This document shows positions 1 through 37,348 of a stretch of 37,348 bases of DNA, one piece after another. The notes beneath the pieces are model-generated. The model ran no database searches, was not told where the DNA came from, and saw only the letters and a program-made list of their open reading frames with translations. A program made the position numbers and the translations under genes. The number at the start of each line of letters is the position of its first letter. Positions within the stretch are counted from its first letter, which is position 1. This DNA is from a bacterium (lineage in GTDB: Bacteria; AUK180): assembly GCA_023144005.1 (NCBI GenBank), contig JAGLGN010000003.1:1-37348 (forward strand). Reading direction: 5' to 3'.

Positions 1-80
1 CCTTCCGGAACAATAATATATATATCTTTCTTTTTGAGCATCATGAAATGATGTGAGAAAAACATATGTTAATAATGAAA

Positions 81-125
81 AGATGGATTGTCGAATCAAG
101 TCCGACAATGACGGATGTGATTCCT
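81..125. repeat. REP-like hairpin module downstream of the glycosyltransferase
   Basis: An inverted repeat (ATTGTCG at 87-93, CGACAAT at 103-109) lies just past the stop of the minus-strand gene at 126, so it could act as its transcript end, although no long T tract follows. The flanks AGATGGATT and AATGACGGATGTGATTCC recur, with a different interior and in inverse orientation, at about 18301-18365. That makes this a member of a dispersed palindromic repeat rather than a simple terminator. Related GGATTC...GAATGAC arrangements occur at 4590-4628 and 37058-37098. Confidence 0.5.
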
Positions 126-1298
126 TTAGTTAAGATATGAAATATACCGCGTGATTATCTTGTCCCAATCGAGGTTCTGCTTATAGAACTCAAAAGCGGC
201 ATCACCCATGGTTTCGGCAATATCATCAATATCGGGAAGATGTGTAAGTTCTTGAATAAGTTTTGAAATATTATCCGAAATATAACCGGTTGAACGATCG
301 TTTATCCATTCCTTCAGGCCGCCCTCAGGCGTAGCGATGGCGGGAGTATGAAGATAGTATGAAAGCGGTATCACGGCACTTTGAGTTGCTGAAAGATAAG
401 GCAATACTAAGAAATGAGCTCTTTGGAAAAGCTCAGCTATCCGATCATTCGCAAGATAACCGTCGAGTAGATCAATGTTCTTTCTCTGCGGATGGCGGCT
501 CAATTCTTCTTCGATCTCTCTCTTCATATCAGGGGAGGATTTTCCGGCAATGATAAATCGGAAATCGTTCGGTGCAAAGCTCGGTAGAGCCATCTGCTCT
601 AATAACGGCAATAAGCCCTTATAGGGCCGGATATGCCCGAAGAAGAGGAAAGTAGGTATTTTCGCTAGATCTTTTCCGCGGCTTTTGATCTCTACTACAT
701 TCCCCATCGGGAGAGTAGTTATCATATCGGTGGAAATATTGTATTTGGAAGTGATCGTATCCTTGTCGTATTCGGAATGACAAAAGAAGTGCGAAACCAC
801 CTTTGGCAGGGACTTATAGAAGGACAATGCTTCCGAAGAGATCCCGTCATGGGGAACAGAGTTATGGAAAGTGAAAAATATCTTGATCCCATTGCTTTTC
901 ATTCGTTGCATATACTCGATCTGAAAGGGATAATAATCCCATATCCATTGGATATGCACTATGCTTGTATTATCAGCTGTAACCCTCTTGAATATCTTCT
1001 CCCAAAGATGCCTGCATCCCCTAATGGAATTCATGCTGCGAGCTCTGCTCACTTTAGATGCAGCCGCATTTTCTTTTTTAGGAGATGAAAGGAGTTTCTT
1101 TTTGAATAAAAACAGGCACTTCTTCAGGCCGGTATAGGGCTCCATTGAAATTACCTTGATACCCTCTTGAACATTTTCATGCCCGGGAGAAGTTATGATC
1201 TCGGAAGCAATATTATTTTTCTTAAGATAGCGTATATAGGTAGAGGTATACTGAAAAATCCCCCCGCGGCCTGTAAATTCCAGAAAAGTTACTTTCAT
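126..1298 (-). CDS. GT4-type glycosyltransferase
   Basis: This 390-residue protein looks like a GT-B-fold, family 4 (RfaB/WbpH-type) glycosyltransferase acting on surface polysaccharide or glycolipid at the inner face of the membrane. Seen: an N-terminal Rossmann-like start with a GRGGIFQY loop (about residues 10-17), an interdomain region around HNSVPHDG, a C-terminal FFGHIRPYKG segment (about 218-227) typical of the nucleotide-sugar domain, and LPYLSATQSAVIPLSYY followed by ATPEGG, the GT4 donor-binding loop. The usual EX7E motif is only loosely kept. Donor and acceptor cannot be named. The ATG at 1298 is 5 nt after a TATCAT -10 box, with no Shine-Dalgarno sequence, so the message is probably leaderless. 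It is divergent from the EIIA/antiporter operon and stands alone. Confidence 0.85.
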   Translation of the reverse strand: MKVTFLEFTGRGGIFQYTSTYIRYLKKNNIASEIITSPGHENVQEGIKVISMEPYTGLKKCLFLFKKKLLSSPKKENAAASKVSRARSMNSIRGCRHLWEKIFKRVTADNTSIVHIQWIWDYYPFQIEYMQRMKSNGIKIFFTFHNSVPHDGISSEALSFYKSLPKVVSHFFCHSEYDKDTITSKYNISTDMITTLPMGNVVEIKSRGKDLAKIPTFLFFGHIRPYKGLLPLLEQMALPSFAPNDFRFIIAGKSSPDMKREIEEELSRHPQRKNIDLLDGYLANDRIAELFQRAHFLVLPYLSATQSAVIPLSYYLHTPAIATPEGGLKEWINDRSTGYISDNISKLIQELTHLPDIDDIAETMGDAAFEFYKQNLDWDKIITRYISYLN

Positions 1299-1303
1299 GG
1301 TGT

Positions 1304-1332
1304 ATGATACCCCCTTGCCGGATAAAAGTCAA
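1304..1332 (-). promoter_or_regulatory. sigma70-like promoter of the glycosyltransferase gene
   Basis: On the minus strand, TTGACT (1327-1332) is followed by a 17-bp spacer and TATCAT (1304-1309). Only 5 nt separate the -10 box from the ATG at 1296-1298, so transcription should begin at or next to the start codon. Confidence 0.65.
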
Positions 1333-1357
1333 CCGTCAAGAAATCGTTTCAGAATAT

Positions 1358-1386
1358 TTGAAATATGTAGAATAATGGTTTATAAT
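1358..1386 (+). promoter_or_regulatory. sigma70-like promoter of the EIIA/PII/antiporter operon
   Basis: TTGAAA (1358-1363), a 17-bp spacer, and a consensus TATAAT (1381-1386). The predicted start is near 1393. That leaves a leader of roughly a dozen nt carrying GAGGTGAG before the ATG at 1405, which supports that start over the longer open frame that begins at 1297. Confidence 0.75.
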
Positions 1387-1404
1387 GTAGCATGCGAGGT
1401 GAGA

Positions 1405-1857
1405 ATGAAGATCATTGATATCACAACTGAAAATGACATCGTAATCAAGAAGGGCCTGAACTCCTCAGATGATGTGCTGGATTTCACTGCCGGACTGTTT
1501 TTTCAAGATGAAGGAATGAAGAAGGTCATCTTCAAATCATTCAAAAAGAGAGAGAAGATCTCCTCTACTGGAGTAGGCAATGGCATCGCTATACCGCACG
1601 CTATCTGCAAGCAATTTCCGGGTGTCAAGGCCAAATTGATCGTCGTGCCTGAGGGTGTACCGTTCAACGCTTCAGATGGGAAACCCGTTTTTCTCTTTGT
1701 AGCCATCGCAGCGAATATCGACCTTCAGAAGAATTACCTTTCCCTCCTGTCAAATGTTGCGAGGATCTTCGCGAATGAGGGAATAATCGCGGACATTCTT
1801 ACCGCTGAAACGCCATCAAGGATATTAAAGATAGTCGAGGATAACTGTAAAGTATGA
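1405..1857 (+). CDS. PTS EIIA (fructose/Ntr-type) domain protein
   Basis: A stand-alone 150-residue EIIA domain of the mannitol/fructose/PtsN class. The phosphorylatable histidine is visible in GNGIAIPHA (His65 with the start at 1405). There is no transmembrane EIIC or EIIB nearby, so it is more likely a regulatory EIIA of the PtsN kind than a sugar transporter subunit. The ATG at 1405 is chosen because it follows a GAGGTGAG ribosome site and a near-perfect promoter ends at 1386; upstream codons of the frame lie inside the promoter. It is first in a four-gene operon and overlaps the next gene by ATGA at 1854-1857. Inference: its phosphorylation state controls the two downstream antiporter-like proteins, in line with PtsN control of K+ transporters in enterobacteria. 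Confidence 0.85.
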   Translation: MKIIDITTENDIVIKKGLNSSDDVLDFTAGLFFQDEGMKKVIFKSFKKREKISSTGVGNGIAIPHAICKQFPGVKAKLIVVPEGVPFNASDGKPVFLFVAIAANIDLQKNYLSLLSNVARIFANEGIIADILTAETPSRILKIVEDNCKV

Positions 1858-2195
1858 TAGGATTCCTCATTGTCCTTAAACAGGATAGTCATCTGGATGA
1901 TATCCTTTCCACTCTGGCAGAATTGGAAGTTTTCGATGTGACCGTCATGGAAGGAAATAATCTTGAGGGAATACTGGAAAAGGACCTCCCTCTTTTTGCA
2001 GGGCTCTTCTCATCCATCAATCGAAAGAACCTGTACGGTGAGGTAATACTGGGGGTATTCCGCAGCGATTCTCTCCGCCATGCATTCAACAAGATCATCG
2101 GTAAAAAAGGGATCTCTTTCAAGGATCCCGGTGTTGGGTACATGGCTTCCTTTAACCTCATCTCCTTCATTGGAGAAGAATTAGTTGATAACTAA
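1854..2195 (+). CDS. small PII-like (ferredoxin-fold) protein
   Basis: A 113-residue soluble protein. Its start, MIGFLIVLKQDSHLDDIL followed by LAELEVFDVTVMEG, follows the beta-alpha-beta pattern of PII/CutA-like regulators (strand, helix, then a TVMEG-like strand). Residues about 34-62 would be the T-loop-like insertion, and GEVILGVF (about 62-69) the next strand. I do not see a canonical PII T-loop tyrosine or the classic nucleotide motif, so PII-like is a fold guess. It is translationally coupled to the EIIA gene (ATGA overlap) and to the downstream membrane protein (11-nt overlap). Inference: a sensor or gating subunit for the antiporters. Confidence 0.55.
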   Translation: MIGFLIVLKQDSHLDDILSTLAELEVFDVTVMEGNNLEGILEKDLPLFAGLFSSINRKNLYGEVILGVFRSDSLRHAFNKIIGKKGISFKDPGVGYMASFNLISFIGEELVDN

Positions 2196-3210
2196 ACTCT
2201 CTCTTCTCATATCTTTCATTCTCTTTCTTTCATTCCTGGAGAACCGATTCAAGTATTTCTGGGTGAAGGACCGTAGGATCCTTTTTCTTCTGCGGACCAA
2301 GATACATTTCATCTTCATCGGTTTCCTTCTAAGCGCTTTCGTATTCAGAGAGGGATTATTCCCATTCTTCAGAGATATCTCCTATACCATTGTCACATTA
2401 TTGGGATTCACTTTCGGATTTCAACTCAGGGAGAAATTCATCAAAAGATTTGTCTTCTCTTCGATACTGGGAACATTGATAAAAAGCGCGGCGATCCTTG
2501 TCGTCATTTACTTTCTCGCGCTTCTTCTGACGGGCGACAGCGTACTTGCGGCTTTCACTGCGGTAGCATTCGGCTCCGTCTCATATTTTCTGATCTTTAT
2601 CACAAAAAACAGATTTATCCCTGATTATATCTTCAATCTCCTGACCACATTTCTATTTATCTTTGCTGTTGAAAACCTCAATTCTTCGATCTTGGATATC
2701 GCGATCACCCTTATGATAATATTCGGGTTTTCCTTTCTCTTCTTTTTTCTGGCGGGAAGACGGAAGAATGTGGAGTTGTATATCGTTGTCATTGCGGTCA
2801 TTCTGCTGGTTTCAGGATTCACAAAACAATTGGGGCTCGCCGGACTCTCCATTTCCTTCTTTATCGGAATGATAGCGACCAATATGGAGTTCCCTTCCAA
2901 AAAGGCCATTGAGAATACTCTTATTGAAATGGAAACTCCTCTCTTCGCATTTCTTCTTTTTTCACTGGGGCTAGTCATAACAATGCCGGACCCTCTCATG
3001 CTCGGATTTTTCTTCGGCATGTGGATCCTGGGAATATTACTGGGCAAATTGATACATATCGACTTGAGAAATCACATCCCGGTTTCACAGATATCCATAC
3101 TCTTCTTGACAGGATCTATAATGGAAATCTCAAGACCCGTGATCACCTCATTTCTTATTACCTATACTATTTCCAATATTGCTGTCCTCGGGGTGAAGCG
3201 AAATGATTAG
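2185..3210 (+). CDS. antiporter-like polytopic membrane protein
   Basis: 341 residues, almost entirely hydrophobic, with roughly ten to eleven membrane segments. The start is a TTG at 2185 with GGAGAAG (2172-2178) at good spacing; no better start fits. It resembles CPA-type Na+/H+ exchangers in length and in a LAGLSISFFIGMIATNMEF stretch (about 212-230), which is like the sixth-to-ninth helices of these transporters. However, the TM4-TM5 signature with its catalytic aspartate is not evident: the region around AAFTAVAFGSVSYFLIFITKN has no Asp. It overlaps the next, better-matching antiporter gene by 8 nt. Inference: a degenerate or regulatory subunit of a heteromeric exchanger, or a transporter of another ion. 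Confidence 0.6.
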   Translation: MITKLSLLISFILFLSFLENRFKYFWVKDRRILFLLRTKIHFIFIGFLLSAFVFREGLFPFFRDISYTIVTLLGFTFGFQLREKFIKRFVFSSILGTLIKSAAILVVIYFLALLLTGDSVLAAFTAVAFGSVSYFLIFITKNRFIPDYIFNLLTTFLFIFAVENLNSSILDIAITLMIIFGFSFLFFFLAGRRKNVELYIVVIAVILLVSGFTKQLGLAGLSISFFIGMIATNMEFPSKKAIENTLIEMETPLFAFLLFSLGLVITMPDPLMLGFFFGMWILGILLGKLIHIDLRNHIPVSQISILFLTGSIMEISRPVITSFLITYTISNIAVLGVKRND

Positions 3211-4453
3211 AGAGATAATCGGCCTGGTCATTATTATTTCTATTAATCTTTATATACATTTGGCAGGGATAGAAATGAATCTGCTTTTCGATCTGGGTCT
3301 CCTGATCAGCGGAGCTTTCCTTCTTGGTGAATTATTCCACCGCATCAAGCTTCCGAAGGTATCCGGCTATCTTATCGTCGGAATATTAATGGGCCCCTTC
3401 GGCAGCAATGCAATAGACATTAGAATGGCGGAAGATCTGCAATTTATCGATATGATCACATTAACCATAATCGCCTTCATTGTCGGCAGAGAGCTCTCGA
3501 TAAAACGCTTAAAGAAAGATATTAAGGCTATATTTATCTACACCTCTACTGTGATCATTGTAACATTTATCGCAATAACTCTCTTCTCCTTCTGGCTGTA
3601 CCAAGTGAATCCCTTCATGGGGCCTCAGAGCTTCCGAAATACGCTGATAATAGCCATGATATTCGGTTTTATGGCATTAGCGAAATCACCACTCACAACC
3701 GTTGCGCTGCTTAAAGAAACCGGAGCATATACAAGGACTCCTCTTTTGATCCTCTCGATAACGGTTCTAAAGGACATCATAGTCCTGATATGCTTCGCTG
3801 CCTTCATGGCTCTTTTGAAAGGCTCCGGCAACGGAGGCATGGCAAAAACATCATGGGAGATATTCGGCTCTTTTCTGATCGGTGGAGGTGCGGGAGCTTT
3901 GTCGCTCTTGTATCTGAAATTCATTCGAAGACAGAAACTCCTGATGCTTTTGGTTCTGGCAATATTGATAACCATTATCTCAAAAGCGCTCCATGTGGAC
4001 AATCTTCTGGTAGCGATCACCGTAGGATTTATTATTGAGAACTTCTCTGATCTGGGAGAGGAATTCCTTGATGATATCGAAAAGATCGCCACCTTTATCT
4101 ATATTCTCTTCTTTGCCATCAGGGGGATAAATCTGGACTTGAACGCGGTGAGAAACACATGGCTCATAGCGGTTATTCTGATCGTGATGAGAACGATCAT
4201 TACCTATTATACTCTGATGGTGGCGTCAAAGATACAAAAGGATCCGCCGAATATCTATAAATACGGCTGGAGTGGTTTTATCAACCAATCAGGCGTGACC
4301 CTGGCGATGGCATTGATCATAAGTAATACATTCCCTCAATTCGATGCTCTAGTGGCCATATGTATTTCAATGATCGTTATCACTGACATTGTGGCACCGC
4401 CGATATTCAAAAGGCATCTCCTTAAAATCAAGAAGCTGGAAGAGGAGATCTGA
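3203..4453 (+). CDS. cation:proton antiporter, CPA family
   Basis: 416 residues with about twelve membrane helices, a Na+/H+ or K+/H+ exchanger-domain protein of the inner membrane. Seen: the N-terminal helix pair LLFDLGLLISGAFLLGELFHRIKLP and GYLIVGILMGPFG typical of CPA2. The TM4 region reads ALAKSPLTTVALLKETGA, where many relatives have S/T-D-P or SSP. TM5 has LSITVLKDIIVLICF, in which the conserved Asp is kept but preceded by Lys instead of Asn or Asp. There is no C-terminal TrkA-N/C domain, so regulation may come in trans from the EIIA and PII-like proteins. It is last in the operon; the ATG at 3203 overlaps the preceding stop. A 9-bp-stem hairpin follows the stop at once. Confidence 0.85.
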   Translation: MIREIIGLVIIISINLYIHLAGIEMNLLFDLGLLISGAFLLGELFHRIKLPKVSGYLIVGILMGPFGSNAIDIRMAEDLQFIDMITLTIIAFIVGRELSIKRLKKDIKAIFIYTSTVIIVTFIAITLFSFWLYQVNPFMGPQSFRNTLIIAMIFGFMALAKSPLTTVALLKETGAYTRTPLLILSITVLKDIIVLICFAAFMALLKGSGNGGMAKTSWEIFGSFLIGGGAGALSLLYLKFIRRQKLLMLLVLAILITIISKALHVDNLLVAITVGFIIENFSDLGEEFLDDIEKIATFIYILFFAIRGINLDLNAVRNTWLIAVILIVMRTIITYYTLMVASKIQKDPPNIYKYGWSGFINQSGVTLAMALIISNTFPQFDALVAICISMIVITDIVAPPIFKRHLLKIKKLEEEI

Positions 4454-4473
4454 TCGTTCACCGAGGTGAACGA
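4454..4473 (+). terminator. hairpin immediately after the antiporter stop
   Basis: TCGTTCACC-GA-GGTGAACGA forms a perfect 9-bp stem directly after the TGA at 4451-4453. No T tract follows, so it is at best a weak or Rho-assisted end or an RNA-stability stem. The same palindrome with an 8-bp stem recurs at 32323-32340 inside the island upstream of groES, so it is also a dispersed module. Confidence 0.45.
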
Positions 4474-5197
4474 GGTGCAAAAGAGATCGTTCAAAAGTTG
4501 AAAAGTTCAAAAGTTCAAGGTTGAGAAATAGGAAATAGATGATAGGGTGATAAGATGATAGGTTTGTAGGTGGAGAAAAAGGAAAGGAGATGGATTCTTC
4601 AGTCGCCACCGCTTCAATCAGAATGACATTCAAAGAAGTGTGAAGAGTGTTTGCGCATGATTCTATACCCATTCTCCCTCCACCCGCCCAGGTGATTCTG
4701 AGTCATAAATAAGATGGCAATGGCTGATGCTCTTTTGCTACGTATTCAAGGCACGAGGAACGCTGCATACCCAGCGCGGTCTGTAAGCGACGAGCAACGC
4801 AGAAGACATAGAAAGAGCTTCAGTCCGAAGGTAATCTCATCTTTGGTCAATTTCTTCCTCTCTCTTCGCTAGCGTACCACCAAGGGTACGCCGCACTCAT
4901 TGTTCGTTGGAATTGGCTCAAATCTAAGTAATCCATTGTTATCGTATTTAGGACTCAGAACACCATTCTCCAGGGACGGAGGTGGTGAATTTTTCAACCA
5001 ACTTATTTGTCTAAATTGGATGTATGAAGTTAAAATATTCAACCTCCCGTCCCGTAGGCTGAGCGCTCCAACGTTCTATTATTTTAACGGATAATTTTAA
5101 TGAGATAAACGAAATAACTATTTTTCGGTTACGGATGTGCTTTTTTTCCTTCCCTACCAAGCTCTAGCCTCTAGCCTCCTGCCTCTTCTTTAATTCC
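4474..5197. repeat. mosaic non-coding island between convergent antiporter genes
   Basis: No convincing gene is seen. From left to right: an octamer-like tandem array at 4489-4531 (units AAAAGTTG/AAAAGTTC), identical over 43 bp to 6533-6575; a GATAGGGTGATAAGATGATAGG run (about 4540-4561), whose reverse complement recurs near 18370-18404; a GGATTC...GAATGAC REP-like module (4590-4628); the inverted-repeat element 4691-4964; a 49-bp module (5091-5139) with an inverted copy at 28263-28311; and heptamer units GCCTCTA/GCCTCCT at 5162-5188. The short open frame 4900-5094 crosses these repeats and is not gene-like. Confidence 0.7.
4691..4964. mobile_element. inverted-repeat-bounded non-coding element (type copy)
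   Basis: The left end (4691-4723) and right end (4933-4964) are imperfect inverted copies about 32 bp long, alike at nearly every position apart from one indel and a few substitutions. The 270-bp interval encodes no transposase. Inside is a GCGTACC/GGTACGC hairpin (4872-4891). Related ends occur at 6707-6730, 18240-18263, 18454-18483, 22480-22510, 23839-23870, 28165-28188, 28549-28574, 32295-32325, 36919-36938, 36948-36979 and 37194-37225. I call it a candidate non-autonomous element; movement itself is inferred, not seen. Confidence 0.5.
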
Positions 5198-6463
5198 TCA
5201 TTTCTTTTTTGAGATCTCGGTCTCCTGCGGGACCTTATGGAAATTTGAAAAGAAGAGATAATAGAATTTTCTGATAGGAGAGGGCAATTCCAATGAGGTT
5301 ATCAGTAATGCATTCAAAACGATGGAAAAGAGTATTACCGAATAGACGAAATTCTGCGCGGCGGTATCGTTTATAAGTCCCAATTCAAACGGAAGGGTCG
5401 CCAAGACCGCAGCAGCCAGGCCCTTGGGCACCATTACAGCAATGGTGGAGGCATCCCGAATATTGATCTTTTTAGGAAGAAAGAACTTCACCACAAGCAT
5501 TCGGAAAAGGAAGATCACAACCGTTACCAACAGTCCGTACATCATATTTCTCAGCTGAGAGAAATTTATTGAAAGCCCGAGATAAACAAAGAAAAAGATC
5601 TTCAATAAGAAAACAAGCTCCTGGAAGAAGAGCTTCTCTGATGACTTCAATCTCGCGAAAGTAAATTTATTCAATACACCGGGAGTTTCTTCCGGCATCT
5701 TATGCATATTTGAGAGGGTTATTCCGAAAGCGAGAGCGCTGATCGCACCGTTAAATCCGAAGAATTCCGTAATGCCGTAAACAATAAATATAAATGCGAC
5801 CGTCGAAAAGAGATTATTGGGAAATTCTCGGATCTTGGATAGGAGAACCGACCAGATAGCTCCGCCGCCAACTCCGAATATGGTGGACACTATCAGGGTA
5901 GAAAGGATATTGCCGAGGATCAATCCCGTTTTCAAATGCCCTATCGTCAAGGCATTGATCAAAGAGAAGGTTACCACGATAGCGAGAACATCCGTGATGG
6001 CGGATTCCATGAAGAGCACGGTGAAGGGTAAATTACCGATCTTCAAATTCTTCATGACCGGAACAACGACAGCGGAAGAAGTACCGCCGAGGATCGAGCC
6101 TACTATTGCTGACTGCATGACATTAAGGCCAAGAATATAATATCCGAAGAACCCAGCTGCGGCCATCGTCAAAACGAATGTGGGAATAGTTATCAATAAG
6201 GTCTCATCCCATGCTGAACGGAGGATCTTCAGATTTAAGCCGGTACCGCCCTCAAAGAGAATAACGACCAGAGCAATGGTCGTAAGTATGCTTCCGAATC
6301 TTCCGAAGTAATCGGCGGAGGTAATATTGAGTAGTTTTGGGCCTATCAGAATGCCCAGGACCATAAGAAGCAGGACATCCGGGATTCGTGTTTTTTTGAA
6401 AAGTATCGTAAATGAATATGCCAGAAATACTAAAAGTCCGAATAGAAATATGTGCTCACCCAT
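5198..6463 (-). CDS. Na+/H+ antiporter, CPA family
   Basis: 421 residues with about twelve to thirteen membrane helices, a sodium/proton exchanger-domain protein. Seen: RIPDVLLLMVLGILIGP near the N terminus; TM4 as GGTSSAVVVPVMKNL; and TM5 as MESAITDVLAIVVTF, with the essential Asp preceded by Thr rather than Asn or Asp, which suggests electroneutral exchange. TM11-12 carries IAVMVPKGLAAAVLATLP, like the conserved RGxxxx helix of CPA1. A short charged tail ends the protein. The start ATG at 6463 has GGAGG at ideal spacing. The gene is monocistronic with its own promoter (6482-6510). It is not closely similar to the antiporter at 3203 in its signature helices, so it is not a recent duplicate. 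Confidence 0.88.
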   Translation of the reverse strand: MGEHIFLFGLLVFLAYSFTILFKKTRIPDVLLLMVLGILIGPKLLNITSADYFGRFGSILTTIALVVILFEGGTGLNLKILRSAWDETLLITIPTFVLTMAAAGFFGYYILGLNVMQSAIVGSILGGTSSAVVVPVMKNLKIGNLPFTVLFMESAITDVLAIVVTFSLINALTIGHLKTGLILGNILSTLIVSTIFGVGGGAIWSVLLSKIREFPNNLFSTVAFIFIVYGITEFFGFNGAISALAFGITLSNMHKMPEETPGVLNKFTFARLKSSEKLFFQELVFLLKIFFFVYLGLSINFSQLRNMMYGLLVTVVIFLFRMLVVKFFLPKKINIRDASTIAVMVPKGLAAAVLATLPFELGLINDTAAQNFVYSVILFSIVLNALLITSLELPSPIRKFYYLFFSNFHKVPQETEISKKK

Positions 6464-6481
6464 TGAGTTTCCTCCGATATG

Positions 6482-6510
6482 ATTTTACATTAAAAAGATG
6501 GGGATTTCAA
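6482..6510 (-). promoter_or_regulatory. sigma70-like promoter of the antiporter gene
   Basis: On the minus strand: TTGAAA (6505-6510), a 17-bp spacer, and TAAAAT (6482-6487). The GGAGG ribosome site and ATG follow within about 20 nt. Confidence 0.65.
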
Positions 6511-6730
6511 CAATTAGTGCGTGGAGAAGATTGTTCAAAAGTTGAAAAGTTCAAAAGTTCAAGGTTGAGAAATAGATAACAGGGTTGTAGAATGATAAGG
6601 TGATAGGCTTAAGTATAGTGAATAGTGAACAATGAATAATGCAGAGGGAGGATACCCGGATCTCCTTTCTTCTCCCCACTTTACACTTCACACCTCACAC
6701 TTCACACATCGTACTTATGAATATTATCAG
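6511..6730. repeat. mosaic non-coding island with 43-bp repeat and heptamer array
   Basis: This stretch holds the 43-bp sequence 6533-6575, identical to 4489-4531. It is followed by a GATAAGGTGATAGG run, then a heptamer array at 6677-6706 (CACTTTA, CACTTCA, CACCTCA, CACTTCA). The right-end copy of the dispersed element (6707-6730) runs into the lepA stop codon. No matching left end is clear here. I see no gene in it. Confidence 0.65.
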
Positions 6731-8526
6731 TCGACCTTAAGGACATTGATGAACGCTTCCTTCGGCACATTAATATTACCGATGGCGCGCATCTTCTTCT
6801 TTCCGGCCTTCTGTTTCTCCAATAGCTTTCTTTTTCTTGTGATATCGCCGCCGTAGCACTTGGCGGTCACATCTTTTCTCATGGCGGAGATCTTTTCTCC
6901 GGCAACGATCTTTCCTCCAATAGCGGCCTGAAGCTTTATCACGAACATATGTCTTGGGATCTCTCCCTTTAATTTTTTAATGATCGCTCTACCGCGGGAT
7001 TCCGCGCAGCTGCGCTCAGCAAGGAAGGAAAAAGCCGGTACAGATTTTTCATTCATCTTAATATCGACCTTGACTATATTCGAGGTCCGATAATGAATAT
7101 TTGAATAATCCAGAGAGGAATATCCTCTTGTGACACTCTTCATACGGTCGAAGAAATTCGTGATCAGTTCACTCAACGGAATATCAAAATGCAGAATGAT
7201 CCTGTCATCTCCCAAATATTCGATATCTTTGCTCAATTTACCACGCTTTTCCTCGATGACCCTTATCAGGGGATCAACATAATTGATCCTACTCACGATC
7301 GTCGCGTTCACGATCGGCTCTTGAATATGATCGATCTTTACAGGATCGGGGTATGTCTCGGCACCGTGGATCTCAAGAATTTCCGAGTTCTTCATTATCA
7401 CTCTATAAACAACGGATGGGGATGTAAAGATCACCTCCGAATCAAAATGACGGCGAAGACGCTCGGCAACGATCTCCATATGAAGCATGCCCAGAAAGCC
7501 CGCGCGAAATCCAAAGCCCAGACTGGGCGAGGTTTCCGGCTTGTACTCCAGTGAAGAATCATTCAATGTCATTTTACCCAAAGAAACCTTGAGTTTTTCG
7601 TAATCCTCATTGTCTGTCGGATAGATCCCGGCATATACCATGGGTTTGACATGCTCAAAGCCCTTTAACGGCTCTCCGGGTTTTCCGCTTTTAAAAACCG
7701 TATCCCCTATGGAAACATCTTTAATATTCTTGATACCGGCGATCACATATCCGACCTCTCCTGTTTCCAGGCGTTCACAGGGAGTCATTTCCTCTTGAAA
7801 AGTTCCGACCTCGGATACCTCATACTGTTTCCCGGAAAAGTTGAGAATGAGTTTCTCGCCTTTGGAAATAGAACCGTCAAAGACTCTCACATGGAGGATA
7901 ACGCCCCTGAACATATTGAAATCCGCGTCAAATATCAAGGCACGGGTAATATCGGATTCTGAATCGGGTGGTGGCGGTATCTTCTTAATGATGGCTTCCA
8001 GAAGTTCATGGACATTTTCACCTGTTTTTGCGGAGATAGCGTAAACCTCTTCTTTTTCAAATGCGAAGGCGGCCTTTAACTCTTTATAACTTTCTTCCGG
8101 CCGAGCGGTGGGAAGGTCCATTTTGTTTAAGACGGGGATGATCTCAAGATCCTGGTCAAATGCCAGATACATATGGGAAAAGGTCTGCGCTTCAAGCCCT
8201 TGCGTCGCGTCAACAAGCAATAGCGCGCCTTCGCAAGCCGCCAGGCTTCTTGAAACCTCATAGGAGAAATCAACATGGCCGGGAGTATCAATGAGATTCA
8301 ATTGATATACATTACCGTCATCAGATTGATATTGTAACGAGATCGGCTGCGCCTTGATGGTTATGCCCCTCTCTCTTTCAATATCCATCTTATCCAGAAC
8401 CTGGCTTGTCATCTTTCTTTCGGAAATACCGTGAGTGATCTCAATTACACGGTCCGCGAGTGTTGATTTTCCGTGGTCGATATGGGCAATAATTGAGAAA
8501 TTTCGAATAAAACGCGAAGAAACCAT
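6727..8526 (-). CDS. lepA: elongation factor 4 (back-translocating GTPase LepA)
   Basis: 599 residues, the normal LepA length. The G motifs are all present: AHIDHGKSTLADR (G1), RERGITI (G2), DTPGH (G3), NKMDLP (G4) and SAKTG (G5). They are followed by the beta-barrel, the EF-G-like III and V domains, and the LepA-specific C-terminal domain ending in RKKLLEKQKAGKKKMRAIG-type basic sequence. It acts on stalled or stressed ribosomes. It begins one base after the rho stop (rho ends 8528, ATG at 8526) with little Shine-Dalgarno, so translation is likely coupled to rho. Its TGA stop (6727-6729) coincides with the CTGA of a dispersed repeat end, so the repeat begins exactly where the coding sequence ends. 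Confidence 0.97.
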   Translation of the reverse strand: MVSSRFIRNFSIIAHIDHGKSTLADRVIEITHGISERKMTSQVLDKMDIERERGITIKAQPISLQYQSDDGNVYQLNLIDTPGHVDFSYEVSRSLAACEGALLLVDATQGLEAQTFSHMYLAFDQDLEIIPVLNKMDLPTARPEESYKELKAAFAFEKEEVYAISAKTGENVHELLEAIIKKIPPPPDSESDITRALIFDADFNMFRGVILHVRVFDGSISKGEKLILNFSGKQYEVSEVGTFQEEMTPCERLETGEVGYVIAGIKNIKDVSIGDTVFKSGKPGEPLKGFEHVKPMVYAGIYPTDNEDYEKLKVSLGKMTLNDSSLEYKPETSPSLGFGFRAGFLGMLHMEIVAERLRRHFDSEVIFTSPSVVYRVIMKNSEILEIHGAETYPDPVKIDHIQEPIVNATIVSRINYVDPLIRVIEEKRGKLSKDIEYLGDDRIILHFDIPLSELITNFFDRMKSVTRGYSSLDYSNIHYRTSNIVKVDIKMNEKSVPAFSFLAERSCAESRGRAIIKKLKGEIPRHMFVIKLQAAIGGKIVAGEKISAMRKDVTAKCYGGDITRKRKLLEKQKAGKKKMRAIGNINVPKEAFINVLKVD

Positions 8527-8527
8527 C

Positions 8528-9883
8528 TTACATCTTGTGCATATTGGAGAGGAACTCCGTATTATCCTCTGTCTTTTTCATGAATCTCAGAATAAATTCC
8601 ATCTGCTCGATGGGGTTCATGTCCTTAAGTATCTTTCTGAGAAGTATAACCTTTCCATACTCCTCTTCGCTCAGAAGCATTTCTTCTTTTCTCGTTCCCG
8701 ATTTCTGAAGATTGATCGCGGGGAATAAACGAAGATCCGAAAGGTTCCTGTCAAGATGTATTTCCATATTTCCGGTGCCTTTGAATTCCTCAAAGATCAC
8801 CTCATCCATCCTGGAGCCGGTATCTACAAGAGCTGTTGCAACAATAGTAAGACTGCCGCCTTCCTCAGTATTTCTCGCGGCGCCGAAGAATTTTTTCGGC
8901 TCTCTCACGGCAGATGCCTCAAGACCGCCGGAAAGTACACGGCCTGAGGACGGTTGAACTGAATTGTTCGCCCTGGCAAATCTGGTAAGACTGTCCATGA
9001 GAATAACGACATCTCTACCCATTTCTACAAGGCGTTTTGCATATTTTAAGGTCATAGTAGCGGCCTGTATCTGCTGATGAGGGGGTTCGTCAAATGTTGA
9101 ACTGATAACTACGCCTTTCACCGAGCGTATCATATCGGTAACTTCTTCCGGCCTCTCGTCAATAAGCAGCACGATCAGATCCACTTCCGGGTGATTTGCG
9201 GCTATGGAACCGGCGATCTGCTTCAAGATGATCGTTTTTCCAGTTCGGGGTGGAGCAACTATCATAGCTCTTTGACCCTTGCCGATGGGAATGAACAGGT
9301 CCATCACTCTTGTGGAATAAACACTCTTATCATATTCTAATTTCACTTTCTTATCGGGGAAAAGTGGTGTAAGGTTCTCAAATAGCGGGCGGCCGCTGAT
9401 CTCGGTGAGGGGAATATCATTTACCTTCAAGACGACCATGATCGCCCAGTATTTCTCTCCCTCGTTCTTCGGAGGTTTAATAATACCGAATACCTTATCC
9501 CCTTCCCTCAGATAGTTCTTCCTGATCAACTGAGGAGAGATATATATATCTTCGCTCGATTGCGAAAAATTCTCTTTGATGTTCCTCAAAAAACCAAAGG
9601 ACGCTTGGCCCTGGATCTGAAGTATGCCGCCGCCAAGATAGAACTTGGAGCCCTTCTGAACCAGGCGGACATCAACTATCTTCTGGATCATTTCATGCTT
9701 CTTATACCCGGATATACCATCGATATCCATTGATTTGGCAATATTCTGAAGCTCTTTGACCGTTTTCTCTTGAAGTGCGTCAGTATTTAATAATTCATCG
9801 TTTTCCAGTTCTACCAGAACTTCTTTTTCATATGCCGCGGGATTATTCCTTATTTCGTCCCTTGGATTTTTTCTTTTTCCCAT
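8528..9883 (-). CDS. rho: transcription termination factor Rho
   Basis: 451 residues. The N-terminal Rho_N helix domain (about 36-75, with [15 protein letters not shown]) is followed by the RNA-binding CSD-like domain ([16 protein letters not shown]) and the RecA-like motor. The motor has Walker A APPRTGKT, Walker [12 protein letters not shown], the Q-loop [12 protein letters not shown] and the R-loop region TRFARANN. It is a hexameric RNA helicase that ends transcription. The ATG at 9883 follows a strong AAGGAGG that overlaps the stop codon of the upstream diguanylate cyclase gene, so the two are coupled. Many gene ends in this window lack a proper T tract, which suits a Rho-dependent genome. 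Confidence 0.97.
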
Positions 9884-9898
9884 TTGCTAATTACCTCC

Positions 9899-11083
9899 TT
9901 AGCTCTCTACCCTGTTCTTACCGGATTCCTTGACCTTATAAAGGCGTTTATCCGCGATCTCCAGTATCTCATATGGCGTTTCACCATCTTCGGGATATGT
10001 AGCGATTCCACAACTTACCGTTATCTTCCTCATTATTCCGGTGTCGGAAAAATTGTGTGACTCCATCTCCTTTCTTATATCATCCATTTTAATAAATGCC
10101 TGTTCCTTTTTTTCACCGATCATTATTACAACAAATTCTTCTCCGCCGTAACGGCCCACGAAAAATCCGTGATCTGATACTTTTCTCAACATCTCTGAAA
10201 AGGTCTTCAATACATTGTCTCCGATCAGATGGCCATAATTGTCATTTACAGATTTAAAATCATCAATATCAAAGAAAGCGACCGAAAGAGGCATTTTTCT
10301 CCTCATACATCGATTGAAATCTTCGATCAAAAGTTCTAAAATTACCCGCTTCTTAAAAAGTCCGGTCAAAAAGTCCGTCTTTGAAAATTTATCATATTTC
10401 TGATACAGATATATTCTCATAAGCGCGATGAGGACACTCTCAAAAAACACCTCGAATTCTTCGGTGATCTGAGTATCATCCTCAGGAGTGAAGAAGATCG
10501 CTGTTTCCAGGTCAAAACGCTGACGGGCCTTAACCTTGATACCGCCGGCCAATTGCTGAACACGGGTCTTTTTAGAGGAATATTTCAGATCTTTGATCAA
10601 GATACCTCTTTCAAACTTGCGTATGACACTTCCTTTATCCTTAATAACAATAGCCAATTTCGTTAAGCCAAATACATCCTCAAAATATGTAAGGATCAGG
10701 TTAAAGATCCTTTCGTAATCCGTCTCAAAACGGATCTTCTCATAGATATCAAAGATCTGAATATAGAATTCTTCCTTCATTCTCTGATACTTAAGGTCAT
10801 CGTCTGATTGCTCCAGAGCCTTTAAAACTTCAGCGCTATCTGCTTCTAATTTATTAATTTGTCTGTTAAAAGAGAGCTCTTTCATATCGCCAAGAAAGAG
10901 GCTCCCTCCCAGAAGCAGGCCGGAGAAAGCAATTATCCAGAATGCCGATTCCTGCAGGATAACGGCAAAAACAATACCGGCAACACCAAAGAGGATCTGT
11001 AGGGCATAGGTATACACTCTCTTCATTTTCAAAGAGACTATAAAGCCCAAATAAGGTAACAGTACCAACAAATAGAGTTTCAT
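9899..11083 (-). CDS. membrane-anchored diguanylate cyclase (GGDEF)
   Basis: 394 residues. Three N-terminal membrane segments (about 3-18, 24-43 and 47-64) are followed by a helical or coiled-coil linker (about 70-115), a GAF-like sensory region (about 115-220) and a C-terminal GGDEF domain (about 235-390). The active-site motif is GRYGGEEFVV, with FFDIDDFKSVNDNYGH upstream, so it should make c-di-GMP from GTP. The product-inhibition I-site (RxxD five residues before GGEEF) is absent: that position reads DHGF. The start codon is 13 nt after the CCA end of tRNA-Ser and there is no good ribosome site, so its mRNA is probably released by tRNA processing. It is coupled to rho downstream. Confidence 0.9.
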   Translation of the reverse strand: MKLYLLVLLPYLGFIVSLKMKRVYTYALQILFGVAGIVFAVILQESAFWIIAFSGLLLGGSLFLGDMKELSFNRQINKLEADSAEVLKALEQSDDDLKYQRMKEEFYIQIFDIYEKIRFETDYERIFNLILTYFEDVFGLTKLAIVIKDKGSVIRKFERGILIKDLKYSSKKTRVQQLAGGIKVKARQRFDLETAIFFTPEDDTQITEEFEVFFESVLIALMRIYLYQKYDKFSKTDFLTGLFKKRVILELLIEDFNRCMRRKMPLSVAFFDIDDFKSVNDNYGHLIGDNVLKTFSEMLRKVSDHGFFVGRYGGEEFVVIMIGEKKEQAFIKMDDIRKEMESHNFSDTGIMRKITVSCGIATYPEDGETPYEILEIADKRLYKVKESGKNRVES

Positions 11084-11096
11084 ATCAAGAACTTCG

Positions 11097-11187
11097 TGGC
11101 GGAGAGACCGGGATTCGAACCCGGGGTCCGATTATCTCGAACAACTGCTTAGCAGGCAGCCCCCTTCAGCCACTCGGGCATCTCTCC
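11097..11187 (-). tRNA. tRNA-Ser (anticodon GCU)
   Basis: The minus-strand sequence folds as a class II tRNA. The acceptor 5' half is GGAGAGA (11181-11187) and the 3' half TCTCTCC (11101-11107), with discriminator G and an encoded CCA (11097-11099). The anticodon loop is CTGCTAA with anticodon GCT, reading AGC and AGU. A long variable arm and a GGTTCGAATCC T-arm confirm tRNA-Ser. It is the only RNA gene found in the window. Confidence 0.97.
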
Positions 11188-11247
11188 ACAAATGAACCTT
11201 TCATACTTTTATAAACTTAGAAGGAACCTTTCAATTTTTAGAAATTA

Positions 11248-11276
11248 ATTATACAATTTTTACGATCAAATTTCAA
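11248..11276 (-). promoter_or_regulatory. promoter of tRNA-Ser and probably the dgc-rho-lepA unit
   Basis: On the minus strand: TTGAAA (11271-11276), a 17-bp spacer, and consensus TATAAT (11248-11253). Transcription should begin about 55 nt before the tRNA. A second, weaker pair (TTGAAA at 11229-11234, TATAAA at 11208-11213, spacer 15) lies between. No terminator is seen between the tRNA and the diguanylate cyclase gene. Confidence 0.7.
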
Positions 11277-11287
11277 CAGTTTCTAAA

Positions 11288-11515
11288 CTATTTTGTTATA
11301 GCAATAATAATTGTCCAAATACCTTTGTCATCGATCGTATTTTTTTCTACCTTACAACCCATCGATGATGCGCCCCATGGGATCTCATCCCTGGACTGTT
11401 CATGGTCTCCCCTAATGATCACCGTATCACCTTCAGAGGCCTTCATTAGGGCCTTGCGCATATGGATGAGAGGATGCGGGCAACTTTTGCCGATCACATC
11501 AACTTCAATTTTCAT
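11288..11515 (-). CDS. TusA/SirA-family sulfur carrier protein
   Basis: 75 residues from the ATG at 11515. It has the TusA fold signature IGKSCPHPLIHMRKAL, whose CPxP cysteine (about residue 11) accepts persulfide sulfur. A longer frame starting at 11542 lies inside the preceding gene and adds a non-conserved MSTRLRLFR leader. The internal ATG matches the family and has GAGG about 9 nt upstream. It overlaps the scaffold gene by 11 nt and closes the Fe-S operon. It probably receives sulfur from the operon's cysteine desulfurase for tRNA thiolation or another sulfur-transfer job. Confidence 0.85.
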   Translation of the reverse strand: MKIEVDVIGKSCPHPLIHMRKALMKASEGDTVIIRGDHEQSRDEIPWGASSMGCKVEKNTIDDKGIWTIIIAITK

Positions 11516-12143
11516 TCGGAATAACCTCAACCTTGTCGACATCCCAAAGGGGCTCCAGGCGTTCGATGATCTCGCTTGAAATATTATTATAAAATTGATG
11601 ATCTGAGGCCAAAGCGACTTTTATTTTCACATGGCCATCCTTGATCTGAACAGAATCAACCAGTTTTGTTGATACAACATCCTTTCCGGCAACGGGATTT
11701 ATCACATGCCGGAGACGCTTGATAAGTATCTTATCATCGGTCGGTATCTTCTCTTTCATCAACCCATGTGTATGCTCATAGTTTTCGATGGCTGATTTCA
11801 GTGCATCCACCGCCAGTATCGCGCAATGCACCTTCACGGGCGGAAGGCCGCCTAATTCCTTATTCGCGGATTCCCAGGTAATATTCTTGGCGTATTCCAA
11901 TGTTTTCCCCATGGCAAGTTCCGTGATTATGGAAGCGGTCGCTATATTGGATGCACAGCCGTAGGATAGGAATTTCACATCCTTGATGGTCAATGTTTCA
12001 GGATCCACTTTTAAAAAGAGCTTTACCTGATCGCCGCAAGAAGGTGAACCCTCTGTAGCGGTCGCATCGGCATCTTCTATCTCTCCAACATTCTTTGGGT
12101 TGAGAAAGTATTGCAGGATCTTCTTTGTATAGGGTATTGACAT
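11505..12143 (-). CDS. IscU-type Fe-S scaffold fused to a MIP18-like domain
   Basis: 212 residues from the ATG at 12143, which has AGGAGG at good spacing; the GTG two codons upstream sits on that site. Residues about 1-125 are an IscU/NifU-N scaffold, with ligand cysteines in SPSCGDQ, SYGCASN and VHCAIL and the LPPVK chaperone-recognition motif. Residues about 135-212 match the MIP18/PaaD (DUF59) family: RHVINPVAGKDVVSTKLVDS, then VKIKVAL, ending ERLEPLWDVDKVEVIP. That domain normally carries a conserved cysteine near the third strand, but here the position reads ASDHQFYN without Cys. Fusion of scaffold and assembly-factor domains is uncommon. It lies between the desulfurase and TusA. Confidence 0.88.
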   Translation of the reverse strand: MSIPYTKKILQYFLNPKNVGEIEDADATATEGSPSCGDQVKLFLKVDPETLTIKDVKFLSYGCASNIATASIITELAMGKTLEYAKNITWESANKELGGLPPVKVHCAILAVDALKSAIENYEHTHGLMKEKIPTDDKILIKRLRHVINPVAGKDVVSTKLVDSVQIKDGHVKIKVALASDHQFYNNISSEIIERLEPLWDVDKVEVIPNEN

Positions 12144-12152
12144 ATTCACCTC

Positions 12153-13307
12153 CTACTTAATTGGACTGATGTCCCTCAATTTCTGAACGACCTCTGACAT
12201 AGCGTCAACGGTTCTGTCGATCTCATCTTCAGTAGTATATTTGGAAAGGGTCGCCCGGATAGAACCATGGGCCCTTTCATGGGAAAAACCCATTGACATC
12301 ATTACATAGCTCGGCTCCAGCGATTTCGAGAAACATGCCGAACCCGTAACTACAGAGATGCCCTTCATATCCAGATGAAGGACGACCGATTCACCTTCCG
12401 CTCTATAAAAGGTTATATTAACATTATTTGCGACTCGCTCAACAGCGGGGCCGTTAAGAACAGTATTCTCTATCTTGAGAAGTTTCTCGATCATTCTGTC
12501 CCGTAATTTACTTATCCGCTCAATATCATCAGAATTACTCTGAAACATCTTGACCGCGGCGGCAAATCCCATTACAGAGGGAACATTGACCATTCCCGGA
12601 CGAATATAACCCTCGTTGAAATTTCCTTCAAAGAGGCGGTTGATCTTGAGCTTATCTTTTATGAATACCACTCCGGCACCCTTAGGTCCATTGGCCTTAT
12701 CCGTGGAAAGCGATGCCAGGGAAAGCCCTAACCCGCCCATATCCAGGGCTAAATACCCCGCGCCATAGGTGAGGTTGGAGTGCAGCACCGCTTGAGAATC
12801 TTCAAGCTGGCCTGAGATCTCCTTCAACGGCTGAATAGTGCCTACTTCATGATTCACCAAAGCGATCGAGATCAGGATAGTGTCCTCTCGGAGGGCAGCT
12901 TTGATATCCTCGGGAGTAATATGGCCGTATTCATCAACTTCAACATAGGTTACTTTGAAACCTTCTTTCTCCAGGACTTTGAAGGTGTTCAGAACGCTCC
13001 TGTGCTCATTTGTCGCGGTGATCAAATGCTTACCCTTTGAAGCGTTTGCGCGGGCATATCCTTTTATCGCGAGATTATTTGATTCTGTTTCCCCGGATGT
13101 AAAAATGATCTCAGAGGATTTGACATTCAGATAATCCGCGACAGCATCTCGGGCATCTTCAATGGCGTCATTCACCTCAATACCGTCCTGATGTGAGAAT
13201 TGCGATGACGGAATAGCGTACATCTCAGTAAAATACGGCAGCATCACCTTCAAAACATCATCATCGAGCCTTGAAGAGGCGGCATTATCCAGATATATTC
13301 TTTTCAT
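12153..13307 (-). CDS. cysteine desulfurase (IscS/NifS family)
   Basis: 384 residues from the ATG at 13307, chosen because AAGGAAAGGG lies just upstream and YLDNAASS, the family N terminus, follows. It is a PLP enzyme that removes sulfur from cysteine as an enzyme-bound persulfide. Seen: SGETESNNLAIKG, NEHRSVLN, HEVGTIQPL, the PLP lysine in STDKANGPKGAG (the family's usual His-Lys is Asp-Lys here), and the mobile catalytic Cys in TGSACFSKSLEPS. It overlaps the Rrf2 regulator gene by 23 nt and is 9 nt from the scaffold gene, so sulfur donor and acceptor are made together. Confidence 0.93.
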   Translation of the reverse strand: MKRIYLDNAASSRLDDDVLKVMLPYFTEMYAIPSSQFSHQDGIEVNDAIEDARDAVADYLNVKSSEIIFTSGETESNNLAIKGYARANASKGKHLITATNEHRSVLNTFKVLEKEGFKVTYVEVDEYGHITPEDIKAALREDTILISIALVNHEVGTIQPLKEISGQLEDSQAVLHSNLTYGAGYLALDMGGLGLSLASLSTDKANGPKGAGVVFIKDKLKINRLFEGNFNEGYIRPGMVNVPSVMGFAAAVKMFQSNSDDIERISKLRDRMIEKLLKIENTVLNGPAVERVANNVNITFYRAEGESVVLHLDMKGISVVTGSACFSKSLEPSYVMMSMGFSHERAHGSIRATLSKYTTEDEIDRTVDAMSEVVQKLRDISPIK

Positions 13308-13698
13308 TTCCCTTTCCTTCAAGATAATCCTTCAATAACATTCCCCGGAGCATATCGCTTATGCTTGAATTAATATCATCCAATATGGTACTGGTGATAC
13401 AATGTTTTTTCCTGCACCTGATGTCATAGCAGAGTCCTTCTTTTACGGGACCCTCCAGCGCGGTGTAAATGGTAAAAAGATCCAGCTCAACCAGATCTTT
13501 TGCCGGATAATACCCGCCGTTTGGTCCGCGAACGGCACTTATGAGCTCCGCATTATGAAGTTGGCCTGCTATCTTCTCCAGATACTTTTTTGAGATATCA
13601 AGCTTCTTCACGGCATCCATCATCTTGATGGGGCCTTCCTCATTATAGAGGAATTCCAGGAATTTAAGGCCGTAAATAAATCGTGTTGTTACTTTCAT
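13285..13698 (-). CDS. Rrf2-family transcription regulator (IscR-like)
   Basis: 137 residues, a winged-helix Rrf2 protein. Seen: an N-terminal MKVTTRFIYGLKFLEFL helix, the recognition region around KKLDISKKYLEKIAGQLHNAELI, the wing with RGPNGGYYPAKD, and the cluster-binding loop CYDIRCRKKHC (about 93-103). The cysteine spacing is CX4CX4C instead of IscR's CX5CX5C. It is the first gene of the operon and very likely senses Fe-S status and represses its own promoter, as IscR does; this is inferred from position. An obvious IscR palindrome was not found at the promoter. Confidence 0.9.
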   Translation of the reverse strand: MKVTTRFIYGLKFLEFLYNEEGPIKMMDAVKKLDISKKYLEKIAGQLHNAELISAVRGPNGGYYPAKDLVELDLFTIYTALEGPVKEGLCYDIRCRKKHCITSTILDDINSSISDMLRGMLLKDYLEGKGNEKNISG

Positions 13699-13717
13699 CT
13701 ATATTCTCTACCTGTAA

Positions 13718-13746
13718 AGTATACAATTCTATTCCCCTGTTGTCAA
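13718..13746 (-). promoter_or_regulatory. promoter of the rrf2-iscS-iscU/MIP18-tusA operon
   Basis: On the minus strand: consensus TTGACA (13741-13746), a 17-bp spacer, and TATACT (13718-13723). The ATG of the regulator follows about 20 nt later. Such a strong promoter fits repression by the operon's own Rrf2 protein. Confidence 0.75.
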
Positions 13747-13810
13747 GAGTAAATGTGCAAATAATATTTTTTTTGTCTGGTAACGCTCTAATTGAATCCG
13801 GGTGATTTAC

Positions 13811-13836
13811 TGAAGGCACAAATCGAACTGCCTTCA
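13811..13836. other. 8-bp inverted repeat between operons
   Basis: TGAAGGCA (13811-13818) and TGCCTTCA (13829-13836) form an 8-bp stem with a 10-nt loop in the gap between the DUF4282 gene end and the Rrf2 operon promoter. It has no T tract and its role is unknown. Confidence 0.4.
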
Positions 13837-13875
13837 TTCCCCTGATGCCCTGATTTATATTTTAAGAAAGTGTTC

Positions 13876-13900
13876 GGCGGGAAGTGTGAAGCTTCCCGCC
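13876..13900 (-). terminator. GC-rich hairpin downstream of the DUF4282 gene
   Basis: GGCGGGAAG and CTTCCCGCC form a perfect 9-bp stem with a 7-nt loop, 17 nt past the stop of the gene ending at 13918. On the minus strand it is followed by GAACACTTTCTT, a poor T tract. Confidence 0.6.
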
Positions 13901-13917
13901 GGTGGAAAAGGATAGCT

Positions 13918-14202
13918 TTATTTCTTTGTATTAGCTTCAATCCTGAAGAAGATCAGGATTAGTTCGCACCAGACCCGTGCGCCGATAACTGCCAAGACAC
14001 CAACGATAGGTGAGAGGATCAATCCCACTATTCCGGCCATTACACTTCCATTAACACCCATGAATCCGGAAAACATACCGACCAATGTTCCGAGGCCGAT
14101 AAAAACGATCATAATGATAAAGATAATCTTTATGATATCAAGTGTAATGAAAGTCTTAAATGACAAATCAAATACTTTCTGTACAAAATTCTTTTTTTCC
14201 AT
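13918..14202 (-). CDS. DUF4282 family small membrane protein
   Basis: 94 residues. The pattern KVFDLSFKTFITLDIIKIIFII, followed by two hydrophobic segments and a terminal ARVWCELILIFFRIEANT, matches DUF4282 integral membrane proteins of unknown function. Two to three membrane helices are evident (about 20-45 and 50-85). The start ATG at 14202 has GGAGG at good spacing. The gap to the upstream AEC gene is 49 bp, so they may share a transcript; a GTATTGTAATAC dyad (14221-14232) lies there. A hairpin follows the gene. Confidence 0.75.
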   Translation of the reverse strand: MEKKNFVQKVFDLSFKTFITLDIIKIIFIIMIVFIGLGTLVGMFSGFMGVNGSVMAGIVGLILSPIVGVLAVIGARVWCELILIFFRIEANTKK

Positions 14203-14251
14203 ATATCCTCCAATAATAAAGTATTGTAATACAAAGCTATTAAAAAATCAA

Positions 14252-15196
14252 TTAAATACTGTACAATAATCGCAGAATTAGCATAAATACCGGGATCGTG
14301 ATCAATGCTGACATATAAGACGCGAATATCGATGAGTACACAAATTGCTTTGAATCTACTGACGATGCATACCGCTGAGTGATGATGGCGAGATTATTTG
14401 CCGGCGGTGTTATAGTCACAAGAGAAAGAACGACCGCCTTCAGCGGATCCATCCTCATTAGGTAGATAAATAATATGAATACTGCTGGAAAAAGGATGTT
14501 CTTGATAAACACAAATCTCAGATTCTTGATGATATGCGTAAAGTTCAATTTACCCAATTGCGACAGTATTCCGCCCAGAATAACCATCGCGCCGTAAACG
14601 CCCACCAGGCCGACAATGTGAAGCGTGGTGAATACCGGCTGAGGAATATGATCCTTCAGATTCAACATCCCTAATCCCATAGCGACCAGTGTTATAACAA
14701 AAGGCATGGGTAGTTTCTTCAATTTCAACTTGGTCGCGGTCCCGGTTACCAGATATATTCCCAATGACCACATCAGCAGCATAAAAAGCATTGTATACAG
14801 AAAGTTCATGATGATCGCCATTTCCTGGCTCTCCCCCTTGAAGAGTTCCAATATCATCGGCAGGACGATATAGCCGCTGTTTGTGAAGGAGAGCATCGCT
14901 ACGAACTCATGCTTATGTTCATGCTTCAATCTTTTTGCTATGAATGACCCAGCAAGCAGTGAAAATCCGATAAATCCCAAGCTGTATAAGGGTATGCTCC
15001 AATACCTTTTGAGAAGGTCCAGATTAAACTTTAATAGAAATTTGTTCAATACCATCGCGGGTATCAGTATGTTCACAAATACCTTGGATAACGGCGTTAA
15101 GATAGAAGCCGGAAAGATCGTCTTAAAAAGGAAGAATCCCAGAAAAAGCAAGCCGAACGATTTGAGTAAGAAGAGAAGGATCGGGTCAATACTCAC
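14252..15196 (-). CDS. AEC-family (auxin efflux carrier-like) permease
   Basis: 314 residues with about ten membrane helices in the five-plus-five arrangement of the Mem_trans family. Seen: an N-terminal segment with FVNILIPAMVLNKFL, the conserved SFTNSGYIVLPMI stretch (about 101-113) with its unwound-helix Asn-Ser-Gly, and a C-terminal TPPANNLAIITQRY. Bacterial members export or import dicarboxylates, auxin-like or amino-acid substrates; the substrate cannot be told. The start is GTG at 15196 with GGAGGG five nt away. About 100 nt separate it from the flavin-reductase-like gene; a TTGACT...TATAGT pair there has too short a spacer to be convincing. Confidence 0.85.
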   Translation of the reverse strand: MSIDPILLFLLKSFGLLFLGFFLFKTIFPASILTPLSKVFVNILIPAMVLNKFLLKFNLDLLKRYWSIPLYSLGFIGFSLLAGSFIAKRLKHEHKHEFVAMLSFTNSGYIVLPMILELFKGESQEMAIIMNFLYTMLFMLLMWSLGIYLVTGTATKLKLKKLPMPFVITLVAMGLGMLNLKDHIPQPVFTTLHIVGLVGVYGAMVILGGILSQLGKLNFTHIIKNLRFVFIKNILFPAVFILFIYLMRMDPLKAVVLSLVTITPPANNLAIITQRYASSVDSKQFVYSSIFASYMSALITIPVFMLILRLLYSI

Positions 15197-15295
15197 ACTT
15201 ACCCTCCGGCAGAACTATATAACGGCAGTACGCAGTCAATATCATCTCTTTAATGATGTTTGCCGAGGAGTTCACGGCATTACAATTTTCCAGCC

Positions 15296-15808
15296 TCACG
15301 CCTCCTTACTCAGAATCTTCTCAACATTGCCCACATACATCCGGTGATAATCATTCGCATTGTAATGGCGGACGATCTCGGGATTCAGGAAGTTCTCAGG
15401 CTTGATGTCCTGATAATAGATCTTCCTGCATACGATAATAAGCTCCGCCTCACAGAATGCGATCTCATCCGGCTCTATTACCAAAGGGGTCAATCCCGCT
15501 TCCTTTACCTTATTTCTATCTCTACCGGAAACGGTTCCCAAAAGGTTTAGCGCATCCCGCCAGTTCTTATTAAAAAAGGAGATAGTGAAATGCTCTTCAC
15601 GCTCCACAAATTCATAAGTATATCTTGTGGGACGGATAAAAGTATAAATGACGGGTTCACTCCAAAGAACTCCATATCCCCCCCAGGCAGCGGTCATCGT
15701 ATTGAAAGAATCCTGCTTTCCGGCAGTTATCAGCATCCATTCATTAGCCAATTTCTGAAATGGTTTCTCTTTGAATTTAAACGGGTCGATATCCTTGTAT
15801 CCATTCAT
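15296..15808 (-). CDS. flavin-reductase-like FMN-binding split-barrel protein
   Basis: 170 residues. The opening PFQKLANEWMLITAGK, then FNTMTAAWGGYGVLWSEPV and FIRPTRYTYEFVE, then SFFNKNWRDALNLLGTVSGRD, are the hallmarks of flavin reductase-like proteins that bind FMN in a split barrel. It should be cytoplasmic. Its partner is unknown: the family includes NAD(P)H:flavin oxidoreductases and electron-transfer flavoproteins. Its ATG overlaps the stop of copA by one base (TAATG), so the two are translationally coupled. Coupling to a copper exporter suggests a role in copper or redox stress, but this is inferred only from position. Confidence 0.85.
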   Translation of the reverse strand: MNGYKDIDPFKFKEKPFQKLANEWMLITAGKQDSFNTMTAAWGGYGVLWSEPVIYTFIRPTRYTYEFVEREEHFTISFFNKNWRDALNLLGTVSGRDRNKVKEAGLTPLVIEPDEIAFCEAELIIVCRKIYYQDIKPENFLNPEIVRHYNANDYHRMYVGNVEKILSKEA

Positions 15809-18225
15809 TATTTCTCCTTCTTTTTTAATATATCCGGTGTGAATTTTCTCAATTGCAGTGAAAGCATTACAACGGTAACTGATGACATTGCCATTGCCCC
15901 GCCGGCAAACTCCGGGCGAAAATCGATCCAGAACGATAATGCGCCTGCGGCAACAGGAATGAGGACAATATTGTAAATGAATGCCCAGAAAAGATTCATT
16001 TTGATCTGTTTATACACCCTCGAAGCTAATTGCAGGGCAGCGGGAATAGAAGCAACATCGCTCTGCATCGTAACGATATTTCCACTCTCCATTGCTATGT
16101 CTGTGCCTCCACCCATTGCGATCCCCAGATCCGCGGTTGCTAAGGCGGGAGCATCATTTATCCCATCTCCTACAAAAAGGACCTTTTTGCCGATACCCTT
16201 CAATTTCTCGATCTCGTGAGCTTTCGCTGCGGGTTTTACTGAGCTTAATACCTTCGATATCCCGGCCTGTTTTGCGATCGCCTTCGCCGAGGACTCGATA
16301 TCACCGGTAATCATAAATACATCAAGCCCCATCTGCTGTAATTCTCCGACCGCCTTTGACGCATCGGGTTTAATAGGGTCTGAGATCCCCATAAGCATCA
16401 GGGAATCCGTATCCCAACACAATACCGGGGTTTCATCCAAATCTATCACATGATCGACCTTTGAGACCAACTCCTCGGATGGAGACTCGTATTCGGAATA
16501 ATATTCAAAGCTTCCGATCATAAATACCTGGTTAGCAAAACTTCCCGATATGCCCTTGCCCTCTAATACCCGGATATCCTTGGCATCCAAAGGTTCTTCA
16601 CCGGAAATAAGGAATTCTCCGGAAATGGTGGAGGCAAAGGGGTGAGAAGCATACCTCTCCAATGAGCCGGCCTTCAATTTGATCTTGTCAGCATCTCCTT
16701 TGAGGGTCATAAGAGAGGTTATCCTTGGTTCTCCGAGGGTAAGTGTACCGGTCTTGTCAAAAACAGCAACATCTATCCTTGCCGAATTTTCAAGCGCGTC
16801 ACCGTTCTTTATCAATATCCCAAGCTGTGCGCCCCGCCCGATACCTGTTGTCACGGCAGTCGGCGTCGCCAATCCGAGTGCACAGGGACAAGCCACTACC
16901 AATACGGAAATGAGTCTGGTAAGCGCCATATCCAGAGGACTGCCAATCATGAATTTCCAGATAAGAAATGTCAATACAGCGATAATGAATACAACCGGAA
17001 TGAAATATGAAACAACATTGTCAGCCAATTTCTGCAATTGCGGTTTAGACAATTGGGCTTCCTGCACTACCCTGATGATCTGTGACAAAACTGTTTCAGC
17101 ACCAACCTTATTTACGCGGATCTTAATAAAGCCGTTAGTATTCAATGTGCCGCCGATAGCTTTATCGCCGACAGACTTCTTTACGGAAATGCTTTCTCCC
17201 GTGAGCATTGATTCATCTACATATGCCTTGCCTTCAATGATCTCGCCATCGGTAGGCACTTTCTCTCCATGCCTGCAGAGAACAATATCTCCCGGAACCA
17301 ACTCCACCGCGGCAATCCTCATTTCCACTCCATCCTTTATCACAAGGACTTCTGAGGGGCTTAGCTGCATGAGTTTCCTGATCGCTGCCCCGGTCCCCCC
17401 TTTGGCCTTCTCCTCAAGATATCGGCCTAATGTCAGAAACGAAGAAAGCATCAGAACTGTGTCAAAAAACAAAAATCCTCTTTGCGGCAAAACATTCAAC
17501 ATTGCCAGAAAGGAAGAGATAAGAGCAACCCCCATACCCATTGAATACATAACATCCATCGTCAATGCTCTGTTCGCAAGAGACAGATACGCGGCCTTGA
17601 AGATCGGTCCGCCAAGGATGATCAATAGAGGGAGAGTGATCACGAATTGCAGGAGGGGAAATATATGAATACCCGAATACATCAGCACCATCAATGCGAC
17701 ACCTGTAATTATACCGATCACGGAAAGGATCAGTTTTTTCTGAAGCGTTCTCTTCTCCATTCTTTCCTGTACGGGATCGGTTTCTCCGCTTATGCCCGAC
17801 ACCTTGTACCCTGCCTTTGCCACCGCCCCCTTTATCTCGCTGATCGTTATTGATTCGGAAAGGTATTTAATACGGGCGGTTTCTGCGGTAAGGTCTATGT
17901 CAACACTGAAAACCCCGTCGAGGGCTGTCAATGCCTGTTCAATTGATTTCACGCACATCGCGCAATGCATTCCCTGGATATTCAGGGTGATTTCATCCAT
18001 TATCAGACCGTATCCGGCATCCTCAATAGCATTCTTTATGGAGCTTACATCGCTAAGCCCTGAAGAGTTAACATATGCTGTTTCCGTCCCCAGATTGACT
18101 TCGACCTGCGACACTCCGTTGACTTTCTTTAACGCATTTTCAACGCTCTTCACACACATGGCGCAGTGCATTCCTGATATCTTATACGAATTTTGTTTAC
18201 CGTCTGCGGTATTTTTCTCGTTCAT
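15808..18225 (-). CDS. copA: copper-translocating P1B-type ATPase
   Basis: 805 residues. Two N-terminal heavy-metal domains each carry GMHCAMC (about 18-24 and 85-91), then eight membrane helices. The ion path has VACPCALGLATPTAV (CPC) in TM6, N-x6-YN-x4-P in TM7 (NLFWAFIYNIVLIP), and MAMSSVTVV in TM8. Relatives usually have an Asn soon after this TM8 motif, while here Leu replaces it. Phosphorylation site DKTGTLT, nucleotide-binding ASHP, and hinge GDGIND are intact. This is the P1B-1 Cu(I) exporter pattern. A dispersed-repeat end lies right upstream (18240-18263) and its TTGAAT could serve as a -35 element, but no clear -10 follows. Confidence 0.95.
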   Translation of the reverse strand: MNEKNTADGKQNSYKISGMHCAMCVKSVENALKKVNGVSQVEVNLGTETAYVNSSGLSDVSSIKNAIEDAGYGLIMDEITLNIQGMHCAMCVKSIEQALTALDGVFSVDIDLTAETARIKYLSESITISEIKGAVAKAGYKVSGISGETDPVQERMEKRTLQKKLILSVIGIITGVALMVLMYSGIHIFPLLQFVITLPLLIILGGPIFKAAYLSLANRALTMDVMYSMGMGVALISSFLAMLNVLPQRGFLFFDTVLMLSSFLTLGRYLEEKAKGGTGAAIRKLMQLSPSEVLVIKDGVEMRIAAVELVPGDIVLCRHGEKVPTDGEIIEGKAYVDESMLTGESISVKKSVGDKAIGGTLNTNGFIKIRVNKVGAETVLSQIIRVVQEAQLSKPQLQKLADNVVSYFIPVVFIIAVLTFLIWKFMIGSPLDMALTRLISVLVVACPCALGLATPTAVTTGIGRGAQLGILIKNGDALENSARIDVAVFDKTGTLTLGEPRITSLMTLKGDADKIKLKAGSLERYASHPFASTISGEFLISGEEPLDAKDIRVLEGKGISGSFANQVFMIGSFEYYSEYESPSEELVSKVDHVIDLDETPVLCWDTDSLMLMGISDPIKPDASKAVGELQQMGLDVFMITGDIESSAKAIAKQAGISKVLSSVKPAAKAHEIEKLKGIGKKVLFVGDGINDAPALATADLGIAMGGGTDIAMESGNIVTMQSDVASIPAALQLASRVYKQIKMNLFWAFIYNIVLIPVAAGALSFWIDFRPEFAGGAMAMSSVTVVMLSLQLRKFTPDILKKKEK

Positions 18226-18529
18226 TTATTTACCTTATTGGTTATCTGATTCAAAAATAGAGGATAGAGGCTAGAGGTTCGAGGTTAGTGCAGAAAAAAG
18301 GAATCACATCCGTCATTCCCGTGAAGTTTACCTCGATTATATCGGGGATCGGGAATCCATCTTTTTCTACCTACAACCCTATCACCTTATCATCCTATCA
18401 TCTCTTTCCATGTTCCACTGTGTCCACTTGTCCCTGGGTCCACTGCGAAGCGTCATTGTCATCGTAGTTATGAATCAGAACACTACATTATAGTAAATAT
18501 TTCACGGTAAAACAAGAGTTATGAGACCC
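18226..18529. repeat. mosaic island bounded by inverted ends, upstream of copA
   Basis: The left end (18240-18263) and right end (18454-18483) are inverted copies of the dispersed ~32-bp end. Between them: a heptamer array ATAGAGG/ATAGAGG/CTAGAGG/TTCGAGG (18257-18284), a REP-like module (about 18301-18365), the CCTATCA-type run (18370-18404), and CCACTTGTCCCTGGGTCCAC with GCGAAGC (18424-18451), which recurs at 32446-32489. No gene is seen. It lies between the copA start and the serA terminator hairpin. Confidence 0.65.
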
Positions 18530-18552
18530 GGCGGCGGGATATACCCGCCGCC
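18530..18552 (-). terminator. GC-rich terminator hairpin of serC-serA
   Basis: GGCGGCGGG and CCCGCCGCC form a perfect 9-bp stem with a 5-nt loop, just past the serA stop at 18561. The downstream sequence on the minus strand has only a late TTGTTTT stretch. It fits a terminator, though not a textbook one. Confidence 0.7.
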
Positions 18553-18560
18553 ATTGTGAA

Positions 18561-19493
18561 TTAATTGACTTTATTAAGAACTTCGTTGTTCTTGAAGTAT
18601 GCTATGATCTGATCGGCTGCCGCAACTGCACAGTTCACCTGTGCTTCATCAGAGGAAGCGCCGAGATGAGGTGTAAGATGGATATTGTCCACGCCTATCA
18701 AAGGATTGTCAGCGACAGCGGGCTCTTTTGTATAAACATCAATGGCTGCGCCCTTGATAACTCCGCCCTTAACTGCATCGGCAAGCGCTTGCTCATCTAC
18801 AATACCGCCCCTTGCGCAATTAATGATATGGGCTGATTTCTTCATCTTGGCCAATTCGGCTTCGCCTATCATTCCCCTTGTGGAGTCAACTATGGGGACA
18901 TGAATGGAAAGGTAATCCGACTTTTTCAAGAGTTCTTCAAACTCCACCAGAGGAAATTCGATATCTTCAGGCTTCAGGTACGGGTCGTGGACTATTACTT
19001 CCATTCCTATTCCTTTTGCCATTACCGCAAGATGCCTCGCGATCTTTCCGCCGCCGAGAAGTCCCATCGTTTTCTTGAGAAGTTCGGTACCTTTTAATTT
19101 TTTCTTTTCCCATTGCCCGGCTCTTGTGGTCGCGTCAGCTTTCTGAAGATGCCTGGCAAGGCCGAACATATGGGCAAGAGCAAGCTCCGCTACCGCATGA
19201 CTGTTCTGCCCCGGTGTGTTCTCTACGATCATCCCCTTTTCAGCGGCAAATTTCTTGTCGATATTATCCGTACCTTCACCGGCGCGGATGATCAGCTTCA
19301 GCTGCGAACCCGCTTCGAGATACTTCTGCGTAAGATTGGTTGAACTTCTTATAACGACCGCCTGATAATCAGGAAGTATATTCAACTTTTCATCTTCGGA
19401 AAGGTCGTTCAGCAAATCTACTTCAAAACCTTCCTTTTCCAGCATTTCTTTAGCGATGACATTAACCTTATCAACTAATAATACTTTTGTCAT
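18561..19493 (-). CDS. serA: D-3-phosphoglycerate dehydrogenase (short form)
   Basis: 310 residues, a D-2-hydroxyacid dehydrogenase oxidising 3-phosphoglycerate to phosphohydroxypyruvate. Seen: IIRAGEGTDNID, the nucleotide-binding GLLGGGKIARHLA (about 143-155), the catalytic Arg in NCARGGIVDE, and the His in TPHLGASS. It lacks the C-terminal ACT or intervening domains of long SerA, so it should not be feedback-inhibited through ACT. It starts 10 nt after serC, and its AAGGAG ribosome site overlaps the serC stop, which supports the serine-pathway assignment over other hydroxyacid dehydrogenases. Confidence 0.92.
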   Translation of the reverse strand: MTKVLLVDKVNVIAKEMLEKEGFEVDLLNDLSEDEKLNILPDYQAVVIRSSTNLTQKYLEAGSQLKLIIRAGEGTDNIDKKFAAEKGMIVENTPGQNSHAVAELALAHMFGLARHLQKADATTRAGQWEKKKLKGTELLKKTMGLLGGGKIARHLAVMAKGIGMEVIVHDPYLKPEDIEFPLVEFEELLKKSDYLSIHVPIVDSTRGMIGEAELAKMKKSAHIINCARGGIVDEQALADAVKGGVIKGAAIDVYTKEPAVADNPLIGVDNIHLTPHLGASSDEAQVNCAVAAADQIIAYFKNNEVLNKVN

Positions 19494-19503
19494 TATCTAC
19501 TCC

Positions 19504-20586
19504 TTAGCCGTTGTTCTTCTGGAAATCCGTAAGGAAATCTGCCAGCGCTTCTACGGATTCATAAGGAACAGCATTGTATATTGATGCCCTCATTCCGCCT
19601 ACTGATCTATGGCCCTTAAGGCCGAGTAGGCCTTTTTCCGTCGCGTCCGCGATCGCCTTTGCTTCCAATTCCTCTGTAGGCAAACGGAAGGTCACATTCA
19701 TCTTGGACCTGGAATCCTCTGCCGCCGTGGATCTGAAGAATCCGCCTGAATTGTCAAAGAGGTCATAAATAAGCTTGGCCTTTCTATTATTCACCTTCTC
19801 TATTTCTGCAATACCGCCGTATCTTTTCACCCACTTCATGACGAGTCCCACCATATAAACGGGGAATGCGGGCGGGGTATTGAACATTGACTTTTTATCC
19901 ACATGTGTCTTGTAATTCAGCATAGTGAAAAGGTCCGCGCCTCTTGATCTTTCGAGCATGGAGTTCTTCATGACCACTACACATACACCTGCGGGCCCGA
20001 TATTCTTCTGTGCGCCGGCGTATATCAGTGAAAATTTGGAATAATCCATCTCTCTGCTCATGAAATCACTCGACATATCACAGATCAGAGGTACATTGCC
20101 GGCTTCGGGAATGAAATGGAACTGAGTTCCCTTGATCGTATTATTGGATGTATAATGCAGATAAGCAGCGTTCTCATCTATCTGAAGGTCTTTGGGGATA
20201 TAAGAGAAGCCCTTGTCTTCAGATGACGCGATCACTTTGGTGTTGCCCATCTTTCTGGCTTCCTTGATGGCTTTTGTCGACCATGTGCCGGTGTCGATAT
20301 ACTCTGCAGTGGCACCCTCTTTGAGAAAATTATAAGGGATCATCGCAAATTGAGTGCTCGCTCCGCCGCCGAGGAACATCACAGTATGATCATCGCTCAG
20401 GTTCAGAAGCTCCAGAATGTCTTTTCTGGCTGTTTCAATTACATTGTCATAGGTCTTTGACCTGTGACTCATTTCCATGATGGACATGCCGCTTCCTTGA
20501 AAATCAAGAAGTTCTTTCTGAGCTTCTTGAATTACTTCTAAAGGCAGGGCTGCAGGACCCGCAAAAAAATTATGTACTCTATTCAT
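19504..20586 (-). CDS. serC: phosphoserine aminotransferase
   Basis: 360 residues from the ATG at 20586, the family length. This start has GGGAGG seven nt upstream and begins MNRVHNFFAGPAALP, the usual SerC N terminus; the frame open upstream to 20622 is spurious. Seen: FQGSGMSIMEMSHRSK, LGGGASTQFAMIPYNF, the PLP lysine in YAGAQKNIGPAG, and GHRSVGGMRASIYNA at the phosphate-binding C terminus. It makes phosphoserine from phosphohydroxypyruvate and glutamate. It is first in a serC-serA operon with its own promoter and divergent from the DUF1015 gene. Confidence 0.96.
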   Translation of the reverse strand: MNRVHNFFAGPAALPLEVIQEAQKELLDFQGSGMSIMEMSHRSKTYDNVIETARKDILELLNLSDDHTVMFLGGGASTQFAMIPYNFLKEGATAEYIDTGTWSTKAIKEARKMGNTKVIASSEDKGFSYIPKDLQIDENAAYLHYTSNNTIKGTQFHFIPEAGNVPLICDMSSDFMSREMDYSKFSLIYAGAQKNIGPAGVCVVVMKNSMLERSRGADLFTMLNYKTHVDKKSMFNTPPAFPVYMVGLVMKWVKRYGGIAEIEKVNNRKAKLIYDLFDNSGGFFRSTAAEDSRSKMNVTFRLPTEELEAKAIADATEKGLLGLKGHRSVGGMRASIYNAVPYESVEALADFLTDFQKNNG

Positions 20587-20617
20587 AGCAAAGCCTCCCA
20601 CTACTGATAACTTCTGA

Positions 20618-20646
20618 ATCATATATCATTTTTTTCCTTTTGTCAA
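20618..20646 (-). promoter_or_regulatory. promoter of serC-serA
   Basis: On the minus strand: consensus TTGACA (20641-20646), a 17-bp spacer, and TATGAT (20618-20623), followed by a 30-nt leader with GGGAGG. Confidence 0.75.
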
Positions 20647-20651
20647 CCCTA

Positions 20652-20670
20652 GTGTCCTGATTCAGAACAC
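20652..20670. repeat. fused minimal copy of the dispersed element ends
   Basis: GTGTCCTGATTCAGAACAC is a near-perfect palindrome. Its left half matches the outer part of the left end (GTGYTCTGATTCA) and its right half the outer part of the right end (TGAATCAGAACAC). It sits between the two divergent promoters of serC and the DUF1015 gene with no interior sequence. It may be an excision scar, an unfilled target, or an operator. Confidence 0.5.
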
Positions 20671-20697
20671 CGCTAGTCAATCTTTATTTGAAGGGGG

Positions 20698-20725
20698 TTG
20701 AATTTTCCTATTTATCCTATATAAT
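20698..20725 (+). promoter_or_regulatory. promoter of the DUF1015 gene
   Basis: TTGAAT (20698-20703), a 16-bp spacer, and consensus TATAAT (20720-20725). An AAGGAG ribosome site and the ATG at 20756 follow. Confidence 0.7.
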
Positions 20726-20755
20726 ATTCTTAATTTCCAAAGAGAAGGAGAAAGC

Positions 20756-22000
20756 ATGTCTACAATAAGACCATTTAAAGGTTTCAGGCCCAAGGAAGGG
20801 CTCGAAGATAAGGTTGCTTCGTACCCTTACGATGTTATTAACTCTGCTGAAGCTCGAAAGATCGCTGAGGGTAATCCTCATTCTTTCCTGCATGTTGTAA
20901 AACCCGAGATCGATCTCCAGGAAGATGTTGACCTCTATAGTGATGAGGTTTATGAAAAGGGAGCGTTCAATCTCCATTCATTTATTGAGAACGGCACGCT
21001 GAAGCAGGATGAAACCCCCTCATTGTACATTTACAGTCAGAAGATGGGAAATATTTTTCAGACAGGGATCGTCGGACTGGCTTCGGCGATCGAATATGAC
21101 AAGGGCATCATCAAAAAGCATGAGCATACAAGGCCGGTCAAAGTAAAGGACAGAACAAAACATGTGATCACCCAGGGAGCCCACGCGGGCCCCATTTTCC
21201 TGACCTATCGCAATAATGAAGAAATTTCCGAGCAGGTTAAAGAGATACAAAAAGGCACTCCCAAGTATGATATAACATTCGATGACGGCATTCAGCATAT
21301 CTTATGGGTCGTTCAGGACACCGCCATTATAGAAAAGATAGTAAAGGGTTTTGAAAGTGTAGAATATCTGTATATCGCTGACGGACATCACAGAAGCGAG
21401 TCGGCAGCAGAAAATTACCGCAGAGCGCAAACACCCGAGACCGAGGGTTTTCTGGCCGTGTATTTTCCTGATAATGAACTTTATATCATGGATTACAATC
21501 GCGCTGTCAAAGACCTCAACGGCTTTGATGAAGAAGCTTTCCTTCAAGAGGTCCATAAGAAATTTGAAATACAGGCATCCTGCAGCGGCTGCAGCGGCTG
21601 CGGTAACCTGGACAAGAATCCAAAGGAAAGGCATGCTTTCGGCATGTACATGAATAAACAGTGGTATAAACTCTGGATCAGGAATGAATTTGTGAAAGAA
21701 GATGATCCCGTAAAAAGACTTGACTCATATATCCTTCAGAATGAACTGCTCTCACCGATACTGGCAATTGATGACCCTAAAACAAATGAGAGGATCGCAT
21801 TTATCGGCGGGATCCGTGGAATGAAAGAATTGGAAAGGATCGTTGACAATGGTGATTTCAAGGTCTCTTTTGCCATGTTCCCGACATCGATCTCAGAACT
21901 CATGGATATCGCGGATGCAGGAGAGGTAATGCCTCCTAAATCAACATGGTTTGAGCCCAAGCTCCGCTCAGGCTTTGTTGTGAATGTATTTAAAAAGTAG
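20756..22000 (+). CDS. DUF1015 family protein
   Basis: 414 residues. Family features seen: IRPFKGFRPKEGLEDKVASYPYDVIN at the start, KHEHTRPVKVKDR, and ADGHHRSESAAENYR (about 207-221). DUF1015 proteins are often found beside serC and serA; a kinase role on serine has been suggested for the family, but no activity is assigned here. Unusual: an insertion near residues 274-287 with closely spaced Cys (CSGCSGCG), encoded by two tandem 9-bp units, followed by a linker. This could bind a metal or be a repeat expansion. The gene is divergent from serC-serA and convergent with yjbQ across a shared hairpin. Confidence 0.9.
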   Translation: MSTIRPFKGFRPKEGLEDKVASYPYDVINSAEARKIAEGNPHSFLHVVKPEIDLQEDVDLYSDEVYEKGAFNLHSFIENGTLKQDETPSLYIYSQKMGNIFQTGIVGLASAIEYDKGIIKKHEHTRPVKVKDRTKHVITQGAHAGPIFLTYRNNEEISEQVKEIQKGTPKYDITFDDGIQHILWVVQDTAIIEKIVKGFESVEYLYIADGHHRSESAAENYRRAQTPETEGFLAVYFPDNELYIMDYNRAVKDLNGFDEEAFLQEVHKKFEIQASCSGCSGCGNLDKNPKERHAFGMYMNKQWYKLWIRNEFVKEDDPVKRLDSYILQNELLSPILAIDDPKTNERIAFIGGIRGMKELERIVDNGDFKVSFAMFPTSISELMDIADAGEVMPPKSTWFEPKLRSGFVVNVFKK

Positions 22001-22004
22001 CCGT

Positions 22005-22042
22005 GTAATGTGTGACGTGACACGTGTCACGTCGCACGTTAC
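22005..22042. terminator. bidirectional terminator-type hairpin
   Basis: Two 19-nt arms (22005-22023 and 22024-22042) are complementary throughout, allowing two G-U pairs, with no spacer. They fill nearly the whole gap between the convergent DUF1015 and yjbQ genes. The right arm covers the yjbQ TAA stop (22039-22041). Confidence 0.65.
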
Positions 22043-22455
22043 TCTCCGATTATCTTGACCAGCACACGCTTTCTTCTTTTTCCGTCAAATTCTCCGTAGA
22101 AAATTGCTTCCCAGGGTCCGAAGTCCAACTTACCCTCGGTAACAGCGACAACCACTTCCCTTCCCATTACTGTCCTTTTGAGATGAGCATCGGCATTATC
22201 TTCATAACCATTATGCTTATATTGATCATACGGTTTTTCCGGGGCGAGACCCTCAAGCCACTTCTCAAAATCCTGATGCAGGCCCGATTCATTGTCATTT
22301 ATAAAAACACTTGCTGTTATATGCATGGCATTCACCAAGACCATCCCCTCTTTTACATCTGATTCCCTCAGACATTCCCTGACCTCGTCGGTGATATTGA
22401 CGAACTCTCTTCTTGATGTCGTATTGAGCCACAACTCTTTCCTATAACTTTTCAT
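22039..22455 (-). CDS. YjbQ family (UPF0047) protein
   Basis: 138 residues, a trimeric single-domain protein of the YjbQ/secondary thiamine-phosphate synthase family. Seen: [32 protein letters not shown] and a terminal [18 protein letters not shown], which form the conserved His/Asp/Glu pocket. The thiamine-phosphate synthase activity reported for some members may be secondary, and the true role is unclear. The ATG at 22455 has no visible Shine-Dalgarno. Upstream is a dispersed-repeat end at 22480-22510. Its end is embedded in the shared terminator hairpin. Confidence 0.9.
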
Positions 22456-22479
22456 TATTATGCGTTATAATCCATAATT

Positions 22480-22510
22480 CCATTGTTAAGGTATTTATGA
22501 ATCTGAACAC
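22480..22510 (-). repeat. dispersed element end overlapping the prsW stop
   Basis: A right-type end copy (plus-strand order CCATTG...TATTTATGAATC...GAACAC). On the minus strand its TTCATAA supplies the last codons and the TAA stop (22495-22497) of the PrsW gene. The flanking gap to yjbQ is about 40 bp and otherwise shows nothing. Confidence 0.6.
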
Positions 22511-23163
22511 TCAACCTCCTTTGGTGCTGCGGCCTTTGACAGCAAGCTCATTTTCTTTGATAATTTGAAATAATATCGGGCAAGGAAAAAGAAATACGGC
22601 AGAAAGATTATTATCAGAAAGATATTACCCGACATCAAGAGATAATTGTAAACGCCGTGAAGCAATGAGGCGACCACAAATGCACCGAAGACAGAGCTCT
22701 TCATCCCCATTTTCTTCTTTGCGAGGGCCATTCCGATATGAACGGTAAATGCGACATGGCCGGTTATGGAGAATATCCCTCTTAGGATTATCACCGATGC
22801 GCCGAAATGCTTCATATAAAAGAAGTTCTCTAAAGTGGCAAAACCCAAGGCGGCGACGGAGGCATAAAGAATGCCGTCATTCAACTCATTGAATTCCGGT
22901 TTTGGATAGACATGATAGCGGAGAACCAGGTATTTTGAAAATTCCTCGACGGGGCCGATCACAAGGAAGATATAAATAAACGGCAGGCTTGATACAAATG
23001 AAAAGAAATACTCCAATGCGGCTGCCAAAAAGGTAACAGCCATACCCCAGAGGAAAGTTGAGATGATGGCTTTAGCGGGTTCCGGCTGAAAGCGGTCTCG
23101 GCGTAAAAAGAAAAATAGCCAGAACGCAGTCGGGGCAAGTAAAAGAAAAATGAGTCCTATCAT
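22495..23163 (-). CDS. PrsW-family intramembrane metalloprotease
   Basis: 222 residues with about seven or eight membrane helices. The PrsW/CPBP-like catalytic set is visible: the EExxK motif in GPVEEFSKYLVLR, the Glu in GFATLENFFY, the His in ITGHVAFTVHIG, and SLLHGVYNY. PrsW cleaves anti-sigma factors in the membrane, and this one may process a partner protein encoded in the same operon. The start ATG (23161-23163) overlaps the preceding stop by ATGA. The last residues, CSDS, and the stop are encoded by a dispersed-repeat end, so the native C terminus may have been replaced. Confidence 0.88.
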   Translation of the reverse strand: MIGLIFLLLAPTAFWLFFFLRRDRFQPEPAKAIISTFLWGMAVTFLAAALEYFFSFVSSLPFIYIFLVIGPVEEFSKYLVLRYHVYPKPEFNELNDGILYASVAALGFATLENFFYMKHFGASVIILRGIFSITGHVAFTVHIGMALAKKKMGMKSSVFGAFVVASLLHGVYNYLLMSGNIFLIIIFLPYFFFLARYYFKLSKKMSLLSKAAAPKEVECSDS

Positions 23164-23879
23164 CTGCCTTCCTCCTCAAAAAAATAGCGTATGCTCCTAT
23201 CCAGAAGTACAAAGGTCACATTTGCGCCCAGAAGCCCGGACAGCTCTTTGCTGCGTTTGGCAGCTTGCTGCTTTCTGAGTTCCTCATTCGGGTGATTGAT
23301 CTTGAATATCGCTTCGATAAGCAGGGCCATATTCTGCTTGCTCCGTTCCTTGGCATACTTCGGGGAAGGCAGTTCTTTTCCCGCGGTGACGGCCTCAAGA
23401 TATCCGGAATATATGTTTTTCAAGCCATTGGCATTCGGATGAAAAGCCGAGATCTGACCAAGCAGATAACTTCCGAAAGCAGGTTCCGCATCCAGCGTCA
23501 GCCCAGCCATTCTATCATTCCAACAGGAGGGGTCATCACCCATTAATTTCAAAAGGGCGATTTCGCGTTCTTCTAATTGCTCGTTCAAACACTTTTTCAA
23601 CAGTATCGAATCCCTTAACACATCTTTGTCGCCATTCTTTACTCTGAATTCAAAAAGTTCCTCTCTTGAAATCGTGTATATAAGTCCGCTTATCAGTTTT
23701 GAAGATGGATCGGGGCTGCCCTTAAAGACAATATGCCGACCTGCATATTCCCAGATATGCAGAGGGCCGTAATGCTCTCTCTCATCAAAAAAGGGAAATA
23801 TTAATGAATCAAAGGGAAGTTCATCTAATCTAAGTATTCCATTGCCATCGTATTTATGAATCAGATCACCAGGAGTCAC
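23160..23879 (-). CDS. unrecognised soluble protein with repeat-derived N terminus
   Basis: 239 residues with no family I recognise; no signal peptide or membrane helix is seen. It contains two long helical stretches (about 85-115 and 190-225) and a PFFDEREHYGPLHIWEYAGRHI segment near the N terminus. The GTG start (23877-23879) overlaps the nadE stop by GTGA and no later ATG, GTG or TTG is apparent for many codons. The first residues after MTPG (DLIHKYDGNGILR) are therefore translated from a dispersed-repeat end (23839-23870 plus its flank). The ORF ends overlapping the prsW start. Its role is unknown but it is tied by translation to NAD synthetase and PrsW. Confidence 0.7.
   Translation of the reverse strand: MTPGDLIHKYDGNGILRLDELPFDSLIFPFFDEREHYGPLHIWEYAGRHIVFKGSPDPSSKLISGLIYTISREELFEFRVKNGDKDVLRDSILLKKCLNEQLEEREIALLKLMGDDPSCWNDRMAGLTLDAEPAFGSYLLGQISAFHPNANGLKNIYSGYLEAVTAGKELPSPKYAKERSKQNMALLIEAIFKINHPNEELRKQQAAKRSKELSGLLGANVTFVLLDRSIRYFFEEEGR
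23839..23870 (-). repeat. dispersed element end inside a coding region
   Basis: A right-type copy of the end sequence, with an extended flank to about 23827 that matches 4921-4932 (AATCTAAGTAxTCC). On the minus strand it lies in frame in the 239-residue ORF, a few nt after the nadE stop. Confidence 0.65.
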
Positions 23880-25636
23880 TCTTTAAATCCGTGAGTGATC
23901 GGCATTAATCTCCCAAATCCGAAGGCCTTCGGAGTAACCTTGATCCCAAACGGGGCTTGTTTGCGTTTGAATTCGCTTCTTCTGACCCTGGATACGATAT
24001 TGAACACCGTATCTGGGTGATGTCCCGCAGCGATAACCTCTGAAGGGGAAAAATGGAGTTCTATGAGCATCTTGAGTATCGGATCAAGGGTATCGTACGG
24101 CGGAAGGTCATCCAGGTCCAATTGGCCGGGAGCTAATTCGGCTGAAGGGTGCTTCTCTATGATATTGCCGGGAATAACCGTGTGATCGTTTAAGCGATTG
24201 AGCCACTTCGCCAATTTGAAGATCGTTGTCTTGTAAATGTCCGATATCACCGCAAGGCCACCGGCAAGATCACCATATAAAGTGGAATAACCGACAGCGA
24301 ATTCCGATTTATTTCCCGTAGCGAGAACGATACCACCCTGCGTGTTCGCATACGCCATAAGAATATTTCCTCTGACCCTAGCCTGAATATTTTGCTCGGT
24401 CAATGAACCCGCGTCATATTTCAGATGGCCCGTGAGGTCGGTTTGATATTTTTCCACAAGGGAAGTAATATCTATCAGAGGGTGTTTTACCTTGAGATTC
24501 TTTACCAGCTGAAGCGCATCCTTAACCGAATGTCCCGACGAATACGGACCCGGCATAAGAACACATGTCACATTGGAAGCCCCGAGAGCCTCCACGGCAA
24601 TAACCGCTGTAACAGCCGAATCAATGCCACCGGACAGCCCAATGAAAGCACGCTTGAACCCATTCTTATGGAAGTAATTGCGTACTCCGGTGATCAACCC
24701 TTCGTAGATATACTGAAGTTGAGAGCCGGGCTTGTAGGATTTTTTCTTTTTGCTCTTTTTAGTAAATATTTTCACATCTTCTCTGAATGGCTTACAGAAG
24801 TTCTTCAATTCTCCACTGGAAAAATAATAGGACTCCCCTTCAAAAACAAGATTATCCTGAGCACCGGCGAGATTAATATAATAGAGGTCAAGCTTGAATT
24901 TCTTTGAAAGGTTCTTGAGCATCTTTCTACGCATCACCCCTTTACCCAGATAGAAAGGTGAAGCGGAAACATTTATCAGCGTCTCGGCACCCGCAGCGCC
25001 TTGAATATACGGTACACTGTCAGTCACCCAGATATCCTCACATACCGAAACTCCCACAAAGATACCACCGCCCAATTTTTTCCTAAGTTCTTCTGTATTG
25101 CCTTTCAAGTCGCCATCAACCTGTTCCAACTCCAAAGTTTCAATATTTATCCTGAATTTGTATATATGATCAAATTTTCCTTTGTCACCGGCAAAGAAAT
25201 ACATTCGCACCTGTTCACCCGGCGAAAAATACCGCGGTTCGTTGAAGACATCATAAACCGGAAGATTGAATTTTGCCTGATAATCCTGCACCCTGCCCTG
25301 GAAAAGGAGTTTTGCTGTATTGTACATCTTATATGGGAAATCATTCATAGCAGTAGGGTCAAATTTATTTTTAGGCTTTGAAGGAAGGGCTTCAACGCTG
25401 CCTATGATAATGGGTTTATCCGGATAGAGTTGCGCGAGATCGTCTATAAGGGACTCTTCTCTGAGTATTAAGTTCTTCTTAAACAACAGGTCCTGCGGAG
25501 GATATCCCAATAAACCGAGTTCCGGAAATACAGCGATATCCCAATTCTTATTCGACTCGATATATGAAACCACCTTGTCATAATTACCCTCGAGATCGCC
25601 AACCTTGAAATTTATCTGCCCGGCTAGAATTTTCAT
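23876..25636 (-). CDS. nadE: glutamine-dependent NAD+ synthetase
   Basis: 586 residues in two domains. The N-terminal nitrilase-type glutaminase has its triad visible: Glu in FPELGLLGYPPQDLLF, Lys in QAKFNLPVYDVFNEPRYF and Cys in VGVSVCEDIW. The C-terminal synthetase (from about 310) has the ATP P-loop GLSGGIDSAVTAV and ATGNKSEFAVGYSTLYGDLAGG. It makes NAD+ from deamido-NAD+ with glutamine as ammonia source. It is the central gene of an overlapping five-gene operon: its ATG is 2 nt after the previous stop, and its stop overlaps the next start. The operon partners are not known NAD genes. Confidence 0.96.
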   Translation of the reverse strand: MKILAGQINFKVGDLEGNYDKVVSYIESNKNWDIAVFPELGLLGYPPQDLLFKKNLILREESLIDDLAQLYPDKPIIIGSVEALPSKPKNKFDPTAMNDFPYKMYNTAKLLFQGRVQDYQAKFNLPVYDVFNEPRYFSPGEQVRMYFFAGDKGKFDHIYKFRINIETLELEQVDGDLKGNTEELRKKLGGGIFVGVSVCEDIWVTDSVPYIQGAAGAETLINVSASPFYLGKGVMRRKMLKNLSKKFKLDLYYINLAGAQDNLVFEGESYYFSSGELKNFCKPFREDVKIFTKKSKKKKSYKPGSQLQYIYEGLITGVRNYFHKNGFKRAFIGLSGGIDSAVTAVIAVEALGASNVTCVLMPGPYSSGHSVKDALQLVKNLKVKHPLIDITSLVEKYQTDLTGHLKYDAGSLTEQNIQARVRGNILMAYANTQGGIVLATGNKSEFAVGYSTLYGDLAGGLAVISDIYKTTIFKLAKWLNRLNDHTVIPGNIIEKHPSAELAPGQLDLDDLPPYDTLDPILKMLIELHFSPSEVIAAGHHPDTVFNIVSRVRRSEFKRKQAPFGIKVTPKAFGFGRLMPITHGFKE

Positions 25637-25638
25637 TG

Positions 25639-26721
25639 CTACATCCCCAGAATATATGGGTAAAAGGACGAAATGCGGAGAATGAATATCAAGCTGTTGA
25701 TCTCCTCAACAATGGCAAGAGCGCCGGTATTTCCGGTACCCGCAAATAAGCTGTTCAACTCCAGCAGATCATCGACCTTACCTATTGAAGAATGCTTGAC
25801 CAGCTCCTGATAATCATAACCGTTGCCGCCGGAGTTCAATAACTGCCGGTATATCACATCGAATTTCACATGGGGATCTCTTGCGGTTTGGATCTTATCC
25901 TTCACCCAGTCCTGAGAGAGAAATCTCTTGATCTGAGAAAGTCGCTCCTTAGCCATTTTTGACGCGTCTTCAAAATCATCGGAATTATTTATCGTCTTTG
26001 AAAGATATTTCAAGCCCTTCTTGTAGCCGGAACGGGAAAAGGTACCCAAATACAGGCCGATCATATCGCCTTTATTTTCCAACTTCTTGTAAAGATCGAC
26101 AATGGACTTCTCCTGCAATGATGGGGCAAGGAAAAATAAAGAATAAGCAATATCTTTCTGATCAGACTTATTGGAAGATGCGATATTGATCAGCACGGGA
26201 ATGAATTTCTCCGGATGAGAAAGGGCCAAGAGAGCGTTCTTCTGCATATTACCCCTGCCATCGTATAGGGAAGAGATGAACTCCGGAACCATGATCTCTT
26301 CAGAAGGCATCAGCAACAACACCTCATAAAATCCTCTGTTCTTCTCCTCGGCGTTATTAATATATGTGCGCAGTACTTCCCGTGAAGATTCAGTATTAAT
26401 CGCAATGAAGAACGAGATGCACGCCGATCTCATCAACTCTTCCGTATATGCTTCCCAGATGAATTTTACCGGATAGAAAGAGTTTCTGTACCTGTACCGC
26501 GCAACGATCAAAATACATTTGTACAGGTCTTCAAAAGCCGTATCCGAGCGGATCCTTGACGCGATCATGGGAAGGAGGACAGGATCAGTTGATATCATCT
26601 CACCCAGAGAATCCCAAGCGGCCTCCTTGGAGATATCAAAGCCGCTTATCCAGTTCATATCCGTCGCCGCAGGAATGATACAAATAAGACCAACTAGCAA
26701 AGCCAGAAATATATTTCTCAT
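25639..26721 (-). CDS. exported helical-repeat protein, function unknown
   Basis: 360 residues. The N-terminal MRNIFLALLVGLICIIPAA is a signal peptide. The rest is largely helical in 30-40-residue blocks, and segments such as NMQKNALLALSHPEKFIPVLINIASS and DQKDIAYSLFFLAPSLQ resemble HEAT/ARM-like repeats. No catalytic motif is seen. It should lie in the periplasm or outside the inner membrane. The start ATG overlaps the preceding stop by ATGA. It is second in the nadE operon. A scaffold role is the only sensible guess. Confidence 0.65.
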   Translation of the reverse strand: MRNIFLALLVGLICIIPAATDMNWISGFDISKEAAWDSLGEMISTDPVLLPMIASRIRSDTAFEDLYKCILIVARYRYRNSFYPVKFIWEAYTEELMRSACISFFIAINTESSREVLRTYINNAEEKNRGFYEVLLLMPSEEIMVPEFISSLYDGRGNMQKNALLALSHPEKFIPVLINIASSNKSDQKDIAYSLFFLAPSLQEKSIVDLYKKLENKGDMIGLYLGTFSRSGYKKGLKYLSKTINNSDDFEDASKMAKERLSQIKRFLSQDWVKDKIQTARDPHVKFDVIYRQLLNSGGNGYDYQELVKHSSIGKVDDLLELNSLFAGTGNTGALAIVEEINSLIFILRISSFYPYILGM

Positions 26722-27254
26722 ATTACCTCTCCTAAAGAAAATAAACCCTGATCTCCGGTTTTCTTTTTTATCAATCCTGAATCAAAGTCCACTATTGCTA
26801 TTATATCCTCTTTTGCTTCGAAAGCAAGGAAATTTATTATTTTATCTATATTGATATTCTTGTTATAATACTTTGGGTACTTCGGCTGCCTTGGCCATAA
26901 GATATTCTCTTTGATAATATGGGAAAAGGATCCCGCCTCAAGGACAACTCGAAGCCGGTATTTTCCTGTATAATAAAGATATTTCTCCAAGAGATTATAA
27001 TCTATCTTATCGCATGAAAAATCCGCCCTTCTCAAGTTACCCGATTGTGTGATATTCAGCGTTATCTCATTTACATGATGCACTCCCCTTGGTGAGATCA
27101 CTTTTACCACATCTTCCATTATTTTTGTTGCGCTGCAGTGTTTATAGATATGTTTGACACCTGTAGAATAAAAACTGATATCTCCCCAAAAAGCAGTTAT
27201 GAGAACCAGTCCGGTAAGGAAGATGGATATGAACATACCCTTGGCAAAGTGCAT
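26718..27254 (-). CDS. membrane-anchored exported protein, function unknown
   Basis: 178 residues if started at the ATG at 27254; the frame is open to 27353. The shorter form begins MHFAKGMFISIFLTGLVLIT, a good signal anchor. It is favoured because a promoter (27260-27287) lies inside the longer form and its -10 box is 5 nt from this ATG. Beyond the anchor it is a mixed alpha/beta protein with KIINFLAFEAKEDIIAIVDFD near the end; I do not recognise a family. It is first in the nadE operon and overlaps the next gene by ATGA. An ATG at 27236 is a further possible start. Confidence 0.6.
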   Translation of the reverse strand: MHFAKGMFISIFLTGLVLITAFWGDISFYSTGVKHIYKHCSATKIMEDVVKVISPRGVHHVNEITLNITQSGNLRRADFSCDKIDYNLLEKYLYYTGKYRLRVVLEAGSFSHIIKENILWPRQPKYPKYYNKNINIDKIINFLAFEAKEDIIAIVDFDSGLIKKKTGDQGLFSLGEVI

Positions 27255-27259
27255 AATAT

Positions 27260-27287
27260 AGTATACTACAAATATTTTTCGGGTCAA
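27260..27287 (-). promoter_or_regulatory. promoter of the nadE-prsW operon
   Basis: On the minus strand: TTGACC (27282-27287), a 16-bp spacer, and TATACT (27260-27265), then 5 nt to the ATG at 27254. The transcript is predicted to start at or within 2 nt of the start codon. Confidence 0.6.
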
Positions 27288-27344
27288 GGGGATTATTGCA
27301 GATGTTGAATTAAGTTCGCATACCTTTTGCAAAATATCCAAAAC

Positions 27345-27373
27345 TTGACTCATCTCCCCTTTTTTTATAAAAT
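27345..27373 (+). promoter_or_regulatory. promoter of the exported-protein gene at 27411
   Basis: TTGACT (27345-27350), a 17-bp spacer, and TAAAAT (27368-27373), or TATAAA at 27366-27371 with 15-bp spacing. A GGAGG ribosome site follows before the ATG at 27411. Confidence 0.6.
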
Positions 27374-27410
27374 ATAGACGAAATAAGGAGACCTTCTCTG
27401 GAGGACATAT

Positions 27411-28166
27411 ATGAAACGCATTTGCTTGTTTTTATTCACGATCATCTTGTTGAATTGTGCCTTCTCACTAAGTGTTTATGAGAGTGAAATAGAGCGCGGG
27501 ACTATCAAACTTTCTCATGCCGGGGAGATCACTTTTAGCGGCCGAACCTACATGGATGCTGAGAAATTCCACTTCTCCGGTGAAATCAGGCTCACTCTTG
27601 ATAATACAATTCCGATCTTCCTGCATGAATTGATCTCGGAACTGCTGAAAAATGAACCTCCCGCTTCCGTTGGGGATATCCTTCTCCGTGCGACATGCAA
27701 GAAGCCGATCGCTTTGATAATCTCCGATGTGAAGATCGAGCCCATGATCGATGGCGATTTCTTTCTGTATCGCATTTCGCCTGATATCTGGTTCAATCAT
27801 GAAATTCTTTTTGGATTCCCGGAAGGAAAAAAATGCGGATTCACCATACATGAGATCAGCTTCCCCATTCAAAGGCGGAAGGGGCAGGTGGAGCAAGGCG
27901 ACTTTATGGCAAAACTCTCTCCGATGGATCTGAAGAACGATATCAAATTAAAGATCAAGGTCAAGATTGGCAAGGACTTGAAGGTAAAGAGAGTACACAT
28001 TAAGGGTAAGCTCGACCGCAAGATAAAGAAACAACTCATCAGAGATCTTAAAGAAGCGAAAATACTCAATGGATCCGTTGCGGGAAAGAAGATCACCGTA
28101 ATACTTTCTCTTAAATCAGGAAAATACGGACCGTCCATCTATATGTTCAAGACAGTTAAGCGATAG
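27411..28166 (+). CDS. exported protein, function unknown
   Basis: 251 residues. The N-terminal MKRICLFLFTIILLNCAFS is a signal peptide; the Cys is preceded by Leu-Leu-Asn, a poor lipobox, so it may or may not be a lipoprotein. The body is rich in beta strands with two lysine-rich stretches (about 180-225) that look like a lipid-transfer or outer-membrane-associated fold. I do not recognise a family. GGAGG precedes the ATG. It has its own promoter and is divergent from the nadE operon. Its TAG stop lies at the border of a dispersed-repeat left end (28165-28188). Confidence 0.7.
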   Translation: MKRICLFLFTIILLNCAFSLSVYESEIERGTIKLSHAGEITFSGRTYMDAEKFHFSGEIRLTLDNTIPIFLHELISELLKNEPPASVGDILLRATCKKPIALIISDVKIEPMIDGDFFLYRISPDIWFNHEILFGFPEGKKCGFTIHEISFPIQRRKGQVEQGDFMAKLSPMDLKNDIKLKIKVKIGKDLKVKRVHIKGKLDRKIKKQLIRDLKEAKILNGSVAGKKITVILSLKSGKYGPSIYMFKTVKR

Positions 28167-28568
28167 TGCTATGATTCAAAAATAGAGGATAGAGGCCTAT
28201 AGAGAAATTGACAATTGACAATGGACAATGGACAATTGGAGAGGGAAAAAGGGAAACAAAAACACATCCGTAACCGGAAAATCAATATTTCGTTTAACTC
28301 ATTAATTTTCCTGTCACAATCATATCACGCCGCACCCCAATCAAGATAGGGGACATGTCGTATGCCGCCGGCGTTCGTCTGTCCCGATGTAAAGGTTCCA
28401 AGCAAAGAGTTGACAGGAAGCTGAGCGTGTAAACTCTTTGCCCCGTTAGAATCAAGCGTTAGCGTTATCCTCAATCCCTGTCTATACGAATATTTCTGAT
28501 TATTTCCTTCTTATCCCTTACCCACTTGTGCCTTGTGCCCCGATCAGTCATTGTCACCGTATTTTTAA
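28167..28568. repeat. mosaic island bounded by inverted ends
   Basis: The left end (28165-28188) starts at the upstream gene's stop codon and the right end (28549-28574) covers the stop of the downstream convergent FAD-oxidase gene. Inside: heptamers ATAGAGG, then a clean heptamer array at 28208-28239 (TTGACAA twice, TGGACAA twice), a 49-bp module (28263-28311) with an inverted copy at 5091-5139, and a CTTGTGCC-type run (28525-28540). No gene is seen in about 400 bp. Confidence 0.7.
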
Positions 28569-30074
28569 TCAAGGCTCTATAAGAACACCGTGATTAAGCA
28601 GCCATTTAGGGTCAAAGATTCTCTTTATTCGTCGAATTATTCCGATCTCGGTCTCGGAGTACATCCTGGGCAGGTATTCCTTTTTTAATACGCCCACACC
28701 GTGTTCTGCGCTGATCGTACCACCCGCAGCAAGGCCGATCGCCGTTAAATTATTATAAAGATTATATACCGCGCGTATCTCCCTGGCGCAATTTGGAATG
28801 ATATTGATATGAAGATGAAAATCACCCAGATGACCGAAGACATAATGCTCCAACCCCGAATCCGATAATAAATTGCGCATTCGGAAAAATACATCCCTGA
28901 ATTTCTCAGATGGCAGCGCCATATCTGTACTCATTTTGTGAATAGAAGGATAGCGCACCTGCAGTCGCGCGATCTTCGCGTTTATAGCTTCTGGGAGAGC
29001 ATGTCTGAAATCCTTCAGCCGCTTCATTTCAGAGGAATCGAATGCAGTCCATGTTCTGTCAATATCACCGCCGCAGGAAGACAATAAAGGGGCTAATTCC
29101 TCGTATATATTCTCCGTATCCTTTTCCCCTTCGGTAATATATTCCAAATACAGGGCGGTTTTATCGGCTTTTTCGATCGGAGGGATCTTCGAAGGATTGC
29201 CTTTCAATGTTGAGAGGTTCTTCAACAATATTATTGCAGCGGGGCCGAAGTATTCCAATGAGCTCAGCCGTTCGCGGGAGCGGACTTGATCCGCAAGATC
29301 CAGAGCATTATCCTCTGTGTCAAGAAAACAGAGGACGCCAAGAAGCTCGGTTGCGGGATATAGCCGCAGCTCGATCTGTGCGGCAATGCCCAAAAGCCCT
29401 TCGGAACCTATGAAAAGGTCTAAAAGCGGCATGTCGTTCCTGAAATAGAAACCCGCATTGTTCTTTATATCCGCAAATGAGTATCCTTCCAAGTCCACTT
29501 CTTCAATGGGCAGGGAATCATCGTAGAATTTACTGCCCTTAAAGAGATGATTTTCTCTGTCTAAATGTATCATTTGCCCCGAAGGCAAAACCACATCACA
29601 GGAGAAGATATTTTTTCTGGCAGGGCCGTACATGAAAGATCTTGCCCCCGAACCGTTGGTTGCCCAGACACCGCCGATGGTAGCCGACTTTTCGGTAACA
29701 TCCACATTGAATCTATAATTGATCCCTTTATAAGGAGTGCTCTTTAAATAATCGTCTATTTCTTCGAGGGTGACCCCCGACTCGACCTGAAGAGAAACAC
29801 CGCTGCCGGATCTTTCATATCCGATTATTTTGTTCAATTCAACGGTAGAGATCAATGCGGCGCCGTTGGGAACTCCACCGCCGACGATACCCGTCCTTGC
29901 TCCCGACACATGGAAGGGTTTTTCCTGTGAATAGAATTCTGCCATTATCCGCGAAAGCTCTTGTTTACTTTCAGGGAAAATAATAAGTTCGGTAAAGCCG
30001 GCTAGTTTTGATTCGTCTGAAAGATAGGATTTATACCCACTTTCTATCAGCGCTTTTCCTTCGATCTTTTTCAT
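28569..30074 (-). CDS. FAD-linked oxidase (GlcD/D-lactate dehydrogenase-like)
   Basis: 501 residues. The N-terminal PCMH-type FAD-binding domain shows RTGIVGGGVPNGAALIS, then SATIGGVWATNGSGARSFMYGPARKN, the flavin-contact core. The C-terminal FAD-oxidase domain carries VFGHLGDFHLHINIIP and ISAEHGVGVLKKEYL, the His-rich active site of GlcD/D-LDH enzymes. It probably oxidises a D-2-hydroxyacid such as glycolate or D-lactate; the substrate and electron acceptor are not determined. No partner Fe-S protein (GlcF) is adjacent. The ATG at 30074 is 5 nt from a TATAAT box, with no Shine-Dalgarno, so a leaderless message is likely. Its stop TGA coincides with a dispersed-repeat end. Confidence 0.88.
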   Translation of the reverse strand: MKKIEGKALIESGYKSYLSDESKLAGFTELIIFPESKQELSRIMAEFYSQEKPFHVSGARTGIVGGGVPNGAALISTVELNKIIGYERSGSGVSLQVESGVTLEEIDDYLKSTPYKGINYRFNVDVTEKSATIGGVWATNGSGARSFMYGPARKNIFSCDVVLPSGQMIHLDRENHLFKGSKFYDDSLPIEEVDLEGYSFADIKNNAGFYFRNDMPLLDLFIGSEGLLGIAAQIELRLYPATELLGVLCFLDTEDNALDLADQVRSRERLSSLEYFGPAAIILLKNLSTLKGNPSKIPPIEKADKTALYLEYITEGEKDTENIYEELAPLLSSCGGDIDRTWTAFDSSEMKRLKDFRHALPEAINAKIARLQVRYPSIHKMSTDMALPSEKFRDVFFRMRNLLSDSGLEHYVFGHLGDFHLHINIIPNCAREIRAVYNLYNNLTAIGLAAGGTISAEHGVGVLKKEYLPRMYSETEIGIIRRIKRIFDPKWLLNHGVLIEP

Positions 30075-30079
30075 ATTTG

Positions 30080-30107
30080 ATTATAAGATAAAAATGGAAT
30101 TATTCAA
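30080..30107 (-). promoter_or_regulatory. promoter of the FAD-oxidase gene
   Basis: On the minus strand: TTGAAT (30102-30107), a 16-bp spacer, and consensus TATAAT (30080-30085), then CAAAT and the ATG. The -35 box is next to the T tract of the groEL terminator. Confidence 0.65.
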
Positions 30108-30109
30108 AC

Positions 30110-30145
30110 AAAAAAAAAGGGGAGATGCCGCAAGGACACCTCCCC
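30110..30145 (-). terminator. rho-independent terminator of groES-groEL
   Basis: On the minus strand, a 9-bp stem with one G-U pair (GGGGAGGTG with CATCTCCCC, 30119-30145) is followed by a run of nine T (30110-30118). It starts 29 nt past the groEL stop at 30175. This is the clearest intrinsic terminator in the window. Confidence 0.92.
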
Positions 30146-30174
30146 AATGTTATGGTATGGACTTTCGTCCTGAA

Positions 30175-31824
<1,650 letters not shown>

Positions 31825-31835
31825 AAATATCTCCT

Positions 31836-32126
31836 CTATTTCTCAATAATGCCGATTATATCATCCTGGTCGAGGATGATCAGCTTCTCATTGTTGATCT
31901 CGATCTCTGTTCCGGCGTATTTGGAGTAAATGACATGCTCCTTTACCTTAACATCCATTTTGATCAGCTTTCCGTCATTGTCCCTCTTTCCGGGACCTGT
32001 GGCAATGACCACTCCAATATTCCTTTTTTCCTTTGCGGTGTCAGGAATATAAAGAGCTCCAACCTTCTGTTCTTTAGCCTCTTCGGGCTTGATGATGACC
32101 TTGTCTCTCAAAGGTTTGATCTTCAT
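31836..32126 (-). CDS. groES: co-chaperonin GroES
   Basis: 96 residues from the ATG at 32126, which begins [14 protein letters not shown] and has GGAGG five nt upstream; the TTG four codons earlier lies on that ribosome site. Seen: [27 protein letters not shown] around the mobile loop and [25 protein letters not shown] at the C terminus. It is the cap of the GroEL chamber. Confidence 0.97.
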
Positions 32127-32141
32127 AGTAGCCTCCAATTT

Positions 32142-32168
32142 TTAGCACTCTTAGTGCAAAAGTGCTAA
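32142..32168 (-). promoter_or_regulatory. CIRCE operator (HrcA site) of groESL
   Basis: TTAGCACTC-N9-AAGTGCTAA. One arm matches the consensus at all nine positions and the other at eight of nine (A for G at the first position). It lies between the -10 box and the groES ribosome site, so HrcA binding should block transcription. hrcA itself is not in the window. Confidence 0.93.
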
Positions 32169-32197
32169 ATTATAACAGGTAACCCCATAGATGTCAA
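32169..32197 (-). promoter_or_regulatory. promoter of groES-groEL
   Basis: On the minus strand: consensus TTGACA (32192-32197), a 17-bp spacer, and consensus TATAAT (32169-32174), directly next to CIRCE. A lone CIRCE half-site AAGTGCTAA (32269-32277) lies about 70 bp upstream. Confidence 0.88.
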
Positions 32198-32289
32198 GAT
32201 ATTTTTTATATTTTCTCGAAATACGCTTTTTTCTACTGTTATATTCGGATATATCACATCTTATATGTAAGTGCTAATTTACTTGAGCC

Positions 32290-32556
32290 TTCCTAGTGAT
32301 TTGATTCTTAATACGATGACAATCGTTCACGAGTGAACGAGGACGAGGTTGGACGTACGAAATGCGAGGCATTAAGAAGTGTAAAGTGAGGAGAACAAAA
32401 CAATATCCACACCCGTTTCTCTTTCATTCTTCATCCTTCATTTCCCCACTTGTCCCTGGGACACTGGGTCACTGGGTCCACTGCGAAGCATACCTTGTGC
32501 ACTTGTCCCTTGTCGCTTGTACACTTGTCCCTTAAGGGATTTTCGTCGAAACTCCC
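32290..32556. repeat. mosaic island upstream of groES
   Basis: A left-type end (32295-32325) is followed by the palindrome TCGTTCAC-GA-GTGAACGA (32323-32340), also found at 4454-4473. Then a GAAGTGTAAAGTGAGGAG run, a CCACTTGTCCCTGGG block with tandem CACTGGGT units ending GCGAAGC (32446-32489; related to 18424-18451), and a heptamer array CTTGTCC/CTTGTCG/CTTGTAC (about 32493-32538). No matching right end is seen. No gene is in it. Confidence 0.65.
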
Positions 32557-33867
32557 TCAGAACCTCGCCGTATAGATCCCCATGGCTCCGCCTTTCAGCG
32601 GGACGATATCAAGCGTACCGAGTTTCATTTCCGGAATATAGCGGCTTCTGAAGGCCTTCCAGGTAATATATGAGCTAACACATCCGGTGAGCAGGGAGGT
32701 CCCGAAGTACCATTCACTATCCACATCACCATCTTTATCGAACATGAATACAACACCCGCGCCGATAAGTGAGCCCGCGGCTTGTGAAAGTAATGTCAGG
32801 AATCCTTCACTCTCTTTAAAATGAAGGTCTTTTCTTAAGAAATAATCACCCGCAAGAAAGCCTGCCATAGTAAACGGGATCATAAATGCGGTAATATTAT
32901 CCGACTTCTCCCAGGCATCGGTGATATCCAATGCCAGCATGGACAGTTGGAGCCCGATAACCGCACCCGTTCTCATCATATATGAGTCGCCGGCCGTCAG
33001 TTCTCTCTTTTTTCCATAGAAATATCCACCCGCACAGCTTGCGAGGGAGGTGAATGGAGCGATAGCCCAATATTCTTTGTGATCTTCAATGTCTTCAATA
33101 TCCTGAAATAGCGTCGCAGTGATAAGACTGCCCCAGAAAAGGCCCATATCTCCCCAAGCTGCTATCTGCTCCGCGTTACCATCGGTCATCCGGAATTTCT
33201 GCGAAAGGGCCATGCCCGTTACAGCTGAGCCTAGACTCACGGACAATCCCCAGGACATGTGAGTTCTATTAAAATCGTCAAGCACGGCAAGGGCTAATAG
33301 ATGCCCCCATGCGATTCCACGGTACCCGCCATATAAAAACAATCTGACATCGGCAGATGATACATATTTATCCTTGGTAAGATAGAATGGTAAAAAGAAG
33401 CCGGCGCCGGAGCCCAGAAGGTAAATACCCGTGATGATATTGCCATCATCTATCTTAAGAGCGATCGGCAAAGACCACCCCCAATATGTAAGGGAAAGGA
33501 TGGTTGAAGAGAGTACTAGGGCTTTTCTTGCGTTCTCCTTATCCTCTACGGGCTTAACAGCGGGTCTGCTGAATATCGAATCAATACTGTCACGAAGCAT
33601 CAGCAATTCATCTTTTTCAATTATCTGAATATTCCTATACACACCGCCCGGAGCAGAATAGCGGATCTCCAAAGAGAGTCCCGCGGTATCCTCATAGACC
33701 TCTGCGGAAAGGAAGTTCTCAAATTCCGGAAAAAGCTGAAGATTGAGCTCATGTTCCTTCGTGATAGTGAACACCTCACCTTTGGAATCCAATTCCATTT
33801 GACGGCTATCGCCGTAAATGCCTGCGATAAATACAATGCAAAGAAGCGTTAATAATGTAGATTTCAT
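32557..33867 (-). CDS. exported multi-segment membrane protein, function unknown
   Basis: 436 residues. MKSTLLTLLCIVFIAGIYG is a signal peptide. A soluble N-terminal part (about 20-110) is followed by eight or more weakly hydrophobic Gly/Ala-rich segments with aromatic residues (for example LLGSGAGFFLPFYL and GLFWGSLITATLFQD), ending GGAMGIYTARF. The final Phe and the aromatic-rich segments would suit an outer-membrane location, but the segments also look helical. I do not recognise a family. It is last in the operon from 36882; the ATG is 10 nt after the VOC gene stop, with GGGGGT upstream. Confidence 0.6.
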   Translation of the reverse strand: MKSTLLTLLCIVFIAGIYGDSRQMELDSKGEVFTITKEHELNLQLFPEFENFLSAEVYEDTAGLSLEIRYSAPGGVYRNIQIIEKDELLMLRDSIDSIFSRPAVKPVEDKENARKALVLSSTILSLTYWGWSLPIALKIDDGNIITGIYLLGSGAGFFLPFYLTKDKYVSSADVRLFLYGGYRGIAWGHLLALAVLDDFNRTHMSWGLSVSLGSAVTGMALSQKFRMTDGNAEQIAAWGDMGLFWGSLITATLFQDIEDIEDHKEYWAIAPFTSLASCAGGYFYGKKRELTAGDSYMMRTGAVIGLQLSMLALDITDAWEKSDNITAFMIPFTMAGFLAGDYFLRKDLHFKESEGFLTLLSQAAGSLIGAGVVFMFDKDGDVDSEWYFGTSLLTGCVSSYITWKAFRSRYIPEMKLGTLDIVPLKGGAMGIYTARF

Positions 33868-33877
33868 ACTACCCCCG

Positions 33878-34249
33878 TTATTTTATTTCAAAAAGATTTC
33901 CCGAAGCATCTTCGAGAAAGAGCACCTGTCTTTCGCCGCGGTCAATCCGGAAATGTTTCACCGAGAATCTCTTGCAGCGCGACAGTAAAGCATCTTTATC
34001 CTCTATCTTAATGGCTAAATGACCATATGTGCTATTTTTTGAATTAGTGTTAATGAAAACCTCGATCTTTACTCCGTCCATTCCGAAAACCAAAACCTCT
34101 ACATCCATCTTGACACCGAATACTTGATCGGCGGTCTTCTCATCGAGAGTGAATGTATACAGCAGTTCAAATTCAAAGACACCGATAAATATATCTTCAG
34201 CAGCCTTTTTTGAAATTGAGGACAGGGCGTAATGATCTATTGACTTCAT
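33878..34249 (-). CDS. VOC (glyoxalase/bleomycin-resistance) superfamily protein
   Basis: 123 residues forming the paired beta-alpha-beta-beta-beta module. IDHYALSS begins the first half, and GHLAIKIEDKDALLSRC and VLFLEDASGNLFEIK form the second, where the terminal Glu is the usual metal ligand. The His of DHYALSS and the His of GHLAIKI are further possible metal ligands. Substrate unknown. The start overlaps the folK stop by ATGA, so they are coupled. Confidence 0.8.
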   Translation of the reverse strand: MKSIDHYALSSISKKAAEDIFIGVFEFELLYTFTLDEKTADQVFGVKMDVEVLVFGMDGVKIEVFINTNSKNSTYGHLAIKIEDKDALLSRCKRFSVKHFRIDRGERQVLFLEDASGNLFEIK

Positions 34250-34710
34250 GCCTTCTCACATTGAGGTAATTCATCGTAAAGCTGAGAAATGCTCTTTTTC
34301 AGAACCGGATGTACAAGGTCCGCTTGAAGCTCCAGCATTGAGCGCAATACAAATTCTCTTTTTTGCAGATGCGGGTGAGGAATTACAATACCCTCAGAAT
34401 AAAATATGCCGATATCTGAAAATAATATATCCATATCTATGATCCTCTGTCCCCATTTCTCTGTTTCAACTCTTCCCATATCCTGTTCAAAACCTTTCAA
34501 GGCGGTGATCAGCTCTTTTGGTGATAATTCGGTCTCGTATTCCACGATCGAGTTTAGAAAATCAGGCTGATCCATTTTTCCCCAGGGAGCGGTCATTATC
34601 CTCGTACTCTCTCTAATAACACTGCCTGCGGAATTAAGTTTCGCGAGTGCTGTATCAAGATTTAAGCGAAGTTCTCCCAAATTTGTCCCCAACCCCAAAT
34701 AGTATTTCAT
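34246..34710 (-). CDS. folK: 2-amino-4-hydroxy-6-hydroxymethyldihydropteridine pyrophosphokinase
   Basis: 154 residues from the ATG at 34710; a GTG two codons upstream overlaps the previous stop and is possible. Seen: YYLGLGTNLGE at the start, DFLNSIVEYETELSP, the catalytic KWGQRIIDMDILF with its Mg-binding Asp pair, and VIPHPHLQKREFVL. It transfers pyrophosphate to the pterin in folate synthesis. It sits in an operon with aminotransferase and cell-envelope genes; no other folate gene is adjacent. The VOC gene overlaps its stop. Confidence 0.95.
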   Translation of the reverse strand: MKYYLGLGTNLGELRLNLDTALAKLNSAGSVIRESTRIMTAPWGKMDQPDFLNSIVEYETELSPKELITALKGFEQDMGRVETEKWGQRIIDMDILFSDIGIFYSEGIVIPHPHLQKREFVLRSMLELQADLVHPVLKKSISQLYDELPQCEKA

Positions 34711-34712
34711 GA

Positions 34713-35867
34713 TCACCCGAACAAAGCCGAGAAGTCATCTATATCCTTTTGCGGGCAGGTCAGCGAAAATCTGACATAACCCTCTCCGGATGGGCCGAAG
34801 CCGGTACCGGGAGAAACAAGGATGCCCTTGCCCTGAAGTAATTCGGATGCCTTCTGCTCAGAGCTCTTGCCGTCAAGGATACGGCACCATATATAGAAAG
34901 TTGAATCAGAGGCGATCGCCTCTAATTCCAAGCTCGGTATAATCGATTCAACCTGTGCTCTTCTTGAAAAATATATACTGCGGAGTTTTTCCAATTGTTC
35001 GATCCCATGGCCGATCGAGTCTGCAACTGCGAATTGTATAGCATCGAACACACCTGAATCAATACTCTTTTTAATCTTTGCCAGGCCGGAAATGATCTCA
35101 CTGTTGCCGATGGCAAAACCCACACGCCAGCCGGTCATATTGAACATCTTTGAAAATGAGTAGAACTCTATCGCGACATCCTTCGCGCCTGGGATCGACA
35201 TTATTGAAAGCGGTTTTGGGGAGCCGGGCCTGTATATCTCAGTGTAAGCGGCATCCGAGGCGATAATAAAGCCGTATTCATGGGCAAGTGCTACAAGATC
35301 TATGTAAAACTCTCGGGTGCAGGATACTCCGGTGGGATTATTGGGATAATTTACCCACACGATCTTGGGCACTCCGTGTTTCTTAATAGCCGCTGCGACA
35401 TCAGGGAGAAAAGAATTTTCCATTGTAAGCGGCATAAGAATTACTTCACCGCCCGCGAAAATAGTTCCGTCCCTGTAAACAGGATATCCTGGTTCCGGTA
35501 TAAATACCTTATCACCGGGGTCAACAAAAGCAAGCGGGAAATGCGCGATCCCCTCCTTACTACCGATAAGTGAAATAACCTCATTGGCAGGATCTACTTC
35601 GACTTGAAAGCGTTTGCTTATATAATCCGCGGCGGCCCGCCTATATGTCTCAGAACCGATATAAGACGGATATCTGTGAGTTGCGGGATCGTTGATATGC
35701 TTTTTCACTGAAGCCAGTACGGATTCAAATGTCGGCATGTCAGGATCGCCTACACCGAAGTCAAATACTCTTTTCCCAGACGCTAAGACCTTCTTTTTCG
35801 CAATGTCCAATTCTGCGAAGAGATAGGGAGGTATTTTTTTTATCCTTTTGGAATAATTAATCTTCAT
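34713..35867 (-). CDS. class I aminotransferase, LL-diaminopimelate aminotransferase-like
   Basis: 384 residues, a PLP fold type I enzyme. Seen: DFGVGDPDMPTFESV, SLIGSKEGIAHFPLAFVDPGD (the DapL-like IGSKEGIAH), NYPNNPTGVSCTREF, SDAAYTEIY, the PLP lysine in SFSKMFNMTGWRVGFA, and GEGYVRFSLT with the substrate Arg. DapL makes LL-diaminopimelate directly from tetrahydrodipicolinate; this assignment rests on motif resemblance, and other class I aminotransferases (AspC/AlaT-like) cannot be excluded. It overlaps the wecA/tagO-like gene start region by 11 nt, which fits a peptidoglycan precursor role. Confidence 0.82.
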   Translation of the reverse strand: MKINYSKRIKKIPPYLFAELDIAKKKVLASGKRVFDFGVGDPDMPTFESVLASVKKHINDPATHRYPSYIGSETYRRAAADYISKRFQVEVDPANEVISLIGSKEGIAHFPLAFVDPGDKVFIPEPGYPVYRDGTIFAGGEVILMPLTMENSFLPDVAAAIKKHGVPKIVWVNYPNNPTGVSCTREFYIDLVALAHEYGFIIASDAAYTEIYRPGSPKPLSIMSIPGAKDVAIEFYSFSKMFNMTGWRVGFAIGNSEIISGLAKIKKSIDSGVFDAIQFAVADSIGHGIEQLEKLRSIYFSRRAQVESIIPSLELEAIASDSTFYIWCRILDGKSSEQKASELLQGKGILVSPGTGFGPSGEGYVRFSLTCPQKDIDDFSALFG

Positions 35868-36882
35868 GCTTCTTCTCCCTTTTAACAGAGATCAATATTG
35901 ACAGCATTACGAAAAGGATAAGGTCCTGTAAGAGGAGTATTATTGCTCCGATCCAATTTACCAGAAGCAGCAGAAATGCCGATACTCCGGTAGAAAAGGT
36001 GACCAGATAGATGAAGAGAACGGAATTCTTATGTGACAGGCCTAAGCGATATAAGCGATGTGAGAAATGATTCTGATCGCCTACAAATAGCGCCTGTTTC
36101 TTTTTCAAGCGTATATAAATAACAGAAAGTGAATCATATATTGGAACCGACAAAATTATTACAGGGATGATAACCGGTAATTGTGTCAATCTGGATATCT
36201 CGGTATATCCGCCCATGATCGAAAGAGTAGCAATGGTATAGCCGATGAAGAGACTGCCGGAATCACCCATAAAGACCTTTGACGGATAGAAGTTCATCGG
36301 AAGAAATCCCAGCATGACAAAGGCAAGGATAAGGTATAAATAGGCCAGTGGAACATTCCCGGTCTGATACGAAATAAAAGCGAATATCAGTGATGAGATC
36401 AGCGCAATTCCGCTGGACAGACCGTCCATATTATCAAGCAGATTGAAGGAATTCATGATCCCGACGATCCAGATAATCGAAACACCGTATTGCAGCAGCG
36501 GCATTTTCATAAATATCGTTGCCTTATCGATGAAGATGACAAATACTGAGGCAACGGCAATTTGGAAGATCAGCTTGATATATGGATTGAGATTAAAGAG
36601 GTCATCTAAAAATCCCATAAAGAATACACTTCCGCCCAGGACGAACCAGAGTATCATCTTCCCGTTCATAACGGGAATGCCGGCAAAACGGCTCAGAAGC
36701 AGAAAGGTAATGATAAATAGGGGGAAGAAGGTGAGTCCCGCTCCCCTTGCCTTTATCTGCGTATGCATCTTCCGCTTTCCGGGCAGGTCAACGATCTTGA
36801 ACCGATAGGCGATCTGAATATACACCTTGATCAGGATCATCTCAACTAAGGCACAAAGTATCAGTATAATCAATTGTGTCAT
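35857..36882 (-). CDS. undecaprenyl-phosphate sugar-1-phosphate transferase (WecA/TagO/MraY family)
   Basis: 341 residues with about ten membrane helices. Seen: the cytoplasmic-loop motif FMGFLDDLFNLNPYIKL (DDxx, Mg-binding), NLLDNMDGLSSG, FMGDSGSLFIGY, and the DQNHFSHRLYRLG loop of the WecA/TagO group, which fits polyprenyl-P N-acetylhexosamine-1-P transferases better than MraY. It starts lipid-linked glycan synthesis (O-antigen, teichoic acid or similar) on the inner membrane. The ATG at 36882 is 8 nt from a TATAAT box. It is first in the operon with dapL-like and folK. Confidence 0.9.
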   Translation of the reverse strand: MTQLIILILCALVEMILIKVYIQIAYRFKIVDLPGKRKMHTQIKARGAGLTFFPLFIITFLLLSRFAGIPVMNGKMILWFVLGGSVFFMGFLDDLFNLNPYIKLIFQIAVASVFVIFIDKATIFMKMPLLQYGVSIIWIVGIMNSFNLLDNMDGLSSGIALISSLIFAFISYQTGNVPLAYLYLILAFVMLGFLPMNFYPSKVFMGDSGSLFIGYTIATLSIMGGYTEISRLTQLPVIIPVIILSVPIYDSLSVIYIRLKKKQALFVGDQNHFSHRLYRLGLSHKNSVLFIYLVTFSTGVSAFLLLLVNWIGAIILLLQDLILFVMLSILISVKREKKHED

Positions 36883-36890
36883 AACCCTGT

Positions 36891-36918
36891 ATTATACGGT
36901 TTGCTTAATAATTTGCAA
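36891..36918 (-). promoter_or_regulatory. promoter of the wecA/tagO-like operon
   Basis: On the minus strand: TTGCAA (36913-36918), a 16-bp spacer, and consensus TATAAT (36891-36896), with 8 nt to the ATG. The predicted leader is only a few nt. The -35 box abuts the end of a dispersed right-end copy (36919-36938). Confidence 0.6.
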
Positions 36919-37348
36919 GTATTTATAGATCAGAACACTTCAAGATTGGTGCTCTGATTCAAAAATACGATGACAATGGAATGCTTAGATTTGAGGCAAT
37001 TCCAACGATAAATGCAGTCTGAAGTGTGAGGTGTAAAGTGGGAACCAGGATGAAATAAGGCAGGATCCCACGGCCGCAAGTTCCCTCTGGATGACATTCT
37101 CTTCTTCATTTCCTTCCCGCATCCGCTCATCGGGAGCCCGGCAGCGCCGGGCGACCAACCCAAAAGAGTTTTGAACCATTTAAATAAAATGCCAGTGCTC
37201 TAATACATAAATACAGGAGCAATGGCTGATGGTATTTTCTCTGCTTCGTCTCTCACCCACCTCGAGCACGGCGCAGCCGTGCGCCCAACCGAGAGTTCCG
37301 GAAGAAGTGAGCGATCGTTAGAGCTTTTAGAGGCAGGAACGAATGTTC
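36919..37348. repeat. mosaic island at the window's right edge
   Basis: A right-type end (36919-36938), then a left-type end with long flank (36948-37009, matching the reverse of 4903-4964), a GTGTGAGGTGTAAAGTG run (heptamer-type), a REP-like block (37058-37098), a GCCCGGC/GCCGGGC hairpin (37136-37152), another left-type end (37194-37225), and a GCACGGC/GCCGTGC hairpin (37266-37282). It runs off the window. The short minus-strand open frames 36930-37179 cross the repeats and are not supported as genes. Confidence 0.65.

Follow-up and report, generated by a model that had tools for sequence, protein, structure and literature searches.

The window, the whole stretch of 37,348 nucleotides analyzed here, carries at positions 1405-4453 of its forward strand four overlapping open reading frames in the order EIIA-PII-TMA-TMB, where PII stands for a PII-like small protein and TMA and TMB for the first and second of two membrane proteins. 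An earlier note on this DNA had described four overlapping genes under a near-consensus promoter, and both observations are borne out: the frames overlap by 4 nt (EIIA and PII-like), 11 nt (PII-like and TMA) and 8 nt (TMA and TMB), and a consensus scan places a sigma-70-like promoter, TTGAAA-17-TATAAT (1358-1386, forward strand), ahead of them with 11 of 12 consensus matches, by itself no proof of function. This site is the top-scoring of 20 promoter-like sites in 6 kb, for which shuffling expects 12.7, and transcription from it would give a 5' leader of only ~12 nt.

The first gene (1405-1857, +) encodes a 150-aa EIIA of the PTS_EIIA_2 family (PF00359, the fructose/nitrogen type of PTS EIIA; E 1.2e-25, 90.6 bits for a cut-off of 27), whose putative phospho-acceptor, His65, is part of an IPH segment alignable to PtsN chains of solved structure; the protein falls below the cut-off of the PtsN equivalog TIGR01419 (56.9 bits vs 138.7). 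The phospho-acceptor His is present in 71 of 72 EIIA rows from linked loci; the one exception is a fragment in which this segment is missing. The EIIA identity given in the earlier note is thus supported, and the protein is putatively phosphorylatable. EI and HPr were found in 16/16 genomes tested, and the window's own genome encodes both. We also identified a second locus in that genome, where a single protein joins an EIIA and a PII-like domain, the latter scoring only 15 to 20 bits with the PII profile, next to a DD antiporter.

The product of the second gene (1854-2195, +) has 113 aa and contains a D-[IL]-P-[IL]-F-A-G motif that is conserved. Its AlphaFold2 (AF2) model (pLDDT 77, pTM 0.69) adopts a ferredoxin-like bab-bab fold near solved PII chains: the top Foldseek match in the PDB is 1hwu (1.1e-4), comparison with PotN gives VIA Z 9.8 and rmsd 3.5 over 92 aligned residues, and SbtB and GlnK chains are also among the structural matches. 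At E 0.01, PF00543 matches 25 of the 33 aligned family members, with a best value of 8e-10; the 33 include the window protein, which itself gives no PF00543 match. The PII-like identity proposed from the letters alone thus survives structure prediction, and the model, its structural matches and the PF00543 matches of relatives rule out a small protein that is not PII-like. The conserved motif occupies the stretch equivalent to the PII T-loop, which in the window protein reads NNLEGILEKDLPLFAGLF and contains no Tyr; the canonical GlnB/GlnK T-loop carries a Tyr uridylylation motif.

TMA, TMB and their TM5 motif

TMB (416 aa; 3203-4453, +) is a membrane protein of the cation/proton antiporter (CPA) fold that matches PF00999 with an E value of 5.7e-36 (124.6 bits, cut-off 26.2) and, by profile, NHE6, 4cz8 (a putative Na+/H+ antiporter) and NapA chains. 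The PF00999 match stops at residue 404 of 416, and Pfam finds no further domain after it. Its TM5 motif carries Lys at position 6, Asp at position 7 and Thr, hence no base, at position 8.

TMA (341 aa, TTG start; 2185-3210, +) has no Pfam match above cut-off, PF00999 included, so its kinship with CPA proteins rests on its family. PF00999 matches 12 of the 24 members of the TMA alignment (best 5.9e-20), and the family profile matches TMB at 99.8% over 363 columns and, built from 24 rows, NapA at 8.7e-6; a five-row profile retrieved no PDB chain at E 1. The AlphaFold2 model of TMA from the five-row alignment (pLDDT 41, pTM 0.26) was excluded from all fold claims. Window TMA keeps the position-8 Lys and lacks an acid at positions 6 and 7, where its letters, Asn and Arg, are uncertain since the region is shortened there. 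Comparison with relatives, most of which have an Asp in TM5 that window TMA has lost, confirms that one of the two membrane proteins here lacks the TM5 Asp. Slightly downstream, window TMA has another Asp, in 'IPDYI'; it was considered as a substitute and rejected for lack of conservation, since the L006 relative has Val at that place.

A tree gathers the TMA in one group and the TMB in another, both with SH-aLRT 100%; on their sequences, they are separate ancient clades. All 33 adjacent TMA-TMB pairs read have TMA first, a count over related sequences uncorrected for kinship. With proteins classed as TMA or TMB by profiles built from the same sequence set, and rows of 280 residues or fewer dropped before counting, the TMA family has Asp6 in 46/56 members, Lys or Arg at position 8 in 54/56 and an acid at position 7 in 0/56, while the TMB family has Asp7 in 37/43, never an acid at position 6 (Lys in 28/43) and a base at position 8 in 1/43. 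The motif register agrees across separate alignments. Of the two CPA-like proteins described in the earlier note, both are assigned to the CPA fold, TMA by way of its family, but the uniform lack of a position-7 acid makes TMA more plausible as a partner that carries no ion than as a second antiporter.

For CPAs at large, the accessible part of PMC6181914 gives Asp164 as conserved in 94% and an Arg or Lys at position 8 in 95%. The portion of PMC9408914 available to us states that a transporter can remain functional when motif residues are replaced, Asp164 excepted, and treats what the Asp at position 6 and its salt bridge to Lys do as a matter of debate. The remaining six of 43 TMB, a Calditrichota subgroup, have Ser or Ala at position 7, which argues against TMB as the carrier there. 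Among PII-negative members of the phylum of G010, which we take to be Gemmatimonadota in GTDB, 14 TMB have Ala, Met, Thr or Gln at position 6 and none of these has Lys. A strict tie of Lys6-Asp7 to the PII protein was rejected, as the PII-negative Calditrichota G604 and G614 carry Lys.

Recurrence of the module across phyla

Among the 87 loci examined, 8 show the order EIIA-PII-TMA-TMB; they span three phyla, and two of the eight belong to a single genus. The arrangement is therefore neither chance nor peculiar to the window genome: what the earlier note took to be an unusual four-part version does comprise four separate subunits, but it is a recurrent module and not a local oddity, and the neighborhood search finds its gene order conserved elsewhere. 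Phylum names were assigned as Omnitrophota (L010), Calditrichota (L011 and L013) and Glassbacteria (L014). For the phyla of G007 and G010, the survey covered even samples of 285 and 298 genomes, respectively, out of larger groups, and 22 of 23 Calditrichota matches were fetched, the one left out (G605) having 49 residues only; a triple TMB (L103) and a TMA ahead of PII (L144) are overlapping-long-frame artefacts of the locus survey. In the open-access literature we found no published description of a module of EIIA, PII and CPA proteins. In the parts of these sources available to us, PMC5700660 concerns another system, in which PII genes adjoin NuoL/YbcC operons; PMC10710835 concerns LacS and cites SbtA; and PMC13104625, a PtsN review, mentions ptsN copies in kdp operons.

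TMA may act without TMB, as suggested by G477 (main contig 3.04 Mb, genome listed as 3.0 Mb) and G505, which carry EIIA-PII-TMA and no TMB at E 1e-80. These genomes, the ~20 loci of the G010 phylum in which EIIA-PII and TMA form a cluster without TMB, and the Lys/Arg8 kept in nearly all TMA would suit two independent transporters, TMA and TMB homodimers merely co-transcribed, with TMA serving another substrate or being a channel-like relative. We consider this unlikely: no TMA has the position-7 acid, the order of the 33 adjacent pairs is constant, and of the 22 G010-phylum genomes in which the regulators are linked to TMA but not to TMB, 20 encode TMB at another site, as compared with 2 of 16 genomes that have a lone PII gene.

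It is similarly improbable that EIIA-PII is a signaling unit with its own targets, for which the transporters are just one of several outputs. Such a unit would account for the 16 of 46 G010-phylum loci where PII stands with none of the other profiles, and for Calditrichota, where 21 of 22 loci have EIIA-PII without an adjoining transporter and a separate TMA-TMB pair occurs in 5 of 6 genomes fetched (in the sixth, G009, TMA lies at a contig end). In this phylum the word 'dedicated' rests on co-occurrence, the EIIA-PII pair standing apart from the TMA-TMB pair. However, a CPA protein adjoins the PII gene, in either order, in the window's own phylum, Omnitrophota and part of the G010 phylum, and PII and TMB co-occur (29/45 vs 40/253 genomes and 17/23 vs 2/17, uncorrected for relatedness). 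Since 40 of 253 PII-negative G010-phylum genomes have TMB, the pair can do without the PII protein.

A candidate heteromeric exchanger

We propose, at roughly even confidence, that the four gene products are a heteromeric cation/proton exchanger, in which TMB carries the ion and TMA does not, and its two metabolic regulators, EIIA and the PII-like protein. The four-gene order, the two clades with their constant pair order, the motif partition and the presence of TMB elsewhere in genomes with an unpaired TMA argue for this proposal, as do the separate Calditrichota TMA-TMB pairs, the fused EIIA-PII locus, the conserved EIIA His and the presence of EI and HPr. It is weakened by G477 and G505 with their unaccompanied TMA, by the TMB of PII-negative genomes, by the Calditrichota TMB with Ser or Ala at position 7, by the low-confidence TMA model and by the low PII-profile score of the fused domain. 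CPA antiporters are regarded as homodimers; TMA and TMB, which would trace back to an anciently duplicated CPA antiporter, probably assemble with each other instead, as a heterodimer. TMB, which keeps the essential ion/proton-binding TM5 Asp at position 7, would be the ion carrier, and TMA, which has lost Asp7 in all members read, its structural or regulatory half. Most TMA lineages keep Asp6 and Lys8, the residues of the core salt bridge of known CPA2 proteins, with Asp6 apparently lost as well in the window lineage. We also count in favor of this heteromeric exchanger the statements on Asp164 in the available parts of PMC9408914 (other motif residues can be replaced) and PMC6181914 (94% conservation). 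A stronger version, held more tentatively and at somewhat below even confidence, is an obligate heterodimeric CPA exchanger with its triad split between TMA (Asp6, Lys8) and TMB (Asp7), jointly gated by PTS and PII so as to integrate sugar/PEP with nucleotide state.

The TM5 Lys-Asp of TMB could instead form a neutral pair, so that an anion, a metabolite or only protons are moved and no cation is exchanged. The lack of a position-8 base in 42/43 TMB and the frequent Lys6 point this way, Lys not being among the position-6 residues (Asp, Glu, Asn, Gln) listed in the accessible part of the CPA classification paper (PMC6181914), but the strong PF00999 match, the profile matches to NHE6, 4cz8 and NapA, and Asp7 kept in most TMB make this quite unlikely. 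Least probable is that TMA has become a decaying protein without a role in the window lineage, as its length (341 aa vs ~400 in relatives), shortened TM4-TM5 region, missing acids at positions 6 and 7 and very long branch (3.13 changes per column for the window-type group) might suggest, since its frame is intact in three species and its identity is 97% within the genus and 45% to G004.

In the exchanger that we favor, EIIA would be phosphorylated via EI and HPr and thus report sugar/PEP state, its unphosphorylated form inhibiting transport if the sign of control follows that of PtsN on YcgO. The PII-like protein may bind a nucleotide or similar ligand and dock on the transporter, or on EIIA, through its T-loop stretch. 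The transported ion would be K+ or Na+.

This arrangement is reminiscent of the E. coli K+/H+ antiporter YcgO, where a separate PF00359 EIIA, PtsN, acts in a phosphorylation-dependent manner on a CPA antiporter (PMC11808508, in the part available), a control that is predicted here. YcgO is one polypeptide whose cytoplasmic C-terminal region holds RCK and CorC domains, CorC being the putative EIIA site, and the same part of that account names no PII protein and no second CPA subunit (PMC11808508); TMB, in contrast, has no RCK/CorC region and ends soon after its PF00999 part. An EIIA-CPA fusion, L227 (PF00999 and PF00359, 575 aa), likewise ties EIIA to a CPA transporter, but as a single chain with one CPA unit and no PII part by Pfam. 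SbtA-SbtB and AmtB-GlnK likewise pair a membrane transporter with a PII-superfamily protein, a partnership that is predicted here; their transporters belong to families other than CPA, we know of no EIIA involved in either, and the conserved motif in the T-loop stretch of the window protein differs from SbtB and GlnK. TMA and TMB have the fold family and TM5/TM10 motif positions of canonical CPA proteins (NapA, NhaA, MjNhaP1, NHE), which combine position 6, Asp7 and the position-8 base in one polypeptide, whereas here these are divided between two paralogues and TMB has Lys at position 6.

Judged by its genes, the module looks like a transporter under the energy- and sugar-state control of the cell, with two classic metabolic sensors, PTS EIIA and PII, brought together on a single transporter in bacterial phyla about which little is known. 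If this is true, a natural lineage has parted the motif residues into two subunits, which would make carrier and scaffold roles testable apart, and with the triad split by nature, motif residues that couple or carry could be told apart from those that only stabilize.

The four-gene operon and its EIIA

An earlier note had read a stretch of the window as four overlapping genes under one promoter, encoding an EIIA with a phosphorylatable His65, a PII-like small protein and two antiporter-like membrane proteins, here called TMA and TMB. We find that all four reading frames are real and that the overlaps are present (1405-4453, + strand). A promoter-like site lies upstream at 1358-1386, the top-scoring of 20 sites in 6 kb, where shuffles give 12.7 expected. 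The EIIA (1405-1857, + strand) matches PF00359 at 1.2e-25, and His65 falls inside the IPH stretch common to solved PtsN chains; 71 of 72 EIIA rows from linked loci keep the phospho-acceptor His, the remaining row being a fragment. Against the PtsN equivalog the protein reaches 56.9 bits, well below the cut-off of 138.7, which on sequence grounds makes it a member of the broad PF00359 family and not PtsN proper. EI and HPr were found in 16/16 genomes tested; in the window's genome they adjoin mannose-type IIB, IIC and IID genes, in a cluster (L165, 5003-11001, - strand) that encodes EI, HPr, mannose-type IID and IIC, a glycosyl hydrolase family 57 protein, then IIB.

EIIA domains also occur in fusions: an Omnitrophota CPA (cation/proton antiporter) protein of 575 aa carries one at its C-terminus (L227, 223-1950, + strand), as does a permease judged by eye to resemble amino-acid transporters (L221, 1471-3306, - strand). 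The window further holds dispersed repeat families of 34 to 72 nt, several of them intergenic, with best pairs 81 to 93% alike (4898-4969, 36943-37014, 23815-23871, 22477-22510, 4484-4538 and 6528-6582).

A CPA motif divided between TMA and TMB

TMB (3203-4453, + strand) matches PF00999 at 5.7e-36, and its profile matches NHE6, a putative Na+/H+ antiporter (4cz8) and NapA. PF00999 is also matched by 12 of 24 TMA members (best 5.9e-20), the window's TMA not among them, while the TMA family profile matches NapA at 8.7e-6 and comparison of the two family profiles gives 99.8% probability across 363 columns. The description of both as antiporter-like thus stands as far as CPA kinship goes, but TMA has no acid at position 7 of the motif (0/56).

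In the CPA numbering of PMC6181914 and PMC9408914, the ND/DD pair of TM5 occupies positions 6 and 7, and the Lys/Arg of TM10 is position 8. TMA proteins carry Asp at position 6 (46/56) and Lys/Arg at position 8 (54/56). TMB proteins have Lys at position 6 in 28 of 43 (acidic in none) and Asp at position 7 in 37 of 43, with position 8 basic in one, plus one His. Single CPA proteins of the same loci are DD in 16/17, and the register is consistent across HMMER to NapA, MAFFT and hhalign. As an exception, position 7 of TMB is Ser or Ala in six Calditrichota sequences. Asp6 is lost in two Omnitrophota TMA, in several TMA from genomes without PII in the G010 phylum (which we take to be Gemmatimonadota) and in the window's own TMA, the protein already suspected of lacking the TM5 Asp.

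In a tree of 116 CPA-fold proteins, whose root is arbitrary and in which the window's TMA sits on a very long branch, all TMA cluster together, as do all TMB, with 100% SH-aLRT support for either group; the duplication therefore seems to predate the sampled phyla. Among 33 adjacent pairs TMA always comes first, then TMB, mostly with overlap.

Three side observations concern related proteins. At 14 loci of PII-negative G010-phylum genomes (L249-L262), position 6 of TMB is Ala, Met, Thr or Gln, never Lys. One locus (L232, 3738-6596, - strand, genome G616) has one TMA followed by two TMB copies, the second with Leu-Asp at positions 6 and 7. The window also encodes a third CPA protein (5198-6463, - strand; PF00999 E 3e-45), convergent to the operon, which reads Thr-Asp at positions 6 and 7 and stands far from TMA and TMB alike.

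The small protein and its gene neighbourhoods

The window's small protein and TMA each lack a Pfam family above cut-off on their own sequence. An AlphaFold2 model of the small protein from eight sequences (pLDDT 77, pTM 0.69) has the order E-H-E-(T-loop stretch)-E-H-E; all 14 Foldseek matches in the PDB at E <= 0.001 are PII-type signalling proteins, including PotN and the Thermus protein TT1020 (named as P-II), and VIA-align gives Z 9.8 for PotN, 9.2 for CPII and 9.1 for SbtB, which count as tied at one Z unit or less apart. PF00543 is matched by 25 of 33 family members (best 8e-10), the window's not among them. Its predicted fold places the small protein among the PII proteins, as had been supposed. 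Its most conserved stretch, Asp44-x-Pro46-x-Phe48-Ala49-Gly50, lies at the place of the PII T-loop, the docking loop of GlnK; the Tyr motif of canonical GlnB is absent from the window's protein.

The window's genome has a second relevant locus (L229), encoding a 271-aa protein in which an EIIA is fused to a PII-like domain (6023-6838, - strand) directly upstream of a DD-type antiporter (4742-6019, - strand). The PII profile aligns along almost its full length with the C-terminal part, at a weak 15 to 20 bits; the sister species carries the same fusion protein. This lends weak independent support to the idea that EIIA and a PII-like domain act together next to a CPA protein.

Relatives of the small protein occur in 5/7 genomes of the window's phylum, and one scan of genome contigs gave seven loci in that phylum, Omnitrophota, Calditrichota and Glassbacteria. 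By profile search it is present in 14/285 Omnitrophota, 45/298 G010-phylum and 23/40 Calditrichota genomes. Neighbour genes, read at 87 loci, bear out the linkage in three phyla: the order EIIA-PII-TMA-TMB is present at 3/5 loci of the window's phylum (two from one genus), 1/14 in Omnitrophota and 4/46 in the G010 phylum, the last including L103, where overlapping frames show TMB three times. PII-TMA-TMB occurs at two Omnitrophota loci and one G010-phylum locus cut at its 5' side, and EIIA-PII-TMA without adjoining TMB at about 20 G010-phylum loci. EIIA and/or at least one DD-type antiporter precede PII at 10/14 Omnitrophota loci (one cut at the 5' end) and 2/5 of the window's phylum; EIIA-PII stands alone at 21/22 Calditrichota loci (four cut at the 3' side), and PII with none of the other profiles at 16/46 G010-phylum and 1/14 Omnitrophota loci.

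TMB, called at E 1e-80 or better, is present in 29/45 PII-positive vs 40/253 PII-negative genomes of the G010 phylum (Fisher p 7.6e-11) and 17/23 vs 2/17 in Calditrichota (p 1.2e-4), both among related genomes with kinship uncorrected. A regulator-linked TMA without linked TMB occurs in 22 genomes, 20 of which encode TMB elsewhere (G477 and G505 have none); TMB occurs in 2 of the 16 lone-PII genomes. The TMA-TMB pair is intact at 17 of 20 fetched loci from PII-negative genomes and a few further loci, the others being cut at the contig start (L251) or TMB alone (L262, L265). The transporter pair may thus have come first, the regulators joining it in part of the tree.

A proposed exchanger under two regulators

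The best-supported reading is a proposed heteromeric exchanger: TMB would carry the ion, and TMA would be a partner subunit without a carrier site. Unphosphorylated EIIA would inhibit the exchanger, by analogy with PtsN acting on YcgO (PMC11808508). A further, ligand-dependent brake would come from the PII protein via its T-loop stretch, by analogy with SbtB and GlnK. TMB is read as the carrier because passages of PMC9408914 and PMC6181914 treat Asp7 as the one indispensable residue; its TM4 letters in the window (Ala-Lys-Ser-Pro) fit none of the signatures that passages of PMC6181914 give for Na+ or K+.

All the parts come from families already known, and there are precedents for either kind of control; a description of the EIIA, PII and TMA/TMB set was not found in the open-access papers searched, which is not proof of absence. 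What a specialist would find surprising is that the CPA motif has stayed split over two paralogues and that EIIA and PII would both act on a single transporter.
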